Positions 1 through 64,000 of a DNA stretch of 64,000 bases are shown in pieces. The DNA comes from Palleronia sp. LCG004. GTDB taxonomy: Bacteria; Pseudomonadota; Alphaproteobacteria; Rhodobacterales; Rhodobacteraceae. The notes beneath the pieces were generated by a model. It worked only from the letters and a program-made list of their open reading frames with translations, did no database searches and was not told the DNA's origin. Position numbers and translations under genes: made by a program. Positions within the stretch are counted from its first letter, which is position 1; every line of letters begins with the position of its first letter. Location of the stretch: positions 1,984,001 through 2,048,000 of the forward strand of contig NZ_CP136759.1 in the NCBI RefSeq assembly GCF_032931615.1. The letters are read 5' to 3'.

Positions 1-73
1 ATAGACACGAAATGCCGCGTCGATCCACCCCCGGATGGGCCTTGCGCGGGGATCCGCCGCGTGCTTTCCCGCG

Positions 74-1294
74 ATGATGACCCGATCGACACGATATCGG
101 ACCCTGATCCTCGGTGCCGGGGCGGCGGGAATGATGTGCGCGGCACAGTCCGGGCCGGGAACGCTCGTCGTCGATCACGCCAAGGCCCCGGGCGAAAAGA
201 TCCGTATTTCCGGCGGCGGTCGCTGCAACTTCACGAATACCGGCTGCGACCCGGAGGCGTTTCTGTCGGAGAACCCGCATTTCGCCAAGAGCGCGCTCAG
301 CCGCTATACGCAGTGGGATTTCCTCGACCTCGTCCAGCGTCACGGCATCGCCTGGCACGAGAAGACGCTCGGGCAACTCTTCTGCGACGGATCGGCCAAG
401 GAGATCATCGCGATGCTGCGGTCCGAGATGGACCGCGCGGGTGCCGCGCTCTGGCTCCGGACGGAAATCGGCGACGTGTCGCGTGACGGAGACCGATTCT
501 CGGTCGCACTTACCCGCGAGGGAGAGACGCATCGCATCACCTGCGAGCATCTCGTGATCGCGACGGGCGGCCTCTCGATCCCCAAGATGGGGGCGAGCGG
601 CATCGGCTACCGGCTGGCCCGGCAGTTCGGGCTCGGGATCGTGCCGACGCGTCCGGGCCTCGTTCCGCTCACCTTCTCGGGCGCGCCGCTGGACCGGCTT
701 CGCGCGCTGTCGGGCGTCGCGCTTCCCGCCCGGATCCATGCCGATGGTCCGGCCTTCGACGAGGCGCTGCTCTTCACCCATCGCGGGCTTTCCGGCCCCG
801 CCATCCTACAGGCCTCGAGCTACTGGGCCGAGGGGCGCGCGGTGTCGGTCGACCTCGATCCGGGCGGGGCCGTCCTGCCGGCCCTGAAGGAGGCGCGGTC
901 GAGCGCTGGCCGCAAGTCACCCGGCACGATCTTGTCGCGGCACCTGCCCGCCCGTCTCGCCACGGCCCTCCTCGACGAGGTCGAGTTGCCGCGCACGATC
1001 GGCGATTGCGCCGATGCGGATCTCGAACGGCTCGAGGACCGCGTCCGTCGCTGGACCATCGCGCCCGCCGGGACCGAAGGGTACCGCACGGCCGAGGTGA
1101 CGCTCGGCGGCATCGATACCGCCGCGCTCGACAGCAAGACGATGGCAGCGCGCGCATGCCCAAGCCTTTTCGCGATTGGCGAGGCGGTGGATGTCACCGG
1201 CTGGCTGGGCGGCTACAATTTCCAGTGGGCCTGGTCGTCGGGCTGGGCCGCCGGTCGGGCGATCTCGGCCCTCAAATCCCCGGAAGCGATCTGA
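74..1294 (+). CDS. HI0933/YhiN-family FAD flavoprotein
   Basis: Predicted FAD-dependent oxidoreductase of unknown substrate. Counting from the ATG at 74, the dinucleotide-binding motif GAGAAG is at residues 14-19 and the family block [11 protein letters not shown] at 45-55. The C-terminus carries [12 protein letters not shown], which closes the FAD site in HI0933-type flavoproteins. Length is 406 residues, in the usual range (about 380-410). An upstream in-frame ATG at 35 would add 13 residues without homology character; 74 or 77 fits better, although no strong Shine-Dalgarno is visible. Its 3' end overlaps the convergent murD by 23 bases. The reaction of this family is not established; the PP_4765-like subgroup is the likely assignment. 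Confidence 0.85.
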
Positions 1295-2675
1295 CCAGAC
1301 GCACGAAGTGCTCTCCGCGCTTCTCGAAATCGGAATATTGATCGAAACTGGCCGCTGCAGGTGCCAGCAGCACGACTTCGCCGGGCTCGGCCTCGGCGGC
1401 GGCGCGTTCGACCGCATGCTCCATCGTGTCGCAGATCTCGACCGGGATATCGGTAAGCTGTACCGCGAAGTCACGCGCCGAATGACCGATGAGATAGGCC
1501 TTCGATACCGATCCGAGGCTCTGCTGCAATCCCGCGAGCCCGCCGTCCTTGCCGAGGCCCCCCGCGATCCAGCGGATCCGCTGGAACGCCGACAGGGCCT
1601 TGGCCGCCGCATCGACATTGGTGGCCTTGCTGTCGTTGACGAAGCGCACGCCCTCGCGTTCGGCCACGAACTGGCTGCGATGCGGCAGACCCGCAAAGGA
1701 TCTGAGCGCCTCCTCGATGGCCCGCGGTGCCATGCCGAGCGTCCGTGCGACGGCATAGGCCGCGCAGGCATTCTGGTGATTGTGGACGCCCGGAAGGCCC
1801 GCGATATCGCGCAGGTCGATCGAGGCCACCTGACGCGACTTGCGCCGCTCGGACAGGAACCCCTTGCGCGCCGTGACGGACCATCCCGGCCCCGAAAGCT
1901 TCCGCGCGACCGAGATCTCGATCACCCGGTCGTCCGCGCGTGCCTCCGACAGCTGCCCCGCGAGATAGAGTCCCTCGATCTCGTCCACGCCGATCACCGC
2001 ACGATCCGGCCCGCCTTCGGCGAAAAGCCTGCGCTTCGCCGCGAAATAGCCGCCGGGACCGCCATGCCGGTCGAGATGATCCGGAGACAGGTTGGTGAAG
2101 ACCGCGATATCGGGCGTCAGCGCGCGGGCAAGTTCGGTCTGATAGCTCGACAGCTCCAGCACGATCACCGAACCGCTGACGGGCGGGTCGAGGTCCAGCA
2201 CGCCACGGCCGATATTGCCGGCAAGCTGCACCGTCCGCCCGTCGCTGCGCAGGATATGGTCGATCAGCGCCGAGGTCGTCGACTTGCCGTTCGAGCCGGT
2301 CACCGCCACGACCCGCGGCGGCACATCCATCGCGGCCCACGCACCCGTCGCGATCGAGCGGAAGAAGAGGCCGATATCGTTGTCGATCGGCACCCCCGCT
2401 TCGAGCGCCGAGGCCACGACCGGATGGGGCTTCGGATAGAGATGCGCGATACCTGGGCTCACGACGAGGGCCGATACCGCCTCCCACGCGCCGGGCCGGG
2501 TCAGGTCGATCAGCGTGAATCCTTCGGCCTCGGCGCGTGCGCGCCCCTCGTGGCTGTCGTCCCAGCAGACCGGCGTCGCCCCGCCGGCCTCGAGCGCGCG
2601 CGCGGCCGAAAGCCCCGACCGCCCGAGCCCGAGCACCGCCACCCGTTCGCCTTCGAAGCCTGCGACAGGGATCAT
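1272..2675 (-). CDS. murD: UDP-N-acetylmuramoylalanine--D-glutamate ligase MurD
   Basis: Cytoplasmic ATP-dependent ligase that adds D-glutamate to UDP-MurNAc-L-Ala, the second amino-acid step of peptidoglycan precursor synthesis. The N-terminal nucleotide-binding fold starts with [10 protein letters not shown] (residues 12-21). The Mur-ligase P-loop GSNGKST is at 127-133, and the central block HRSQFV and VNDSKATN follow. The length of 467 residues is normal. It is the last gene of this dcw block, 61 bases after mraY, and it converges with the flavoprotein gene by a 23-base overlap. ftsW, murG and murC, which usually follow in relatives, are not downstream here. Confidence 0.97.
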
Positions 2676-2736
2676 CGCGCGCGCCCTTTCTCTTTGCTTT
2701 CGGAAATACGCATGTCCGACGGCCGACGCCTGCGGA

Positions 2737-3822
2737 TCATCTCAGCTTCAGCGTGGCGAGACCGATCAGCGCCAGGATGAGACTGATGATCCAGAACCGG
2801 ATGACGATCTGCGGTTCGGCCCAACCGCGTTTCTCGAAATGATGGTGGATCGGGGCCATCAGGAAGACCCGCTTGCCGGTGCGCTTGAAGTAGAGGACCT
2901 GCACGATCACGCTCAGCGCCTCGACCACGAAGAGACCGCCGACGATGCCGAGCACGAGTTCATGCTTGATCGCAACCGCGATCGCCCCGAGCGCCCCGCC
3001 GAGCGCGAGGGATCCCGTATCGCCCATGAAGACCGCGGCAGGCGGCGCGTTGTACCACAGAAAGCCGAGGCCCCCGCCGATCAGTCCGGCGGTGAAGATC
3101 AGGATCTCGCCGGTTCCGGGCACGTAATGCACGTCGAGATATGTCGTGAAGTCGACGCGCCCCACCGCATAGGCGATCACGCCCAGCGTCGCGGCGGCGA
3201 TCATGACGGGCATGATCGCGAGCCCGTCGAGCCCGTCGGTCAGGTTGACCGCATTCGCGGCCCCCACCACCACGACCATCGCGAAGGGAATGAAGAAGAT
3301 CCCCATGTCGAGAAGCACGTTCTTGAAGACCGGAAAGGCGAGTTGTCCGGTCAGTTCCGCCGGATGCGCCCACATCGCGACCAGCGCCGCAACGGCCGCG
3401 ATGGCAAAGCCGAGGGCCAGTCGCGTCTTGCCCGAGACGCCCGCATGGGTGTTCTTTGTCACCTTGGCGTAATCGTCGGCGAAGCCGATCGCGCCGAAGG
3501 CCATCGTCACGAAGAGCAGCATCCAGATATACGGATTGTCGAGCCGCGCCCAGAGCAGCGTCGAGAGGATCAGCGCGCCGAGGATCAGCACACCGCCCAT
3601 CGTGGGCGTGCCCGCCTTCGTCGACAGGTGTGTCTCGGGGCCATCGGTGCGAATCGGCTGCCCGTGCCGCTGCCGGCGGCGCAGAAGGTCGATCAGCGGT
3701 CGCCCGAAGAGGAAGCCGAAGACGAGCGCCGTGAAGAACGCCCCCCCGGAACGGAAGGTGATGTACTGGAAGAGATTGAAGAATCCTCCTCCGGTCGAAA
3801 AATTCGATAGCCAATAGAGCAT
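2737..3822 (-). CDS. mraY: Phospho-N-acetylmuramoyl-pentapeptide transferase MraY
   Basis: Integral membrane enzyme that transfers phospho-MurNAc-pentapeptide to undecaprenyl phosphate to form lipid I. The start at 3822 (MLYWLSNF) gives 361 residues, matching the family; an upstream ATG at 3918 lies inside murF and is rejected. The catalytic aspartate motif DDYAK is at 116-120, [11 protein letters not shown] lies mid-protein, and HHHFEKRGW near the C-terminus is the MraY histidine motif. About ten hydrophobic segments are visible. It starts 10 bases after the murF stop, as expected in a translationally coupled dcw operon. Confidence 0.97.
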
Positions 3823-3832
3823 TGCGCCCCCC

Positions 3833-5251
3833 TCAGGCGTCTTGACGCGAGCGATGGTCCATCCTGCGGATGGCATCGACGATGCGCGCGGTCTTTGCTC
3901 CTTTGGAGCCTTTGACAAGCACGATGTCGTCCGCGCGCACCAGGTCGCGCAAGGTATCCGTCAGTCCGTCGGCGGTTTCCGACCAGAGCCCCCGCTGCGT
4001 CTCGGCCAGCGCCTCGTATGTCGCGCTGCTGAGCGGACCCGCGCAGTGGATGACGTCGATGGCCTCGATCCCGGGATGTCGGGCGATCGCCGCGTGAAGC
4101 GCGACTTCCTCCGCCCCGAGTTCGAGCATGTCTCCGAGAAACGCGATCCGGCGTCCCTGACCTTCGGGCCTCGCGGCGATCAGAACGTCGAGCGCTGCGG
4201 CCACCGAGACCGGATTTGCATTGTAGGCGTCGTCGATGAGCGTGAGGCCGCGTTCCTGCCCGTCGTCGAGGATGATCCATTCGCGACGTCCCCGGCCCGA
4301 TGCGGGCTGCCACGTGCCGAGCCCCTGTGCGGAAAGCGCGAGATCGGCCCCCGCGGCAACCATCGCGGCAAGTGCACCGAGGGCGTTCGATGCAAGGTGC
4401 CGCCCCGCCCCCTCGAGCGAAACGTGGGCGGTGGCCCCCGGCGTTATGGCGCTCATCACGAGTGCGCCCGACGCGCTCTGGCGCAGATCCTCGACACGCC
4501 ATTCGGCCGAAGCCGCGGTGCCGAAACGCTGAGAGGCGATCCTGTCCGCAATCCCGTCTACGACCGCGAGCGCCTCGGCCGGAAGGTCCGCGGGCAGGAT
4601 TGCCATGCCGCCGGGGACGAGCCCTTCGACGATCGCCACCTTCTCGCGCGCGATCGCCGCGAGCCCGTCGAACGCTCCGAGATGGGCGGGTGCGATCGTG
4701 GTGATCAGGGCCACATGCGGACGCGCCAGACGGGCCAGCGGCGCGATCTCGCCGGGATGGTTCATGCCGATCTCGATGACGGCGAAATCCGTTTCGGCCG
4801 GCATGCGGGCGAGCGTCAGGGGAACCCCCCAATGATTGTTGTAGCTCGCCTCGGCCGCATGGACGCGCCCCTGCCCCGCAAGGCCCGCGCGCAGCATGTC
4901 CTTCGTGGTCGTCTTGCCGACCGATCCCGTGACCGCGATGACTTTCGCGCCGGATCGCGCGCGACCCGCCGTGCCCAGCCGTTCGAGAGCCTTCAGCACG
5001 TCGTCGACCAGCAGGAGCGGCGCGTTCCCGAGCCCGTCGGGCACGCGCGAGACCATTGCCGCCGCCGCACCGCGCTCGAGCGCCTGCGCGACGAAATCGT
5101 GTCCGTCCCGCTGGTCGGTCAGCGCGACGAAGAGATCGCCCGGTGCGATCGTGCGCGTGTCGATCGAGATGCCATGGGCCGACCACGTGCCGGTCGACGT
5201 GCCACCGGTGGCGGCACTGGCGTCCTGCGAGGTCCAGAGGGGATCGTTCAT
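3833..5251 (-). CDS. murF: UDP-MurNAc-tripeptide--D-Ala-D-Ala ligase MurF
   Basis: Cytoplasmic ligase that adds D-alanyl-D-alanine to UDP-MurNAc-tripeptide. From the ATG at 5251 ([10 protein letters not shown]) the protein is 472 residues. The P-loop GSVGKTT is at 109-115, and [12 protein letters not shown] is the family block in the central domain. The ATG overlaps the murE stop by four bases (ATGA), so the two are translationally coupled. A longer frame extending upstream to 6289 only reads through murE out of frame and is not used. Confidence 0.96.
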
Positions 5252-6732
5252 ACCAACCGTCCGTCGAGCGCTGCCACCGCGACGCTCGCCTGCTCGGCGT
5301 CGTCGAAGGGAAAGACCGTATCGCCGACGATCTGCCCGGTCTCGTGGCCTTTTCCGGCAACGAGAAGCGCGTCGCCCGGCTCCAGCGCGTCGACGCCCCG
5401 CAGGATCGCCTCGGCGCGATCCGCGATCTCGATCGCGTCCGGGTCGGATGCCAGGATCGCGGCGCGGATCGTCGCCGGATCCTCGGAACGTGGATTGTCG
5501 TCCGTAACGATGCGGACATCCGCATGATCGCGTGCGGCCTCGCCCATCAACGGGCGCTTGCCCCGATCGCGATCGCCGCCTGCGCCATAGACGACGATCA
5601 GACGCCCCATCACGTGCGGGCGCAGCGCCTTCAACGCGGTCTCGAGCGCGGCGGGCGTATGCGAGTAATCGACGAAGACGGCCGCGCCGCTCTGCCGAAG
5701 CGCCACCATCTGCATTCGGCCGCGCACCGTGCAGACCCTGGGCAGCACCGAGAAGACGTCTCGCGGCTCGATCCCGCTCGCAATGGCGAGCCCCGCGGCG
5801 AGCAGCACGTTCTCGGCCTGGAACCCACCGATCAGCGGCAGGCGAACCTGCCGCGCGGTGCCGTTCCATTCGAACCTGAGATATTGGGCGGTCGGGTCGA
5901 ACTTCTGCGTCACGATCCGCAATGCCGCATCCGGCCTGCGCCCGACGGTCAGCACGTCCTGGCCGCGCGCCTCGGCCAGGCGCAGCATGTCGGGACCGCG
6001 CGGATCGTCGATATTGATGACGGCCGTGGCGTCCTCGGGCAGGACCCGCTGGAAGAGTCCGGCCTTGGCCGTGAAATAGCTTTCGATGTCGGGATGATAG
6101 TCGAGGTGATCCTGACTGAGATTGGTGAAGGCCGCGGCCGTCAGCGTCACCCCGTCGAGCCGCTTCTGGTCGAGCCCGTGCGAGCTCGCCTCCATCGCCG
6201 CGTGGGTCACGCCGTGGCGTGCCGCCTCGGCGAGCGTGCGGTGCAGCGTCACGGGTTCGGGCGTCGTGTGGGCAAGCGGGGCCTCCCACGACCCTTCCAC
6301 GCCCGTGGTCCCGAGATTGACCGCATCGAGCCCCAGCGCGCGCCAGATCTGACGGGTGAAATTCGCCACGCTCGTCTTGCCGTTCGTGCCTGTGACGGCG
6401 ACGCAGACCTGCGGCTGGCGGGCGAACCAGAGGGCCGCCGCATAGGCGAGGGTCTGGCGCGGGTCCTCGGCCAGGATCAGCGCCGCGTTGCTCGCGTCGA
6501 TCGCCTCGCGCGCGATGACGTATCCCGCGCGGTCGGTCAGGATTGCCCCCGCCCCCATGCGCAGCGCGTAGCCTATGAACTCCGCGCCGTGGGTCCGGCT
6601 GCCCGGCAGGGCCGCGAAGAGATGTCCGTCCAGGACTTCACGGCTGTCGACCGACAGGCCCGTCACCTCGGCATCGCGTCCCGATGTCGAGGTCAGGCCC
6701 AGCTCGGCCAGCGATTTCGTTCGATCGGCCAT
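5248..6732 (-). CDS. murE: UDP-MurNAc-L-Ala-D-Glu--meso-DAP ligase MurE
   Basis: Adds the third amino acid to the peptidoglycan stem peptide. The P-loop GTNGKTS is at 115-121. The motif DNPRSE begins at residue 412; DNPR is the signature of enzymes selecting meso-diaminopimelate rather than lysine, as expected for a Gram-negative. The length of 494 residues is normal. It starts 13 bases downstream of the ftsI stop, and a purine-rich GAGGGGCGGG precedes the ATG. Confidence 0.97.
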   Translation of the reverse strand: MADRTKSLAELGLTSTSGRDAEVTGLSVDSREVLDGHLFAALPGSRTHGAEFIGYALRMGAGAILTDRAGYVIAREAIDASNAALILAEDPRQTLAYAAALWFARQPQVCVAVTGTNGKTSVANFTRQIWRALGLDAVNLGTTGVEGSWEAPLAHTTPEPVTLHRTLAEAARHGVTHAAMEASSHGLDQKRLDGVTLTAAAFTNLSQDHLDYHPDIESYFTAKAGLFQRVLPEDATAVINIDDPRGPDMLRLAEARGQDVLTVGRRPDAALRIVTQKFDPTAQYLRFEWNGTARQVRLPLIGGFQAENVLLAAGLAIASGIEPRDVFSVLPRVCTVRGRMQMVALRQSGAAVFVDYSHTPAALETALKALRPHVMGRLIVVYGAGGDRDRGKRPLMGEAARDHADVRIVTDDNPRSEDPATIRAAILASDPDAIEIADRAEAILRGVDALEPGDALLVAGKGHETGQIVGDTVFPFDDAEQASVAVAALDGRLV

Positions 6733-6745
6733 GTCCCGCCCCTCG

Positions 6746-8536
6746 TCAGTTCGAGGTCAGTGTTAACGCGTCGGGGGTGGCGGGTTCAATCTCGGGTCTG
6801 AGCCCGAGGAGCGGGGCCGTGCGCCGGATGATCTCGGCCGAGACGGGAACGGCGGTCCAGCCGGCGGTGCGGCGCGGCTCGGATCCCGAATTGTCGGATG
6901 CCTCGTCGAGGGAGACGACGAGGACATAGGCCGGGTCGTGCGCGGGAAAGACCGCGGCGAACGTGTTGATGTTCTTGTCCTTGTGATAGCCGCGACCGTT
7001 GGTCAGCGGCTTGTTGGCGGTCCCGGTCTTGCCGCCGACATCGTAGCCCGGAACGGCCGCGAAGCTCGCCGTGCCGCGGGTCACGACCGCGCGCAGCATC
7101 TTGGCGCTCGCCGCGCTCACCTCGGGCGAGACGATGCGCTCGCCGGGCTCCGCACGGTCGCGGCGCAGGATCGTGGGCGAAACCTTGGTCCCCCCGTTCA
7201 GGAGCGTCGAATACGCAGCCGCCAGATGCAGCGGAGAGGCGGAGAATCCGTGGCCGTAGGACGCGGTGATCGTCACGATCTCGGACCAGTTGGGCGGCAG
7301 AAGCGGCTTGCCCGTCGGTGCCTCGACCAGCTCGATCGGCGTCGGCTCGAAGACACCGAGGCTCCGCAGGAAGTCCTGCTGCCGCTTGCCGCCGATCTCG
7401 AGGGCGATATTGGCCGTTCCGACATTCGACGACTTGACGATGACATCCGTCACCGACAGCAGCGGTCCGTAATTCTTGTTCTGAAATTCCTTGATGTTGA
7501 ACCGGCCCCACCGCATCGGCGCATCGGCATCGACGAGGGTTTCGGGCCCGACGAGGCCAAGCTCCATCGCCTGTGCCGTCGCGAAGATCTTGAAGGTCGA
7601 GCCGAGCTCGTAGACGCCCTGGACCGCCCGGTTGAAGAGCGGCGAGTCGCTGGCGTCACCCTGGGTCAGCGGACGCGGACGATCGTTCGGATCGAAATCG
7701 GGCAGCGACGCCATGGCCACGACCTCTCCGGTGTGGATGTCCATGAGGATGCCCGCGGCACCCTTCGCGTTCATGAGCTTCATCCCGCCATAGAGCACCT
7801 CGCGCATCGCGCTCTGCACCGTGAGGTCGAGCGACAGCACGAGCGGTTGGCCGCCATTGGCCGGGTCGCGAAGGTAGTCGTCGAACTGCTTTTCGACGCC
7901 AGCGACGCCGATCACTTCGGCCGAGCTCACGCCTTCGCGCCCGAAGCTCGCGCCGCCGAGGACATGGGCGGCAAGCTTGCCGTTCGGATAGAGCCGCATT
8001 TCCCGCGGGCCGAAAAGAAGCCCGGGATCGCCGATATCGTGAACCGCCTGCCGCTGCTCGGGGCTCAGCTTCTTCTTGATCCAGATGAACTTGCGGTCGC
8101 CGGTGAAGTCCTTCTTGAGCCGCTCGACGTCGAGATCGGGAAAGATCGCGGCGAGCTTCTCGGCCGCACCGACCTTGTCGATCATGTGAGGAGGCTGCGC
8201 ATAGAGCGCGTAGGTCGAGAGATTCGTCGCGAGCACCCTGCCCCGGCGATCGGTGATGTCGGCACGCTGGGCGAGGATCCTGCTGGCCGAGGCCGAGGCG
8301 CGCGGCTCCATCGGGTCGGACGCGGCCATCAGGCCCATCCGCGCGCCGACGACGCCGAACGCGCAGAAGAAGAACATCGCCAGCACGAGAAGCCGGCCCT
8401 CGGCGCGAAGCCGGGCCTTGTCGCGCATGACCTCGTGGCGCACGCGCAGGTTCTCGCGTTCGATCGCGTCGGGATTCTCGCCGCGACGGCGGGCGTCGAG
8501 GATACGCGCGAGGGGACGCAGCGGGGTGCGGCTCAT
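6746..8536 (-). CDS. ftsI: Peptidoglycan D,D-transpeptidase FtsI (PBP3)
   Basis: Septal class B penicillin-binding protein that crosslinks peptidoglycan during division. A cytoplasmic N-terminus is followed by one membrane anchor at about residues 49-66 and a periplasmic dimerisation domain. The transpeptidase motifs are STFK (313-316, catalytic serine), SSN (369-371) and KTG (503-505). The length of 596 residues is typical of alphaproteobacterial FtsI. The start overlaps the ftsL stop by four bases. The Ser-x-x-Lys motif reads STFK rather than the SxVK of some enterobacteria, a common alphaproteobacterial form. Confidence 0.96.
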   Translation of the reverse strand: MSRTPLRPLARILDARRRGENPDAIERENLRVRHEVMRDKARLRAEGRLLVLAMFFFCAFGVVGARMGLMAASDPMEPRASASASRILAQRADITDRRGRVLATNLSTYALYAQPPHMIDKVGAAEKLAAIFPDLDVERLKKDFTGDRKFIWIKKKLSPEQRQAVHDIGDPGLLFGPREMRLYPNGKLAAHVLGGASFGREGVSSAEVIGVAGVEKQFDDYLRDPANGGQPLVLSLDLTVQSAMREVLYGGMKLMNAKGAAGILMDIHTGEVVAMASLPDFDPNDRPRPLTQGDASDSPLFNRAVQGVYELGSTFKIFATAQAMELGLVGPETLVDADAPMRWGRFNIKEFQNKNYGPLLSVTDVIVKSSNVGTANIALEIGGKRQQDFLRSLGVFEPTPIELVEAPTGKPLLPPNWSEIVTITASYGHGFSASPLHLAAAYSTLLNGGTKVSPTILRRDRAEPGERIVSPEVSAASAKMLRAVVTRGTASFAAVPGYDVGGKTGTANKPLTNGRGYHKDKNINTFAAVFPAHDPAYVLVVSLDEASDNSGSEPRRTAGWTAVPVSAEIIRRTAPLLGLRPEIEPATPDALTLTSN

Positions 8537-8901
8537 GGAAATTCTCCGTCGCTTTGCAGAACGATGGGCTCGACCTCGACCGCTTCGAGCGAAAACGGGT
8601 CGAGCGCGAACTTGTCCGGCGGATAGCCGACCTGGTTCACCAGGGCGAAATGTTCGGGTGCCAGCGGCAGAAGGCCCAGCCGGTCGAAATTAAGCTCGGC
8701 CAGGTCCCGCAACCGTTCGGGCCGGTTGAGATAGGCCCATTCGGCCCGCAGGATCGAAAGGGTCTCGCGTTCGGCACCGATCCGGGACTGCAGCCGGTCC
8801 ACGGATTTCAGCACCTCCTGCGTCTCGTAATTCTCGGAATAGGCCCAGAATGCGAGGCCGATGACCGCCACACCGGGCAGAAGATAGAGAACGGTGCGCA
8901 T
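8533..8901 (-). CDS. ftsL: Cell division protein FtsL
   Basis: Small bitopic divisome protein expected to work with FtsB and FtsQ. At 122 residues it has a very short N-terminus and a single membrane segment (about residues 4-20, LYLLPGVAVIGLAFWAY). A heptad-like coiled-coil stretch follows (about 25-60), with the conserved LNRPERLRDLAE segment near 58-69. Position between rsmH and ftsI is the canonical ftsL position. It begins on the base directly after the rsmH stop codon and overlaps ftsI by four bases, so translation is probably coupled along rsmH-ftsL-ftsI. Confidence 0.9.
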   Translation of the reverse strand: MRTVLYLLPGVAVIGLAFWAYSENYETQEVLKSVDRLQSRIGAERETLSILRAEWAYLNRPERLRDLAELNFDRLGLLPLAPEHFALVNQVGYPPDKFALDPFSLEAVEVEPIVLQSDGEFP

Positions 8902-9882
8902 CTAGAGGCCTCCTTCCAGATCCAGTTTCGGCAATCCAAGGCGCGCCCGGTCGACGGGACCGGCTGACGCGTCGGTCCGCCGCGCGATCCGCAGACGCGC
9001 CGATCTGGCCCGCGGATTGCGGGCGATCTCGTCCTCGTCTGCCGAAATGCCCTTGTTGAGGGCGGCGAATCGCGGCGCGTCCTCGGTCTGCGCCGGGGCA
9101 TAGCGGTTCGCGTTGCCGCCGCCGCCCGATCGCGCCTGGAGGAACCGCTTGACGACACGGTCCTCGAGCGAGTGGAAACTCACGACCGCCAGCAGGCCGC
9201 CGGGGCGCAGCGCGCGTTCCGCGGCTTCGAGCCCCGCGACCAGCTGCCCGAACTCGTCGTTGACGGCGATCCTTATGGCCTGGAACGTGCGGGTCGCCGG
9301 GTGGCTCTGACCGGGTTTCGGACGCGGCAGCGCCCGCTCGACGATCCCGGCGAGCTGCGCCGTCGTGGTGATCGCCGCCTCGCTACGGGCCCGGACGATC
9401 GCGCGGGCGATCCGGCGCGACGCGCGATCCTCGCCATACTGATAGATAACGTCGGCGAGCCGCCCCTCGTCCAGTTCGGCCACGAGATCGGCCGCGGAAG
9501 GCCCTCCCTCGCCCATGCGCATGTCGAGTGGGCCGTCACGCAGGAAGGAAAAGCCGCGCTGCGGCTGGTCGAGCTGCATCGACGACACCCCGAGATCGAG
9601 AACGACGCCATCGACCGGTTCCCCGGCAAGGCTGTCGAGATCCGAGAATGTCCCCTGCACGAGGTGCAGCGCGGCCCCGTAGGTATCGACCCATTTTTCT
9701 GCAAGTGCGAAGACGGTCGGATCCCGGTCAATGCCGATGACATGTTCGGCACCAGCCGCGAGCAGTCCGCGCGCGTACCCGCCCGCGCCGAACGTACCGT
9801 CGACCCAGGTCCCCGCAATCGGCGCGGCCTCGCGCAGGATCGGGTTCAGAAGAACCGGGATATGTGGATCGCGATCGCTCAT
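8902..9882 (-). CDS. rsmH: 16S rRNA (cytosine1402-N4)-methyltransferase RsmH
   Basis: SAM-dependent enzyme (formerly MraW) that methylates N4 of C1402 in the ribosomal decoding centre. The N-terminus [13 protein letters not shown] is typical, and the SAM-binding motif GTFGAGG is at 29-35. [18 protein letters not shown] and the C-terminal [16 protein letters not shown] are family signatures. The length of 326 residues is normal. The ATG overlaps the mraZ stop (ATGA), and the gene abuts ftsL. Confidence 0.97.
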
Positions 9883-10391
9883 CCGAACTCCCGGTCGAGC
9901 GGCTTGCCCTTCAGATAGGTTGCCGGATCGACACTCTCGTCAAAGTTGTCGTCGGGCGGCAGACCCTTCATATCATTGCGCGAATAGGTTTCGGGCTCCC
10001 AAATCATGAAGGTGCCACTGTTGCCGAGCACCAGCGCCTTGTCCGTAAGGCCGATCTTGGTGCGCAGGTACGAGTTGAGGACGACCCGACCCGTCTCGTC
10101 GAGTTGTGCCGGCTGGACCTGGTGCGCGAAGAGTCGCTGGAGTGCGACCTGCTCGCGGGAGTTCTGGTCCTTCGCCTGAATCTGACGATGCACATCGCGG
10201 AAATCGTTGACCGAAAAGATCTCGAGGTAATCGCGGCGTTCGTCGCCGAAGACGATGAAGAGGTGGGCATTGGTGCCCGGCTCCCATTTCGGGTCGTTCT
10301 CTTCCAGAATCCTGCGGAAATCAGCGGGTATCGACAGCCGCCCCTTGCTGTCGATCTTGTTCTCGTATCGGCCGATATACATGCCGAACAC
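9879..10391 (-). CDS. mraZ: Transcriptional regulator MraZ
   Basis: First gene of the dcw cluster; MraZ is a ring-forming DNA-binding protein that represses its own operon in enterobacteria. There are two SpoVT/AbrB-like halves: the first holds [13 protein letters not shown] (about residues 14-26), the second [17 protein letters not shown]. The length of 170 residues is slightly long for MraZ because of an extended C-terminus. The chosen start is a GTG at 10391 because AGGAG sits 9 bases upstream at 10401-10405; an ATG at 10382 would be 18 bases away. I could not identify the TGGG direct repeats to which MraZ classically binds. Confidence 0.93.
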
Positions 10392-11038
10392 GCGCGCGAT
10401 CTCCTGGTCCTGCCTCTGGCGCGATTCGCGCCGCCATGGTAGAAACGGAAACGGCGACCGGAACTGCTGCCACGGTTCCGATCGCCGCCCTCGTCCCGTT
10501 CCCGGGGTGTCCGATCACACGCGCCATCTGGGGGGATGCTTACCGCCCGCGTGCCGGATCTCTCTCACCGAAGAAGTCTGCCTGTATGAAACCTAAGCCT
10601 CTGTTATCGTTGGAACCTTGCGGATCTTTGCGTCCGTCTTGGCCCTGCTCTTCGATGAATTAGGGATCGCATGGGAAAGTTTGCCACGCAAGGAAAAATT
10701 GCCTGAGCGGGCCGCTCGGCGGCTCTGAGCTATGGCCCAAATCCCACATTACGGCGAAATCACGGCACCGCGATTGCTGTATCGAGTGCCAAGGATGATT
10801 TCCGACACAAGATGTAGGTCCTAAAAATTTCTGCTTTCGGCAGCACAACCAGGGCGCGAAATCGGCCGAGCGGCTGTGCCGACCGCGTCGGACGGGGAAT
10901 CGAACGAGAATCGCCCCTCCCTCCCATGCCGGCCCAAATCCGCTCCCAGGGTGAAGACCCGGCCCATTCCATCCCAATTCGGCGCCCAGGCACGACGAGG
11001 ATTCGCGAACCGTTAACGCACGTCTCGAAACGCATGCA
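10392..11038. other. Long intergenic region between mraZ and the DUF1127 gene
   Basis: About 650 bases without a convincing gene, lower in GC than the neighbours. It must hold the dcw promoter on the minus strand. A weak hairpin with a T-run is visible on the minus strand near 10825-10844 (stem CTGC/GCAG, then AAATTTTT), which could end a short transcript. A C-rich tract CCCCTCCCTCCC lies near 10914-10925. RNase P RNA signatures were looked for and not found. The minus-strand frame 10660-11271 has no homology character. Confidence 0.6.
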
Positions 11039-11065
11039 CTTGCTGCATGGCAGCATTGCCTATTC
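11039..11065 (+). promoter_or_regulatory. Predicted RpoH-type promoter of the DUF1127/sRNA operon
   Basis: CTTG at 11039-11042 is followed after 16 bases by CCTATTC at 11059-11065. This fits the alphaproteobacterial heat-shock sigma consensus CTTG-N16-CYTATNT with one mismatch. It would start transcription near 11072, about 70 bases before the DUF1127 ATG. The R. sphaeroides counterpart operon is known to be driven by RpoHI/RpoHII. The spacer holds an inverted repeat, TGCTGC-ATG-GCAGCA (11041-11055). Prediction only. Confidence 0.5.
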
Positions 11066-11141
11066 GTGGGATTGTGCATCTGCAGCATGATCGTATGTTC
11101 ACTGCAACAGAGACGGAAACACGCGAAAGCGAGACGTTCAA

Positions 11142-11357
11142 ATGACCATGTACACACAGACCGACATCCGCACCGGACGCGACAACCTTTTCGGAAACGC
11201 GTTCTCGAACCTTCAGGCCCAGTATGGCCGCTGGCGCATGTATGTCCGGACCCGCAACGAGCTGATGTCACTTTCCAACCGCGAGCTCGCCGACCTCGGC
11301 ATGACGCGTAGCGGCATCAAGTCCATCGCTCTCGAAGCGGCTTACGGCAACGCCTGA
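11142..11357 (+). CDS. ccaF1: DUF1127 small protein, CcaF1-like RNA-binding factor
   Basis: A 71-residue protein whose C-terminal half is a DUF1127 domain: YGRWRMYVRTRNELMSLS followed by NRELADLGMTRSGI (about residues 28-60), rich in arginine. In R. sphaeroides a DUF1127 protein of this kind, CcaF1 (RSP_6037), is cotranscribed with the CcsR small RNAs, binds RNA and influences sRNA maturation. The array of CcsR-type RNAs begins about 110 bases downstream on the same strand, so I infer the same role. A second in-frame ATG two codons later is possible. No strong Shine-Dalgarno is visible (AGCGAG, 11 bases upstream). Assignment by synteny plus domain. Confidence 0.75.
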   Translation: MTMYTQTDIRTGRDNLFGNAFSNLQAQYGRWRMYVRTRNELMSLSNRELADLGMTRSGIKSIALEAAYGNA

Positions 11358-11467
11358 ATTATTTTCGCCTTGTTCCCCATCGGGTCGATCGAGGCGGACG
11401 GAACACCATCGATGAGCTGAAATCGGCCAGCAGGAAGACCGATCGAAGACAGCTCCTCGAAAAGTAC

Positions 11468-11543
11468 AACGATAGATCCTACCTCCTCCCGGGATCGATC
11501 GTTTCAGGCGACGGGGCCGACCTCCTCCCCGGTCCCGTCGCCT
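11468..11543 (+). ncRNA. ccsR: CcsR-type sRNA unit 1
   Basis: First unit, diverged from the core. Hairpin 1 (11468-11503) has an 11-base-pair stem, AACGAT and GATCC pairing with GGATC and ATCGTT around one A/G mismatch, and the loop holds CCTCCTCCC. Hairpin 2 (11506-11543) is AGGCGACGGG paired with CCCGTCGCCT, again with CCTCCTCCC at its tip. CcsR RNAs are Hfq-associated stress-induced RNAs in R. sphaeroides; the exposed motif resembles an anti-Shine-Dalgarno. Confidence 0.85.
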
Positions 11544-11582
11544 CTAAGATACCGGGCCGAACGGCCCAGCGAGACGCGGTAG

Positions 11583-11648
11583 CCCTACCTCCTCCCAGGG
11601 CGAGCCGTTCAGGCGACGGGGCCGACCTCCTCCCCGGCTCCGTCGCCT
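11583..11648 (+). ncRNA. ccsR: CcsR-type sRNA unit 2
   Basis: Core unit. Hairpin 1 is CCCT-ACCTCCTCCC-AGGG at 11583-11600. Hairpin 2 is AGGCGACGG paired with CCGTCGCCT at 11611-11648, with an inner CCG/CGG helix closing the second CCTCCTCCC loop. The 5' flank GAGACGCGGTAG repeats before nearly every later unit and may hold the processing site. Confidence 0.85.
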
Positions 11649-11686
11649 CCAGATACCGGGCCGAACGGCCCAGCGAGACGCGGTAG

Positions 11687-11752
11687 CCCTACCTCCTCCC
11701 AGGGCGAGCCGTTCAGGCGACGGGGCCGACCTCCTCCCCGGCTCCGTCGCCT
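11687..11752 (+). ncRNA. ccsR: CcsR-type sRNA unit 3
   Basis: Same two hairpins as unit 2, motifs at 11692 and 11730. It is practically identical to unit 2, which suggests recent duplication or gene conversion. Confidence 0.85.
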
Positions 11753-11790
11753 CCAGATACCGGGCCGAACGGCCTAGCGAGACGCGGTAG

Positions 11791-11856
11791 CCCTACCTCC
11801 TCCCAGGGTGAGCCGTTCAGGCGACGGGGCCGACCTCCTCCCCGGCACCGTCGCCT
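11791..11856 (+). ncRNA. ccsR: CcsR-type sRNA unit 4
   Basis: Motifs at 11796 and 11834. It differs from units 2 and 3 by GGGTGAG instead of GGGCGAG after hairpin 1 and by GGCACC instead of GGCTCC in the internal loop of hairpin 2; neither change breaks a pair. The preceding linker hairpin ends in GGCCT, keeping a G-U pair. Confidence 0.85.
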
Positions 11857-11894
11857 CCAGATACCGGGCCGAACGGCCCAGCGAGACACGGTAG

Positions 11895-11960
11895 CCCTAC
11901 CTCCTCCCAGGGTGAGCCGTTCAGGCGACGGGGCCGACCTCCTCCCCGGCACCGTCGCCT
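11895..11960 (+). ncRNA. ccsR: CcsR-type sRNA unit 5
   Basis: Motifs at 11900 and 11938. Sequence matches unit 4 (GGGTGAG and GGCACC variants); the 5' flank has GAGACACGG in place of GAGACGCGG. Confidence 0.85.
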
Positions 11961-11998
11961 CCAGATACCGGGCCAAACGGCCCAGCGAGACGCGGTAG

Positions 11999-12064
11999 CC
12001 CTACCTCCTCCCAGGGTGAGCCGTTCAGGCGACGGGGCCGACCTCCTCCCCGGCTCCGTCGCCG
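11999..12064 (+). ncRNA. ccsR: CcsR-type sRNA unit 6
   Basis: Motifs at 12004 and 12042. It combines the GGGTGAG variant of units 4-5 with the GGCTCC variant of units 2-3, a mosaic expected from recombination between units. After hairpin 2 the sequence changes to GCAGAAATACGG, leading into the diverged last linker. Confidence 0.85.
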
Positions 12065-12102
12065 CAGAAATACGGACCCAACGGTCCGGCCGAGGCGCTA
12101 GG

Positions 12103-12172
12103 CCCTACCTCCTCCCAGGGTCGATGCGAAAGAACGGCGACGTCCACCTCCTCCCGGGCGTCGCCGTTTCGC
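12103..12172 (+). ncRNA. ccsR: CcsR-type sRNA unit 7
   Basis: Last unit, strongly diverged outside the motifs. Hairpin 1 keeps CCCT-ACCTCCTCCC-AGGG. Hairpin 2 is rebuilt: AACGGCGACG-TCC pairs with GGG-CGTCGCCGTT (12133-12168), and the outer GCGA/TCGC helix extends it to 12126-12172. Both loops still present CCTCCTCCC. Structure kept while sequence changed argues for function. Confidence 0.83.
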
Positions 12173-12223
12173 GTTTCAGAGGGTGTCAGGACAGTCTCGG
12201 CAATCCTGCGATCGCCAAGCGGC

Positions 12224-14617
12224 TCAGAACGGCACGTTGCCGGCTTCGTCCGCATCGATGAGGAACTTCGCGACGACCTTCTTCCGTCCGGCCTTGTCGA
12301 AGCTGATATCGAGCTTGTCGCCTTCGATCGCGCTGACCGTGCCGTATCCGAACTTGCTGTGGAACACGCGATCCCCGTCCTCGAACGACGAGATCGCCGT
12401 GGCGTCGATCATCATGTCGCGGCTTTCCTGCGGCTGCCGCATCGGGCGGTTCGCGCTGCGCTCCTGCAATCTGCGCCAGCCGGGGGAATTGTAGACATCA
12501 GCCCGCCCCGCGCGATCGTGCAGATCGCTGGCCTGCGCGGCCATGATCGCCGGCGACGCGCTCGACGCCATGCCCGCCGCACCGTAGCCCCCGCCATAGA
12601 GCCCCGGTGGCGTCAGGACCTCGACGTGATCCTCGGGCAGTTCGTCGATGAAGCGCGAGGGCAACGCGGATTGCCATTGGCCATAGACGCGCCGGTTCGC
12701 CGCGAAACTGATCGTGCAGATCCTCTCGGCCCGGGTGATGCCGACATAGGCGAGGCGACGTTCCTCCTCCAGACCCTTGAGGCCCGATTCGTCCATCGAC
12801 CGCTGCGAGGGGAAGAGGCCGTCCTCCCAGCCCGGCAGGAACACGACCGGAAACTCGAGCCCCTTCGCGGCATGAAGGGTCATCACGCTGATCTTCGCGC
12901 CGCCCTCCTCCGTCTCGTTGTCCATGATGAGGGCGACATGCTCGAGGAATCCCTGAAGGTTCTCGAATTGCTCCAGCGCCTTGATCAACTCCTTGAGGTT
13001 CTCGAGCCGCCCGGGGGCCTCGGGCGTCTTGTCGTTCTGCCAATGCGCGGTATAGCCCGATTCCTCGAGAATGGTCTCGGCAAGCTCGATATGGCTCTGA
13101 TCCGGCCGGCGGGTCAGATCGTGCCAACGCGCGAGATTGTCGACCAGCAGGCGAAGTTCGGCCCCGCCCTTGCCGCCGAGTTCGCCTTCGGACAGCAGGA
13201 TCCGCGCGCCGTCGATCAGCGTGGCACCGTTTTCCCGCGCGGTGCGCTGGATCTTCTGCTGTGCCTTGTCGCCGAGCCCGCGCTTGGGCGTGTTGACGAT
13301 TCGCTCGAACGCGAGATCGTCGTCCGGGCTGACGGCGCAGCGGAAATAGGCCATCGCATCGCGAATCTCGAGCCGTTCGTAGAATCGCGGCCCCCCGATT
13401 ACGCGGTATGGCAGGCCGATCGTCAGGAACCGGTCCTCGAAGGCACGCATCTGATGCGAGGCGCGGACGAGAATCGCCATGTCGTCGAGCGAGATCGGAT
13501 CGATCCCGCGCGTTCCACGAGACAGCGATTCGACCTCCTCACCGATCCAGCGGGCCTCCTCCTCACCGTCCCAATGGCCGATGAGACGCACGCGCTCGCC
13601 TTCGGTCAGGTCGGTGAAGAGCGTCTTGCCCAGCCGCCCCTCGTTCGCGTCGATCACGCCCGCGGCCGCGGCCAGGATGTGCGGCGTCGAGCGGTAGTTC
13701 TGCTCGAGCCGGACGACCTTCGCGCCCGGAAAATCTTTCTCGAACCGGAGGATGTTGCCGACCTCCGCCCCGCGCCAACCATAGATCGACTGGTCGTCGT
13801 CGCCCACGCAGCAGATGTTCTTGTGCCCCTGGGCCAGCAGCCTCAGCCAGAGATACTGCGCGACGTTCGTGTCCTGATACTCGTCGACGAGGATATAGCG
13901 GAACCAGCGCTGGTACTGCGCGAGCACGTCGGGATGGTTCTGGAAGATCGTCACGACATGGAGAAGGAGATCGCCGAAATCGACGGCGTTCAGCGTCTTC
14001 AGCCGCTGCTGGTAATAGTCGTAGAGCTCGGTGCCGCGATGGTTGTAGGCCCCTGCCTCGGCCGCGGGAACCTTGTCGGGCGTCCAGGCGCGGTTCTTCC
14101 AGTGATCGATATGGCCGGCGAGCTGGCGCGCGGGCCAGCGCTTCTCGTCTATGTTCTCGGCCGCGATCAGCTGCTTCAGCAGCCGGATCTGGTCGTCCGT
14201 GTCGAGAATCGTGAAATTCGACTTCAGATCCACCAGTTCGGCATGACGGCGCAGCAGCTTGACGCAGATCGCGTGGAACGTGCCGAGCCAAGGCATCCCC
14301 TCGATCGTCTGCCCGAGCAGACCGCCCACGCGCTCCTTCATCTCGCGCGCGGCCTTGTTGGTGAAGGTCACGGCGAGGATCTCGTTCGGACGGGCACGAC
14401 CTTGCGTCATCAGATGCGCGATGCGGGCGGTGAGCGCCCGGGTCTTGCCGGTTCCGGCCCCCGCCAGCATCAGGACCGGGCCGTCGAGCGCCTCGACCGC
14501 CTCGCGCTGCGCGGCGTTGAGCCCGTCGAGATAGGGCGTCGCGGCCGGGGCCATGGCGCGTTGCGACAGCGGCACCGCCGCGCGTTCGAATGCGTCGTTC
14601 TCGTCGAAGCTGCTCAT
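12224..14617 (-). CDS. uvrD: ATP-dependent DNA helicase UvrD/PcrA
   Basis: Superfamily 1A 3'-5' helicase for nucleotide-excision and mismatch repair. Q-motif LNAAQREAV is at about 33-41, Walker A GAGTGKT at 53-59, and Walker B/motif II is DEYQDTN. Motif III reads GDDDQSIYGWRGAE, and motif VI has YVGITRAE. A C-terminal Tudor-like RNA-polymerase-interacting segment (DRVFHSKFGYGTV onward) is intact. The length of 797 residues is normal. It is monocistronic and convergent with the sRNA array, whose last hairpin ends about 50 bases from the uvrD stop. Confidence 0.95.
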   Translation of the reverse strand: MSSFDENDAFERAAVPLSQRAMAPAATPYLDGLNAAQREAVEALDGPVLMLAGAGTGKTRALTARIAHLMTQGRARPNEILAVTFTNKAAREMKERVGGLLGQTIEGMPWLGTFHAICVKLLRRHAELVDLKSNFTILDTDDQIRLLKQLIAAENIDEKRWPARQLAGHIDHWKNRAWTPDKVPAAEAGAYNHRGTELYDYYQQRLKTLNAVDFGDLLLHVVTIFQNHPDVLAQYQRWFRYILVDEYQDTNVAQYLWLRLLAQGHKNICCVGDDDQSIYGWRGAEVGNILRFEKDFPGAKVVRLEQNYRSTPHILAAAAGVIDANEGRLGKTLFTDLTEGERVRLIGHWDGEEEARWIGEEVESLSRGTRGIDPISLDDMAILVRASHQMRAFEDRFLTIGLPYRVIGGPRFYERLEIRDAMAYFRCAVSPDDDLAFERIVNTPKRGLGDKAQQKIQRTARENGATLIDGARILLSEGELGGKGGAELRLLVDNLARWHDLTRRPDQSHIELAETILEESGYTAHWQNDKTPEAPGRLENLKELIKALEQFENLQGFLEHVALIMDNETEEGGAKISVMTLHAAKGLEFPVVFLPGWEDGLFPSQRSMDESGLKGLEEERRLAYVGITRAERICTISFAANRRVYGQWQSALPSRFIDELPEDHVEVLTPPGLYGGGYGAAGMASSASPAIMAAQASDLHDRAGRADVYNSPGWRRLQERSANRPMRQPQESRDMMIDATAISSFEDGDRVFHSKFGYGTVSAIEGDKLDISFDKAGRKKVVAKFLIDADEAGNVPF

Positions 14618-14724
14618 GCGCCCTGCTTAACCATGATCGATCCGTTTGGAAAGCGGCGACGTTCCCCTTGCGTTCCACCTCGTGGCGATTGTCAGCCGCA
14701 GGGAGACGGCGCATAGATCGCGAC

Positions 14725-15855
14725 ATGGATCTCGACGATACGCATCCCGCCCTCTCGGACCTCGCCGCCCATGCGCGAAAGCGGGTGCCGCATTTCATCT
14801 GGGAATACCTGCAGAGCGCGACGGGCGACGAATCCTCGGCCCGCCGGTCCGCCGAGGCGCTCGACCGTATCACGCTCGTGCCGCGGAACCTGCGCAAGGT
14901 AAGCCCGGATCTCGGGACGACGTTCCTCGGACAGCGATTCGACCTCCCCTTCGGCATCGCACCCGTCGGCATGTCTGGGTCGGTCTGGCCCGGGGCCGAA
15001 GCGATGCTGGCGCGGTCGGCCGCCAGGAACGGCGCGCCCTTCTCGCTCAGCACGGTGGCCGCGATGACGCCCGAGGCGGTCGGCCCGCATCTCGGCACGG
15101 GCTGGTTCCAGCTCTACGCGCCGGGCGATCCGGAAATCCGGCGCGACATGCTGAAACGCGCCCGCGATGCGGGGTTCACCGGCTTGATCCTCACCGTCGA
15201 CGTCCAGACCCCGAGTCGCCGCGAACGCCAGCGCCGCGCGCGGCTGACGAACCCCATGCAGTTCACGCCGCGCATCCTGTGGCAGACGGCGCAGGCCCCG
15301 TTCTGGGCGCTTGCGATCGTGCAGAACGGCGTCCCGAAGCTCAGGACGCTCGAGAAATACGCGGGCGACACCAAGGCCAAGGGCGAGACGACGAGCCATA
15401 TCGGCTACATGCTGCGGACCGCGCCCGACTGGGAGTATCTCGCGGCCGTTCGTGACGAATGGGACGGCCCCCTGATGGTCAAGGGCGTGCTCTCGGCCGA
15501 GGATGCCGCCCGCGCGACCGATCTTGCCGATGCGGTCTGGATCTCGAACCACGGCGGCCGGCAGTTCGAGGCCGCCCCCGCCCCCGTCGACGTCCTGCCG
15601 GCGATCCGGCAAGCCGTGGGTCCGGATTACCCCCTGATCGCCGACGGGGCCGTGCGGTCGGGCACCGACATCCTGCGACTGATCGCGAAGGGGGCCGATT
15701 ACGTCATGCTCGGCCGCGCCTTCCACCACGGGGCCGCGTCCTTCGGCGAGCGTGGGGTCGACCACGTCTTCCACATCCTGCGCGAAGGGCTCAAGGCCGA
15801 TATGGGACAGCTCGGAATTTCCCGCCCCGAGGAGGTTCGCGACCATCTCGGCTGA
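14725..15855 (+). CDS. FMN-dependent alpha-hydroxy-acid oxidase (LldD-like)
   Basis: Member of the lactate/glycolate/mandelate dehydrogenase family, a TIM barrel that binds FMN and oxidises a 2-hydroxy acid to a 2-oxo acid. The start at 14725 (MDLDDTHPALSD) gives 376 residues, the family length. Active-site hallmarks are the early FIWEYLQS helix and the SNHGGRQFE segment with the catalytic His and substrate-binding Arg; IADGAVRSGTD and MLGRAFHHG hold FMN phosphate. L-lactate is the commonest substrate and pyruvate carboxylase lies just downstream, but the substrate cannot be fixed from sequence. An upstream ATG at 14590 lies inside uvrD and is rejected. Confidence 0.88.
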   Translation: MDLDDTHPALSDLAAHARKRVPHFIWEYLQSATGDESSARRSAEALDRITLVPRNLRKVSPDLGTTFLGQRFDLPFGIAPVGMSGSVWPGAEAMLARSAARNGAPFSLSTVAAMTPEAVGPHLGTGWFQLYAPGDPEIRRDMLKRARDAGFTGLILTVDVQTPSRRERQRRARLTNPMQFTPRILWQTAQAPFWALAIVQNGVPKLRTLEKYAGDTKAKGETTSHIGYMLRTAPDWEYLAAVRDEWDGPLMVKGVLSAEDAARATDLADAVWISNHGGRQFEAAPAPVDVLPAIRQAVGPDYPLIADGAVRSGTDILRLIAKGADYVMLGRAFHHGAASFGERGVDHVFHILREGLKADMGQLGISRPEEVRDHLG

Positions 15856-15946
15856 GTGCCGTCGGCGGCCCCCGTGCCGCTGACATTAGTTCTTTCGCAA
15901 CGGCGCGGCATGGCTATGCTGCATCCGCAAAGAAGGAGACCTTGAG

Positions 15947-18900
15947 ATGGCCGAGTTCCAGAAGATCCTCATCGCCAATCGGGGGGAGATCGCGATCCGC
16001 GTCATGCGCGCCGCGAACGAACTCGGCAAGCGGACGGTCGCGGTCTATGCCGACGAGGACAAGCTCAGCCTGCACCGATTCAAGGCGGACGAGGCCTATC
16101 GCATCGGCGAGGGGCTCGGCCCCGTCGCGGCCTATCTCTCGATCGAGGAGATCATCCGCGTGGCCCGTGCCTGCGGCGCCGACGCCATTCATCCGGGCTA
16201 TGGCCTCCTGTCCGAGAACCCCGATTTCGTCGATGCCTGCACCGAGGCCGGGATCTCCTTCATCGGCCCCAAGGCCAAGACGATGCGGCAGCTCGGCGAC
16301 AAGGCCTCGGCCCGCCGCGTGGCGATCGAGGCGGGCGTTCCCGTCATCCCCGCGACCGAGGTGCTGGGCGACGACATGACCGCGATCCGGAAGGAGGCGT
16401 CCGAGATCGGCTATCCCCTCATGCTGAAGGCGAGCTGGGGCGGCGGCGGGCGCGGCATGCGACCGATCCTCGAGGAAAAGGAACTCGAGGAGAAGGTCCG
16501 CGAAGGCCGTCGCGAGGCCGAAGCCGCCTTCGGCAACGGCGAAGGCTATCTCGAGAAGATGATCGCCCGCGCCCGCCACGTCGAGGTGCAGATCCTGGGC
16601 GACAGCCAGGGCAACATCTATCACCTGTGGGAACGCGACTGCTCGGTCCAGCGCCGCAACCAGAAGGTCGTGGAACGCGCGCCCGCCCCTTACCTTTCGG
16701 GCGCGCAGCGCGAGCGGATCTGCAATCTCGGCAAGAAGATCGCCTCCCATGTCGGCTACGAATGCGCGGGAACGATCGAGTTCCTGATGGATATGGAAAC
16801 GGGCGAGTTCTACTTCATCGAGGTGAACCCCCGCGTCCAGGTCGAGCATACCGTGACCGAGGAGGTCACCGGCATCGACATCGTCCGCGCCCAGATCCTG
16901 ATCGCCGAGGGCAAGAGCCTGATGGAGGCGACCGGCACGGCGAGCCAGTACGACGTCGAACTGTCCGGCCATGCCATCCAGTGCCGCATCACGACCGAGG
17001 ATCCGTCGAACAACTTCATCCCCGATTACGGTCGCATCACGGCCTATCGCGGGGCCACGGGCATGGGCATCCGGCTCGACGGCGGCACGGCCTATTCCGG
17101 CGCGGTCATCACGCGCTACTACGATTCGCTCCTCGAGAAGGTCACCGCCTGGGCTCCGACGCCCGAGGCCGCGATCGCCCGGATGGACCGTGCGCTCAGG
17201 GAGTTCAGGATCCGCGGCGTCAGCACGAATATCGACTTCGTCATCAACCTGCTCAAGCATCCGACCTTCCGCAATTACGAATACCACACGAAGTTCATCG
17301 ACCAGACGCCCGAGCTCTTCGATTTCAAGCCGAGGCGCGACCGGGCGACGCGGATTTTGCGCTACATCGCCGATATCAGCGTGAACGGTCATCCCGAGAC
17401 CGAAGGCCGGGCCATGCCGCCCGCCCACACCAAGACACCGGTTCCGCCCGCGCCGCAGAGCGAGGGCATCCCCCACGGCACGCGCCAGATCCTCGACCAG
17501 TTCGGGCCGCAGGCCGTCGCCGACTGGATGCTCGACCAGCCGCAGCTCCTCGTGACCGACACGACGATGCGCGACGGCCACCAGTCGCTCCTCGCGACCC
17601 GGATGCGCTCCATCGACATGATCCGCGTGGCCCCGACCTATGCGACGAACATGTCGGGGCTCTTCTCGATGGAATGCTGGGGCGGCGCGACCTTCGACGT
17701 CTCCTACCGCTTCCTGCAGGAATGTCCGTGGCAGCGGTTGCGCGACCTGCGCGCGGCCATGCCGAACCTGATGACGCAGATGCTGCTGCGCGCGTCGAAC
17801 GGGGTTGGATACACCAACTATCCCGACAACGTGGTCGAGGCCTTCATCGCGCAGGCGGCGAAAAGCGGCGTCGACATCTTCCGGGTCTTCGACAGCCTCA
17901 ACTGGGTCGAGAACATGCGCGTCGCGATGGATGCCGTGCTCGAGCAGAACAAGGTCTGCGAAGGCACGATCTGCTACACGGGCAACATGCTCGACCCCGA
18001 CCGGTCGAAATACGACCGTGACTACTACGTGAACATGGCCAAGGAACTGAAGGCCGCGGGCGCGCATGTGCTGGGCCTGAAGGACATGGCGGGCCTGATG
18101 AAGCCCAATGCCGCGCGGGTCCTGGTCAAGGCCCTGAAGGAAGAGGTCGGCCTGCCGATCCACTTCCATACCCACGACACGGCCGGCATCGCCAGCGGCA
18201 CGATCCTCGCCGCGGCCGAGGCGGGCGTCGATGCCGTCGATTGCGCGATGGATGCGCTGTCGGGCAACACCTCCCAGGCGACAATGGGCACGGTGGTCGA
18301 GGCGCTGAAAGGGACCGATCGCGATACCGGGCTCGACGTGGAGGCGATCCGCGCGATCTCGAATTACTGGGAATCGGTACGGGACCACTACGCCGCCTTC
18401 GAATCGGGCATGCAGGCCCCCGCATCCGAGGTCTATCTCCACGAGATGCCGGGCGGGCAGTTCACCAACCTCAAGACCCAGGCGCGGTCCATGGGGCTCG
18501 AGGATCGCTGGCACGAGGTGGCCAGGACCTATGCCGACGTGAACCGGATGTTCGGCGACATCGTGAAGGTCACGCCCTCCTCCAAGGTCGTGGGCGACAT
18601 GGCCCTCATGATGGTCAGCCAAGGGCTGACCCGTGCCGAGGTCGAGGATCCGAAGAAGGATCTCTCCTTCCCCGATTCGGTCGTCGAGATGATGAAGGGC
18701 TATCTCGGCAAACCGCCGGGCGGCTGGCCCGAGGCGATCCAGAAGAAGGTCCTCAAGGGCGAGAAGCCCCTACAGGACCGTCCCGGCAAGGCAATGAAGC
18801 CGGTCGATCTCGAAGAGGCGCGCGCCCAGGCATCGAAGGCCGCGGGCGGCGTCGAGATCGACGACGAGGATCTGATGGGATACCTCATGTATCCCAAGGT

Positions 18901-19396
18901 CTTCACCGAATACCGCCTTCGCAACGAGGAATACGGCCCCGTCCGCGTCCTGCCGACCGAGACCTTCTTCTACGGGATGGAGCCCGGCGACGAGATCTCG
19001 GCCGAGATCGACCCGGGCAAGACGCTCGAGATCCGGATGCAGGCCCTTGGCGATACCAGCGATCAGGGCGAGGTGAAGGTCTTCTTCGAGTTGAACGGCC
19101 AGCCGCGCACGGTGCGCGTGCCGAACCGCAAGCTCGCCGGGACGAGCGTGGCCAATCCCAAGGCGGAGCCGGGCAATCCGAACCATGTCGGCGCGCCCAT
19201 GCCGGGCGTCGTGGCAAGTGTCCATGCCGAGGCCGGAAAGGCCGTGTCGCAGGGCGATCTGCTGCTCACGATCGAGGCCATGAAGATGGAGACCGGCATC
19301 CATGCCGAGCGGGACGGGACCATCAAGGCCGTCCATGTCTCGAACGGCACGCAGATCGACGCGAAGGACCTCCTGGTCGAATACGAGGGCGGGTGA
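15947..19396 (+). CDS. pyc: Pyruvate carboxylase (single chain)
   Basis: Biotin enzyme making oxaloacetate from pyruvate and bicarbonate with ATP. Order of domains: biotin carboxylase (from KILIANRGEIAIRVM, residues about 5-460), carboxyltransferase (TDTTMRDGHQS near 530 onward, to about 830), tetramerisation region, and a biotin carrier domain with EAMKMET where Lys1113 is biotinylated. The length of 1149 residues is normal for the alpha4 type. AAGGAG lies 9 bases before the ATG. A hairpin (CGACCGCGC/GCGCGGTCG, 19427-19458) follows the gene but has no T-run. It replenishes the TCA cycle and could act with the hydroxy-acid oxidase upstream during growth on lactate. Confidence 0.97.
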   Translation: MAEFQKILIANRGEIAIRVMRAANELGKRTVAVYADEDKLSLHRFKADEAYRIGEGLGPVAAYLSIEEIIRVARACGADAIHPGYGLLSENPDFVDACTEAGISFIGPKAKTMRQLGDKASARRVAIEAGVPVIPATEVLGDDMTAIRKEASEIGYPLMLKASWGGGGRGMRPILEEKELEEKVREGRREAEAAFGNGEGYLEKMIARARHVEVQILGDSQGNIYHLWERDCSVQRRNQKVVERAPAPYLSGAQRERICNLGKKIASHVGYECAGTIEFLMDMETGEFYFIEVNPRVQVEHTVTEEVTGIDIVRAQILIAEGKSLMEATGTASQYDVELSGHAIQCRITTEDPSNNFIPDYGRITAYRGATGMGIRLDGGTAYSGAVITRYYDSLLEKVTAWAPTPEAAIARMDRALREFRIRGVSTNIDFVINLLKHPTFRNYEYHTKFIDQTPELFDFKPRRDRATRILRYIADISVNGHPETEGRAMPPAHTKTPVPPAPQSEGIPHGTRQILDQFGPQAVADWMLDQPQLLVTDTTMRDGHQSLLATRMRSIDMIRVAPTYATNMSGLFSMECWGGATFDVSYRFLQECPWQRLRDLRAAMPNLMTQMLLRASNGVGYTNYPDNVVEAFIAQAAKSGVDIFRVFDSLNWVENMRVAMDAVLEQNKVCEGTICYTGNMLDPDRSKYDRDYYVNMAKELKAAGAHVLGLKDMAGLMKPNAARVLVKALKEEVGLPIHFHTHDTAGIASGTILAAAEAGVDAVDCAMDALSGNTSQATMGTVVEALKGTDRDTGLDVEAIRAISNYWESVRDHYAAFESGMQAPASEVYLHEMPGGQFTNLKTQARSMGLEDRWHEVARTYADVNRMFGDIVKVTPSSKVVGDMALMMVSQGLTRAEVEDPKKDLSFPDSVVEMMKGYLGKPPGGWPEAIQKKVLKGEKPLQDRPGKAMKPVDLEEARAQASKAAGGVEIDDEDLMGYLMYPKVFTEYRLRNEEYGPVRVLPTETFFYGMEPGDEISAEIDPGKTLEIRMQALGDTSDQGEVKVFFELNGQPRTVRVPNRKLAGTSVANPKAEPGNPNHVGAPMPGVVASVHAEAGKAVSQGDLLLTIEAMKMETGIHAERDGTIKAVHVSNGTQIDAKDLLVEYEGG

Positions 19397-19483
19397 CACG
19401 ATCACGCCCTCGGGAACATTCCGGCGCGACCGCGCTTTCGTCTTGCGACGCGCGGTCGTCAGGCAATGCCGGGAGTTTTTAGC

Positions 19484-19651
19484 ATGGCACATTCCAACGT
19501 AATTCTTGCGATCGGCTTTCTGACGATCCTCTCGGCCTGCGGCAGTTCGCCCGCCGGTCGTGCCGCGACGGGCGGCCTCGGTGGTGCCATGGTGGGTGGT
19601 CCGGCCGGCGCGATCGTTGGCGGAACGGTCGGGGCCGCCACGGCCGAGTGA
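19484..19651 (+). CDS. Small glycine-zipper lipoprotein
   Basis: A 55-residue protein. The N-terminal signal MAHSNVILAIGFLTILSAC ends in a lipobox LSAC, so Cys19 is the predicted lipidated residue. The rest is a glycine-rich zipper (GGLGGAMVGGPAGAIVGG) like entericidin/OmpA-associated small lipoproteins. GGGAG lies 8 bases before the ATG, which decides this start over an upstream ATG at 19466. A second protein of the same kind is at 38195-38383. Function unknown; envelope location is inferred from the lipobox. Confidence 0.75.
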   Translation: MAHSNVILAIGFLTILSACGSSPAGRAATGGLGGAMVGGPAGAIVGGTVGAATAE

Positions 19652-19737
19652 TCGTGTCTGAAATCGGGTCGGGAAAAATCGTCTTTCCTATTGCGCCGCT
19701 TTCGCCGCTTGGCTAAATGCGTGTCACTCGACGGTAA

Positions 19738-19812
19738 GCGGGCGTAGCTCAGGGGTAGAGCATAACCTTGCCAAGGTTAGGGTCGTGAGTTCGAATCTCA
19801 TCGCCCGCTCCA
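19738..19812 (+). tRNA. tRNA-Gly (GCC), copy 1
   Basis: The cloverleaf is complete. The acceptor stem is GCGGGCG/CGCCCGC, the D arm GCTC/GAGC, the anticodon arm TAACC-TTGCCAA-GGTTA with anticodon GCC, and the T arm GTGAG-TTCGAAT-CTCAT; CCA is encoded. Confidence 0.97.
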
Positions 19813-19834
19813 TCGAGACTGACCAATCTGGCGC

Positions 19835-19909
19835 GCGGGCGTAGCTCAGGGGTAGAGCATAACCTTGCCAAGGTTAGGGTCGTGAGTTCGAATCTCATCG
19901 CCCGCTCCA
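19835..19909 (+). tRNA. tRNA-Gly (GCC), copy 2
   Basis: Identical over the full 75 bases to the copy at 19738-19812, separated by 22 bases of unrelated sequence. Anticodon GCC; encoded CCA. It ends 7 bases from the stop of the convergent lolD. Confidence 0.97.
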
Positions 19910-19916
19910 GATTGAT

Positions 19917-20597
19917 CTAGCTTCCGCTCAGACGTCCATCCGACAGGCGCAACGCACGGTCCATCCGGCCGGCGAGCTCGAGGTTGTGCGTCGCGATGAG
20001 CGCGGACAGCCCCGTCTCCCGCACCAGCGTCATCAACGCATCGAACACCCGTTCCGACGTTTCGGGATCGAGATTGCCCGTCGGCTCGTCCGCGAGAAGC
20101 AGTTTCGGCCCGTTGGCGAGCGCGCGGCAGAACGCGGCACGCTGCTGCTCTCCTCCGGACATGGCCGAGGGACGGTGATGGGCCCGGTGCGAAATCCCTA
20201 CAGATGCGAGAAGGCTCTCCGCCCGCGCCTCCGCTGCGCCGCGTGCCACACCGTGGGCCAGCTGCGGCAGGATGATGTTCTCGGCCGCCGTGAATTCCGG
20301 CAGCAGGTGGTGGAACTGGTAGACGAAGCCTATATCGGCCCTCCGCGCGCGGGTGCGACGCCGATCCGTGAGGCCGGCCATCTCCTCTCCGGCCAGGACG
20401 ACATTTCCCGCATCCGCGGTATCGAGCAGCCCCGCGATATGCAGAAGCGTGGACTTCCCGGCCCCGGACGGGGCCACCAGCGCCACGACCTCGCCCTCCG
20501 CCAGGTCGAGCGAACAGTCGCGCAGGACCTGCACCTCGTTCGGATGACCGCGGTTGTAGACCTTCTCGATTCTCTCGAGCCTCAGCGTGCTACTCAT
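19917..20597 (-). CDS. lolD: Lipoprotein-releasing ABC transporter ATPase LolD
   Basis: ATPase of the LolCDE complex that extracts outer-membrane-bound lipoproteins from the inner membrane and passes them to LolA. Walker A SGAGKST is at 44-50, the ABC signature is [10 protein letters not shown], and Walker B is [12 protein letters not shown]. The length of 226 residues is normal. It overlaps the permease gene upstream by 8 bases, so both are made together. Several small lipoproteins elsewhere in the window are plausible clients. Confidence 0.94.
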
Positions 20598-21882
20598 AGC
20601 GAAGTGCCTCCACCGGGCTCATTCGTGCGGCGCGGCGCGCCGGAAAGATCGTGACGATGAAGGACAGGCCCAGCGACAGCGCGACGGCCGAGGCCACGTC
20701 CGCGAATTCGAGCTTCGCCGGCAATGCGTAGATGCCCCGGATCGAGGGGTCCCACGCCTCCCCGCCCGAAAGGTAGTTGATCGCCGAGAAGATCGGGTCG
20801 ATCCAGATCGCGAAGGCGCAACCGAGGATCACGCCGAAGAGCGTCCCGAGAATGCCCGTCATCGAACCGCAGATGAAGAAGACCCGCAGGATCGACCCTT
20901 CGGTCAATCCGATCGTCCTGAGAATGCCGATGTCGCGGCCCTTGTTCTTCACCAGCATGATCAGACCCGAGACGATGTTCATCGCGGCGATGAGGACGAG
21001 AATCGACAGGATCACGAACATGACGTTGTCCTCGATGTCGAGCGCACGCAGGAACGACCCGCTGGCGTCCCGCCACGTCCAAAGCAGCGCACGCTCGCCG
21101 GCAGCCTCCATCAGCGCCATCGCCATGGCATCGACCTCCTCGGGGTCCGACACCATCACCTCGAGCTCGTCGGCGGCCCCTTCCGAATTGAAGTAGATCT
21201 GCGCCTCGTCGAACGGCATGTAGACCCGCGTCCGGTCGATATCGTACCTTCCGGCGGTAAAGACATAGACGACCTCGTAGTTGGAAACGCGTGGCGAGGT
21301 GCCAAAGGGCGTGCTGACACCATTGGGCGAGATGAGCTGGATCGTGTCGCCGATATTCGCCTGCAATTCGCGGCTGACGCCCGAACCGATGGCGATCCCC
21401 GGCACGCCGTCCTCCCCGAACCGGGCAATTTCGCCCCAGGATTCGACGGGATCGGCCACGCGCGGGATCTTTGCCAGATCCTCCGGCCGGATGCCGAACA
21501 CCTCGACTCCGCTCGTGTTGCCGCGGACGCTGGCCATGACCTGTCCCTTGACCAGCGGGGCCACGCTGGTGACGCCCGGAACGTCCGCGACCCGGGCCGC
21601 CATCGCGTCGAAATCGGCGATCTCGCGCGAGGTGTTGCCGGCTTCGTCCACGTAGCCCGCCGAATAGACGGTCACATGCGCATTCGCGCCAAGGATGGTG
21701 TCGATGAACTCGGCCCGGAATCCCGTCCGCACGGCAAGCGTCGCGATGAGCGCGAAGACGGCGAGCGTGATGCCGATCAGGCTGATCCAGGTCATCGTGC
21801 TGACCCCACCCTCTGCACGTCTGGCGCGAAGATACCGCCAGGCGATCATCCATTCGAAACGGGAAAACGGGGCTGGGGACAA
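20590..21882 (-). CDS. lolC: Lipoprotein-releasing ABC transporter permease (LolC/LolE family)
   Basis: Integral membrane subunit of Lol; alphaproteobacteria often have one LolC/E gene (LolF type). The first membrane helix is at about 28-50, a large periplasmic domain (about 50-275) follows, then three helices and a C-terminus [17 protein letters not shown] typical of the FtsX-like family. The length is 430 residues. The start is a TTG at 21882 with GGAG about 10 bases upstream; it preserves the conserved N-terminus [18 protein letters not shown], which an internal ATG at 21849 would cut. Confidence 0.92.
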
Positions 21883-21993
21883 GGGGATCGGCTCCGGAAA
21901 TCAGGCTTGCGGAGCCATGGGCTTTCGCCCGTCCCGCGTCAAGTCAGGGGGCCGTGAGGCCGGGCGCATGAGCTGCGCGGCCTCACGCGTGGT

Positions 21994-23205
21994 TCAGGAA
22001 TCGCCTTCGGGCGTCAGGCGCAGGACCGATCCGTTATCCGCATCGACGAGAACGAGGATCGCGCCTTCCCCGTCCACCGCGACATCGCGGATGCGGCCCT
22101 GATCGGTCAGCAGACGCTCCTCTCCGCTCACCCTGTCGCCATCGAGGGTCAGACGGACCAGCGCGCCCGGCGAGAGCGAGCTCGCAAGCACGTCGCCGTC
22201 CCAGTCGGCAAACATATCGCCCTCGTAGAACACGAACCCACCCGGCGCGATGACCGGATCCCAGTAATATTGCGGCTCGACGAACCCTTCGCCACGCGGC
22301 TCCCCGCTGCCGATCGGCCCGCCGGAATATTGCTCGCCGTAGCTCACGACCGGCCAGCCGTAATTGGCTCCCGCCTCGATCCTATTCAATTCGTCGCCGC
22401 CCGCGGGTCCATGCTCGAGCCCCCAGAGTTCGCCGGTTTCGGGGCGGATATCCGCCCCCTGGATGTTCCGATGTCCATAGGACCAGATCTCGGGCAGCGC
22501 GCCGTCCTCATCCGCGAACGGATTATCGTCGGGGATTTCGCCCGACAGCGTGACGCGCACGATCTTGCCGTAGGTCTTGTCGAGATCCTGTGCGAAGACG
22601 CGCTCCTCCATCGAGGAATGCTCGCCCGTCGTGATGAAGGCGTGCTCGCCGTCCAGGACGATGCGGCTGCCGTAATGTTTGGGGGTGGGCGACGGTGGGT
22701 CCTGCACGAAGATGTCCTCGACCTCGGACAGAGAGGTCCGGTCGTCGTTCAGAACGCCCCGCGCGGCGGCGGTGGCCGACATGCCATCGCCCATCGGCTT
22801 GGAATATGTCAGGAAGATCACGCCGCTTTCAGCGAAGTCATCGGCGACCTCCACGTCGAGCAGTCCACCCTGATCCTGACTGAATACGTCCGGAACGCCA
22901 TCGATCGCATCGTGCAGGTTGCCCTCGGCGTCGATCATCCGCAGACGCCCCTCGCGCTCGGTCACGAGGTATCCGCCATCCGGCAGCACGGCCAGCCCCC
23001 AGGGATGGACAAGGCCGTCGGCCACGGTCTCGACGGCGAGGTCCACTCCGCTATCCGTCGCGGGGGCGCGGGTCTGGTTCGGCCAGGCCGGTTCGAATTC
23101 CGGTACGTTCTTCGCGCCCTGCGCGACCGGTTCAGCGGACGATTGCGCGAAGGCAGGTGCGGAAAGCGCGGTCCCGAGCAGAAGGACGGTCATCGTACGT
23201 GTCAT
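21994..23205 (-). CDS. Secreted PQQ-dependent aldose sugar dehydrogenase (YliI/GDH-B family)
   Basis: Periplasmic six-bladed beta-propeller of the glucose/sorbosone dehydrogenase family, expected to oxidise sugars with PQQ. It has a clear Sec signal peptide (MTRTMTVLLLGTALSAPAFA, cut near residue 20). Family segments include HPWGLAVLPDGGYLVTEREG, YGSRIVLDGEHAFITTGEH, GHRNIQGADI and LWGLEHGPAGGDELN. GGAGGA precedes the ATG by 7-8 bases. The length is 403 residues. It lies between proS and lolC, an unexpected neighbour. PQQ synthesis genes are not in the window, so cofactor supply is unknown. Confidence 0.88.
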   Translation of the reverse strand: MTRTMTVLLLGTALSAPAFAQSSAEPVAQGAKNVPEFEPAWPNQTRAPATDSGVDLAVETVADGLVHPWGLAVLPDGGYLVTEREGRLRMIDAEGNLHDAIDGVPDVFSQDQGGLLDVEVADDFAESGVIFLTYSKPMGDGMSATAAARGVLNDDRTSLSEVEDIFVQDPPSPTPKHYGSRIVLDGEHAFITTGEHSSMEERVFAQDLDKTYGKIVRVTLSGEIPDDNPFADEDGALPEIWSYGHRNIQGADIRPETGELWGLEHGPAGGDELNRIEAGANYGWPVVSYGEQYSGGPIGSGEPRGEGFVEPQYYWDPVIAPGGFVFYEGDMFADWDGDVLASSLSPGALVRLTLDGDRVSGEERLLTDQGRIRDVAVDGEGAILVLVDADNGSVLRLTPEGDS

Positions 23206-23288
23206 CGGCTATTCCTCCGTAAAGGTGGAGGAACGCCGGCTTCAAGGCGGCGTTCCGGCCGCCCCGCCGGGACGCCATCACAGTCTGT

Positions 23289-24623
23289 TCAGGACGTGTA
23301 GATCTGCACGAGCCGGTCGACGGCGGCCTCGACCGACATCTCCTCGCTCTCGCCGGTCCGGCGCGAGGTAAGCTCGACCACCCCGTTCTTGAGACCGCGC
23401 GGACCCACGGTGATCCGCCAGGGCAGCCCGATCAGGTCCATCGTCGCGAACTTGGCCCCGGCCCGCTCGTCGCGGTCGTCGTAGAGCGGATCGAGCCCGG
23501 CGGTCATCAGTTCCGCCTCGATCTGCGCGCAGACCGCGTCGCATTCGCTGTCGCCCTGGCGCAGGTTGACGATCCCGCAGGCGAAGGGCGTCACGCCCTC
23601 GGGCCAGATGATGCCCTTGTCGTCGTGGCTCGCCTCGATGATCGCCCCGACAAGCCGCGACACGCCGATCCCGTGCGAGCCCATGTGAACGGGCACGACC
23701 TGCCCGTCCGGGCCGGTCACCTTGGCACCCATGCTCTCGGAATACTTCGTCCCGAAATAGAAGATCTGGCCCACCTCGATCCCGCGCGACACGCGACGGC
23801 GCTCCTCCGGGGTCTCCTCGAACAGGGCTTCGTCATGGGTCTCGTCGGTACGCGCATAGGGCGCGGTCCATTCGTCGAAGACGGCCTGGCACTGCTCGAC
23901 GCTGTCGTAGTCGATCGGGCGCGCGCCGAGATGCAGATCGGTGATCGCGGAATCGTAGAACACCTCGCTCTCGCCGGTCTCGGCCAGGATGAGGAATTCG
24001 TGCGTATCGTCCCCGCCGATCGGGCCGCTATCCGCGCGCATCGGGATCGCCTTGAGGCCCATCCGCTCGTAGGTCCTGAGATAGCTCACCAGGTGGCGGT
24101 TGTAGGCATGCATCGCCGCCTCGCGATCGATGTCGAAATTGTAGCCGTCCTTCATGTAGAATTCGCGGCCCCGCATCACGCCGAAGCGTGGCCGGGTTTC
24201 GTCGCGAAACTTCCACTGGATGTGATAGAGCGTCATCGGCAGGTCGCGATAGCTCGTGACATGGCTGCGGAAGATGTCGGTGATCATCTCCTCGTTCGTG
24301 GGCCCGTAGAGCATGTCGCGCTCGTGGCGGTCGCGGATCCTGAGCATTTCGGGCCCGTAGGCGTCGTAGCGCCCGCTCTCGCGCCAGAGATCGGCCGATT
24401 GCAGCGTCGGCATCAGCATCGGGATGTGGCCCGCGGCCTGCTGCTCCTCGTGGACGATGCGCTCGATGTTCTTGAGGACCTTGTAGCCCAGCGGCAGCCA
24501 GGAATAGATCCCCGCGCTCGACTGCTTGATCATTCCCGCGCGCAGCATCAGGCGGTGCGATGCGATCTGCGCCTCGGAGGGCGTTTCCTTGAGGACCGGC
24601 AGGAAGTAGCGGCTGAGACGCAT
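23289..24623 (-). CDS. proS: Prolyl-tRNA synthetase (short form)
   Basis: Charges tRNA-Pro. The start [13 protein letters not shown] at 24623 gives 444 residues, the alphaproteobacterial ProS size without the INS editing insertion. Class II motifs are visible: the [18 protein letters not shown] block, [14 protein letters not shown], and [20 protein letters not shown]; the C-terminal anticodon-binding domain starts near [13 protein letters not shown]. An ATG at 24686 adds only non-conserved residues and is rejected. Confidence 0.95.
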
Positions 24624-24689
24624 GGAAATGTGGGCCTTTCGTTGACACTGGCCCCAAGCGGTATGCCAAACGGCATGACGCCGCAAGTT

Positions 24690-25493
24690 TCACTCGCGCC
24701 AGTGATCGGCCACCCAGGGGGCGGGCAACAGGTAATGGCGCAGATACTTGTCGATCCGCTCGGGCCGGTCCGCCGAGAACGCCCCCCTGAGATGCTCCAC
24801 CGGACCCTTGGGTTCGTATCGCTCGCCGTAATGGCCCGCGATCGCATGCGGCGGATGCACGCCGCCCGGAAAGATCACGATCTTGGCCCCATCAGGCAGT
24901 TTCGGGGCCAGCATGTAGTTGAGCGGGAAGGTCCGCGTGCAGTCCTGCCGGTAATGCAGCACCCAGGATCGGGGGAAAAGCTTGATGCCGCCCGGCGCGT
25001 TGCGGGTCACGAAACGCTGCTCGAAGCGGTGCTCCTCTGCCAGCCGCTGCGGATCCGAGGCCAGATGATCCTGCATCGGTTTCAGCGCGCCCACCGGAAA
25101 GCGGAAGACGGATGTCTGACCCAGCCGTTCGAACGGCGTCGACTGGTTGCGCGCGAGGATGACGTCCTCCGGCTCACCCTCCTCGAAGAACGGATCGAGA
25201 TTGCCCACCACGACCAGATCGAGATCGAGAAAGAGAACCGGTCCCTCGAGATCGCCGAGCCGCTCGCCCCAGAGCCGCGATTTGGGCCAGATGCCGTAGC
25301 GGGTCTTCGGAATCTCGAAATCGACCTCGGGCAGCGGAAACGTGCGGATCTCCTCCCTCATTCCCGCGGGATCGTCGCAGAAACAGGTGAAGCTGAAGGG
25401 CGGCGTGATGTTGCGCGCCACCATGGCATAGAGCCTGTTGACGAAGGGGGGGCCGTATTTCGTACCCCAGTTGATGCAGATGACCTGTTTCAT
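24690..25493 (-). CDS. Glycosyltransferase-like protein with DLDLVV motif
   Basis: A 267-residue cytoplasmic-looking protein. It begins MKQVICINWGTKYG, has a FCDDPAGM segment, and carries GPVLFLDLDLVVVGNLDPFF near the middle, a DxD-like motif as found in GT-A fold glycosyltransferases that bind a sugar nucleotide through a metal. No signal peptide or membrane helix. It probably acts on a surface polysaccharide or glycolipid, but neither donor nor acceptor can be named. It lies upstream of proS on the same strand with a 66-base gap. Confidence 0.6.
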   Translation of the reverse strand: MKQVICINWGTKYGPPFVNRLYAMVARNITPPFSFTCFCDDPAGMREEIRTFPLPEVDFEIPKTRYGIWPKSRLWGERLGDLEGPVLFLDLDLVVVGNLDPFFEEGEPEDVILARNQSTPFERLGQTSVFRFPVGALKPMQDHLASDPQRLAEEHRFEQRFVTRNAPGGIKLFPRSWVLHYRQDCTRTFPLNYMLAPKLPDGAKIVIFPGGVHPPHAIAGHYGERYEPKGPVEHLRGAFSADRPERIDKYLRHYLLPAPWVADHWRE

Positions 25494-25596
25494 CCGCCTT
25501 TCCTAGCGCGTCGCGGCCCCGTCGCACAGTCCCCGCCCCTTGCGCGAGCGGGCCTTACGTTGGACAAGGGTCCGACGCCCGTCCAGCGAGATGCCC

Positions 25597-26721
25597 ATGG
25601 CCCTGCCCGTTCGCGAACAGCTCAAATATTGGGGGGCGGCCCTGGCCGTCTTTCTCTTCCTGCTCTGGTGGGTCGGGAACGTCATCCTGCCCTTCGTTCT
25701 CGGGGCGGCGGTGGCCTATCTCCTCGACCCGATCGCCGACCGGTTCGAACGGCTGGGCCTGAGCCGCGTCCTGTCGGTCACGGTGATGACGTTGATCGGG
25801 CTCTTCCTGTTCATCGCGATGGTGCTGCTCGTCATCCCGGCGCTGATCAACCAGGTGGGATTGCTGGCCGAGCGGATCTCCGACATCGTCGAGTCCGCGC
25901 CTTCGAATGTCGCGAACCTGCAGGACTGGCTCGAAGCCAACTATCCCGGCCTCGTCGAGCGTTTTCCCGATATCGGCGATCTCGATTCCACCCTGCGGCG
26001 GTTCCTCGAACAGGCGACGGCCGCGATCAACGAACGTCGCGGCACGCTGATCGAGGGTGCGCTCTCCTCGGTCGGAAGCGTCGTCAACGTCCTCGTCCTC
26101 TTCGTCATCGTGCCGGTCGTCGCGTTCTACCTCCTGCTCGACTGGGACCGGATGGTGAAGCGGATCGACGACCTCCTCCCGCGCGAACATCAACCGACGA
26201 TCCGCCGGATCGCGCGCGAAATCGACGAGACGCTGTCGTCCTTCATCCGGGGTCAGGGCACGGTCTGCCTGATCCTCGGCGTCTACTACGCGCTGACGCT
26301 CGCGCTGGTGGGGCTGCAATTCGGCTTCATCGTCGGGGCGATCGCCGGATTCCTGACCTTCATTCCCTATGTCGGCGCGCTCGTGGGCGGGATCCTCGCG
26401 ATCGGGCTCGCGCTCTTCCAGTTCTGGGGCGACTGGATCTGGATCGTCGCCGTCTGGGCGATCTTCCAGTCCGGCCAGTTCATCGAGGGCAATTTCCTGA
26501 CGCCGAAGCTCGTCGGCGACAGCGTCGGCCTGCATCCCGTCTGGCTGCTCTTCGCATTGTCGGCCTTCGGTGCGATCTTCGGTTTCGTGGGCCTTCTCGT
26601 CGCGGTGCCCGTCGCGGCCGTGATCGGCGTGATCACGCGCTTCGCGGTGCGCCAGTATACCGACAGCGCGCTCTATCGCGGCACCGATCCCGAAGACGAC
26701 GCGCGGACCGGCCCCCGCTGA
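25597..26721 (+). CDS. AI-2E/PerM-family membrane transporter
   Basis: Polytopic inner-membrane protein of the PF01594 family, whose members have been linked to autoinducer-2 export, ion antiport or permease roles; substrate unknown. Eight hydrophobic segments are visible: two near the N-terminus (from YWGAALAVFLFLLWWVGNV), one at about 60-85, then a large soluble loop and a C-terminal bundle with the conserved FIPYVGALVGGILAI and PKLVGDSVGLHP segments. About 374 residues from the ATG at 25597; ATGs at 25540 and 25591 are alternatives. Its stop overlaps the hdaA start (TGATG). Confidence 0.85.
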   Translation: MALPVREQLKYWGAALAVFLFLLWWVGNVILPFVLGAAVAYLLDPIADRFERLGLSRVLSVTVMTLIGLFLFIAMVLLVIPALINQVGLLAERISDIVESAPSNVANLQDWLEANYPGLVERFPDIGDLDSTLRRFLEQATAAINERRGTLIEGALSSVGSVVNVLVLFVIVPVVAFYLLLDWDRMVKRIDDLLPREHQPTIRRIAREIDETLSSFIRGQGTVCLILGVYYALTLALVGLQFGFIVGAIAGFLTFIPYVGALVGGILAIGLALFQFWGDWIWIVAVWAIFQSGQFIEGNFLTPKLVGDSVGLHPVWLLFALSAFGAIFGFVGLLVAVPVAAVIGVITRFAVRQYTDSALYRGTDPEDDARTGPR

Positions 26722-27428
26722 TGGCCGAGCAGCTGAGCTTCGATCTGCCCGTGCGGGCCGCGCTGGGGCGCGAGGATTTCTTCGTGACCTCGGCCAATGC
26801 CGGACCCGTCGCGATGATCGAGGACGTGGCTCACTGGCCCGGCGGCAAGCTCGCCATCTCGGGCCCCGAAGCGTCGGGCAAGACGCATCTCGCGCATGTA
26901 TGGGCGGACCGGACCGACGGCGTGGTCATCTCCGCCTCGGATCTAGCCCGGTTCGACATCCCCACGCTGGCGAGCGCCGTCAACGTCGCGGTCGAGGACG
27001 TGCCGCACATCTCCGGCCGCAGACGCGAGGAGAACGCGCTCTTCCATCTGCACAACCTGCTCTTGTCGGAAGGCGGGCGGCTTCTTCTCACGGGGCGGGA
27101 AGCTCCGACCAGGTGGGCGATCGACTTGGCCGATCTGCGGTCGCGGCTTGCGGGCACGACGCTCGTCACGCTCGATCCTCCCGACGACGCGCTTCTGGCG
27201 GCGCTTCTCAAGAAACAGTTCCACGACCGGCAGATCCGGGCGGGCGACGGGTTGGTCGACTATCTCCTGCCCCGCATGACACGCTCGGGTGCCGCGGCGC
27301 GCCGTCTCGTCGCCCTCATCGACAGGCTGTCGCTGAACGAGCGGCGGTCGATTTCCGTGCCTCTGGCCCGCCGCGCACTGGAAATGTCGCAGAATCGTGA
27401 CGAAGATGGTGCAGAGGATCATCCATGA
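26721..27428 (+). CDS. hdaA: DnaA regulatory inactivator homologue HdaA
   Basis: DnaA-related AAA+ protein that, bound to the beta clamp, promotes hydrolysis of DnaA-ATP and so limits re-initiation. The N-terminus has QLSFDLP (residues 4-10), a clamp-binding motif. The nucleotide-binding loop is GPEASGKT (48-55), and the sensor/arginine-finger region RSRLAGTTLVTLDPPDD follows. The length of 235 residues matches Hda/HdaA, with no DNA-binding domain IV. It overlaps the permease by one base and ppk by four bases (ATGA), a conserved alphaproteobacterial hdaA-ppk arrangement. Confidence 0.9.
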   Translation: MAEQLSFDLPVRAALGREDFFVTSANAGPVAMIEDVAHWPGGKLAISGPEASGKTHLAHVWADRTDGVVISASDLARFDIPTLASAVNVAVEDVPHISGRRREENALFHLHNLLLSEGGRLLLTGREAPTRWAIDLADLRSRLAGTTLVTLDPPDDALLAALLKKQFHDRQIRAGDGLVDYLLPRMTRSGAAARRLVALIDRLSLNERRSISVPLARRALEMSQNRDEDGAEDHP

Positions 27429-29602
27429 CCATCGCAGACTTCCTGAGCGCCCCGCTTCCCGCCCCGTCCGAACCGCCCGAAGGCGAGGATTATTCCGGAC
27501 CCGACCGTTTCTTCAATCGCGAACTGAGCTGGCTCGCCTTCAACTGGCGCGTGCTGGAAGAGGCCGAGAACCTGCGGGTGCCGCTCTTGGAACGTCTGCG
27601 GTTCCTCGCCATCTCGGCCAGCAACATGGACGAATTCTACACCGTCCGCGTCGCGGGTCTGCGCGAGCTCGCCCATGCCGGCAACACCACGCCCGCCGCC
27701 GACGGCCGGACACCGGCAGAGCAGCTTCGCCTCATCAATTCCGATGCGCGCGAACTGCTCGCGCATCAGCAGAACGTCTATCGCACCCTCTGCCGCGAGA
27801 TGTCTGCCGAAGGCATCCACATCCTGTCGATCGAGGATCTCCGCCCCGAGGACGAGAGCTTCCTCGACGAGGTCTTCCTGTCGAGCGTCTTCCCGATTCT
27901 CTCGCCGCTCGCCATCGACCCGGCGCATCCCTTCCCCTTCATTCCCAACACAGGCTATTCCTTCGCGCTGCAGCTCGAGCGTGATTCGGACAAGCGTATT
28001 CTCCGCGCGCTCCTCCCGATCCCCAGCCAGATCGAGCGGTTCATCCGCCTGCCCGCGCCCGAGGGTCAGCATCGGTTCCTGCCGCTCGAGGATCTGCTGC
28101 TCACGCACCTGGGCTCCCTCTATCCGGGCTACAGGATCAAGGGGCACTGCACCTTCCGCGTGCTGCGCGACAGCGATCTCGAGGTCGAGGACGATGCCGA
28201 GGATCTCGTGCGGGAATTCGAGGTCGCGCTCAAGCGGCGGCGCCGCGGCGAGGTGGTGCGCCTGACGATCAGCGCGGGCGCACCCAACGGGCTCAAGCGC
28301 GTCATCATGTCGGAACTGCCCGTTCGCGACGACGAGGTCGTCGAGGTCGACGGCATCATCGGTGTCGCGGCACTGTCCGAGCTCGTCCTGTCGGACCGGC
28401 CCGATCTGCTCTGGCCGATCTTCACGCCGCGCGTCCCCGAGAGGGTGCAGGATCACGACGGCGACATGTTCGCGGCGATTCGCCAGAAGGACATGCTGCT
28501 CCACCACCCCTACGAGACCTTCGACATGGTGATCCGCTTCCTCGCGCAGGCGGCGAACGATCCGCAGGTCGTGGCGATCAAGCAGACGCTCTATCGCACC
28601 TCCTACGACAGCCCGATCGTCGATGCGCTCTGCGAGGCGGCCGAACAGGGCAAGTCCGTCACGGCCCTGGTCGAACTCAAGGCCCGGTTCGACGAGGCGG
28701 CGAATATCCGGCAGTCACGCAAGCTCGAACGGGCGGGCGTGCATGTGGTCTACGGCTTCCTGAACCTCAAGACCCACGCCAAGATCAGCACCGTCGTCCG
28801 GCGCGAGGGCGACAGGATGGCGACCTATTCGCATTTCGGGACGGGCAACTACCACCACATCACCGCGCGGATCTATACCGACCTGTCGCTCTTCACCTGC
28901 GATTCGGCCCTCGGGCGGGACGGCACGCGGCTATTCAACTACCTGTCCGGCTATGCGCAGCCGCAGGCGCTCGAGAACCTTTCGATCTCGCCGATGGACC
29001 TGAAATCGACGGTCATCAAGCGAATTGCCGAGGAAGCCGAGCATGCCCAGGCGGGCCGGCCGGCCAAGATCTGGGGCAAGATGAACGCCCTGATCGAAAC
29101 CGACGTGATCGACGCCCTCTACGCCGCCTCGCAGGCGGGGGTCGAGATCAGCCTGGTGGTGCGCGGCATCTGCGGGCTCAAGCCCGGCATCAAGGGCCTG
29201 TCCGAGAATATCCGCGTGAAATCGATCGTCGGCCGTTTCCTCGAACACAGCCGGATCGTGTGCTTCGGCAACGGCCACGACCTGCCGTCGAAGCGCGCGC
29301 GGGTCTATATCTCCAGCGCCGACTGGATGGGCCGCAACCTCAACCGCCGGGTCGAGACGCTGGTGGAATGCACCAATCCGACCGTCAAGGCGCAGATCGT
29401 GTCGCAGATCATGGCGGCCAATCTCGCCGACGAGGCGCAGAGCTGGGTGCTCCGGCCCGACGGGACATTCGTCCGCCCCGCGGGCGACGAGGGGCAGCGG
29501 CTCTTCAACTGCCACCGTTTCTTCATGGAAAACCCCTCTCTGTCGGGTCGCGGCTCCGCAGGTGCCAGCGATGTTCCGGAGCTTACCCATTCCGACGATT
29601 GA
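27425..29602 (+). CDS. ppk: Polyphosphate kinase 1
   Basis: Makes inorganic polyphosphate reversibly from ATP. The N-terminal domain starts with RFFNRELSWLAFNWRVLEEA (about residues 29-48). The catalytic histidine is His451 in KTHAKI, and SHFGTGNYH follows; the C-terminal block has ISSADWMGRNLNRRVE. The length of 725 residues is usual. It overlaps hdaA by four bases and is followed after 51 bases by ppx, so synthesis and degradation of polyphosphate are encoded together. Confidence 0.97.
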   Translation: MTIADFLSAPLPAPSEPPEGEDYSGPDRFFNRELSWLAFNWRVLEEAENLRVPLLERLRFLAISASNMDEFYTVRVAGLRELAHAGNTTPAADGRTPAEQLRLINSDARELLAHQQNVYRTLCREMSAEGIHILSIEDLRPEDESFLDEVFLSSVFPILSPLAIDPAHPFPFIPNTGYSFALQLERDSDKRILRALLPIPSQIERFIRLPAPEGQHRFLPLEDLLLTHLGSLYPGYRIKGHCTFRVLRDSDLEVEDDAEDLVREFEVALKRRRRGEVVRLTISAGAPNGLKRVIMSELPVRDDEVVEVDGIIGVAALSELVLSDRPDLLWPIFTPRVPERVQDHDGDMFAAIRQKDMLLHHPYETFDMVIRFLAQAANDPQVVAIKQTLYRTSYDSPIVDALCEAAEQGKSVTALVELKARFDEAANIRQSRKLERAGVHVVYGFLNLKTHAKISTVVRREGDRMATYSHFGTGNYHHITARIYTDLSLFTCDSALGRDGTRLFNYLSGYAQPQALENLSISPMDLKSTVIKRIAEEAEHAQAGRPAKIWGKMNALIETDVIDALYAASQAGVEISLVVRGICGLKPGIKGLSENIRVKSIVGRFLEHSRIVCFGNGHDLPSKRARVYISSADWMGRNLNRRVETLVECTNPTVKAQIVSQIMAANLADEAQSWVLRPDGTFVRPAGDEGQRLFNCHRFFMENPSLSGRGSAGASDVPELTHSDD

Positions 29603-29653
29603 CGCCCGGGGGCGCAGGAGGCAGTCTCCGCTCCAATCGAGGGGGATGTATCG

Positions 29654-31222
29654 ATGAACGACGCCGCGGCAGGACAGGCCGACGAATTCGGCCCCTTCGG
29701 CAAGCCGCTCTTCGACGATCCTTCGGCCCGCGCGCTGAGCCGGGTCGGCGTGATCGATGTCGGATCGAACTCCGTCCGGATGGTCGTCTTCGACGGCGCG
29801 GCGCGGTCGCCCGCGTATTTCTTCAACGAAAAGGTCATGTGCGGTCTCGGCCGCGACTTCGCCGAGACGGGACGGCTCCACGCCGACGGCCGCGACCGCG
29901 CGCTGCGCGCGATGAAGCGGTTCGCCGCCCTCGCGCGTGGCATGGGGGCCGCGCCGATCGTCACGGTCGCCACCGCCGCGATGCGTGAGGCAGCGGACGG
30001 CCCCGAATTCCGCGATATCGTCGAACGCGAGACCGGCCTTCCCATGTGGGTCATCGACGGCCAGGAGGAGGCGCGGCTCTCGGCGCAGGGCGTGCTTCTC
30101 GGTTGGCCGGGGGCCGAAGGGATCGTCTGCGATATCGGCGGATCGTCGATGGAGCTCGCGCAGATCGCGAAGGGCTTCGTCGGCAAGCGCGTGACCTCGC
30201 CGCTCGGGCCGTTGCGCCTGCAGGGGATCGAAGGCGGCAAGAAGGGCATCCGGGAGGAGATCCGCTCCGTCCTCGAAACTCTCGTGGCCGAGGTCGGGTC
30301 GGGCCACAAGCGCCTCTTCCTCGTCGGCGGATCGTGGCGCGCCATCGCGCGGATTGACATGGCACGGCGCGGCTATCCGCTGCACGTCCTTCACGAATAC
30401 AGGATGACCCGGAAGAGCGTGCAGGACACGCTCGCCTATATCGACGAGCACGACATCAACGAATTGCGCGCCGAGACTGGGATCGGCGAATCGCGCATGT
30501 CCCTCGTGCCGCTCGCCTCGCTCGTCCTGCGCCAGCTCGTCACCGCCCTGAAGCCCCGCGACATCGCGATTTCGAGTTACGGGATCCGCGAGGGCCTGCT
30601 CTACGAGCAGATGCCGCAACGTCTGCGCGACCGCGATCCGCTGATCGAGGCGTGCCGCTTCCAGGAACAGAAGGATGCGCGCCTGCCGGGGTTCGGTCGC
30701 GCACTCTATCAATTCATCCTGCCGATCTTCAAGGGCGAGCGTGATTCGCGCCTGCGCATCATCCGCGCCGCCTGCCTGCTTCACGACGTGAGCTGGCGCG
30801 CGCATCCCGATTACCGCCACGAGGCGTGCTTCGACAACGCGACGCGCGCCAATCTCGGCGGCCTGACACATTCCGAACGGATCTTCCTCGGGCTCGCCCT
30901 GCTGCACCGGTACAAGAATTCGCGCCAGGGAACCCGGTTCGAGGATATCATCGGCATCCTCGACGAAGCGCAGATCGCGCAGGCGGAAATCCTGGGCCGC
31001 GCGATGCGGTTCGGGGCGATGTTCTCGGCCCAGACGCCCAGCGCGCTCGGCAAGCTCAAGTGGTTCCCGAAGAAGAAGCATCTCGAACTGCAGCTGAGCG
31101 ACACGGCGCAGGACCTTTTCGGCGAGGTCGCGCAATCGCGGTTCTCATCGCTGGTCTCGGCCCTCGATGCGACGTCGGAGATCAAGCGGCTGCGCGAAAC
31201 GCAGTCCGACGCCGCCACCTAG
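29654..31222 (+). CDS. ppx: Exopolyphosphatase (Ppx/GppA)
   Basis: Hydrolyses terminal phosphates of polyphosphate; the family also includes pppGpp phosphatases. The actin-like ATPase fold begins with VGVIDVGSNSVRMVVF (about residues 30-45), and the second phosphate loop is CDIGGSSMEL. A C-terminal HD-like domain is present (LHDVSWRAHPDYRHE). The length is 522 residues. GAGGGGG lies about 9 bases upstream of the ATG. Its stop codon overlaps the stop of the convergent gene at 31219 by four bases. Confidence 0.94.
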   Translation: MNDAAAGQADEFGPFGKPLFDDPSARALSRVGVIDVGSNSVRMVVFDGAARSPAYFFNEKVMCGLGRDFAETGRLHADGRDRALRAMKRFAALARGMGAAPIVTVATAAMREAADGPEFRDIVERETGLPMWVIDGQEEARLSAQGVLLGWPGAEGIVCDIGGSSMELAQIAKGFVGKRVTSPLGPLRLQGIEGGKKGIREEIRSVLETLVAEVGSGHKRLFLVGGSWRAIARIDMARRGYPLHVLHEYRMTRKSVQDTLAYIDEHDINELRAETGIGESRMSLVPLASLVLRQLVTALKPRDIAISSYGIREGLLYEQMPQRLRDRDPLIEACRFQEQKDARLPGFGRALYQFILPIFKGERDSRLRIIRAACLLHDVSWRAHPDYRHEACFDNATRANLGGLTHSERIFLGLALLHRYKNSRQGTRFEDIIGILDEAQIAQAEILGRAMRFGAMFSAQTPSALGKLKWFPKKKHLELQLSDTAQDLFGEVAQSRFSSLVSALDATSEIKRLRETQSDAAT

Positions 31223-31542
31223 ATGTCGATCTCTTCGCCGTCCTCGGGCAATTCGGGTGCATCGGGTTTGCGGCGGATGATGATGTCGCCGTTGGGCAGA
31301 ACCTCCGGCGGCTGATAGCGCCCGAGATCGTCGATGCCGATCCCGTCGAAATCCCAGTCGCGGAACCGTTCCGCCAGATCGCGCATCGCGGGATCGACCT
31401 CGCCCATCAGACCTTTCAGAAGACGCCGCGCGCCTTCCGACATCATCTCGACACCGTCCTCCAGATCCTGGCGCGCGTCGCCATCCTGCGCGGCGGCAGG
31501 CACCGGCGACAACGCCAGAAGAAGGATCAGGATGTATCTCAT
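31219..31542 (-). CDS. Small secreted protein of unknown function
   Basis: 107 residues with a Sec-type signal peptide (MRYILILLLALSPVPAAAQ, cut near 19-20). The mature part is acidic and contains MMSEGARRLLKGLMGEVDP and a conserved tail YQPPEVLPNGDIIIRRK, ending in EDGEEIDI. Homologues in Rhodobacteraceae are often labelled AAA+ ATPase, but no nucleotide-binding motif is present, so that name is misleading. Periplasmic or envelope role unknown. It lies downstream of the J-domain gene on the same strand. Confidence 0.75.
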   Translation of the reverse strand: MRYILILLLALSPVPAAAQDGDARQDLEDGVEMMSEGARRLLKGLMGEVDPAMRDLAERFRDWDFDGIGIDDLGRYQPPEVLPNGDIIIRRKPDAPELPEDGEEIDI

Positions 31543-31583
31543 GGCGGAAGACCTAGCCCGCCAGCCGCGTGCGACCAGATCGT

Positions 31584-32264
31584 TCAGGCCGCCTTGCCCG
31601 AGATCTCCTCGTAGGCGCGGTTGATATCGACCAACCGCCGTTCGGCCATCCGCACCGCCTCGCTCGGTACGCCGCGCGCGATCATCCGGTCGGGATGGCT
31701 CTCCCGCACGAGCTGCCTCCACCTGCGCCGCACCTCCGGAAGCGGGGTGTCCGGATCGAGGCCCAGCACGTCCCACGGGTCGGGTTCGGCACCGGGGACG
31801 AAACGGGATCTCAGCCCGCGGAACTGGCGCTCGTCGATCTCGAAGATCTCGGCCACGCGCGACAGGAACGCCTCCTCCTCGTCCTGATAGCTGCCATCCG
31901 CCACCGCGATGAAGAACAGCCCCTCCATGAGGTCGCAGAGCGTCCGGTCGCCCGGCGCGAACATCGCACGGATCCGATGGGCGTATTCCTCGAACCCCGC
32001 GACGTCCTGACGGGCGAGGTTGAAGACGCGCGCGGCCGCATCCTCGTCCTTCTCGGGGATGTGGAACACCTCGCGAAAGGCCGCGACCTCGCCACGCGTG
32101 ACCCGTCCGTCGGCCTTGGCCATCTTCGCGCCAAGGCCGATCACCGCGATCGTGAAGGCGACGGTCCGCTCCGGCGGGCTTCGCAGGATGTCGAAGACGG
32201 CCGCGAGCCCCTCGCCCGCGGCAAGTGCGGCGAGTGCGTCCGCGATGCGTTGCCAGAGGGACAT
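31584..32264 (-). CDS. TerB/DjlA-like J-domain co-chaperone
   Basis: 226 residues. The first two thirds form a TerB-like helical domain (about 30-145; GLGAKMAKADGRVTRGE and AVADGSYQDEEE are the paired acidic motifs). The C-terminal third is a J domain with the invariant HPD in ESHPDRM, which should stimulate a DnaK ATPase. This is the DjlA arrangement, but DjlA normally has an N-terminal membrane anchor and only weak hydrophobicity is seen here (AFTIAVIGLGA). Client unknown. Confidence 0.85.
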   Translation of the reverse strand: MSLWQRIADALAALAAGEGLAAVFDILRSPPERTVAFTIAVIGLGAKMAKADGRVTRGEVAAFREVFHIPEKDEDAAARVFNLARQDVAGFEEYAHRIRAMFAPGDRTLCDLMEGLFFIAVADGSYQDEEEAFLSRVAEIFEIDERQFRGLRSRFVPGAEPDPWDVLGLDPDTPLPEVRRRWRQLVRESHPDRMIARGVPSEAVRMAERRLVDINRAYEEISGKAA

Positions 32265-32279
32265 CGTCGCCCGCCCCCT

Positions 32280-32909
32280 CTATCCGGCGAGCCCGAGGCT
32301 CGACAGCGAGACGAGCCCGCGCGGCGTCACGATCTCGGCCACGAGCGACGGCGTCGGCGTGATTTCGAGGGCGACTTGCGTCATTTGAGCCAGTGCCGGC
32401 CATTCCGCCGTGATGCGCTCCATCTCGGGATGACCGAGGACGATCCGCTTCAGTTTGACCGGGCTCTCGGCGAGGCGCGATTGCGGACGCGCGCCCTTCC
32501 ACTGGATGAGGGCCGGAAGAATACCGTCCTCGGGAAGGCGTCCGCTGCGCGGCACGGCCATCGACCAGGCCAGGTCTCCTCGTTCGAACTCCATGACCTC
32601 TCCCATGCCCATCGGGGCCTCGCCGAGCTGCGCGCGCAGATCGGTGCAGCGCGCGACCCAGTTCCCCAGCCGTGGCGGCCCCGATACCTCGTCGAGCGCG
32701 AACCAGCGCGAACGATCGGGCGCATCGGCCTCGGGATCGACGGCGATCACCTCAAGATAGACGTCGGACCCGAGAGACAGCACACGGTTATGCGTTCCCA
32801 TCACGGGATGCCGGCCGCCCGGTTCGAGCTTCGCGCCCAGCATCTGCTCCACCGCGGACGTCCCCTCGTCGAGATCGGTCGCGACGATGGCGAGATGATC
32901 GATATCCAT
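32280..32909 (-). CDS. VOC-superfamily glyoxalase-like protein
   Basis: 209 residues beginning MDIDHLAIVATDLDEG, typical of vicinal-oxygen-chelate folds, where His5 would be a metal ligand. It resembles the Glyoxalase_3 domain (PF13468): HPVMGTHNRVLSLGSDVYLEVIAVDP follows the expected pattern, and a glutamate in YLEV is the second likely ligand. Substrate unknown. It lies between the J-domain gene and methylmalonyl-CoA mutase on the same strand; a metabolic link to the mutase pathway (for example as an epimerase, also a VOC fold) is tempting, but the length and sequence do not match methylmalonyl-CoA epimerase. Confidence 0.75.
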   Translation of the reverse strand: MDIDHLAIVATDLDEGTSAVEQMLGAKLEPGGRHPVMGTHNRVLSLGSDVYLEVIAVDPEADAPDRSRWFALDEVSGPPRLGNWVARCTDLRAQLGEAPMGMGEVMEFERGDLAWSMAVPRSGRLPEDGILPALIQWKGARPQSRLAESPVKLKRIVLGHPEMERITAEWPALAQMTQVALEITPTPSLVAEIVTPRGLVSLSSLGLAG

Positions 32910-33072
32910 GCTTCAAGTCCTTTTCCACGCACCGACGCAGACGCGCCGGATCCTCCACGCGCTTATCCATCCCATGGCCGGGTGACAACCGGGCAGGCCC
33001 GCGCAGGTACCATGGGGCAAGGCGGGGCGGGCAATTCTCGGGGCCGGCCCGGGCCGGTCCGGCGATGCGGGG

Positions 33073-35196
33073 TCAGCCGCGCCGTCGTGCCGCGCGGATC
33101 AGGTCCAGGATCTCGCGCGCGGCCTTGGGGATATTGGTCCCCGGTCCGAAGATCGCGGCGACGCCTTCCTCCCTCAGCCGTGCATAGTCCTGCGCGGGGA
33201 TCACGCCACCGCAGACGACGAGGATCTCGCCGGCATCCTCGGCCCTGAGTGCCGCGATGAGTTTCGGGGCGAGCGTCATGTGCCCGGCCGCCTGGCTCGA
33301 GATACCGATGACATGAACATCGTTGTCGAGCGCGTCCTGCGCCGCCTCCTCGGGCGTCTGGAAGAGCGGTCCGACATCCACGTCGAAACCGATATCGGCG
33401 AAGGCCGTCGCGATGACCTTTGCCCCCCGGTCATGCCCGTCCTGCCCCATCTTGACGACCAGCATCCTCGGGCGGCGTCCCTCCTCCTCGGCGAAGGTCT
33501 CGACGTCGCGCTGGATCTGGGCGAACCCTTCGTCGCCCTCGTAGGCAGCCCCGTAGACCCCCGCGAGCGTCCGCACCTCCGCGCGGTGACGACCGAAGGC
33601 GCGTTCCATCGCGTCGCTGATCTCGCCCACGGTCGCGCGCGCGCGCGCGGCTTCGATCGCGAGCGCCAGAAGGTTGCCGTCGCCCCGCGCGCCCTCCTCG
33701 AGCGCGGCCAGCGCCGCATCGCAGGCCGCCTGGTCGCGGCGCGCGCGAAGCTCGGCCAGGCGTTTCATCTGGCTCGTCCGCACCCCCGCATTGTCGATGC
33801 TGCGGATGTCGAGATCGTCCTCCTTCTCGAGCCGGAACTTGTTGACGCCGACGATCACCTCCTCGCCGCGATCGATGCGGGCCTGCTTGCGCGCCGCCGC
33901 CTCCTCGATCCTGAGCTTGGGCATCCCCGATTCCACCGCCCGGGTCATGCCGCCCAGATCGTCGACTTCGGCGATCAGCTTGCGGGCCTCCTCGATCAGG
34001 TCGGCCGTCAGTTTCTCGACATAATACGAGCCCGCCAGCGGATCGACGACGTTCGTCACGCCCGTCTCGTTCTGCAGGATGAGCTGCGTGTTGCGCGCGA
34101 TGCGGGACGAGAAATCCGTGGGCAGCGCGATCGCCTCGTCGAAGGAGTTGGTGTGCAGCGACTGCGTCCCGCCCAGAACCGCGCTCATCGCCTCGTAGGC
34201 CGTGCGGACGATGTTGTTGTAGGGGTCCTGTTCGGCCAGGCTCACGCCGCTCGTCTGGCAATGCGTCCGCAGGATCGTCGAGCGTTCGTCCCTCGCACCC
34301 AGCCCGGTCATGATCTCGTGCCAGAGGAAACGCGCGGCGCGAAGCTTCGCGGCCTCCATGAAGAAGTTCATGCCGATCGCGAAGAAGAACGACAGCCGCG
34401 GCGCGAAAGCGTCGATGTCGAGGCCCCGCTCCACCGCGGTCTTCACGTATTCCTTGCCGTCGGCGAGGGTGAAGGCAAGCTCCTGCACGAGGTTCGCGCC
34501 GGCCTCCTGCATGTGGTAGCCCGAGATCGAGATGGAGTTGAAGCGCGGCATCTCGCGGCTGGTATAGTCGATGATGTCCGCGACGATCCGCATGCTCGGC
34601 GCGGGCGGATAGATATAGGTGTTGCGGACCATGAACTCCTTGAGGATATCGTTCTGGATCGTGCCGGAAAGTTTCGCGCGCGGGACGTTCTGCTCCTCTC
34701 CCGCGACGATGAAGCTGGCAAGGACCGGGATGACCGCGCCGTTCATCGTCATGGAGACCGAGATTTCGTCCAGCGGGATCTGATCGAAGAGGATCTTCAT
34801 GTCCTCAACGGAATCGATCGCGACCCCGGCCTTTCCCACATCGCCCTCGACGCGCGGATGATCGCTGTCATAGCCGCGATGCGTGGCAAGATCGAAGGCC
34901 ACGCTCACGCCCTGCTGCCCGGCGGCGAGGGCGCGGCGATAGAACGCGTTCGAGTCCTCGGCCGTGGAAAACCCGGCATATTGGCGGATGGTCCAGGGAC
35001 GGCCGGCATACATCGTGGCCTTCGGCCCGCGGGTAAAGGGCGGCTCGCCCGGCATCGCGCCCATATGGGTGTGACGCGCCGCATCCTCGCCACCATGAAC
35101 CGGCGCGATATCGATCCCCTCGGCGGTCCGCCATGTAAGATCCTCGAGCGGCCGCCCCCTGAGCTCCGCCGCAGCGCGCGCTTTCCAGTCGGTCAT
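33073..35196 (-). CDS. scpA: Methylmalonyl-CoA mutase
   Basis: Adenosylcobalamin enzyme that isomerises (R)-methylmalonyl-CoA to succinyl-CoA, the last step of propionyl-CoA assimilation. The N-terminal TIM barrel carries the substrate-tunnel segments [20 protein letters not shown] and [11 protein letters not shown]; the C-terminal B12 domain has DGHDRG (the DxHxxG motif, His is the cobalt ligand) and [10 protein letters not shown]. At 707 residues it is the single-subunit homodimer type. It is on the same strand as pccA and pccB 0.6-6 kb away, giving a complete propionyl-CoA to succinyl-CoA route apart from the epimerase. Confidence 0.96.
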
Positions 35197-35292
35197 GGAC
35201 AGGCCTCCTCCTGGCCCGAAGGGCGGTTCACACCAATGTGGGTCGCGGCTTCGGGGCTTCGTAATTCAGCGATTGCATCCTATATTGGCGGC

Positions 35293-35805
35293 ATGGACAA
35301 GGTGATGCATCGTGGGTTTCTGATTTTCCTGGCTGGTCTGATGATGGGGGTTCCGGTCGTGGCGCAAGAGATCGCCCAGCCCGCCGCCCAGAACGTCGAG
35401 ACCGAGCTCGCGCCGACCGAGGCATGGGGCGAGGATCGCACAATCGTCTTTGACGCAAGGGATATCGACCTTGCCGATTTCCAGTGGATCGCCCGGCCGG
35501 TCGTCGTCTTTGCCGACAGCACGAACGACCCGGCTTTCCAGCGCCAGATGGAACTCCTGCGGGCGCGCCCCGAAGCGCTTGCCGACCGGGACGTGGTCGT
35601 CGTGACGGATACCGACGCGTCCGAGCTTTCCGATATCCGCCGCAAACTCAGGCCGCGCGGCTTCATGCTGGTGCTCATGGGCAAGGATGGCGGCGTGAAG
35701 CTTCGCAAGCCCTTCCCGTGGGACGTGCGCGAGATCAGCCGGTCGATCGACAAGATGCCGATGCGCCTTCAGGAGATGCGCGAAAGATCGAGCGCGACGC
35801 CCTGA
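35293..35805 (+). CDS. DUF4174 secreted protein
   Basis: 170 residues with a signal peptide (RGFLIFLAGLMMGVPVVAQ, from residue 7, cut near 25). The mature domain matches DUF4174: RPVVVFADSTNDPAFQRQ, then DVVVVTDTD and GFMLVLMGKDGGVKLRKP, and PWDVREISRSIDKMPMR near the end. The fold is thioredoxin-like by character, but no CxxC is present. It is the only plus-strand gene in a long minus-strand block and converges with pccA; both stop codons lie in a shared inverted repeat. Function unknown. Confidence 0.8.
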   Translation: MDKVMHRGFLIFLAGLMMGVPVVAQEIAQPAAQNVETELAPTEAWGEDRTIVFDARDIDLADFQWIARPVVVFADSTNDPAFQRQMELLRARPEALADRDVVVVTDTDASELSDIRRKLRPRGFMLVLMGKDGGVKLRKPFPWDVREISRSIDKMPMRLQEMRERSSATP

Positions 35806-35828
35806 CGCAGGCCGCGGAGTCGCGTCAG
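35802..35828. terminator. Inverted repeat spanning two convergent stop codons
   Basis: CTGACGC (35802-35808) is the complement of GCGTCAG (35822-35828). The TGA of the DUF4174 gene lies in the left arm and the TGA of pccA in the right arm. It may serve as a bidirectional terminator, but there is no T-run on either side. Confidence 0.35.
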
Positions 35829-37873
35829 TCGAATTCCATGATGATATCGTCGACGGCAAGGCTGTCGCCCTCCGACGCGTTGATCCGGGCGACCGTTCCC
35901 TTGCGTTCGGCGCGAAGGATGTTCTCCATCTTCATCGCCTCGATCGTGCAGAGCGCCTGCCCCTGCTGCACTTCCTGCCCCTCGTCCACGTCGATCTTCA
36001 CGACGAGCCCCGGCATCGGGCAGAGCAGCAGTTTGGAGGTATCGGCCTCCTCCTTCTCGGGCATGTGGCGCTTGAGCTCGGCCTGACGGGGCGTGTAGAC
36101 CAGCACGTCGAGATCCGCACCTCGGGTTCTCAGCCGGTAGCCGCCGGTCACCCGTCCCACCTTCAGGACGAGCGGGCGTCCGTCGACCTCGAGCCGCGCG
36201 AGCGGCTCGCCCGGCTGCCAGGAAGCGCTCACCCGCATTTCCGTTCCGTCCTCGTGGCGCACCGTCGCGCCGTCGCGATCGGCCGCGATCCTGACCGGCA
36301 TCTCCCTGCCCTGCGCGAACACGACCCAATCGTCGCCGATCCGACGCTCGTGATTGTCCATCCGCCCCGAGATGCGGGTCCGGCGGATCTCGGCCACGCG
36401 GTTCATCGCGGCCGCGGCCGATGCCACGCGCCGGAGGTCTTCGGGCGAAAGCTCCACGCCGGAAAAGCCGTCGGGATATTCCTCGCCGATGAAGGCGGTC
36501 GTCATCTCGCCTTCCGCGAATTTCGGATGGTCCATCACCGCGCTCAGGAACGGCAGGTTGTGCCCGATCCCCTCGACCTCGAACCGGTCGAGAGCGATGC
36601 GCATCGCCTCGATCGCCGCCGCACGGTCGGGTGCCCAGGTGCAGAGCTTCGCGATCATCGGGTCGTAATGCATCGAGATCTCGCCGCCCTCGAACACGCC
36701 CGTGTCGTTGCGGACCGCGACATCGCCCTCCGCGGCATCGGGCTCGTGCCACTTGCCTGCCTCGGCAAGCGGCCCGGCGGCGCGTTCCGCGGGCGGACGA
36801 TAGCGGGTCAGCCGCCCGATCGAGGGCAGGAAGCCGCGATAGGGATCCTCGGCATAGAGCCGGCTCTCGATCGCCCACCCCGTAAGCGTCACGTCGGATT
36901 GCGCGACCGAGAGCGCCTCACCGGCCGCGACTCGGATCATCTGCTCGACGAGATCGATCCCGGTGACGAGTTCGGTCACCGGATGCTCCACCTGCAGACG
37001 GGTATTCATCTCGAGGAAGTAGAAATTGCGGTCCCCGTCCACGATGAACTCGACCGTCCCGGCACTGGTATAGCCCACGGCCGCGGCCAGCGCGCAGGCC
37101 TGCTCGCCCATCGCCCTGCGGGTCGCCTCGTCGAGGAAGGGCGACGGTGCCTCTTCGATGACCTTCTGGTTCCGCCGCTGGATCGAGCATTCCCGCTCGC
37201 CCAGATAGATCGTGTTGCCATGCGTGTCGGCGAGGACCTGGATCTCGATATGGCGGGGCTGGGTCACGAACTTCTCGATGAAGATCCGGTCGTCGCCGAA
37301 CGAACTCGTGGCCTCGTTCCGCGCGCTCTGGAACCCCTCGCGCGCTTCCGCCTCGTCCCAAGCGATGCGCATGCCCTTGCCGCCGCCCCCGGCCGAGGCC
37401 TTGAGCATGACGGGAAAGCCGATCTCAGTGGCGATCGCAACGGCCTCGTCGGCATCCTCGATCAGGCCCATATGCCCCGGCACCGTCGAGACGCCGGCCT
37501 CGTCGGCGAGCTTCTTCGAGGTGATCTTGTCGCCCATCGCCTCGATCGCCCCCTTGGGCGGCCCGATGAAGGCGATGCCGGCCTCGTCCAGCGCGGCCGC
37601 GAATTTCGGGTTCTCGCTCAGGAAACCGTAGCCGGGATGAACGGCATCCGCGCCCGAGCTGCGGATCGCCTCCATCACCCTGTCGATCGAGATGTAGGAC
37701 TGGTTCGCCTGGGCCGGCCCGATATGCACCGCCTCGTCGGCCATGCGGACATGCAGCGCGTTGCGATCCGCATCGGAATAGATCGCGACCGTCGAAATGC
37801 CCATCCGACGTGCGGTCTTGATGACACGGCAGGCGATCTCGCCGCGATTGGCGATCAGGATCTTCTTGAACAT
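35825..37873 (-). CDS. pccA: Propionyl-CoA carboxylase alpha subunit (biotin carboxylase/carrier)
   Basis: Carboxylates its biotin with ATP and bicarbonate for transfer by PccB to propionyl-CoA. Biotin carboxylase domain starts FKKILIANRGEIACRVI; ATP-grasp KASAGGGGKGMRIA; then HIEIQVLADTHGN and FLEMNTRLQVEHPVTE. A PCC-type BT linker domain (about 500-600) leads to the carrier domain with EAMKMEN, biotinyl Lys648. The length of 682 residues fits PccA rather than shorter AccC. GGGGGGAG precedes the ATG. The downstream partner pccB is 1.9 kb upstream in the same direction, beyond a group of small genes. Confidence 0.94.
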   Translation of the reverse strand: MFKKILIANRGEIACRVIKTARRMGISTVAIYSDADRNALHVRMADEAVHIGPAQANQSYISIDRVMEAIRSSGADAVHPGYGFLSENPKFAAALDEAGIAFIGPPKGAIEAMGDKITSKKLADEAGVSTVPGHMGLIEDADEAVAIATEIGFPVMLKASAGGGGKGMRIAWDEAEAREGFQSARNEATSSFGDDRIFIEKFVTQPRHIEIQVLADTHGNTIYLGERECSIQRRNQKVIEEAPSPFLDEATRRAMGEQACALAAAVGYTSAGTVEFIVDGDRNFYFLEMNTRLQVEHPVTELVTGIDLVEQMIRVAAGEALSVAQSDVTLTGWAIESRLYAEDPYRGFLPSIGRLTRYRPPAERAAGPLAEAGKWHEPDAAEGDVAVRNDTGVFEGGEISMHYDPMIAKLCTWAPDRAAAIEAMRIALDRFEVEGIGHNLPFLSAVMDHPKFAEGEMTTAFIGEEYPDGFSGVELSPEDLRRVASAAAAMNRVAEIRRTRISGRMDNHERRIGDDWVVFAQGREMPVRIAADRDGATVRHEDGTEMRVSASWQPGEPLARLEVDGRPLVLKVGRVTGGYRLRTRGADLDVLVYTPRQAELKRHMPEKEEADTSKLLLCPMPGLVVKIDVDEGQEVQQGQALCTIEAMKMENILRAERKGTVARINASEGDSLAVDDIIMEFD

Positions 37874-37886
37874 CGCGACTCCCCCC

Positions 37887-38039
37887 TCAATAGGCGCAGA
37901 GTTGCGGCACGACGCCCTTGCAGGGATCGTCGGGGGCGTATTGCGGCGAAGTGGCTTCTTCCTCGAGCGGTATGCCGGGACCCGGCCCGCAGGCCACCAG
38001 AACGACGCTCGTCAAGCAAAGCCACAGAATATGCCGCAT
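37887..38039 (-). CDS. 50-residue lipoprotein upstream of pccA
   Basis: Too short to be listed by most gene finders. It reads MRHILWLCLTSVVLVAC at the N-terminus, a signal with lipobox LVAC (Cys17). The mature part is proline- and acid-rich (GPGPGIPLEEEATSPQ) and ends with two further cysteines in DPCKGVVPQLCAY. A strong Shine-Dalgarno, GGGGAGGA, sits just before the ATG, and the stop is 13 bases from the pccA start, so it is probably translated with pccA. Function unknown. Confidence 0.7.
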   Translation of the reverse strand: MRHILWLCLTSVVLVACGPGPGIPLEEEATSPQYAPDDPCKGVVPQLCAY

Positions 38040-38194
38040 GTCTTCCTCCCCTGGGATCCCCGCGTCCCTTCAGTTGCCACGATGCAAACGTGAAGGACAA
38101 TGGGTCATCTGGCGCAAGCGGGGGAGAGTGACACGAAAACGGCGCATCCCCCGTGGGAATGCGCCGTGTCTGGCCCTGCGCACAGGGATATGCG

Positions 38195-38383
38195 TCAGAT
38201 ATCGTCGGAAAGCGCGCCTGCCGCACCGCCGAGCGCGGCACCCGTCAGGGGATCGTCGCTCGCGACCTCGCCCACGGCCGCACCCGCCGCAGCACCGGTG
38301 CCTGCCCGTTCGAGGTCCGTGTTGCCGCATGCGGCCAGACCGAGAGCGCCGAGAAGCGTGATGATCGGGAGTGTCTTGGGCAT
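38195..38383 (-). CDS. Small glycine-zipper lipoprotein
   Basis: 62 residues. The signal MPKTLPIITLLGALGLAAC ends in lipobox LAAC (Cys19); the remainder is Gly/Ala-rich (AGTGAAAGAAVGEVASDD, then ALGGAAGALSDDI). GAGG precedes the ATG at 38383 by about 8 bases, which decides it over an ATG at 38404. It resembles the lipoprotein at 19484-19651 in design. Envelope localisation through Lol is inferred. Confidence 0.75.
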   Translation of the reverse strand: MPKTLPIITLLGALGLAACGNTDLERAGTGAAAGAAVGEVASDDPLTGAALGGAAGALSDDI

Positions 38384-38453
38384 CTGGTGAATTCCTCGTT
38401 CCATTTTGCAAACGCCGCCCCAACGCGATCGCGATCGACCATGTTCCTGAAAG

Positions 38454-38483
38454 AAAAAAGGCCCGATCGCGGACGACCGGGCC
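38454..38483 (-). terminator. Strong intrinsic terminator
   Basis: On the minus strand GGCCCGGTCG-TCCG-CGATCGGGCC forms a 10-base-pair stem (one G-U) with a four-base loop, followed directly by TTTTTT. It sits about 170 bases downstream of the 119-residue gene at 38654 and about 70 bases upstream of the next small lipoprotein. Confidence 0.85.
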
Positions 38484-38600
38484 TAAGGGGAAGGGTAACG
38501 GTATTGACAACGGACAGGGCCGGTGCTGACGCCCCTGTCCTGAACTCGGTTCTAACCGAACCTGCGCATCCGCCAAGCATAACCTTCAGGTTGAGTGCCG
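38454..38600 (-). ncRNA. Candidate small RNA or structured 3' UTR
   Basis: Minus-strand segment between the stop at 38654 and the strong terminator. It shows hairpins in series: CGGTT-AG-AACCG, then GGACAGGG/CCCTGTCC with a 13-base loop, then a short linker and the terminator stem. No reading frame is apparent. It could be an independent sRNA or a 3' UTR-derived RNA of the upstream gene; no promoter was identified with confidence. Confidence 0.35.
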
Positions 38601-38653
38601 CTCGGCTTAAGCGCGCCCAAATCCGTCCGGGCGCGGCGGAAACCCGCTTACGA

Positions 38654-39013
38654 TCAATCGTCTATGATGCCCGGAAAGTTCGCCCGCGCCCGGGCGGCGT
38701 CGATCCTGAGATATGCCTCGTAGCTTTCGGGGTCGAACGGATCGTCGGCAGGCACGACCTCGCGACCGAACAGCCAGCTCAGGCGTCCCGCATCGAGATT
38801 GCCCCGCTCGAACGGCTCTTCGCCGAAATGCTGCCAGAGCGCCCAGAGAAATCCTTCATCCGCCGCGCGATCGGCCGGACGACGATCACCGTAGCGTTCC
38901 CGCGCGATGAGGCGCGTCGCGCCCTTGGGATTGGGGCGACGGATCACGAACTGGAAATCCGTGCCGGGAAGCCGGCCGGGAAATCCGCGATGCTTGGTCA
39001 TCTCGGCCTTCAT
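38654..39013 (-). CDS. Conserved-looking hypothetical protein
   Basis: Up to 119 residues; an alternative ATG four codons in (39001) gives 115. Arginine-rich at the start (FQFVIRRPNPKGATRLIARERYG) and acidic at the end (VVPADDPFDPESYEAYLRID). No signal peptide, membrane segment or known motif was recognised. It lies in the small-gene island between pccB and pccA, with the strong terminator downstream. Function unknown. Confidence 0.6.
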   Translation of the reverse strand: MKAEMTKHRGFPGRLPGTDFQFVIRRPNPKGATRLIARERYGDRRPADRAADEGFLWALWQHFGEEPFERGNLDAGRLSWLFGREVVPADDPFDPESYEAYLRIDAARARANFPGIIDD

Positions 39014-39087
39014 GCCTCAGCCTTCCCTTTCAAACGCGAACGGGCGAGCACCATGGCCCGCCCATCCGGCATCCGACATGTGTCGGA

Positions 39088-39222
39088 TCAGTACTTGGAA
39101 TAGGTCGGCTCGGCCACGATGGGGGCGGGCTCGACATAGGTGGGGGCGGGCTCGGGCTGGCTGCAGCCGGCGACGAAGGCGGCCAGGCCGAGGCCCAGCG
39201 TGATCTTGACGGTATTCGACAT
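39088..39222 (-). CDS. 44-residue lipoprotein
   Basis: MSNTVKITLGLGLAAFVAGC is a signal with lipobox VAGC (Cys20). The mature part is a Pro/Glu/Thr repeat (QPEPAPTYVEPAPIVAEPTY) ending in SKY. A purine-rich AAGGAGA lies about 8 bases before the ATG. A longer frame from 39366 adds an unlikely N-terminus. Envelope protein of unknown role. Confidence 0.7.
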   Translation of the reverse strand: MSNTVKITLGLGLAAFVAGCSQPEPAPTYVEPAPIVAEPTYSKY

Positions 39223-39355
39223 CACTGTCTCCTTTGGCGTTTTTTCTGGGGCCGCGGCCCTCGTTCGGACCTGCGGTCCGGGTCGATATATCAGGGTTGA
39301 GACATCCATCGCCAATCCAAAAGCGACGACATGCGCTTTGAAGGCCGAGTATTGC

Positions 39356-39775
39356 TCAAAAGCCATCCCAGACGCAGATTTCGCCCTCTGCGCGGTAGAT
39401 TTCGAAAAATTGCGTCGCGTCGGGAACCAGATCGCCGAATTCCGTGGGGCGGTCCGACAGGCTGATGACGACGCGCGGCAGTGTCGCGCCGATCCTCGGC
39501 AGGCGCGGAAGCGCGTAGCTCTGGCAAAGGTGGATCATGTCGGTCGCCGCGGTCTTGTAGTCGATCGCGCCCGCGATCTCCGGGGCCACGAAGCGGAAGC
39601 GGTACGCCAGCCCGAGGCCGGGCGCATCGCGGACCACCTCGACGAACTCGACCGCCTGGCCCGAGGGAACCGGGACCGTTTCGGCCCCGGCCTCCGAGGC
39701 GAAAGCAAGGCCCGCGATCAGCGCCGCGGCCCGCCCCTCGCGCCTCAGAGCGGAATATTGTCGTGTTTCTTCCAT
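39356..39775 (-). CDS. DUF6497-like secreted protein
   Basis: 139 residues. After a short basic N-terminus there is a hydrophobic signal-like stretch ([16 protein letters not shown]), then [40 protein letters not shown] and a C-terminus [17 protein letters not shown]. Two cysteines could form a disulfide in the periplasm. The ATG at 39775 overlaps the end of pccB by 31 bases, so it is coupled to pccB. No Shine-Dalgarno is obvious, and a later non-ATG start is possible. Function unknown. Confidence 0.65.
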
Positions 39776-41277
39776 GGGTTGCTCAACTTCTTGCCTCTGA
39801 GTGAGGCGAAGGCGCGACAGATCCGCCGCCGGCTCGACCGGGGGAGGATCACCTCGTCGATGAAGCCGCGCTCGGCGGCCTTGAACGGATTGGCGAAGTT
39901 CTTTTCGTATTCCGCCCTGCGCCCCTCGATCTTCTCGGCATCCCCGAGCTCGCTGCGATAGAGGATCTCGACGGCCCCCCTCGCGCCCATGACGGCGATC
40001 TCGGCCGAGGGCCAGGCATAGTTGCGATCGCCCCGCAGATGCTTCGACGACATGACGTCGTAGGCTCCGCCATAGGCCTTGCGCGTGATGAGAGTGACCT
40101 TCGGCACGGTCGCCTCGCCATAGGCGAAGAGAAGCTTCGCGCCGTGCTTGATGACCCCGCCATATTCCTGCGAGGTCCCGGGAAGGAAGCCCGGCACGTC
40201 GACAAGCGTCAGGATCGGGATCTCGAACGCGTCGCAGAACCGCACGAACCGCGCGGCCTTGCGGCTCGAGTCGATGTCGAGGCAACCGGCCAGCACCATC
40301 GGCTGGTTCGCGACCACACCAATCGTCGACCCTTCGAGCCGGATGAACCCCGTCAGGATGTTGCGCGCGAAACTCTCCTGGATCTCGTAGAAATCGCCCT
40401 CGTCGGCGAGCTTCTCGATCAGCTCCTTCATGTCGTAGGGCGTGTTCGGGTTGTCGGGCACGAGCGTGTCGAGGCTCTCCTCGATCCGGTTCGGGTCGTC
40501 GAAGAACGGACGGCGCGGCGGCTTTTCCCGGTTGCTCAGCGGCAAGAGGTCGACAAGGCGGCGCACCTCGATGAGCGCATCGATATCGGTCTCGAACGCG
40601 GCATCGGCCACGGAGGATATCTTGGTATGCGTCGTCGCCCCGCCAAGCTCCTCCGCGGTCACCACCTCGTTCGTCACGGTCTTGACCACGTCGGGGCCCG
40701 TCACGAACATGTAGCTGCTGTCCTTCACCATGAAGATGAAGTCCGTCATGGCCGGCGAATAGACCGCCCCGCCCGCGCAGGGCCCCATGATGACGCTGAT
40801 CTGCGGAATGACGCCCGAGGCCAGGACGTTGCGCTGGAACACCTCGGCATAGCCCGCGAGCGAGGCGACACCCTCCTGGATGCGCGCGCCGCCCGAATCG
40901 TTGAGCCCGATGATCGGCGCGCCGTTCTGCATGGCCATGTCCATGACCTTGCAGATCTTCTGCGCATGCGTCTCCGAAAGCGATCCGCCCAGGACGGTGA
41001 AGTCCTGGCTGAAGACGAAGACCTGACGGCCGTTGATCGTGCCCCAGCCGGTGATCACGCCGTCGCCGGGGATCTTGCTCTCGGCCATGCCGAAATCGGT
41101 CGCGCGATGGGTGACGAACGTGTCGAACTCCTCGAAGCTGTCGTCGTCGAGCAGAAGCTCCACCCGCTCGCGCGCGGTCAGCTTGCCCTTGCCGTGCTGC
41201 GCGTCGACGCGGGTCTGCCCGCCCCCCGCGCGCGCTTCGGCGCGCCGCTTCTCGAGCTGCTCGACGATGTCCTTCAT
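39745..41277 (-). CDS. pccB: Propionyl-CoA carboxylase beta subunit (carboxyltransferase)
   Basis: Transfers the carboxyl group from PccA-biotin to propionyl-CoA to give methylmalonyl-CoA. The start [12 protein letters not shown] at 41277 gives 510 residues, the PccB length. Characteristic segments are [15 protein letters not shown] near the start, [45 protein letters not shown] and [10 protein letters not shown]. An ATG at 41370 is rejected. It is first in the pcc group; the DUF6497-like gene overlaps its 3' end. Confidence 0.95.
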
Positions 41278-41415
41278 GGCGTCCCCATCCCTCGTTTTTC
41301 GCGGTATTGTCTGCACCCTAGGTCCGCTTTCTCCGCCATGGAAGGCGAAATGCCGGAGCGTCTCCGACACCGGGCGCTCTGGACCCTACCCGTTCGTCGG
41401 AATAGGTCTGACGAA

Positions 41416-42654
41416 ATGAGCAATCCGAACCCGCCCCGATTCCTCGACCGCAGATCGGCGCCGCATATCGCGACGATGATCCTGCTCACCTCGCTGGCCG
41501 CGCTGTCGATGAACCTCTTCCTGCCGTCGCTTCCGGGAATGACGCTCTTCTTCGACACCGAATACCGGGTCATGCAGGTCGCCGTGGCGGGGTATCTCGG
41601 CATCTCGGCGGTGCTACAGCTCGTCATCGGGCCGATCTCCGACCGCTACGGGCGACGATCGGTCATGCTCGTCAGCATCGTGGTCTTCATCCTCGCATCG
41701 ATCGGCTGCGCACTCTCGACCCATATCGTGACCTTCCTCGTCTTCCGGATGATCCAGGCGGCGATCGTGGCGGGCCTGATCCTGCCGCGCGCGGCGATCC
41801 GCGACATCTATTCCCAGGCGCAATCCGGCGCGATGATCGGCTGGGTGACGATGGGCATGTCGGTCGCGCCGATGATGGCCCCTGCGCTCGGCGGCGTGCT
41901 CGACGGCGCATTCGGCTGGACCGCGAATTTCTGGGCCCTCGCGGTCATCGGCACGGCGGCCCTGGCGCTCGCCTATGCCGACATGGGCGAGACCGCGGTC
42001 AAATCGACCGGGAACCTGCGCGAGCAGATCGCGCAATATCCCTCGCTTCTCCTCGCCCCGCGCTTCTGGGGCTACGCCCTGACCGCGGCCTTCGCATCGG
42101 GGGCCTTCTTCGCCTATCTCGGCGGCGCGCCATATGTGGGATCCGAGGTCTACGAGATGTCTCCCGAACGGCTCGGGATCTATTTTGGAGCGCCGGCGAT
42201 CGGCTACATGGCCGGCAACGGCATCTCGGGGCGCTTCTCGAACGAGGTCGGGATCCGCAAGATGATCGCCTGGGGCACGATCGTGACCGTGCTGGGGCTG
42301 GGCCTCGGTCTTGCCGTCGACATGGCGGGATACAACACGCCGCTCAGCTTCTTCGGCTTCATGATCTTCGTGGGTCTCGGGAACGGTCTCGTCATTCCGA
42401 ACTCGATGGCGGGAATGCTGTCGGTCAGGCCGAACCTCGCGGGGACCGCATCGGGGCTCGGCGGCTCGATCATGATCGGCGGCGGTGCCGGCCTCTCCAC
42501 GCTGTCGGGCATCCTGCTCGAGAATGGCGAGGGCGCGACACCGCTCCTGTGGCTGATGTTCCTCACCTCCGTCGCATCGGTCGTCGCGATCGCGCTGACG
42601 ATCCGTCGCGAGACCCGCCTCGAGGCCCTCGGAGGCGACGCGCCCGCCGAGTGA
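41416..42654 (+). CDS. MFS drug efflux transporter, Bcr/CflA type
   Basis: 412 residues with twelve hydrophobic segments. Motif A is GPISDRYGRRSVML (about residues 76-89) between helices 2 and 3, and the N-terminus ALSMNLFLPSLPGM is typical of the Bcr/CflA (DHA1) drug-proton antiporters. MIQAAIVAGLILPRAAIRDI is the helix-4 and motif-B region with its conserved Arg. It is divergent from pccB and convergent with the hemerythrin gene (3-base gap). Substrate unknown. Confidence 0.87.
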   Translation: MSNPNPPRFLDRRSAPHIATMILLTSLAALSMNLFLPSLPGMTLFFDTEYRVMQVAVAGYLGISAVLQLVIGPISDRYGRRSVMLVSIVVFILASIGCALSTHIVTFLVFRMIQAAIVAGLILPRAAIRDIYSQAQSGAMIGWVTMGMSVAPMMAPALGGVLDGAFGWTANFWALAVIGTAALALAYADMGETAVKSTGNLREQIAQYPSLLLAPRFWGYALTAAFASGAFFAYLGGAPYVGSEVYEMSPERLGIYFGAPAIGYMAGNGISGRFSNEVGIRKMIAWGTIVTVLGLGLGLAVDMAGYNTPLSFFGFMIFVGLGNGLVIPNSMAGMLSVRPNLAGTASGLGGSIMIGGGAGLSTLSGILLENGEGATPLLWLMFLTSVASVVAIALTIRRETRLEALGGDAPAE

Positions 42655-42657
42655 CCC

Positions 42658-43221
42658 TCAGTGGATCTCGGGCGCGTAGGTCAGGATGACCGGCACGACC
42701 AGATCCTCCTCGTCGGTCAGGTGCCGGTCGAGGAAGAGGTCGAAAGCGCCCAGCTGCCGTTCCAGATCGCCGGCCCCCTTGCGCGGGTCGGGGCCTGACA
42801 GCCCCTTCAGCATGGCGTTCGTCCCCTTGGCGAGCGCGTCGATATGCCCGTCGAGCGCCTTGTGATCCGCATCGAGAAGCGCGAATCCCCGCCCGAGCCG
42901 ATCGTCCAGCCCTTCGAGAACCGGGAAATAGTGATGGTCCTCGATATCGTGATGCGAATGGAGCTGCTGGAGGAAGAACTGCGCCATCCGCGCCGTCTCG
43001 TGCCCGTAGCGATCGGGTGCGACATTGCCGTCGAGAAAGTCGCGGCTGCCCTGCGTGAGCTGGCCCAGGACGTCGCGGAACATCAGATGCCGGTCCAGCC
43101 AGAACCGCGTCAGGGGCGAGAAGTTCGGGTGCGCCTCCCAGGTGCCACGCGGCAGGGCCTCGACCAGGACGCGCAGCGCGTCGGGCAGCCCCTCGCGTTC
43201 CTCGAGCGTCAGATCCGTCAT
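42658..43221 (-). CDS. Hemerythrin-like domain protein
   Basis: 187 residues with the histidine pattern of a di-iron HHE domain: RHLMFRDVL, then FLQQLHSHHDIEDHHYFPVLE, DADHKALDGHID, and near the end DRHLTDEEDLVVPVIL. Such proteins bind oxygen or handle iron/redox stress. Overlaps the betI stop by four bases (ATGA), so it is cotranslated with the choline regulator; hemerythrin genes in this position are seen in Rhodobacteraceae. Role in choline metabolism unknown. Confidence 0.85.
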   Translation of the reverse strand: MTDLTLEEREGLPDALRVLVEALPRGTWEAHPNFSPLTRFWLDRHLMFRDVLGQLTQGSRDFLDGNVAPDRYGHETARMAQFFLQQLHSHHDIEDHHYFPVLEGLDDRLGRGFALLDADHKALDGHIDALAKGTNAMLKGLSGPDPRKGAGDLERQLGAFDLFLDRHLTDEEDLVVPVILTYAPEIH

Positions 43222-43763
43222 CGCATCACCTCCATCACCTGGGCGATCGCCGCGTCGGGATCGGCCCGCCCGCTCAGCGCCGCGCGCAGATAGACGCCGT
43301 CGATGAGCGCTGCAAGCGTCTCGGCCATTCCGGCCGGATCGGGGTGGCCCCGCTCCCGCAGACCGAGTCGCAGGTTCGACCGCGTGCGCCCCTGGTAGAT
43401 CCGCAAGAGCCGCGCGGCCGTGTCCGATTTGTGCGCCTGGACATAGAATGTCAGCCACGCGGCGACGATATCGCTCCGGAAATTCTCGGGGGCGAAGCTC
43501 GCCGCGACGATCGCCTGGACCCTGTCGCCGCCACCGGCAAGCTCCCGCCGCACGGCGGCCCCGTATTCGCGCAGGATATGGCGCATCGCATGGTCGAACA
43601 TGTCGGCCTTGCCCGCGAAGTAATGATGGGCAAGCGCCGTGCTCACGCCCGCCTGCTTGGCGATCTGCGCCACGGTCACGTCCATGCCATGCACGCCGAC
43701 CTGAGCGATAGCCGCGTTGACCAAAGCCTGCCGCCTGATAGGTTGCATCCCGAGTTTCGGCAT
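43218..43763 (-). CDS. betI: TetR-family choline-responsive repressor BetI
   Basis: 181 residues starting MPKLGMQPIRRQALVNA, nearly the BetI signature N-terminus. The HTH is VTVAQIAKQAGVSTALAHHYF (about residues 29-49). The C-terminal segment AALIDGVYLRAALSG is also BetI-specific. It should repress choline uptake/oxidation genes until choline is present. Divergent from choX with an 88-base gap holding a perfect palindrome at 43802-43817, the likely operator. No betA, betB or betC is present nearby. Confidence 0.9.
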   Translation of the reverse strand: MPKLGMQPIRRQALVNAAIAQVGVHGMDVTVAQIAKQAGVSTALAHHYFAGKADMFDHAMRHILREYGAAVRRELAGGGDRVQAIVAASFAPENFRSDIVAAWLTFYVQAHKSDTAARLLRIYQGRTRSNLRLGLRERGHPDPAGMAETLAALIDGVYLRAALSGRADPDAAIAQVMEVMR

Positions 43764-43801
43764 CTATACCAGCCCACGTACTTGAAATCGTTGCTTTTTG
43801 A

Positions 43802-43817
43802 TTGATCGGCCGATCAA
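43802..43817. promoter_or_regulatory. Predicted BetI operator
   Basis: TTGATCGGCCGATCAA is a perfect 16-base palindrome, halfway between the divergent betI and choX starts. The position, 35 bases before the choX ATG and 39 before betI, suits repression of both promoters. Confidence 0.65.
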
Positions 43818-43851
43818 CGCGTCGCGCCGCTCTTCACCAGGGAGATAAGAC

Positions 43852-44772
43852 ATGAAAACCGGACTTTCCATACTCGCGCTCGTCGCCGGCTCCGGCGCGG
43901 CATTCGCCGATTGCGAAACCGTGACCTTCTCGGATGTCGGCTGGACCGACATCACCGCGACCACCGCCGCGACCACCGCCGTTCTCGAGGCGCTGGGCTA
44001 CGATACCGAGACCCGCGTCCTGTCGGTTCCCTTCACCTACACCGCGCTCGCCAACGGCGATGTCGATGTCTTCCTCGGCAACTGGATGCCCACGATGGAG
44101 AACGACATCGGCCCCTATCTCGACGATGGCACGGTCGAGGTCGTCCGCACCAATCTCGAGGGCGCGAAATACACGCTCGCCACGAATGCCGCCGGGGCCG
44201 AGCTCGGCATCGAGAGCTTCGCCGACATCGCCGAGAATGCCGACGCGCTCGGCTCCGAGATCTACGCGATCGAGCCCGGCAATGACGGCAACCGCCTGAT
44301 CCAGGACATGATCGCCGATGACGCGTTCGGCCTGTCGGATTTCGACGTGGTGGAATCCTCGGAACAGGGCATGCTTGCACAGGTCGATCGCTCCAGCCGC
44401 CGCGACCAGCCGATCGTCTTCCTCGGGTGGGAGCCGCATCCCATGAACGCCGCCTACGACATGACCTACCTGACCGGGGGCGACGATTATTTCGGGCCCG
44501 ACCTCGGCGGTGCCACGGTCCAGACGAACGTCACCGCGGGCTTCGTCGACGAATGCCCGAATGTCGGCGCGTTCCTCGAGAATCTCAGCTTCACGCTCGA
44601 GATGGAGAACGAGATCATGGGCGCGATCCTCAACGACGGCAAGCAGGCCGAGGACGCGGCGACCGAATGGCTGACCGCCAATCCCGAGATCCTCGAGACA
44701 TGGCTCGACGGCGTCGAGACCCCATCCGGCGAGGAGGGCCTGCCGGCCGTCCGCTCCGCACTGGGTCTCTGA
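43852..44772 (+). CDS. choX: Choline-binding periplasmic protein ChoX
   Basis: Substrate-binding protein of a glycine-betaine/choline-type ABC transporter. Signal peptide MKTGLSILALVAGSGAAFA; the mature protein begins near DCETV. Trp31, Trp78, Tyr107 and Trp193 (in FLGWEPHPMN) correspond in order and spacing to the aromatic box that binds the quaternary ammonium in Sinorhizobium ChoX. The length is 306 residues. GGGAGATAAG precedes the ATG. The permease and ATPase genes choW and choV that normally follow are absent; thpR begins 9 bases after the stop. The uptake partners must lie elsewhere. Confidence 0.9.
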   Translation: MKTGLSILALVAGSGAAFADCETVTFSDVGWTDITATTAATTAVLEALGYDTETRVLSVPFTYTALANGDVDVFLGNWMPTMENDIGPYLDDGTVEVVRTNLEGAKYTLATNAAGAELGIESFADIAENADALGSEIYAIEPGNDGNRLIQDMIADDAFGLSDFDVVESSEQGMLAQVDRSSRRDQPIVFLGWEPHPMNAAYDMTYLTGGDDYFGPDLGGATVQTNVTAGFVDECPNVGAFLENLSFTLEMENEIMGAILNDGKQAEDAATEWLTANPEILETWLDGVETPSGEEGLPAVRSALGL

Positions 44773-44781
44773 GAGGGCACC

Positions 44782-45324
44782 ATGCGGATCTTCGTGGCGC
44801 TCGACCTGCCGGACGAGCTAACCGGCGCGCTCTCGGCGTTGCAGGACAGGCTCCTCGTCGGGCGTCACGTCCCCGAGGACGACCTGCACCTGACGCTCGC
44901 CTTCCTGCCGGAGATCCGCCTGCCCGAGCTCGACGAGCTCGCCCTCGATTTCGAGATGATGTCGACCGGTCCCCTCGCCATCGGGGTGGCCGGACTCGAC
45001 ATCTTCGGCGGCGCGCATCCGCGCAGCGTTCATGCGACGGTCACGCCCTCCGAGCCGCTCGCCCAGCTTCAGGGCAAGGTCTCGACGCTCATCCGGCGGG
45101 CGGGCCTCGACCTGCCGCATCGCCGCTTCGTGCCGCATGTCACGCTCGCGCGGTTCCCCAACACGATGCCGCCCGAGGACCACGCACGGCTCGGGCGGTT
45201 CCTGCAGGCCCATGGCGACTGGTCGCACGAGCCCGTCCTGCCCGAGGCGCTGACCATCTACCAGTCGCGGCTGCGCGACGACGGCCCGGTCTACGACCCG
45301 CTTCTCTCGCGGCCCCTCATCTAA
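44782..45324 (+). CDS. thpR: RNA 2',3'-cyclic phosphodiesterase ThpR (LigT)
   Basis: 2H phosphoesterase that opens 2',3'-cyclic phosphates on RNA to 2'-phosphates. Two HxTx motifs, HLTL (36-39) and HVTL (119-122), give the active site. At 180 residues it is normal for the family. It follows choX by 9 bases, so it is probably cotranscribed and may fall under BetI control by position; a functional link to choline is not known. Its end overlaps the convergent GntR gene by 8 bases. Confidence 0.92.
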   Translation: MRIFVALDLPDELTGALSALQDRLLVGRHVPEDDLHLTLAFLPEIRLPELDELALDFEMMSTGPLAIGVAGLDIFGGAHPRSVHATVTPSEPLAQLQGKVSTLIRRAGLDLPHRRFVPHVTLARFPNTMPPEDHARLGRFLQAHGDWSHEPVLPEALTIYQSRLRDDGPVYDPLLSRPLI

Positions 45325-46003
45325 GCGGCGCGGAACCGCCGCCCCCCTCCCCCATCAGGATCATCCGAAGGCCCTGCGTCACATCCGTGCGCACCGCCAG
45401 CCGCAATCCCGGCTCGTCCCCCGCCTCGAGCGCGGCCAGGATCGTGCGATGCCCGGCCGGGGCCTCGGTCCGCCCCATCCGGCCATAGAGCGCGCGCATC
45501 GTCGGGCCGAGCTGCAGCCAGACGGTCTCGGCCATGGCGAGCATCGCCGGGGCCTGCGCCCTGAGATAGAGCATCCGGTGGAATTCGAGGTTCAGCCTGA
45601 GATAGCCGATCGCGTCGCGTTTCGCGACGACCTCGGCGATCGCGACGTTGACCGACCGCATCCGGTCGATCATCGCGATATGCGCCCGCGGCAGCGCACG
45701 GCTGGCGAGTTCCACCTCGATGAGCGCGCGCAGCGCGGCCAGCTCCTCGATGCGGTCCGGCGCGAGGACCGGCGTCGTCACCCGGCCGGACGGGCTCATC
45801 GTCAGCGCCCCCTCGGCCACCAGCCGCCGTGCGGCCTCGCGCGCCGGGGTCATCGACACGCCGAATTGCCGGCCGATCCCGCGCAGCGTCAGCGACGCGC
45901 CGGGGGCCAGTTCGCCATGCATGATCTGCAGGCGCAGGGCGCGATAGACGCGATCATGCGCCGCCTGGATCGGGGCGGTTTCGGGGCGTTGCTGGATCAA
46001 CAT
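45317..46003 (-). CDS. GntR-family transcriptional regulator (FCD type)
   Basis: 228 residues. N-terminal winged HTH: AHDRVYRALRLQIMHGELAPG, then LTLRGIGRQFGVSMTPAREAARRL (about residues 14-64). The C-terminal helical FCD domain (about 80-215) would bind a small acid; the histidine in NLEFHRMLY is a usual metal ligand. No neighbouring catabolic gene shares its strand, so its target is unclear. The TTTGGTATACCAAA operators 15 kb away could be its sites, but they could equally belong to a regulator outside the window. Confidence 0.85.
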   Translation of the reverse strand: MLIQQRPETAPIQAAHDRVYRALRLQIMHGELAPGASLTLRGIGRQFGVSMTPAREAARRLVAEGALTMSPSGRVTTPVLAPDRIEELAALRALIEVELASRALPRAHIAMIDRMRSVNVAIAEVVAKRDAIGYLRLNLEFHRMLYLRAQAPAMLAMAETVWLQLGPTMRALYGRMGRTEAPAGHRTILAALEAGDEPGLRLAVRTDVTQGLRMILMGEGGGGSAPLR

Positions 46004-46040
46004 GCGCCCGATCCTGCGCCTGTCGCCGCGCCATCGTCAA

Positions 46041-46739
46041 TCATTCGAACCGCCAGCCATGCAGCCGCGAGCCTTCCCGCCTGAGCCAGTCGCGATGATC
46101 CCGCCAATCCGGCCGAAGCTCCTCCACGACCGACCAGAAGGCCCGCGAATGATCCATGTGGCGCAGATGCGCGACCTCGTGCGCGGCCACGTAGTCGAGC
46201 ACGTCCGGAGGCGCCAGGACCAGACGCCAGCTGTAGTTGAGATTGCCCTCGGCCGAACACGACCCCCAGCGCGAGCGCGTGTCGCGCATCGTGATGCGCC
46301 CCGGCCGGCATCCGATCGCGGCCGCGTGGCGGCGGCTCGCCCGTTCCAGCGCGTCGCGCGCGGCCTCCTTCAACAACGCGGCGACCTGCGGCCCGATCGC
46401 GCGGCGGGCCGAGACGCGGATCTCGCGGTCGAGAAGCGCGGCCCCCCCGCTGCCGATCGCCACTTCGCGCGGGCGGCCCAGAACGCTCAGCACCGTGCCC
46501 GGTCCCACCTGCGCCGCCGGAACCCCGCAGGCCAGCTGCGCCCTGATCCAGCTCGCTTTCGACGCCGCGAAATCGAGGGCCGCACGTTCCGATGCCGCGG
46601 CGGGGACGCTCAGCGTGACCCGCCCGTCGAGCGCCGAGACGCGCAGGCTGATCCGGCGTGCCCGGCCCGACCGGCGGATCACCAGTTCCACCGGGGGCTC
46701 TCCGGGCAGCGTCTTGCGTCGGGCGCGGTCCTGTACCAT
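46041..46739 (-). CDS. YgjP-type zinc metallopeptidase (M48/DUF45)
   Basis: From the ATG at 46739, 232 residues. The zinc-binding HExxH is HEVAHLRHMDHS near residue 188, and TRSRWGSCSAEGNLNYSWRL just before it is a strong signature of the YgjP/DUF45 family. No signal peptide is seen, so it is cytoplasmic or membrane-peripheral. The physiological substrate is not known. The upstream ATG at 46841 is rejected because it adds an arginine-rich, non-conserved leader. Divergent from the FYDLN gene. Confidence 0.85.
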   Translation of the reverse strand: MVQDRARRKTLPGEPPVELVIRRSGRARRISLRVSALDGRVTLSVPAAASERAALDFAASKASWIRAQLACGVPAAQVGPGTVLSVLGRPREVAIGSGGAALLDREIRVSARRAIGPQVAALLKEAARDALERASRRHAAAIGCRPGRITMRDTRSRWGSCSAEGNLNYSWRLVLAPPDVLDYVAAHEVAHLRHMDHSRAFWSVVEELRPDWRDHRDWLRREGSRLHGWRFE

Positions 46740-46863
46740 ATCCGAAAGCTCTAATCGCGCCGCGAGGGCCGCGCCAGTCCCCCGAAAGCCTTTGACAGCC
46801 TTCCGAGGGTATGGCAGTTGGCGGCCTGTTTTTCGAGACATTCAGGAAACGAAAGGGTCTTCG

Positions 46864-47196
46864 ATGCCCAAGGAAGAATGGGGAACCAAACGCGTCTGCC
46901 CCACAACCGGCAAGCGCTTCTATGACCTCAATGCCGATCCGGTCGTGAGCCCCTATACCGGCGAGGTCGTCCAGCTCGATACCGGCAAGGGCAATCGTAC
47001 GATGCTGGCCGACAAGGCCGACAAGGATTCGGCCAAGAAGGATCAGACCGAGGACGAGGAAGACGTCATCCTCGACGACGACGACAGCGACGAGTCGAGC
47101 GATGTCGATCTCGGCGACGATGTGCTCGAGGATGACGACGACAATGTCTCCCTCGACGATATCGCCGACGTTTCGGGTGAAGACGACGACAATTGA
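46864..47196 (+). CDS. FYDLN acid domain protein (TIGR02300)
   Basis: 110 residues. N-terminus KEEWGTKRVCPTTGKRFYDLN (residues 3-23) contains the name-giving FYDLN sequence; the second half is extremely acidic (runs of Asp and Glu such as DDDDSDESSDVD). This family is confined largely to alphaproteobacteria and has no known function. The acidic tail may bind metal or basic partners. A hairpin immediately follows the stop. Confidence 0.88.
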   Translation: MPKEEWGTKRVCPTTGKRFYDLNADPVVSPYTGEVVQLDTGKGNRTMLADKADKDSAKKDQTEDEEDVILDDDDSDESSDVDLGDDVLEDDDDNVSLDDIADVSGEDDDN

Positions 47197-47232
47197 TCGT
47201 CCGAAGAATCCTCCGGACGATGGTCGCTTTTC
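47196..47232 (+). terminator. Probable terminator after the FYDLN gene
   Basis: ATCGTCCG (47196-47203) pairs with CGGACGAT (47214-47221); a short TTTT follows six bases later. Imperfect but well placed between the gene and tRNA-Ala. Confidence 0.4.
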
Positions 47233-47295
47233 CGCTTGAACCTCGTCCGGCCACGTTCTAGAGACGCACCCATCGCGGGGACGACGCCCGCGCCC

Positions 47296-47371
47296 GGGCC
47301 CTTAGCTCAGCTGGGAGAGCGCCTGCATGGCATGCAGGAGGTCAGCGGTTCGATCCCGCTAGGGTCCACCA
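47296..47371 (+). tRNA. tRNA-Ala (GGC)
   Basis: The cloverleaf is complete. The acceptor stem is GGGCCCT/AGGGTCC (one G-T pair), the anticodon arm CCTGC-ATGGCAT-GCAGG with anticodon GGC, and the T arm AGCGG-TTCGATC-CCGCT; CCA is encoded. Confidence 0.96.
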
Positions 47372-47584
47372 AATCCCTTTTTGGTAAGTGACGGACTGAT
47401 CCGGTCCGACTCCGGCCGACCATTGCCGCCGCGCATGGTGCGGATCTAAGGATCGCCCAGCGCGACGGCTCTTCATGGGCGGTCACGACCGACACCTCGC
47501 TCCGATCTGTCCGGACATCCGAAGGCGGCCGCGCAACATGACGGCACCGCCCGAGGCCCCTTCCGTTCGACCCGATTGCGGCTC

Positions 47585-47613
47585 GCCGATCCAGCCCCTC
47601 GGGCCGGATCGGC
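47585..47613 (-). terminator. Long hairpin after the aminotransferase gene
   Basis: GCCGATCC and GGATCGGC form eight perfect pairs, extended inward by five more (one G-U) around a 3-base loop. It lies 10 bases downstream of the aminotransferase stop. No T-run follows, so it may protect the mRNA 3' end or aid Rho-dependent ending. Confidence 0.4.
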
Positions 47614-47622
47614 GGAACGGCA

Positions 47623-48999
47623 TCAGCCCCGCAGGACCGCGCGAATCTCGGGGTCCTCGAGCGTCTGGTCGAGCACGAGACGCGTGCGCTCGACGATGGC
47701 GTCGATCTCGCCTTCCGTGCAGCAGAGAGGCGGCGCATAGCCGAAGATGCCCGTCGGGAAGGCCCTCACGATGAGTCCCGCCTCCCACGCCCTGTCGAAA
47801 AGCCGCGTGGCCGCCTGCACCTCCGGCGGGAGCGGCGTCTTCGCCGCCTTGTCCGTCACGAGCTCGATAGCGGCCAGCATGCCGCGACCCCGCACGTCAC
47901 CGACGAGCGGATGATCCGCGAGGCCGGCGAGGCCCGCCTGCAGGCGCTCTCCCATCCTGCGCCCGTTCTCGAGCAATCCACCCTCGTAGAGCTTCAGCAC
48001 CTCCAGCCCGACGGCCGCCGAGACGGGATGCGCCGAATAGGTGAAACCGTGCCCGATCGCGCGCATGCCCGCGCCGTCCGCCATCGCGTCATAGACCCTG
48101 TCGCTGAGAAAGACGGCCCCCATCGGCGCGTAGCCCGAGGTCAGCCCCTTCGCCACGGTCATCAGATCCGGGACGATCCCCTCGTCCTCGCAGGCGAAAA
48201 GCGGCCCCGTGCGGCCGAAGCCGGTGATGACCTCGTCCGCGACGAAGAGGATGCCGTGCTCGGCGCAGACCGCGTGCATCGCCTTGATCCAGCCCGGCGG
48301 AGGCACCAGCACGCCGCCGGATCCCTGGATCGGCTCGACATAGAAGGCCGCGACCCGCTCCGCCCCGATCTCGGCGATCTTGGCGCGAAGCTCGGCCACC
48401 GATGCGTCGATCACCGCTTCGGGATCGTCGCCCGCCGCATTGCGATAGACATAGTGCGACGAGATCTTGTGCTGCCAGTCGAAGGGAAGGCCGAACCCCT
48501 CGTGAAAGGCCGGAAGCGCCGTCAGGCCCGCACCGCCCGCCGTCGATCCGTGATAGCCCTGCCCGACCGAGATGAACTGGTCACGCCCGGGCGCGCCCTT
48601 CGCGTACCAGTAATAACGCACGTACCGGATCGTGCTGTCGACCGCGTCGGATCCGCCGAGCGTGAAATAGACGTGGTTCAGGTCACCCGGCGCCCGCTCG
48701 GCAAGCTCGGCCGCGAGCCGGATCGCAGGCTCCGACCCGAGGTCGAAATAGCCGGTCGCATAGGGCAGCCTGCGCATCTGTTCGGCGGCGGCCTCGACCA
48801 CGCTTTCGTGGCCGTAGCCCGCATTCACGCACCAGAGGCCGGCAAAGCCGTCAATCAGCTCGCGTCCCTCGGCATCGGTGACGATCGCGCCCTTCGCCGA
48901 GGTCAGGATGCGCACGCCGCGCGCCTCGTGCCCGCGATAGGACGAGACCGGGTGGACCAGGTGCCGCCGGTCGAGTTCGGCCAGTGAATTGCTCAGCAT
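47623..48999 (-). CDS. Class III omega-aminotransferase
   Basis: PLP enzyme of the omega-amino acid:pyruvate family, 458 residues. YHGSTAGGAGLTALPAFHE (149-167) is the cofactor-binding region; Asp255 in FVADEVITGFGRTG holds the pyridine nitrogen and Lys284 in TVAKGLTSGY forms the Schiff base. GLWCVNAGYGHESVVEA near residue 54 is typical of enzymes using beta-alanine, putrescine or taurine-like amines; the amine cannot be fixed. GGAGAA lies 9 bases before the ATG. It follows the aldehyde dehydrogenase gene on the same strand after 224 bases, which would suit amine to aldehyde to acid conversion. Confidence 0.9.
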   Translation of the reverse strand: MLSNSLAELDRRHLVHPVSSYRGHEARGVRILTSAKGAIVTDAEGRELIDGFAGLWCVNAGYGHESVVEAAAEQMRRLPYATGYFDLGSEPAIRLAAELAERAPGDLNHVYFTLGGSDAVDSTIRYVRYYWYAKGAPGRDQFISVGQGYHGSTAGGAGLTALPAFHEGFGLPFDWQHKISSHYVYRNAAGDDPEAVIDASVAELRAKIAEIGAERVAAFYVEPIQGSGGVLVPPPGWIKAMHAVCAEHGILFVADEVITGFGRTGPLFACEDEGIVPDLMTVAKGLTSGYAPMGAVFLSDRVYDAMADGAGMRAIGHGFTYSAHPVSAAVGLEVLKLYEGGLLENGRRMGERLQAGLAGLADHPLVGDVRGRGMLAAIELVTDKAAKTPLPPEVQAATRLFDRAWEAGLIVRAFPTGIFGYAPPLCCTEGEIDAIVERTRLVLDQTLEDPEIRAVLRG

Positions 49000-49223
49000 G
49001 TCGGTGTTCTCCGAAAGATGTCGTGTCGAGCCCGGCGCGACGTGTCGTCCGCCGAACCCATGTCGGTCGCGGGCGCGGTGCGCCCGTCAACGCCCCCTCG
49101 CCCCGACCCTGACACGCCGTCCCTGGCAGGACGCACCGGATCGCGCCGTTCCGCAGGGAATTGCATCACCCGGGGGCCCGGTTCGCCACAGGATATGCCG
49201 ACCGGGCCGGGATGCGGCCTCCG

Positions 49224-51575
49224 TCACTCCCCGTAGGGCACCCAGATGTTCTTGACCTGGGTCGCGCGGTGGAGGAAGTCGCGGCCGAACCCGTCCGGCC
49301 CCGACCAGTCGCGCGCGCCGTCGGTTTCGGTCCAGCTCTGCTTGAGGTTGCCCGCGCTCTCGCGCTCGACCATCGCCGCGCCGTCGGAGCCCCCGACATA
49401 CCAGATCCCGGCCACGTCGTCGTGGCCCGCAAGGGTCTTGGCGAGCTCGTCGCGCGGCCCCGTGACGATGTTGACCACGCCCGCCGGGACGTCCGACGTC
49501 TCGAGCACCTGATAGAGATCTGTCGCCGCCAGCGGATGCACCTGCGACGGGACCACCACGACTCGGTTGCCCATGGCGATCGCCGGAAGGACGAGGCCGA
49601 GGACCCCCAGAAGCGGCGCGCCGGTCGGACAGACGAGGCCCATGACACCCAGCGGCTCGGGCATGGCCAGCGTCACATGCGCGGATTTCGTCTGATGCAC
49701 CGCGCCGTCGAACTTGTCGGCCTGCGCGGCATACCAGAAGCAGCGCCGGATCGCGGTCTCGACCTCCGTCTCGGCCACCTTGCCGCGCGCGCCGAAGCCT
49801 TTCAGCCGGTCGGCGAATTCGGCCGCGCGGGCCGACAGGTTCTCGCCCAGGTAATAGAGGATCTGCGCGCGGTTATGGCCCGTCGCACGGCCCCAGCCTC
49901 CCGCCTTGCCCGCCGCCTCGACCGCGTTGCGGATGTCCTTGCGGTTGCCGAGGCCCGCCAGGCCCGACGGCCCCTTCGCCCCCTGCACGGCATAGGAATA
50001 GCCCGAATCGGGCCGCGCCTGCTTGCCGCCCACGAAAAGCTTGGCGGTCCGGTCGATGCCGGTCGGGACGCCCCCTGCCTGCGGCAGGGCTTCGAGGTCC
50101 GGCAACCGGGCGGCCTCGCCCGCCGGGGCGGGGGGGCGCAGGTAGGCCCGCATCCCCTCGCGCCCGCCCTCGCGGCCGAAGCCGCTCTCGCGATAGCCGC
50201 CGAAGCCCGCGCCCGCGTCGAAGACGTTGGTACAGTTGATCCAGACGACGCCCGCCTTCACCTGCGCCGCGATGTCGAGGCAGAGATTGACGTTCTCGGA
50301 CCAGATCGACGCGGCCAGCCCGTAGCGGGTGTTGTTGGCGATCTCCACGGCATCCGACGGCGTGCGGAAGGTCGTCATCGTGACCACGGGGCCGAAGATC
50401 TCCTCGGTGGACAGAACGCTCGCCGGTTCGACATTCGTCACCAGCGTCGGCGGATAGAAGCACCCCTCGGGGGCCGTCCCCTGATGCAGCACCGCACCCT
50501 CGGCCTCGCCCAGCGCCACGAGCTCGCGGATCCGGGCCAGCTGCACCGGATGGACGATCGCACCCATGTCGGTCGACTTGTCGAGCGGATCGCCCACCCG
50601 CAGCACCGCCATCCGCGCGCGGAGAAGCCTCTCGAACCGGTCCGCCACGGCTTCGGCCACGAGGATCCTCGCACCGGCACAGCAGACCTGCCCCTGGTTG
50701 AAGAAGATCGCGTCGACCACCCCCTCGACCGCCGCGTCGAGATCGGCATCGGCAAAGACCACGAAGGGCGATTTCCCCCCGAGCTCCAGCGTCAGCCCCT
50801 TGCCCGACCCCGCGATCTGCCGCCGGATCGTGCGGCCGACCTCGGTCGATCCGGTGAACGCCACCTTGTCGATGCCGTCATGCCCGACGATCGCGGCCCC
50901 CGTCGCGCCGTCACCGGTCACGATGTTGACGACGCCGTCGGGCAATCCGACCTCGGCGCAGATCTCGGCGAAGGCGAGCGCGGTCAGCGGCGTGTATTCC
51001 GCGGGTTTCAGAACCACCGTGTTGCCGGCGGCCAGCGCCGGGGCGATCTTCCAGGCCAGCATGAGAAGCGGGAAGTTCCAGGGGATGACCTGCCCGCAGA
51101 CCCCCCATGGCGCGCTGCCCGCGAACTCGTCCTCGGCGATCTCGGCCCAACCGGCATGATGGTAGAAATGCCGTGCGACGAGCGGCACGTCGATGTCGCG
51201 CGTCTCGCGGATCGGCTTGCCGTTGTCGATCGTCTCCAGAACGGCCAGGAAGCGGGCATGCTGCTGGACGTGCCGCGCGATCGCATAGAGATATTTCGCC
51301 CGCTCGTGCCCCGACAGCCCGGCCCAGCCCTTCTGCGCGCGCCGCGCGGCGGCGACGGCCGCATCGACATCGGCCCCGCTGCCTTGCGTCACCCGCGCGA
51401 TGACCGATTCCGTCGCCGGATCGCGCACCTCGAACGTCTCGCCCGGCCGGGTGAAGGCCCCGCCGATGAAATGGCCGAAACCGCCCTCGTGCCGGGCAAG
51501 CCAGTCGCGGGCGATCCGCGAATCCTCCGGCGCGGGACCGTATTCCATGCTTTCCATGATCTCCCGAATGCTCAT
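49224..51575 (-). CDS. Two-domain aldehyde dehydrogenase family protein
   Basis: 783 residues, much longer than a standard ALDH (about 480-500). Residues about 30-490 form a complete catalytic domain: IPWNFPLLM (164-172), Glu264 in LELGGKSP and Cys298 in FNQGQVCCAG. From about 525 a second ALDH-like domain begins (LFVGGKQARPDSGYSYAV), with CPTGAPLLGVLGLVLPAIAMG, but it ends before any catalytic cysteine, so it is structural or regulatory. The start MSIREIMESM at 51575 is preceded by GAAGGGACC. It follows deoC by 10 bases; the deoC product acetaldehyde is a natural substrate. Confidence 0.88.
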   Translation of the reverse strand: MSIREIMESMEYGPAPEDSRIARDWLARHEGGFGHFIGGAFTRPGETFEVRDPATESVIARVTQGSGADVDAAVAAARRAQKGWAGLSGHERAKYLYAIARHVQQHARFLAVLETIDNGKPIRETRDIDVPLVARHFYHHAGWAEIAEDEFAGSAPWGVCGQVIPWNFPLLMLAWKIAPALAAGNTVVLKPAEYTPLTALAFAEICAEVGLPDGVVNIVTGDGATGAAIVGHDGIDKVAFTGSTEVGRTIRRQIAGSGKGLTLELGGKSPFVVFADADLDAAVEGVVDAIFFNQGQVCCAGARILVAEAVADRFERLLRARMAVLRVGDPLDKSTDMGAIVHPVQLARIRELVALGEAEGAVLHQGTAPEGCFYPPTLVTNVEPASVLSTEEIFGPVVTMTTFRTPSDAVEIANNTRYGLAASIWSENVNLCLDIAAQVKAGVVWINCTNVFDAGAGFGGYRESGFGREGGREGMRAYLRPPAPAGEAARLPDLEALPQAGGVPTGIDRTAKLFVGGKQARPDSGYSYAVQGAKGPSGLAGLGNRKDIRNAVEAAGKAGGWGRATGHNRAQILYYLGENLSARAAEFADRLKGFGARGKVAETEVETAIRRCFWYAAQADKFDGAVHQTKSAHVTLAMPEPLGVMGLVCPTGAPLLGVLGLVLPAIAMGNRVVVVPSQVHPLAATDLYQVLETSDVPAGVVNIVTGPRDELAKTLAGHDDVAGIWYVGGSDGAAMVERESAGNLKQSWTETDGARDWSGPDGFGRDFLHRATQVKNIWVPYGE

Positions 51576-51585
51576 CTTGGTCCCT

Positions 51586-52560
51586 TCACGACATGGCGTG
51601 GCGATGCGAGGCGGCATAGCGCCCCGTCACGTGGTGTTCGAGTTGCCGCTCGATATCGCCGAGCATCGACGACGCCCCGAAGCGCAGAAGCTCGGGCTCC
51701 AGCCAGTCGCGGCCCAGTTCTTCCTTCATCAGGATCTGCCACGACAGCGCCTCCTTCGCCTGCTTCATCCCGCCGGCGGGCTTGAAGCCGATCCGGTGGC
51801 CCGTCGTGGCACCGTAATCCCGAAGCGCGCGGATCATCACGAGGCTTACGGGAAGCGTCGCGTTCACGCCCTCCTTGCCGGTGGAGGTCTTGATGAAATC
51901 GGCCCCCGCCTGCATCGCGACCATCGACGCGGCATAGACGTTCCTCAGCGTCTGGAGGTCTCCCGTCGCGAGGATCGCCTTCATGTGGGCCGCGCCACAG
52001 GCCTCGCGCATCGCGCGGATCTCGTCATGCAGTGCCTGCCAGTCCTGGCGCAGGACATGTTCGCGGGTGATGACGATGTCGATCTCGGCCGCCCCCTGCG
52101 CCACCGCCCATTCGATCTCCCTCAGCCTCAGGTCGAGCGGCATGAGCCCGGCGGGAAAGCCCGTCGCGACGCTCGCCACCGGGATGCCGGACCCGTCGAG
52201 CGCCTCGACCGCATGGGGCACCATCGTGGGATAGACGCAGACCGCGCCCACGGTCAGATCCATGTCCGCGATCCCGAGCCCGTCGAGGATCGAGGCCGCC
52301 AGCGGCCGCCGCGCCTTGGCACAGAGCCTCCGGACCCGCCCGGCCGTGTCGTCGCCCGCAAGCGTCGTCAGATCCACGAGCCGCACCGCATTGACGAGCC
52401 ATGCGGCCTGATGCGCCTTCTTCACCGTCCGCCGCCCGCCCAGCGTCGCGACCCGGCGTTCGGCCGCCGACCGGTTCACCGCATGACCCTCGAACATCGA
52501 GGGGTCGAGCGGCATGCCCGGATTGCGGGCCATCTCGTGCGGATCTGGGGCGGGTGTCAT
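51586..52560 (-). CDS. deoC: Deoxyribose-phosphate aldolase
   Basis: Cleaves 2-deoxyribose 5-phosphate to glyceraldehyde 3-phosphate and acetaldehyde. From MTPAPDPHEM at 52560 the protein is 324 residues, the longer DeoC form. Schiff-base lysine in DFIKTSTGK; LVDLTTLAGDDT near the start of the barrel, GAVCVYP and VASVATGFPAG are further family motifs; GFKPAGGMK near the C-terminus holds the second active-site lysine. Operon with the aldehyde dehydrogenase (10-base gap). GGAGAGAC lies just upstream of the ATG. Confidence 0.92.
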   Translation of the reverse strand: MTPAPDPHEMARNPGMPLDPSMFEGHAVNRSAAERRVATLGGRRTVKKAHQAAWLVNAVRLVDLTTLAGDDTAGRVRRLCAKARRPLAASILDGLGIADMDLTVGAVCVYPTMVPHAVEALDGSGIPVASVATGFPAGLMPLDLRLREIEWAVAQGAAEIDIVITREHVLRQDWQALHDEIRAMREACGAAHMKAILATGDLQTLRNVYAASMVAMQAGADFIKTSTGKEGVNATLPVSLVMIRALRDYGATTGHRIGFKPAGGMKQAKEALSWQILMKEELGRDWLEPELLRFGASSMLGDIERQLEHHVTGRYAASHRHAMS

Positions 52561-52945
52561 GTCGTCTCTCCTGGCGTCTCGTCGGTCTCCGGGGCGCATG
52601 GCACCGTTTCGTGGGCCGGAGCTTCGCGCGCTCCGCTCATCTACGCAACCGCATCCGATGGCGAGCGGCTTTTCCGCCCGCACGGGCGAAAAGTGCAACC
52701 GGATCGGCGATCGCGCTTCCGGTGCCGCCGGTCATTCACGGCCGTCGGCGGGCCGAGAAGACCGTTCCGGTCCCCACCCTTTCCGATATTCCGCATTGCG
52801 GGTCCTGCACGGCCGCGTCGCAGGTGCCACGGACCCAGCCTTGATCTTCGGCCCGGCAGGCGTCAGATTCCTGCGCAGGCGCGGACGACCGCGCCCGACC
52901 GAACGGTCGACAGGCGGGACGGCCCGAGACAATCGAGGTTTTCCC
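52561..52945. other. Divergent intergenic region deoC / PACE gene
   Basis: 385 bases without a credible gene. A bulged hairpin CTTTTC-C-GCCCG-CA-CGGGC-GAAAAG lies at 52669-52693. Promoters for both flanking genes must be here, but none is clear. Confidence 0.5.
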
Positions 52946-53374
52946 ATGCGCAGCACTTTCGACCGCATCCGCCAGGCCCTCCTCTTCGAGGGGATCGGCA
53001 TTCTCATCGTCACGCCGCTTTTCGCGCTGATCTTCGATCATGGTCTCGATGAAATGGGCGTCCTCGTCCTCGTCGGCGCGACCGTGGCGGCGGGGTGGAA
53101 CTATGCCTTCAACCTGGGCTTCGACCACGCGCTCCGCCGCTGGCGGGGCGATGTCCGCAAGACCGCCGGCCTCCGGGTCCTGCACGCCTTCCTGTTCGAG
53201 ACGACGCTCCTGATCATGCTGCTGCCGTTCATCGCGTGGTGGCTGGGCATCCCGCTGCTGGCCGCGCTCGCGATGGACCTGCTCTTCGCCGGATTCTACA
53301 TGATCTATGCCTTCGTCTTCACCTGGGGCTACGACGCGGTGTTCCCGCCCGACGGGTCCGGCGCACGGGCCTGA
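52946..53374 (+). CDS. PACE-family efflux transporter
   Basis: 142 residues with four hydrophobic helices arranged as two similar halves (LLFEGIGILIVTPLFALIFD and VLHAFLFETTLLIMLLPFIAW). Conserved features are the early Glu in FEGIG, the Asn/Trp segment GWNYAFNLGFDHAL after helix 2, and MDLLFAGFYMIYAFVFTWGYD at the end. This is the proteobacterial chlorhexidine/biocide efflux family (AceI-like), with short-chain diamines as a proposed natural substrate. Its 3' end overlaps the convergent MerR gene by 46 bases. Confidence 0.87.
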   Translation: MRSTFDRIRQALLFEGIGILIVTPLFALIFDHGLDEMGVLVLVGATVAAGWNYAFNLGFDHALRRWRGDVRKTAGLRVLHAFLFETTLLIMLLPFIAWWLGIPLLAALAMDLLFAGFYMIYAFVFTWGYDAVFPPDGSGARA

Positions 53375-53784
53375 TCCCGAAGGTCCTCCACGCGCCCCGC
53401 CCCTTGCGCGAAACTTTCGAGGATCGCGCAATCCGGCCGATCGTCGCCCGCGCATCTTCCGATCAGGGCCCCGAGCGTGCCCCGCATCTCCTCGAGCTCG
53501 GCGATCTTCGCGTCGATCGTCGCGAGCTGCTCCTGTGCCAGTGCCTTCACATCCGCGCTGAGCCGCGTTTCGTCCTCGCGCAGCGAGATCAGCCGCCGGC
53601 AATCCTCGATCGAGAACCCGAGCGACCGCGCGCGCGCCAGGAATTGCAGCCTGCGCGCATCGCTTTCGTGGAACGCGCGATAGCCGTTCGGATCGCGGCG
53701 CGGCTTCACCAGACCGACCTGCTCGTAGTACCGGATCGTCTTCGCGGGCAGTCCCGACAGCGACGAGATTTCTCCGATGGTCAT
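53329..53784 (-). CDS. MerR-family copper-type regulator (CueR/HmrR-like)
   Basis: 151 residues. MerR HTH TIGEISSLSGLPAKTIRYYE (2-21), followed by YEQVGLVKPRRDPNGYR. The metal loop has Cys111 and Cys119 spaced CX7C (CAGDDRPDC), as in Cu(I)/Ag(I)/Au(I) sensors of the CueR/HmrR group. It would activate a promoter with a long spacer when copper is high. A copper ATPase is not in the window; the cytochrome c gene 84 bases upstream and the DsbD/ScsB gene beyond it are the nearest candidates. Confidence 0.87.
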   Translation of the reverse strand: MTIGEISSLSGLPAKTIRYYEQVGLVKPRRDPNGYRAFHESDARRLQFLARARSLGFSIEDCRRLISLREDETRLSADVKALAQEQLATIDAKIAELEEMRGTLGALIGRCAGDDRPDCAILESFAQGAGRVEDLRDQARAPDPSGGNTAS

Positions 53785-53868
53785 GCGATCCCTCCGATCC
53801 TTGTCGATCCGGTCCTGCCCGGCACCACAGATGAGGGCGCTCGCCGCCCCGACATCAAGCCCGCCCCC

Positions 53869-54306
53869 TCACCGCGCCGCCTGCGCCTCGCGGATCTCGG
53901 CGGGCCATGTCGACTTGATGTACTCGACAACATCGCGGATCTCCCCTTCCGTGAGGATATCACCGAAGGCGGGCATGCCGCTCGGAAAATCCGCGACGCC
54001 TGCCCGCGCCATCATGCCCGCACCGCCGAGCGTCGTATAGTCGATCAGCGTGGCGTCGTCGTGGTGCCAGGTATGGCCCGTCTCGTCATGGGGCGGCGCG
54101 GGCAGGATACCGTCCGGCCCCGCCACCCGCCAGTCGGGCTGCCCCTCGAGCTCGGCCCCGTGGCACGCCGCGCATCGCGCATCGTAGATCGCGGCCCCGC
54201 GCGCCAGATCCACCCCCGCCGCCGCGACCGTGTCCGCCTGCCGCGTCGCGGCCCAGAGCGCCACGGCGGCAAGGCCGCCGCCCATGACCACAAAGGCGAT
54301 CCGCAT
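53869..54306 (-). CDS. Membrane-anchored or periplasmic cytochrome c (class I)
   Basis: 145 residues from the ATG at 54306. Hydrophobic N-terminus MRIAFVVMGGGLAAVALWAA is a signal or anchor. Single heme motif CAACH at 45-49; the distal ligand is probably the Met in PSGMPAFGDILTE. C-terminal helix EIRDVVEYIKSTWP. An insertion HDETGHTWHHDDATLIDYT between the heme site and the Met is typical of small cytochromes beside copper-resistance genes. GGAGAGACAGG precedes the ATG. Upstream of the MerR-type gene on the same strand. Confidence 0.85.
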   Translation of the reverse strand: MRIAFVVMGGGLAAVALWAATRQADTVAAAGVDLARGAAIYDARCAACHGAELEGQPDWRVAGPDGILPAPPHDETGHTWHHDDATLIDYTTLGGAGMMARAGVADFPSGMPAFGDILTEGEIRDVVEYIKSTWPAEIREAQAAR

Positions 54307-54587
54307 CCTGTCTCTCCGTATTCCAGGCTCTCTTTCACGGGGCCGGGTTCGATCGCCTGCCAGCGCTGGAAGGTCAAGCGGCCCGTGCCGCACGACATGC
54401 CGAAGGGGTCACAATCGGTTGACCCCCCTGCCGAAACGGGCGGTCGCGTTGCAAGATGGGGTGCGAGGTTGCTAATGGACCCGCACGGGCCGGCGGCCCG
54501 CCGGACCGGAGAGCGGCCTTTGGCGAAGACGATGACAGCGATAGTCCAGACCGCCGGCGCATCGACCGCCCGGCCACGGCACGCGCC

Positions 54588-56684
54588 GTGCTGAGTCTCC
54601 TGCGCACCCTGCTCGCGGCGATGCTCGTCGCCGGCCTGCCCGGCATCTCGGCCGCCGCGACCTCCGATCCGGTGAACTCTCCCGCGCTGTCGGCCGAACT
54701 CGTCACCGCGCAGAACGGGATCGCGCCCGACACGCGCACGATCTCGGCCGGCCTCGACATCACGCTCGAGGACGGCTGGAAGACCTACTGGCGGTCCCCC
54801 GGCGAGGTGGGCTTCGCCCCCGAGATCGACTGGGCCGCGTCCGAGAACGTCGCGGATGTCACGTTCCAATGGCCCGCGCCCGACCGTTTCACCGCCTTCG
54901 GGATCGAGAATATCGGCTATCACGACGAGGTTCTCTTCCCCCTCCTGATCGAACTCGAACGTCCCGGAGAGGCCGCGACGCTCGCCGCGGATGTCGAGCT
55001 TCTGGTCTGCTCGGACATCTGCATCCCGCAGACCTTCTCGCTGTCGCTCGACCTGCCGCTGGTGGACGGGTTCGACCAGGCCTCGGCCGATCGGATCGCC
55101 GCCTTCTCGGCTCGGGTGCCCCAGCCCGCCGAGACGGCCCGCGCCGTCGCCCATCGCGACCGGGATGCCACCACGCTGACCCTCTCGGTGACGAGCGATA
55201 CGCCCTTCGCCGACCCCGACGTCTTTCCCGAATTCGACCGCAACGTGGCCTTCGGCAAACCCGATCTGCGCCTCTCCGACGATGGCCGCACTCTCTGGGC
55301 GCGGCTCGACATGCGCGGGGCCGACGATCTGGGCGCATTGCCGCGCCTGACGGTCACCGACGGCGAGGCGCGCGCGCTGGCCCTCGCCCCCGCCAGCGTC
55401 GAGACTGCGCCCGAGCCGCCCTTCGCACTCGACGGCGGCGCCGCGCCCGGGATCGCCGCGCTCCTCTCCATCGCGCTGGTGGCGTTTCTGGGCGGTCTCG
55501 TGCTCAACGTCATGCCCTGCGTGCTGCCGGTCCTGTCGATCAAGCTGTCCTCGGCGATGAAATCGGGCGGCCGCGATCCCGCCGCGATCCGGGCGGGGTT
55601 CCTCGCCGCGGCGGCGGGCGTCATGGCCTTCATGTGGGCGCTCGCGGCCGTTCTCTTCGCGCTGCAACAGGCGGGCGCGGCCGTCGGCTGGGGCGTGCAG
55701 TTCCAGAACCCCGTCTTCCTCGCGCTGATCTTCGTCGTTCTCGCGGCCTTCGCGGCCAACATGTTCGGCGCGTTCGAGGTCAGCCTCCCCTCCTCCCTCC
55801 AGACCCGTCTGGCCGGAACGGGCGGGCGCGCCGGATACGGGGCGGATTTCCTGACGGGCATGTTCGGCGCGGTCCTCGCCACGCCATGCTCCGCACCGTT
55901 CCTCGGCACCGCGATCGCCTTCGCGCTTGCCGGACGCGGCATCGACATCGCGGTGGTCTTCACCGGGCTCGGCCTCGGGCTCGCCCTGCCATATCTCGCC
56001 GTCGCGGCGATGCCGCGGCTCGTCGCGATGATCCCGCGGCCCGGCCGCTGGATGCTCTGGATCCGCAGCGCGCTGGGCCTGCTGCTGCTCGGGACGGCGG
56101 GCTGGCTCTTCTGGGTGCTTCTGGGCGTCGCGGGCCGCGATGCGGCGCTCGCCGTGCTCGGCCTCTCGCTCGTGCTGGTCGCGGTGCTGTCGTGGTCGCG
56201 CCTCGCGCCCGTCCTGCGCTGGGGCGGCGTCGCGATCTTCGTGGCCCTACCCCTCGTCGCCGCCGGCACGCTCGCCGAAACGGGCGCGCGCGGGACGGTG
56301 ACGCAGACCACGATCCCCTGGACCGCGTTCGAGCGGGCCGAGATCGCGCGCCACGTCTCGCGGGGAGAGACGGTCTTCGTCGACGTGACCGCCGATTGGT
56401 GCCTGACCTGCATCGCCAACAAGACGCTGGTCCTCGAACGCGATCCGGTCAGCGACGCCCTGTCGGAGAACGGCATCGTCGCGATGCAGGCCGACTGGAC
56501 CCGCCCCGACGAGGGGATCTCCCGCTATCTCGAAAGTTTCGGTCGGTACGGCATCCCGTTCAACGTCGTCTACGGCCCCGACGCCCCCGAGGGCATCGTC
56601 CTGTCGGAAGTGCTGAGCGGCGATGCCGTCCTCGCGGCGATCGAACGGGCGGGCGGCCCCACCCGGCAGGCCGAGGCGCGATAG
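54588..56684 (+). CDS. scsB: DsbD/ScsB-family protein-disulfide reductase
   Basis: 698 residues from a GTG at 54588, chosen because it gives a proper signal peptide (VLSLLRTLLAAMLVAG to SAAA). Order: periplasmic N-terminal domain with a cysteine pair CSDIC; eight-helix membrane core with MPCVLPVLSIK and ATPCSAPFLGTA, whose cysteines shuttle electrons; C-terminal thioredoxin domain with WCLTC. It carries reducing power from cytoplasmic thioredoxin to the periplasm. ScsB proteins are linked to copper tolerance, which fits the CueR-like gene nearby. The start is uncertain: an upstream ATG at 54456 and a later ATG at 54621 exist. Confidence 0.85.
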   Translation: MLSLLRTLLAAMLVAGLPGISAAATSDPVNSPALSAELVTAQNGIAPDTRTISAGLDITLEDGWKTYWRSPGEVGFAPEIDWAASENVADVTFQWPAPDRFTAFGIENIGYHDEVLFPLLIELERPGEAATLAADVELLVCSDICIPQTFSLSLDLPLVDGFDQASADRIAAFSARVPQPAETARAVAHRDRDATTLTLSVTSDTPFADPDVFPEFDRNVAFGKPDLRLSDDGRTLWARLDMRGADDLGALPRLTVTDGEARALALAPASVETAPEPPFALDGGAAPGIAALLSIALVAFLGGLVLNVMPCVLPVLSIKLSSAMKSGGRDPAAIRAGFLAAAAGVMAFMWALAAVLFALQQAGAAVGWGVQFQNPVFLALIFVVLAAFAANMFGAFEVSLPSSLQTRLAGTGGRAGYGADFLTGMFGAVLATPCSAPFLGTAIAFALAGRGIDIAVVFTGLGLGLALPYLAVAAMPRLVAMIPRPGRWMLWIRSALGLLLLGTAGWLFWVLLGVAGRDAALAVLGLSLVLVAVLSWSRLAPVLRWGGVAIFVALPLVAAGTLAETGARGTVTQTTIPWTAFERAEIARHVSRGETVFVDVTADWCLTCIANKTLVLERDPVSDALSENGIVAMQADWTRPDEGISRYLESFGRYGIPFNVVYGPDAPEGIVLSEVLSGDAVLAAIERAGGPTRQAEAR

Positions 56685-56777
56685 TCCCGACACGCGTCGA
56701 TTTCGTCTATGCGCGGCGGATCGCGAATGGCATCACCGCCCGAGACCGTTGTCCCTCATGCGCGATGTGAACCTGGA

Positions 56778-57662
56778 ATGAAGAAATACTGCCTGACCGT
56801 CGATTGCCACTCACGTCGCGGGATCGTGGCCGCGATCGCGGCCTACCTCGCGAGGAACGGGTGCAACATCACCGACAGTTCGCAATTCGACGATACCGAG
56901 ACCGGGCATTTCTTCATGCGCGTGAGCTTCGTCTCCGAAGAGGGCGCGACGCTCGACGATCTGAGGCAGGGCTTCGACGAGACGGCCGTTCCGCTGGACC
57001 TCAACTGGCAGATGCACGACGAATCCGTGAAGATGAAGGTCATCATCATGGTCTCGCGCTTCGGGCATTGCCTGAACGACCTGCTCTACCGCTGCCGGAT
57101 CGGCGCGCTGCCGATCGAGATCGTGGCCGTGATCTCGAACCACATGGATTACCAGAAGCTCGTCGTGAACCACGACATCCCGTTCCATTGCATCCGCGTG
57201 ACGAAGGAGAACAAGCCCGAGGCCGAGGCCGCCATCATGCGCGTCGTGGAGGAGACCGAGGCCGAACTGATCGTGCTGGCGCGCTACATGCAGATCCTGT
57301 CGGACGAGATGTGCAGGCGGATGTCGGGCCGGATCATCAACATCCACCATTCCTTCCTGCCGAGCTTCAAGGGCGCGAACCCCTACAAGCAGGCCTTCGA
57401 CAGGGGCGTGAAGCTGATCGGCGCGACCTCGCACTACGTGACCAGCGATCTCGACGAGGGGCCGATCATCGAGCAGGACACGATCCGCGTGACCCATGCC
57501 CAGAGTCCGATGGACTACGTCTCGCTCGGCCGCGACGTCGAGGCGCAGGTGCTGGCGCGGGCGGTTCACGCCCACGCCCATCATCGCGCCTTCGTCAACG
57601 GCACCAAGACCGTCGTCTTCCCGTCCTCGCCCGGCAGCCACTCGTCCGAGAGGATGGGCTGA
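56778..57662 (+). CDS. purU: Formyltetrahydrofolate deformylase PurU
   Basis: Hydrolyses 10-formyl-THF to formate and THF, balancing one-carbon pools. N-terminal ACT-like domain (about 1-85; KKYCLTVDCHSRRGIVAAI) and C-terminal formyltransferase domain. Catalytic features: NIHHSFLPSFKGANPY with its His, and GATSHYVTSDLDEGPII with the key Asp. The length of 294 residues is usual. Ends 6 bases from the stop of the convergent SDR gene. Confidence 0.94.
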   Translation: MKKYCLTVDCHSRRGIVAAIAAYLARNGCNITDSSQFDDTETGHFFMRVSFVSEEGATLDDLRQGFDETAVPLDLNWQMHDESVKMKVIIMVSRFGHCLNDLLYRCRIGALPIEIVAVISNHMDYQKLVVNHDIPFHCIRVTKENKPEAEAAIMRVVEETEAELIVLARYMQILSDEMCRRMSGRIINIHHSFLPSFKGANPYKQAFDRGVKLIGATSHYVTSDLDEGPIIEQDTIRVTHAQSPMDYVSLGRDVEAQVLARAVHAHAHHRAFVNGTKTVVFPSSPGSHSSERMG

Positions 57663-57668
57663 GGGCCG

Positions 57669-58409
57669 TCAGCCCCGCCCGATGAAGGGCATCGCGCTCG
57701 CCATCACGGTCAGGAACTGCACGTTCGCCTCGAGCGGCAGCGTCGCCATGTGCAGGACCGAGCTCGCCACGTGGCTCGCATCCATGACCGGCTCGACCTT
57801 GCGGCTGCCATCGGCCTGCGGCACGCCCTTCGTCATCTTCTCGGCCATGTCGGTCAGCGCGTTGCCGATGTCGATCTGACCGCAGGCGATGTCGAAGGGC
57901 CGCCCGTCGAGGCTGACCGTCCGCGTGAGGCCGGTCACGGCGTGTTTCGACATCGTGTAGGCCGCCGATCCCGGTCGCGGCACATGCGCCGAGATCGAGC
58001 CGTTGTTGATGATGCGTCCGCCCTGCGGGTCCTGCCGCCGCATGAGCCCGAAGGCCGCGCGCGCGCAGATGAACATGCCGGTGATGTTGACGTCGCAGAG
58101 CTTGCGGAAATCGGCGACCGCGATCTCGTCGAGCGTGCCGTCGGCGATGTTCATGCCCGCATTGTTGAAGAGCACGTCGAGCCGGCCCCATTCCTGCGCG
58201 ACCTTCACGAAGGCCTCGGTCACCGCGTTCTCGTCGGTGACGTCGAGCGGCAGGATCAGCGTGCTGTCCTCGTGCCCCTCGGCCGTCTCGCGCAGCGCCT
58301 CCTCGCGCCGCCCGACAAGCGCGACGTTCCACCCCTCGTCGAGGAACGTGCGCGCGGTCGTCCGGCCGATACCGCTGCTCGCGCCGGTGATGAGAATGTT
58401 GCGTGTCAT
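57669..58409 (-). CDS. Short-chain dehydrogenase/reductase
   Basis: 246 residues, classical SDR. Cofactor loop TGASSGIG (8-15), NNAG (82-85), catalytic Ser138, Tyr151 and Lys155 (YTMSK). An Arg-Arg pair after the second strand (LVGRREEA) suggests NADP preference. The C-terminus retains VQFLTVMASAMPFIGRG. It begins 9 bases after the stop of the sugar-acid dehydratase, so the two are an operon; oxidation of a sugar or sugar lactone precursor is a reasonable role, the substrate is not known. Confidence 0.85.
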   Translation of the reverse strand: MTRNILITGASSGIGRTTARTFLDEGWNVALVGRREEALRETAEGHEDSTLILPLDVTDENAVTEAFVKVAQEWGRLDVLFNNAGMNIADGTLDEIAVADFRKLCDVNITGMFICARAAFGLMRRQDPQGGRIINNGSISAHVPRPGSAAYTMSKHAVTGLTRTVSLDGRPFDIACGQIDIGNALTDMAEKMTKGVPQADGSRKVEPVMDASHVASSVLHMATLPLEANVQFLTVMASAMPFIGRG

Positions 58410-58418
58410 CGAAGCTCC

Positions 58419-60200
58419 TCAGTGATTGTCGCGCGGAAGGCTTTCGCGGATCCGCTGATAGGCCGTGGCGAGTTCGAGGCACCCGCCCTGCGCCAGCTGA
58501 CCGACATGGGTGCGGTAGATCTCCTCCCACGGCGTCTGGTGGACGAGCTCGGGCGGCTGCCAGGCGGCCTTGCGCGCCTCCCATTCGTCCTCGGGGACGA
58601 GCGCGTTCAACGTGCCCGCATTGAGGTCGAGCTTCACCCTGTCGCCCGTCCTGAGATAGGCGAGCCCGCCGCCCACCGCCGCCTCGGGCGAGGCGTTGAG
58701 GATCGAGGGGCTCTCGGAGGTGCCCGATTGCCGTCCGTCGCCCACCGTCGGCAGGTGGACGATCCCGCGGCGCAGCACCTCGTCGGGCGGCTGCATGTTC
58801 ACGACCTCGGCCGATCCGGGATAGCCGACGCAGCCGACCCCCCGGATGAACAGGATCGTCGTGTCGTCGATCTCGAGCGTCACGTCGTTGATCCGGTCGT
58901 GATAATCCTCGGGCCCCTCGAAGACGACGGCGCGCGCCTCGTAGGTCCCCTCGCTGCCCGGCGTGTCGATGTAGCGCTTGCGGAAATCCTCGGAGATCAC
59001 GCTCGTCTTCATCAACGCGGAATCGAAGAGGTTGCCCGACAGCACCACGAAACCCGCATTGGGGCGCAGCGGCTTGTCGTAGGTCGTGATGACGTCGTGG
59101 TCGGCACTGTCGCGACCGGCGATGTTCTCGCCCATCGTCCGGCCCGTCACCGTCATGCACCCTTCGTGGATGCGCCCCGCCTTGGCGAGTTCGGCCATGA
59201 TCGCGGGCACCCCGCCCGCACGCTGGAACGATTCGCCCAGATAGGCCCCGGCGGGCTGCATGTTGAGCATGAGCGGCACGTCGTAGCCGATCTTCTGCCA
59301 GTCCGTCACGTCGAGCTCGACGCCCGCATGGCGCGCGATCGCCTGCAGGTGCGGGGGCGCGTTGGTCGATCCGCCGATGGCCGAATTCACCACGATCGCG
59401 TTCTCGAACGCCTCGCGCGTCAGGATGTCCGACGGCTTGAGATCCTCGTAGGCCATCGCGACGATGCGCTTGCCGGTCTCGTAGGCCATCTCCATCCGCT
59501 CGCGGAACGGGGCCGGAATGGCCGAACAGCCGGTCAGCGACATGCCCAGCGCCTCGGCCATCGCGTTCATCGTGCTGGCCGTGCCCATCGTGTTGCAATG
59601 GCCCATCGACGGGGCCGAGGCACAGGCGCGGTCCATGAACTCGTCATAGTCGATCTTGCCCTCCGCAAGCAGGCGCCGTCCCTCCCAGATGACGCCGCCC
59701 GATCCCACGCGCTTGCCCTTCCACCACCCGTCGAGCATCGGCCCGCCGTTGAGGGTGATCGCCGGGATGTCCATCGTGGCCGCGCCCATCAGCATGGCGG
59801 GCGTGGTCTTGTCGCACCCGGTCGTCAGCACCACCGCGTCGATCGGATAGCCGTGCAGCACCTCGACCAGGCCCAGATAGCTCAGGTTCCGGTCGAGCGC
59901 GGCGGTCGGCCGCTTGCCCGTCTCCTGGATCGGATGGACCGGGAATTCCATCGGGATGCCGCCGCCGTCGCGGATGCCGCTCTTGATCCGGTCCATGAGA
60001 AAGACGTGGATCTTGTTGCAGGGCGCGAGATCGCTGCCCGTCTGCGCGATGCCGATGATCGGCTTGCCCGATTGCAGCTCGGAGCGGTTGAACTGCTGGT
60101 TCTGGTAGCGTTCCAGATAGAGGGCGGTCATGCCCGGATTGTTCGGGTTGTCGAACCATTCCTGCGAGCGGAATTGCTTGTTTGCGCGCGTATCGGCCAT
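58419..60200 (-). CDS. xylD: IlvD/Edd-family sugar-acid dehydratase, XylD-like
   Basis: 593 residues. Removes water from an aldonic acid to give a 2-keto-3-deoxy acid. Fe-S ligands Cys61 (in GSDLAPCNKIH), Cys129 (TTGCDKTTPA) and Cys202 (SMGHCNTMGTAS). The sequence is close throughout to Caulobacter xylonate dehydratase XylD, including LDRNLSYLGLVE and the C-terminal ELATAYQRIRESLPRDNH. D-xylonate or a related aldonate is therefore the likely substrate. A TTTGGTATACCAAA operator lies 54 bases upstream of the ATG. An upstream ATG at 60335 is rejected since it would lie across the operator. Confidence 0.88.
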   Translation of the reverse strand: MADTRANKQFRSQEWFDNPNNPGMTALYLERYQNQQFNRSELQSGKPIIGIAQTGSDLAPCNKIHVFLMDRIKSGIRDGGGIPMEFPVHPIQETGKRPTAALDRNLSYLGLVEVLHGYPIDAVVLTTGCDKTTPAMLMGAATMDIPAITLNGGPMLDGWWKGKRVGSGGVIWEGRRLLAEGKIDYDEFMDRACASAPSMGHCNTMGTASTMNAMAEALGMSLTGCSAIPAPFRERMEMAYETGKRIVAMAYEDLKPSDILTREAFENAIVVNSAIGGSTNAPPHLQAIARHAGVELDVTDWQKIGYDVPLMLNMQPAGAYLGESFQRAGGVPAIMAELAKAGRIHEGCMTVTGRTMGENIAGRDSADHDVITTYDKPLRPNAGFVVLSGNLFDSALMKTSVISEDFRKRYIDTPGSEGTYEARAVVFEGPEDYHDRINDVTLEIDDTTILFIRGVGCVGYPGSAEVVNMQPPDEVLRRGIVHLPTVGDGRQSGTSESPSILNASPEAAVGGGLAYLRTGDRVKLDLNAGTLNALVPEDEWEARKAAWQPPELVHQTPWEEIYRTHVGQLAQGGCLELATAYQRIRESLPRDNH

Positions 60201-60253
60201 GTCATCTCCTCTTCGGGCGACCTCCATGCCGTCCGCCCGATCGCATATTCCCG

Positions 60254-60267
60254 TTTGGTATACCAAA
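60254..60267. promoter_or_regulatory. Palindromic operator upstream of the dehydratase gene
   Basis: TTTGGTATACCAAA, a perfect 14-base palindrome, 54 bases before the dehydratase ATG. The same sequence occurs at 62983-62996. TTGGTATACCAA cores are typical of GntR/FadR-family regulators of hexuronate and sugar-acid genes (UxuR/ExuR type). Confidence 0.8.
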
Positions 60268-60408
60268 TTGCAAGGGACAATCCGCGCGGCGCGACCCGGC
60301 GATCCCGAAGCCGCCCGGGACCGGCGCAGGTTCACCTGCCCCGCCCTCGCGGCACGCGACCCTTTCTAGAGGCATGACGGGGCGGAGCGCCCCGCAGGAT
60401 TTAACGGA

Positions 60409-61299
60409 TCATGCGAAGGCCGATTTCGCGCCGCCCGACCGCTGCATCCCGAAGATCGAGCTCGTATCCCCGGCGGGCGGCAGCGGCATCGTGACCGGCA
60501 CCTCCTTCAGTCGCGGCGAAAGGCAGGGGCTGCCCGCGATGGTGCGGTCCTGAAGGTCCTCCCAGAACCGCCGCTGGCCGAGTTCGTGGATATACGAATT
60601 CGCGCCCAGGATCGGCCAGGCATCGGCCGCCGCGCATTCGAAGAAGAGGATGAGCCGCGGCCGGTCCGACACGTTCGGGGCCGATCCGTGCAGCAGCCGC
60701 GCGTGATGCACGCTCATGCTGCCCGCCCTGCCCGTCAGCGTCACGGCCCGGTCCCGCTCGAAAAGCGGATCCGCGGGGTCGATCGCACCGCAGAAGACGC
60801 CGTTCGCGCGATGATCGAGGATCGGCCCGCGATGCGTGCCGGGAATGACCATCAGCGGCCCGTTCTCCTCGTCCACGTCGTCGAGCATCAGGCCCACGGC
60901 CAGCAGATCGTCGTTGGTATGCGGATAGAAGGCCCAGTCCTGGTGCCACTCGACCGCCGCGCCGCCGCCCGGTGCCTTGGTGTTGAGCTTCGACGTCAGC
61001 AGCGTCACGTCGGCCCCCAGCAGGTCGGTCAGCACCTCCGTCACGCCCGAGGATCGCAGCGCGTCGTCGAAACAGGCATGGCGCTTGTGCGGCAGCTTGA
61101 TCCGCGTGAGTTTGGGCTGCTCCCGCGAATGCCCGCGATCGAGATCGTAGACCGCGTCGCTCTCGCTCACCTCGCGCGACGCCTCGATCAGGTCGCGCGT
61201 GACCGATCGCATGGTCCCGAGCTGCTCCTCCGTCACGACGTTCTCGACCATCAGATATCCGTCTTCCGCATAGGACGCCTTCTGCGTGTCGCTCAGCAT
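60409..61299 (-). CDS. Phytanoyl-CoA dioxygenase (PhyH) family protein
   Basis: 296 residues from the ATG at 61299, chosen over 61317 because GGGAGGGG sits 5-10 bases before it. Fe(II)/2-oxoglutarate oxygenase: metal ligands His119 and Asp121 (WHQDW) and distal His204 in LLHGSAPN; Arg214 (RPRL) would bind 2-oxoglutarate. Family members hydroxylate fatty acids, ectoine-like or other small molecules; substrate unknown. Divergent from the LysE gene and placed inside the sugar-acid region. Confidence 0.87.
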   Translation of the reverse strand: MLSDTQKASYAEDGYLMVENVVTEEQLGTMRSVTRDLIEASREVSESDAVYDLDRGHSREQPKLTRIKLPHKRHACFDDALRSSGVTEVLTDLLGADVTLLTSKLNTKAPGGGAAVEWHQDWAFYPHTNDDLLAVGLMLDDVDEENGPLMVIPGTHRGPILDHRANGVFCGAIDPADPLFERDRAVTLTGRAGSMSVHHARLLHGSAPNVSDRPRLILFFECAAADAWPILGANSYIHELGQRRFWEDLQDRTIAGSPCLSPRLKEVPVTMPLPPAGDTSSIFGMQRSGGAKSAFA

Positions 61300-61408
61300 C
61301 TGCCCCTCCCGGCCCATGTTGACACCGCCCCCGAGGAACGGTTTCCTCCCCGGACGCTACATCAGTTCGGCGACAGCGCAAGAATGCGGGCCCGCCGCGC
61401 CCCTCGCC

Positions 61409-62020
61409 ATGGATCGCCCGATGCTGACATTCGCGGCCGCCGTCTTCTTCCTCATCATCACGCCCGGACCGGGGGTCCTCTCGGCGGCCGGGATGGGGTC
61501 GGGCTACGGCTTCCGCGCGGGGCTGCGATACCTCGTCGGGCTCTTCGTCGGCACGAACCTCGTCGCGATCGCGGTCATCACCGGGCTCGGCGCGATCGTG
61601 CTGTCGGTGCCGTGGCTGAGGTGGATCCTGATGATCGCCTCGGTGGGCTACCTGCTCTATCTCGCCGTCCGCATCGCGACCGCCGGCAGCCGCATCGCCT
61701 TCGTCGAAAGCACGCGCGCCCCCGGCATGGGCGCGGGGCTTCTGCTGCAGGCGATCAATCCCAAGGCCTACGCGGTCAACACCACGCTCTTCGCGGGCTT
61801 TCCCTATGCCGCCGACAGCTATGCCTTCGAGGTGGCGAGCAAGCTCGTCATCACCAACGCGATCTGGATTCCGATCCATCTCGCCTGGCTCTGGGCCGGC
61901 GCGTCCTTGCACCGGCTCGCATTGGATGAGACGACACAGCGACGCATCAACTACGCCATGGCCGCCTCGATGCTTGCGGTGGTCGCCCTGGCCCTGATTT
62001 CCGGAACGAGACAGACATGA
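61409..62020 (+). CDS. LysE/RhtB-family exporter
   Basis: About 203 residues with five or six hydrophobic segments. LIITPGPGVLSAAGMGSGYG near the N-terminus is the family signature; INPKAYAVNTTLFAGF is the second conserved stretch. Members export amino acids or related small solutes. Its stop overlaps the kinase start by four bases (ATGA), so export and kinase are coupled. The ATG at 61421 is an alternative start. Confidence 0.85.
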   Translation: MDRPMLTFAAAVFFLIITPGPGVLSAAGMGSGYGFRAGLRYLVGLFVGTNLVAIAVITGLGAIVLSVPWLRWILMIASVGYLLYLAVRIATAGSRIAFVESTRAPGMGAGLLLQAINPKAYAVNTTLFAGFPYAADSYAFEVASKLVITNAIWIPIHLAWLWAGASLHRLALDETTQRRINYAMAASMLAVVALALISGTRQT

Positions 62021-62931
62021 CGAGCGAACGCAGCTTCCTTTCCATCGGCGAATGCATGGTCGAACTCGCCCAGACCGGGTCCGACACCTATCGGCGCGGC
62101 TTTGCGGGCGACACGTTCAACACCGCCTGGTACGCGCGCAGGCTCCTGCCCGACGAATGGCGCGTCTCCTACGGAAGCTGCATCGGCACCGACGCCGTGT
62201 CCGAGGAGATGGCCGCCTTCATGGAGGCCGAGGGCATCGACACCACGACCCTGCGCCGCGTCCCCGACCGCAGCGTCGGGCTCTACATGATCTCGACCGA
62301 AGGGGGCGAGCGCAGCTTCTCCTACTGGCGCTCGCAATCGGCCGCGCGGCTTCTGGCCGACGATTCGGGCTGGCTCGACGAGGTGCTGGGCAGCCGCGAC
62401 TACGTCCACCTCTCGGGCATCACGCTCGCCATCCTTCCCGCCGCCCAGCGCAGCAACCTCTGCAACGCGCTCAAGCGCGCGCGCGAGGGCGGGACCTTCG
62501 TCTCGTTCGACACCAATCTCAGGCCCCGCCTCTGGGAGGACGAAAAGACGATGCGGGAGGGCCTCACCATGGGGGCCGAGGCCGCCGATCTGGTCCTGCC
62601 GAGCTTCGACGAGGAGACCGGGCTCTTCGGCGACCCGACCCCCGCCGACACGGTCGCGCGATACCGCGCGGGCGGCGCGCGCATGGTCGTCGTCAAGAAC
62701 GGCGGCGAGGACGTGACGCTCTGGTCGGCGGACGGCACCGACACGGCGCTGTCGCCCGAGCGCGTCGCCGATCCGGTCGACACCACCGCCGCCGGCGACA
62801 GCTTCGCGGCTGCGGTGCTGGCCGGGCTCGCCACCGGCAAATCGCTCGAGGACGCGGTCGCCGTGGCGATGATCCTCTCGGCCAAGGTCATCCGCAGCCA
62901 CGGCGCGCTCGCCCCGGCGATCTTCGACTGA
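62017..62931 (+). CDS. kdgK: 2-Keto-3-deoxygluconate kinase (PfkB family)
   Basis: 304 residues, ribokinase fold. N-terminus FLSIGECMVELAQTGSDTYRRGFAGDTFNTAWYARR matches KdgK-type kinases in pattern. The catalytic base is Asp261 in TTAAGDSFAAA, and DTNLRPRLW binds the sugar acid region. It would phosphorylate the 2-keto-3-deoxy acid made by a dehydratase such as the one at 58419, leading to KDPG; the aldolase is not in the window. Coupled to the LysE gene by a four-base overlap. Confidence 0.88.
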   Translation: MTSERSFLSIGECMVELAQTGSDTYRRGFAGDTFNTAWYARRLLPDEWRVSYGSCIGTDAVSEEMAAFMEAEGIDTTTLRRVPDRSVGLYMISTEGGERSFSYWRSQSAARLLADDSGWLDEVLGSRDYVHLSGITLAILPAAQRSNLCNALKRAREGGTFVSFDTNLRPRLWEDEKTMREGLTMGAEAADLVLPSFDEETGLFGDPTPADTVARYRAGGARMVVVKNGGEDVTLWSADGTDTALSPERVADPVDTTAAGDSFAAAVLAGLATGKSLEDAVAVAMILSAKVIRSHGALAPAIFD

Positions 62932-62982
62932 GCGCGGGGGGCACCGGCGGGGTTTCCCCTTGAAACTCCGCGCCGTCCGCGC

Positions 62983-62996
62983 TTTGGTATACCAAA
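62983..62996. promoter_or_regulatory. Palindromic operator upstream of the threonate-type dehydrogenase
   Basis: TTTGGTATACCAAA, identical to the site at 60254-60267. It ends 15 bases before the ATG at 63012 and 2 bases before the Shine-Dalgarno GGGAGG, so bound protein would block transcription of this gene. Confidence 0.8.
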
Positions 62997-63011
62997 CCGG
63001 GAGGATTGGGA

Positions 63012-63911
63012 ATGAGCAAGCAGACAGCCGCCGTGATCGGCCTCGGCTCCATGGGCTACGGCGTGGCGTCGTCGCTCCTGCGGGGCGGACATGCGGTGCA
63101 CGGTTTCGACATCAACGAGGCGAGCGTCACGCGCTTTCGCGACGCGGGCGGGGCCGATGGCGGCATGGATGCGGTCGCCTCCGGTCTCGACGTGGTCCTG
63201 ACCGTGGTCATCAACGCGGCCCAGACCGAGGACGTGCTCTTCGGCGAGGGCGGGATCGTGCCTCATCTGGCCCCCGGCACCGTCATCGTCTCCTGCGCGA
63301 CCGTCGCGCCCGATTTCGCCCGCGAGATGGAGGCCCGCTGCACCGAGGCCGGGCTCCTCTATCTCGACGCGCCGATCTCCGGCGGCCCCGAGCGCAGCGC
63401 GCGCGGAGAGCTGTCGGTCCTGGCCTCGGGCCATCCCGACGCCTTCGCCAAGGCGCGCCCCTGCCTCGACGCGATGGCCTCGCAGGTCTACGAACTCGGT
63501 GACGAGGCCGGCCCCGGATCGGCCATGAAGGCGATCAACCAGCTCCTCGTCGGCGTCAACCTCGCCGCGATGGCCGAGGCGATGACCTTCGGCATGACCC
63601 AGGGCGTCAGCCCCGAGAAATTCGCCGAGATCATCCCCCAATGCGCGGGAACGAGCTGGGTGCTCGAGAACCGCGCACCGCATGTGGTCGAGGGCGATTA
63701 CACGCCGAAATCGGCCGTCGACATCTGGCCCAAGGATCTCGGCATCGTGCTCGACACGGCGCATGCGTCGAAGTTCAGCGCGCCATTGACCGCCGCGGCG
63801 CTCCAGCAATGGGTGGCGGCGCAGGGCCAGGGCCTCGGCCGCGAGGACGACGCCGCGCTCATCAAGGTCTATGCCCGCAATGCGGGTCTCGACCTTCCGC
63901 AGAAAAAATGA
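63012..63911 (+). CDS. ltnD: NAD-dependent beta-hydroxyacid dehydrogenase, LtnD-like
   Basis: 299 residues. Rossmann motif GLGSMG at 10-15; DAPISGG (119-125) and Lys173 in GSAMKAINQLL are the catalytic signatures of the 3-hydroxyisobutyrate dehydrogenase superfamily. Resembles L-threonate dehydrogenase LtnD more than 3-hydroxyisobutyrate dehydrogenase, since CATVAPDFAREMEARC and AGTSWVLENRAPH fit that branch. GGGAGG 7 bases upstream supports the ATG at 63012 rather than a TTG at 63006. The partner genes otnK/otnC/denD are not visible, so the exact acid is open. Confidence 0.8.
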   Translation: MSKQTAAVIGLGSMGYGVASSLLRGGHAVHGFDINEASVTRFRDAGGADGGMDAVASGLDVVLTVVINAAQTEDVLFGEGGIVPHLAPGTVIVSCATVAPDFAREMEARCTEAGLLYLDAPISGGPERSARGELSVLASGHPDAFAKARPCLDAMASQVYELGDEAGPGSAMKAINQLLVGVNLAAMAEAMTFGMTQGVSPEKFAEIIPQCAGTSWVLENRAPHVVEGDYTPKSAVDIWPKDLGIVLDTAHASKFSAPLTAAALQQWVAAQGQGLGREDDAALIKVYARNAGLDLPQKK

Positions 63912-63966
63912 CCGATCCGGCCTGCCGGCACTGCCGGCACGCCCAGATGCAGAGGATGCAGGGATC

Positions 63967-64000
63967 ATGCAGACCGTAAGACTGTCTCCAGAGGACAACG
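63967..64000 (+). CDS. Start of a gene cut by the window edge, possibly UxaA-type dehydratase
   Basis: ATG CAG ACC begins MQTVRLSPEDN and runs off the end. The opening resembles the N-terminal SAF domain of altronate/galactarate dehydratases of the UxaA family (pattern RLxPxDN), which would suit the sugar-acid setting. Only 11 residues are available, so this is a weak call. Confidence 0.4.
   Translation, partial: MQTVRLSPEDN

Follow-up and report, generated by a model that had tools for sequence, protein, structure and literature searches.

The window, that is the whole 64-kb stretch of DNA analysed here, carries on its plus strand a short gene encoding a DUF1127 protein, a conserved block upstream of it and a tandem array of hairpins downstream of it. 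The features of this locus, with the evidence for each, are as follows:

11041..11058, plus strand: conserved upstream dyad TGCTGCATGGCAGCATTG (comparison of upstream regions)
11072..11099, plus strand: second conserved element, TTGTGCATCTGCAGCA at 11072-11087, 31 bp from the first (comparison of upstream regions)
11142..11357, plus strand: DUF1127 protein of 71 aa, CcaF1-like (PF06568 match, E 3.9e-12)
11468..11545, plus strand: unit 1, two hairpins (repeat spacing, folding)
11554..11567, plus strand: linker mini-hairpin GGGCCGAACGGCCC (sequence)
11577..11650, plus strand: unit 2 (repeat spacing, unit comparison, folding)
11681..11754, plus strand: unit 3 (repeat spacing, unit comparison, folding)
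11785..11858, plus strand: unit 4 (repeat spacing, unit comparison, folding)
11889..11962, plus strand: unit 5 (repeat spacing, unit comparison, folding)
11993..12066, plus strand: unit 6 (repeat spacing, unit comparison, folding)
12098..12180, plus strand: unit 7, whose second hairpin (12132-12169) and T-rich tail form a probable intrinsic terminator (folding, tail statistics)

The neighbouring open reading frames on the minus strand are presumably those of MraZ (9879-10391), RsmH (8902-9882) and a UvrD-type helicase (12224-14617). Analysis of the plus strand between 11482 and 12155 revealed 14 exact copies of the motif CCTCCTCCC. The whole window held 16, against a chance level of 1.22 per window (sd 1.12, largest 5), and none of 100 shuffles reached that number. 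The spacing of the motifs alternated between 38/39 and 66/67, giving a 104-bp unit with two motifs that is repeated seven times in tandem, with an inter-unit gap of 57 nt. When each unit was folded alone, all 14 motifs lay within an identical 10-nt hairpin loop, ACCUCCUCCC; when 11441-12200 was folded whole, the loops of the array stayed unpaired and the z-score was −7.9 relative to 20 shuffles. The count of 14 exact motifs, each in a hairpin loop, their arrangement as two per unit in seven tandem units and the position of the array behind a DUF1127 gene were thus all as described in the original prediction. Additionally, each linker that follows one of units 1-5 contained the mini-hairpin GGGCCGAACGGCCC, which differed by a single base behind units 3 and 5, and the linker after unit 6 carried a paired change (GGACC/GGTCC) in it; this third, linker hairpin is a possible processing signal.

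No Rfam family reached its gathering score over the array, the only matches in the window being three tRNAs. Two tRNA genes, at 19738-19809 and 19835-19906, lie 25 bp apart and have equal Rfam scores. The array is internal to a 2.95-Mb contig of a 3.87-Mb genome in five contigs, and an array of five units, laid out in the same way, is present in the sister genome G011; an assembly artefact is therefore an unlikely source of the copy number.

Judged by its sequence, the locus is the ccaF1-CcsR (cuckoo/CIN1) locus of a Palleronia-group genome. In the CcsR1-4/CcaF1 locus of R. sphaeroides, a DUF1127 gene is likewise followed by two-hairpin anti-SD units on the same strand and by an intrinsic terminator (PMC10253847, PMC3927594); here, too, a short DUF1127 gene immediately precedes the array on its strand, and the last hairpin with its T-rich tail stands at the 3′ end. 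The difference is that there are seven units rather than four, and that units 2-5 are almost identical. The locus also has the adjacent hairpins, the 9-nt loop and the variable stems of the cuckoo family (SmelA075/SmelA099, alpha-r14/NfeR1): every loop holds CCUCCUCCC (14 of 14 motifs in 10-nt loops), and the stems vary with conserved pairing, as judged from 770 hairpins of family arrays. Cuckoo members are reported to have 2–4 hairpins (PMC4504443), and NfeR1, which has been studied together with LsrB, is a three-hairpin relative (PMC10746234), whereas here there are two hairpins per unit but fourteen per presumed transcript behind the DUF1127 gene, the number per RNA depending on processing. 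Anatomy, synteny and homology agreed with the earlier assignment to the CcsR/cuckoo group behind a CcaF1-type gene. The array, found in a marine bacterium, genuinely belongs to a known RNA family, within which it is unusually uniform.

The same surroundings were found in relatives. MraZ was present in 71 of 94 array loci and UvrD likewise in 71/94, in a set that includes loci truncated at contig ends and counts four genomes twice. A DUF1127 frame accompanied the array in 26/30 family loci and, when a profile was used, in 14 of the 15 large-array loci; conversely, 68 of 80 DUF1127 loci had two or more same-strand motifs, the 80 being the best 80 of 301 passing, chosen only by similarity to the DUF1127 protein of the window. 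Two genomes of the genus, G009 (L091) and G010 (L092), have the array, the promoter box, MraZ and UvrD and no detectable DUF1127 gene in the fetched region, which suggests that the array does not absolutely require the protein in cis. In G002, the motif also occurs in two isolated two-hairpin copies (L097 on C17 and L098 on C29) away from the main array, with no detectable DUF1127 gene or promoter box.

Stem pairing was conserved across the family: at least seven of nine positions formed Watson-Crick pairs in the best register in 652 of 770 non-redundant hairpins (85%), compared to 16% when the right arms were permuted. Covariation was higher than in 200 shuffles at each of the nine pairs in three registers, which were chosen to maximise pairing and hence lean toward a signal, in sequences that are related. 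At positions flanked by Watson-Crick pairs in the 652 hairpins, G-U occurred 275 times vs. 24 for A-C. Since an A-C mismatch is a G-U pair seen on the other strand, this excess indicates constraint on the RNA of the motif strand, and selection acts at the RNA level on that strand. Tandem inverted repeats could also be expected of an element acting as DNA, such as a cruciform, a protein-binding site or a mobile repeat; given the strand asymmetry of the mismatches, the conserved place near mraZ and UvrD, the motifs on the DUF1127 strand and the terminal T-tract, we regard this as very nearly out of the question.

The end of the array differed from its interior. Last hairpins had longer stems (mean 15 pairs vs. 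11 elsewhere) and a T-richer tail, the 12 nt that follow them containing on average 4.1 T in 96 arrays vs. 1.9 after 685 internal hairpins, and at least five T in 38/96 vs. 18/685 cases. On account of this longer stem and T-richer tail, the last hairpin probably doubles as the terminator. A simple terminator scan of 10700-12400, which allows only loops of 3–8, returned none on the plus strand.

The size of the array had been suggested to be unusual. This did not hold, as arrays as large or larger occur in several Rhodobacteraceae. Within the genus sample (14 genomes), motif pairs numbered 0 to 13 per genome, and the fetched regions contained 14 exact motifs in the present genome, 14 in G020, 11 in G002, 10 each in G003, G006 and G011, and fewer in the rest; motifs at contig ends in G007 and G021 mean that draft counts can be lower bounds. 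In a family sample of approximately one genome per genus, taken as Rhodobacteraceae, the motif pair was present in 295 of 394 genomes, and 39 of the 394 (38/393 besides the present one) had at least seven pairs on one strand. Most pairs were found in G185 (25), G320 (17), and G027 and G071 (15 each); the reversed control pattern was nonzero in places (8 in G331), and since the inter-unit gap of the present array exceeds the limit of the pair pattern, such counts understate spaced arrays relative to dense ones. Counted as exact motifs, 14 of 96 arrays had at least 14 and six had more, the largest having 26, 20, 17, 16 and 16, 15 genomes of this set having been picked for their size. Among the 80 DUF1127 loci, three reached at least 14: Flavimaricola marinus (14), Xinfangfangia pollutisoli (14) and Mesobaculum littorinae (16). 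The longest array seen, L061 in G185, consists of three-hairpin units of approximately 140 nt and holds the 26 exact motifs. Seven units thus lie in the upper range for such arrays and not beyond it. When 385 genomes across the class were scanned for a pattern of three motifs in close succession, none had it; the present genome fails it as well because of its 57-nt gap, so that this result is uninformative on spaced arrays and is not evidence for a restriction to Rhodobacteraceae. Among the literature titles and opening parts of abstracts listed, in a search outside the primary CcsR, CcaF1 and cuckoo papers, none gave an account of longer arrays.

Comparison of the units indicated different histories for the middle and the end of the array. 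Units 2-5 were 95–99% alike, units 1 and 6 were 86–88% alike to those, and unit 7 was only 57–59% alike to the other units. Compared to the internal units of G011, which are mutually 90–95% alike, units 2-5 reached 79–82%; the terminal units of the two genomes were 91% alike, and 53–59% alike to all other units. By these identities the middle units are recent duplicates, and the pattern looks like concerted evolution of the array middle with a fixed end. Such near-identity, higher than that to the sister's internal units, is the mark of recent duplication or homogenisation, and array size varies widely inside one genus; both would be expected if only one or two units mattered and the extra copies were a neutral by-product of unequal crossing-over, left to drift. 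Drift, however, would not keep the loop, and the loop was exact in 533 of 553 array stem-loops from 96 arrays, many of them with diverged stems (one mismatch in 18, two mismatches in 1, other in 1; stem-loops with 9–15-nt loops, array ends set by exact motifs, not de-duplicated). We therefore consider a neutral origin of the extra copies unlikely. Near-complete retention of the loop is consistent with selection for many copies; the near-identity of units 2-5 would also fit plain recent tandem duplication.

The upstream regions of these loci have a long block in common (63 regions compared). Its first dyad resembles the binding site of a LysR-type regulator: 14 of the 15 bases at 11044-11058, and 13/15 of the consensus, match the reverse complement of the VtlR box, published as CAATGCAGCCATGCA (PMC12595884). 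LsrB is the Sinorhizobium name of VtlR and is reported to activate NfeR1, a cuckoo RNA, through a site spanning −72 to −57 (PMC10746234); the dyad would be centred near −59, given a predicted transcription start near 11106. The sequence TTGTGC-N16-TATGTT within 11072..11099 can be read as a −35/−10 pair, placing the VtlR/LsrB-like box upstream of a putative core promoter, whereas an RpoHI/RpoHII promoter has been reported for the CcsR locus of R. sphaeroides. A sigma-70 consensus scan of 10700-12400 gave no promoter.

The block was conserved well beyond the window. Its core TGCTGCATAGCAGCATTG occurred within four substitutions in 68 of 80 promoter regions (the window and 79 named loci) and was absent in 12, including L143, L161 and L177, each with an array of at least four motifs. 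The second element, TTGTGCANNYGCAGCA, was present in 66 of 67 distinct blocks, at an offset of 30 or 31 in 64. Within the genus, all 14 genomes had the core within one mismatch at one to three sites, and in 13/14, with G007 included by inference from contig ends, an array or DUF1127 promoter was among these sites, the one of G010 having two mismatches. The VtlR motif itself was found within one, two and three mismatches in 4, 47 and 67 of the 80 regions vs. 0, 0 and 3 of 80 shuffled ones, and a shorter consensus, GCAT-N3-TG-N3-T (PMC7486931), matched in the window with one mismatch. Four other near-matches to the box were noted elsewhere in the genome (L210-L213). Among the literature matches listed, none linked LsrB or VtlR to the arrays of Rhodobacteraceae.

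The genome encodes an LsrB-like protein, P0001, whose gene (L236, G000:C1:1065554-1066453) lies outside the window, flanked by what we take to be PurL-like and indolepyruvate oxidoreductase-like genes. The best PDB match of P0001 was 9HH1 (263 bits; next PDB match 106 bits), which is the LsrB of A. tumefaciens (PMC11975290). LsrB is reported to occur in Rhizobiales only, its gene sharing an operon with trxB (PMC11975290). LTTR-like frames were found near trxB in 15 of 31 trxB loci (30 from 58 class genomes, and that of the present genome). When these trxB-linked frames were compared with the LTTRs of the present genome, 14/15 matched P0001 at 196–314 bits, the next match being at most 138, and the fifteenth did so weakly (77 vs. 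59), though several of the competing LTTRs were read in a wrong frame in this comparison; with the LTTR frames of the genome picked by profile (23 of 24 loci), P0001 reached 372 bits and the next 169. A P0001-type match (E up to 1e-60) was present in 116 of 120 family genomes, counted as one per genome and including one fragment. In the tree, the Rhodobacteraceae proteins nested among the trxB-linked ones, apart from the other LTTRs of the genome except for one fragment filled to 16%; the branch separating the LsrB-like group had a support of only 78/96. Taken together, the PDB match and the tree place an LsrB-family regulator in this genome. Linkage of its gene to trxB was considered and rejected, as no TrxB motif was present at the 24 LTTR loci and the trxB region of the genome (L281) gave no LTTR match.

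P0001 lacks the redox cysteines of LsrB: it contains no cysteine, and Leu and Ala stand at LsrB C144 and C273. One cysteine, at another position, was found in 18/20 family proteins and none in 11 of the 15 trxB-linked frames. Because so many trxB-linked frames are without cysteine, the redox cysteines may not define the LsrB family and may have been gained later in some Rhizobiales rather than lost here. The DNA-binding region of P0001, by comparison, is nearly identical to that of LsrB. LTTR boxes are short and the genome has 24 LTTR matches, so the upstream block could be bound by some regulator outside the LsrB family; this seems rather doubtful to us, considering the 14/15 agreement of the window box with the VtlR motif, the excess of regions within two mismatches over shuffled ones and the near-identity of the DNA-binding regions.

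The loop sequence itself points to possible targets. The pattern GGGAGGAG-N4-11-ATG, with 8 nt complementary to the loop, occurred 35 times in the genome compared to 8 times for the reversed pattern, an excess that mainly reflects normal Shine-Dalgarno (SD) sites. From 30 of the 35 sites, 23 distinct candidate ORFs of at least 60 aa were obtained, six shorter ORFs and L336 (a duplicate of L335) being dropped. Nine of the 23 encode uptake transporters: five DctP, one DctQ, one TctC, one Peripla_BP_6 and one ABC permease. The other 14 include seven metabolic enzymes (two acyl-CoA dehydrogenases, a thiolase, a TPP enzyme, a zinc dehydrogenase, a GFO/IDH/MocA oxidoreductase and a cyclase) and two proteins without a family. 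As a control, 20 evenly spaced 20-kb stretches had 2 of 266 called genes in those transporter families (Fisher p ~1e-9; for DctP alone 5/23 vs. 0/266, p 2e-6); the control genes came from a rough gene caller that undercounts, and were searched by phmmer with the candidates as queries, a less sensitive method than the Pfam scan applied to the candidates themselves. Unfiltered stop-to-stop frames of this 400-kb sample added nothing to these two genes, both permeases, and DctP, TctC and Peripla_BP_6 were not found among them. In a wider set of 398 genes of the genome, including the LTTR loci, transporters of these families made up 0/16 genes with a loop complement of at least 7 nt and 0/31 genes with a strong 16S-type SD, and one DctP gene had a 5-nt match; this set holds only three such transporters, too few to decide. 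The bias may simply mean that highly expressed binding proteins have strong SDs. Candidate targets of NfeR1 are likewise reported to be mostly ABC transport mRNAs (PMC10746234).

Fourteen identical single-stranded loops per presumed transcript, a loop that is nearly invariant while the stems vary, and the reported interaction of CcsR RNAs with Hfq (PMC8307010) would also suit a sponge, in which the pyrimidine-rich loops sequester an RNA-binding protein (Hfq, a cold-shock protein or the DUF1127 protein) instead of pairing with mRNA. The loop is, however, exactly complementary to strong SD sites whose genes are biased toward transporters, and in S. meliloti the same loop motif is reported to silence mRNAs, mutation abolishing the silencing (PMC10746234). 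Titration of a protein is thus improbable as the main role of the loops.

Overall, we give a probability of about 0.78 to the reading that this ccaF1-CcsR operon produces an LsrB/VtlR- or stress-driven transcript that is cut into anti-SD sRNAs blocking uptake genes. What was observed here in its favour is the anatomy of the locus, the RNA-level constraint, the terminator signature, the conserved promoter block, the presence of the regulator family and the bias of the candidate targets. Following the reports on CcsR1-4/CcaF1, which cover co-transcription with the RNA-binding protein, maturation by RNase E, Hfq dependence and pairing (PMC10253847, PMC8625941, PMC8307010, PMC7866481), a LysR-type LsrB/VtlR activator, acting alongside a sigma factor of the stress or housekeeping kind, would start a single transcript at ~11106, which would carry the DUF1127 RNA-binding protein and the seven two-hairpin units and end at the last hairpin as terminator. 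RNase E, aided by the DUF1127 protein, would then cut it into sRNAs of ~75–100 nt, each offering two ACCUCCUCCC loops that could pair with GGGAGGAG-type SD sites and block translation, with periplasmic binding proteins and other uptake genes as the main targets and catabolic mRNAs among them too. Transcription, processing, pairing and regulator binding are in this respect modelled on R. sphaeroides and Sinorhizobium. The length of the array would set the RNA yield per transcription event; that copy number serves as a dose setting is only hypothesised.

As in the LsrB/VtlR regulon of Rhizobiales (AbcR, NfeR1, VrsA and DUF1127 genes), a LysR-type box precedes anti-SD sRNAs and DUF1127 genes and the candidate targets are in uptake transport, whereas the orthologue in this genome is not beside trxB and is without the LsrB redox cysteines. 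A single circuit may extend across Rhizobiales and Rhodobacteraceae, in which an LsrB/VtlR LysR regulator would drive both DUF1127 genes and the anti-Shine-Dalgarno RNAs by which uptake transporters are silenced; the RNA part in Rhodobacteraceae would have become a tandem array able to expand (from 2 to at least 26 hairpins), its length being an evolvable dose, under a regulator without a cysteine redox switch. We offer this tentatively, at somewhat less than even odds. The findings predict LsrB-type control of CcsR arrays in Rhodobacteraceae, against the statement that LsrB is confined to Rhizobiales (PMC11975290). The candidate targets point toward control of nutrient uptake, and the survey of relatives provides a natural copy-number series for asking whether sRNA dose is selected.
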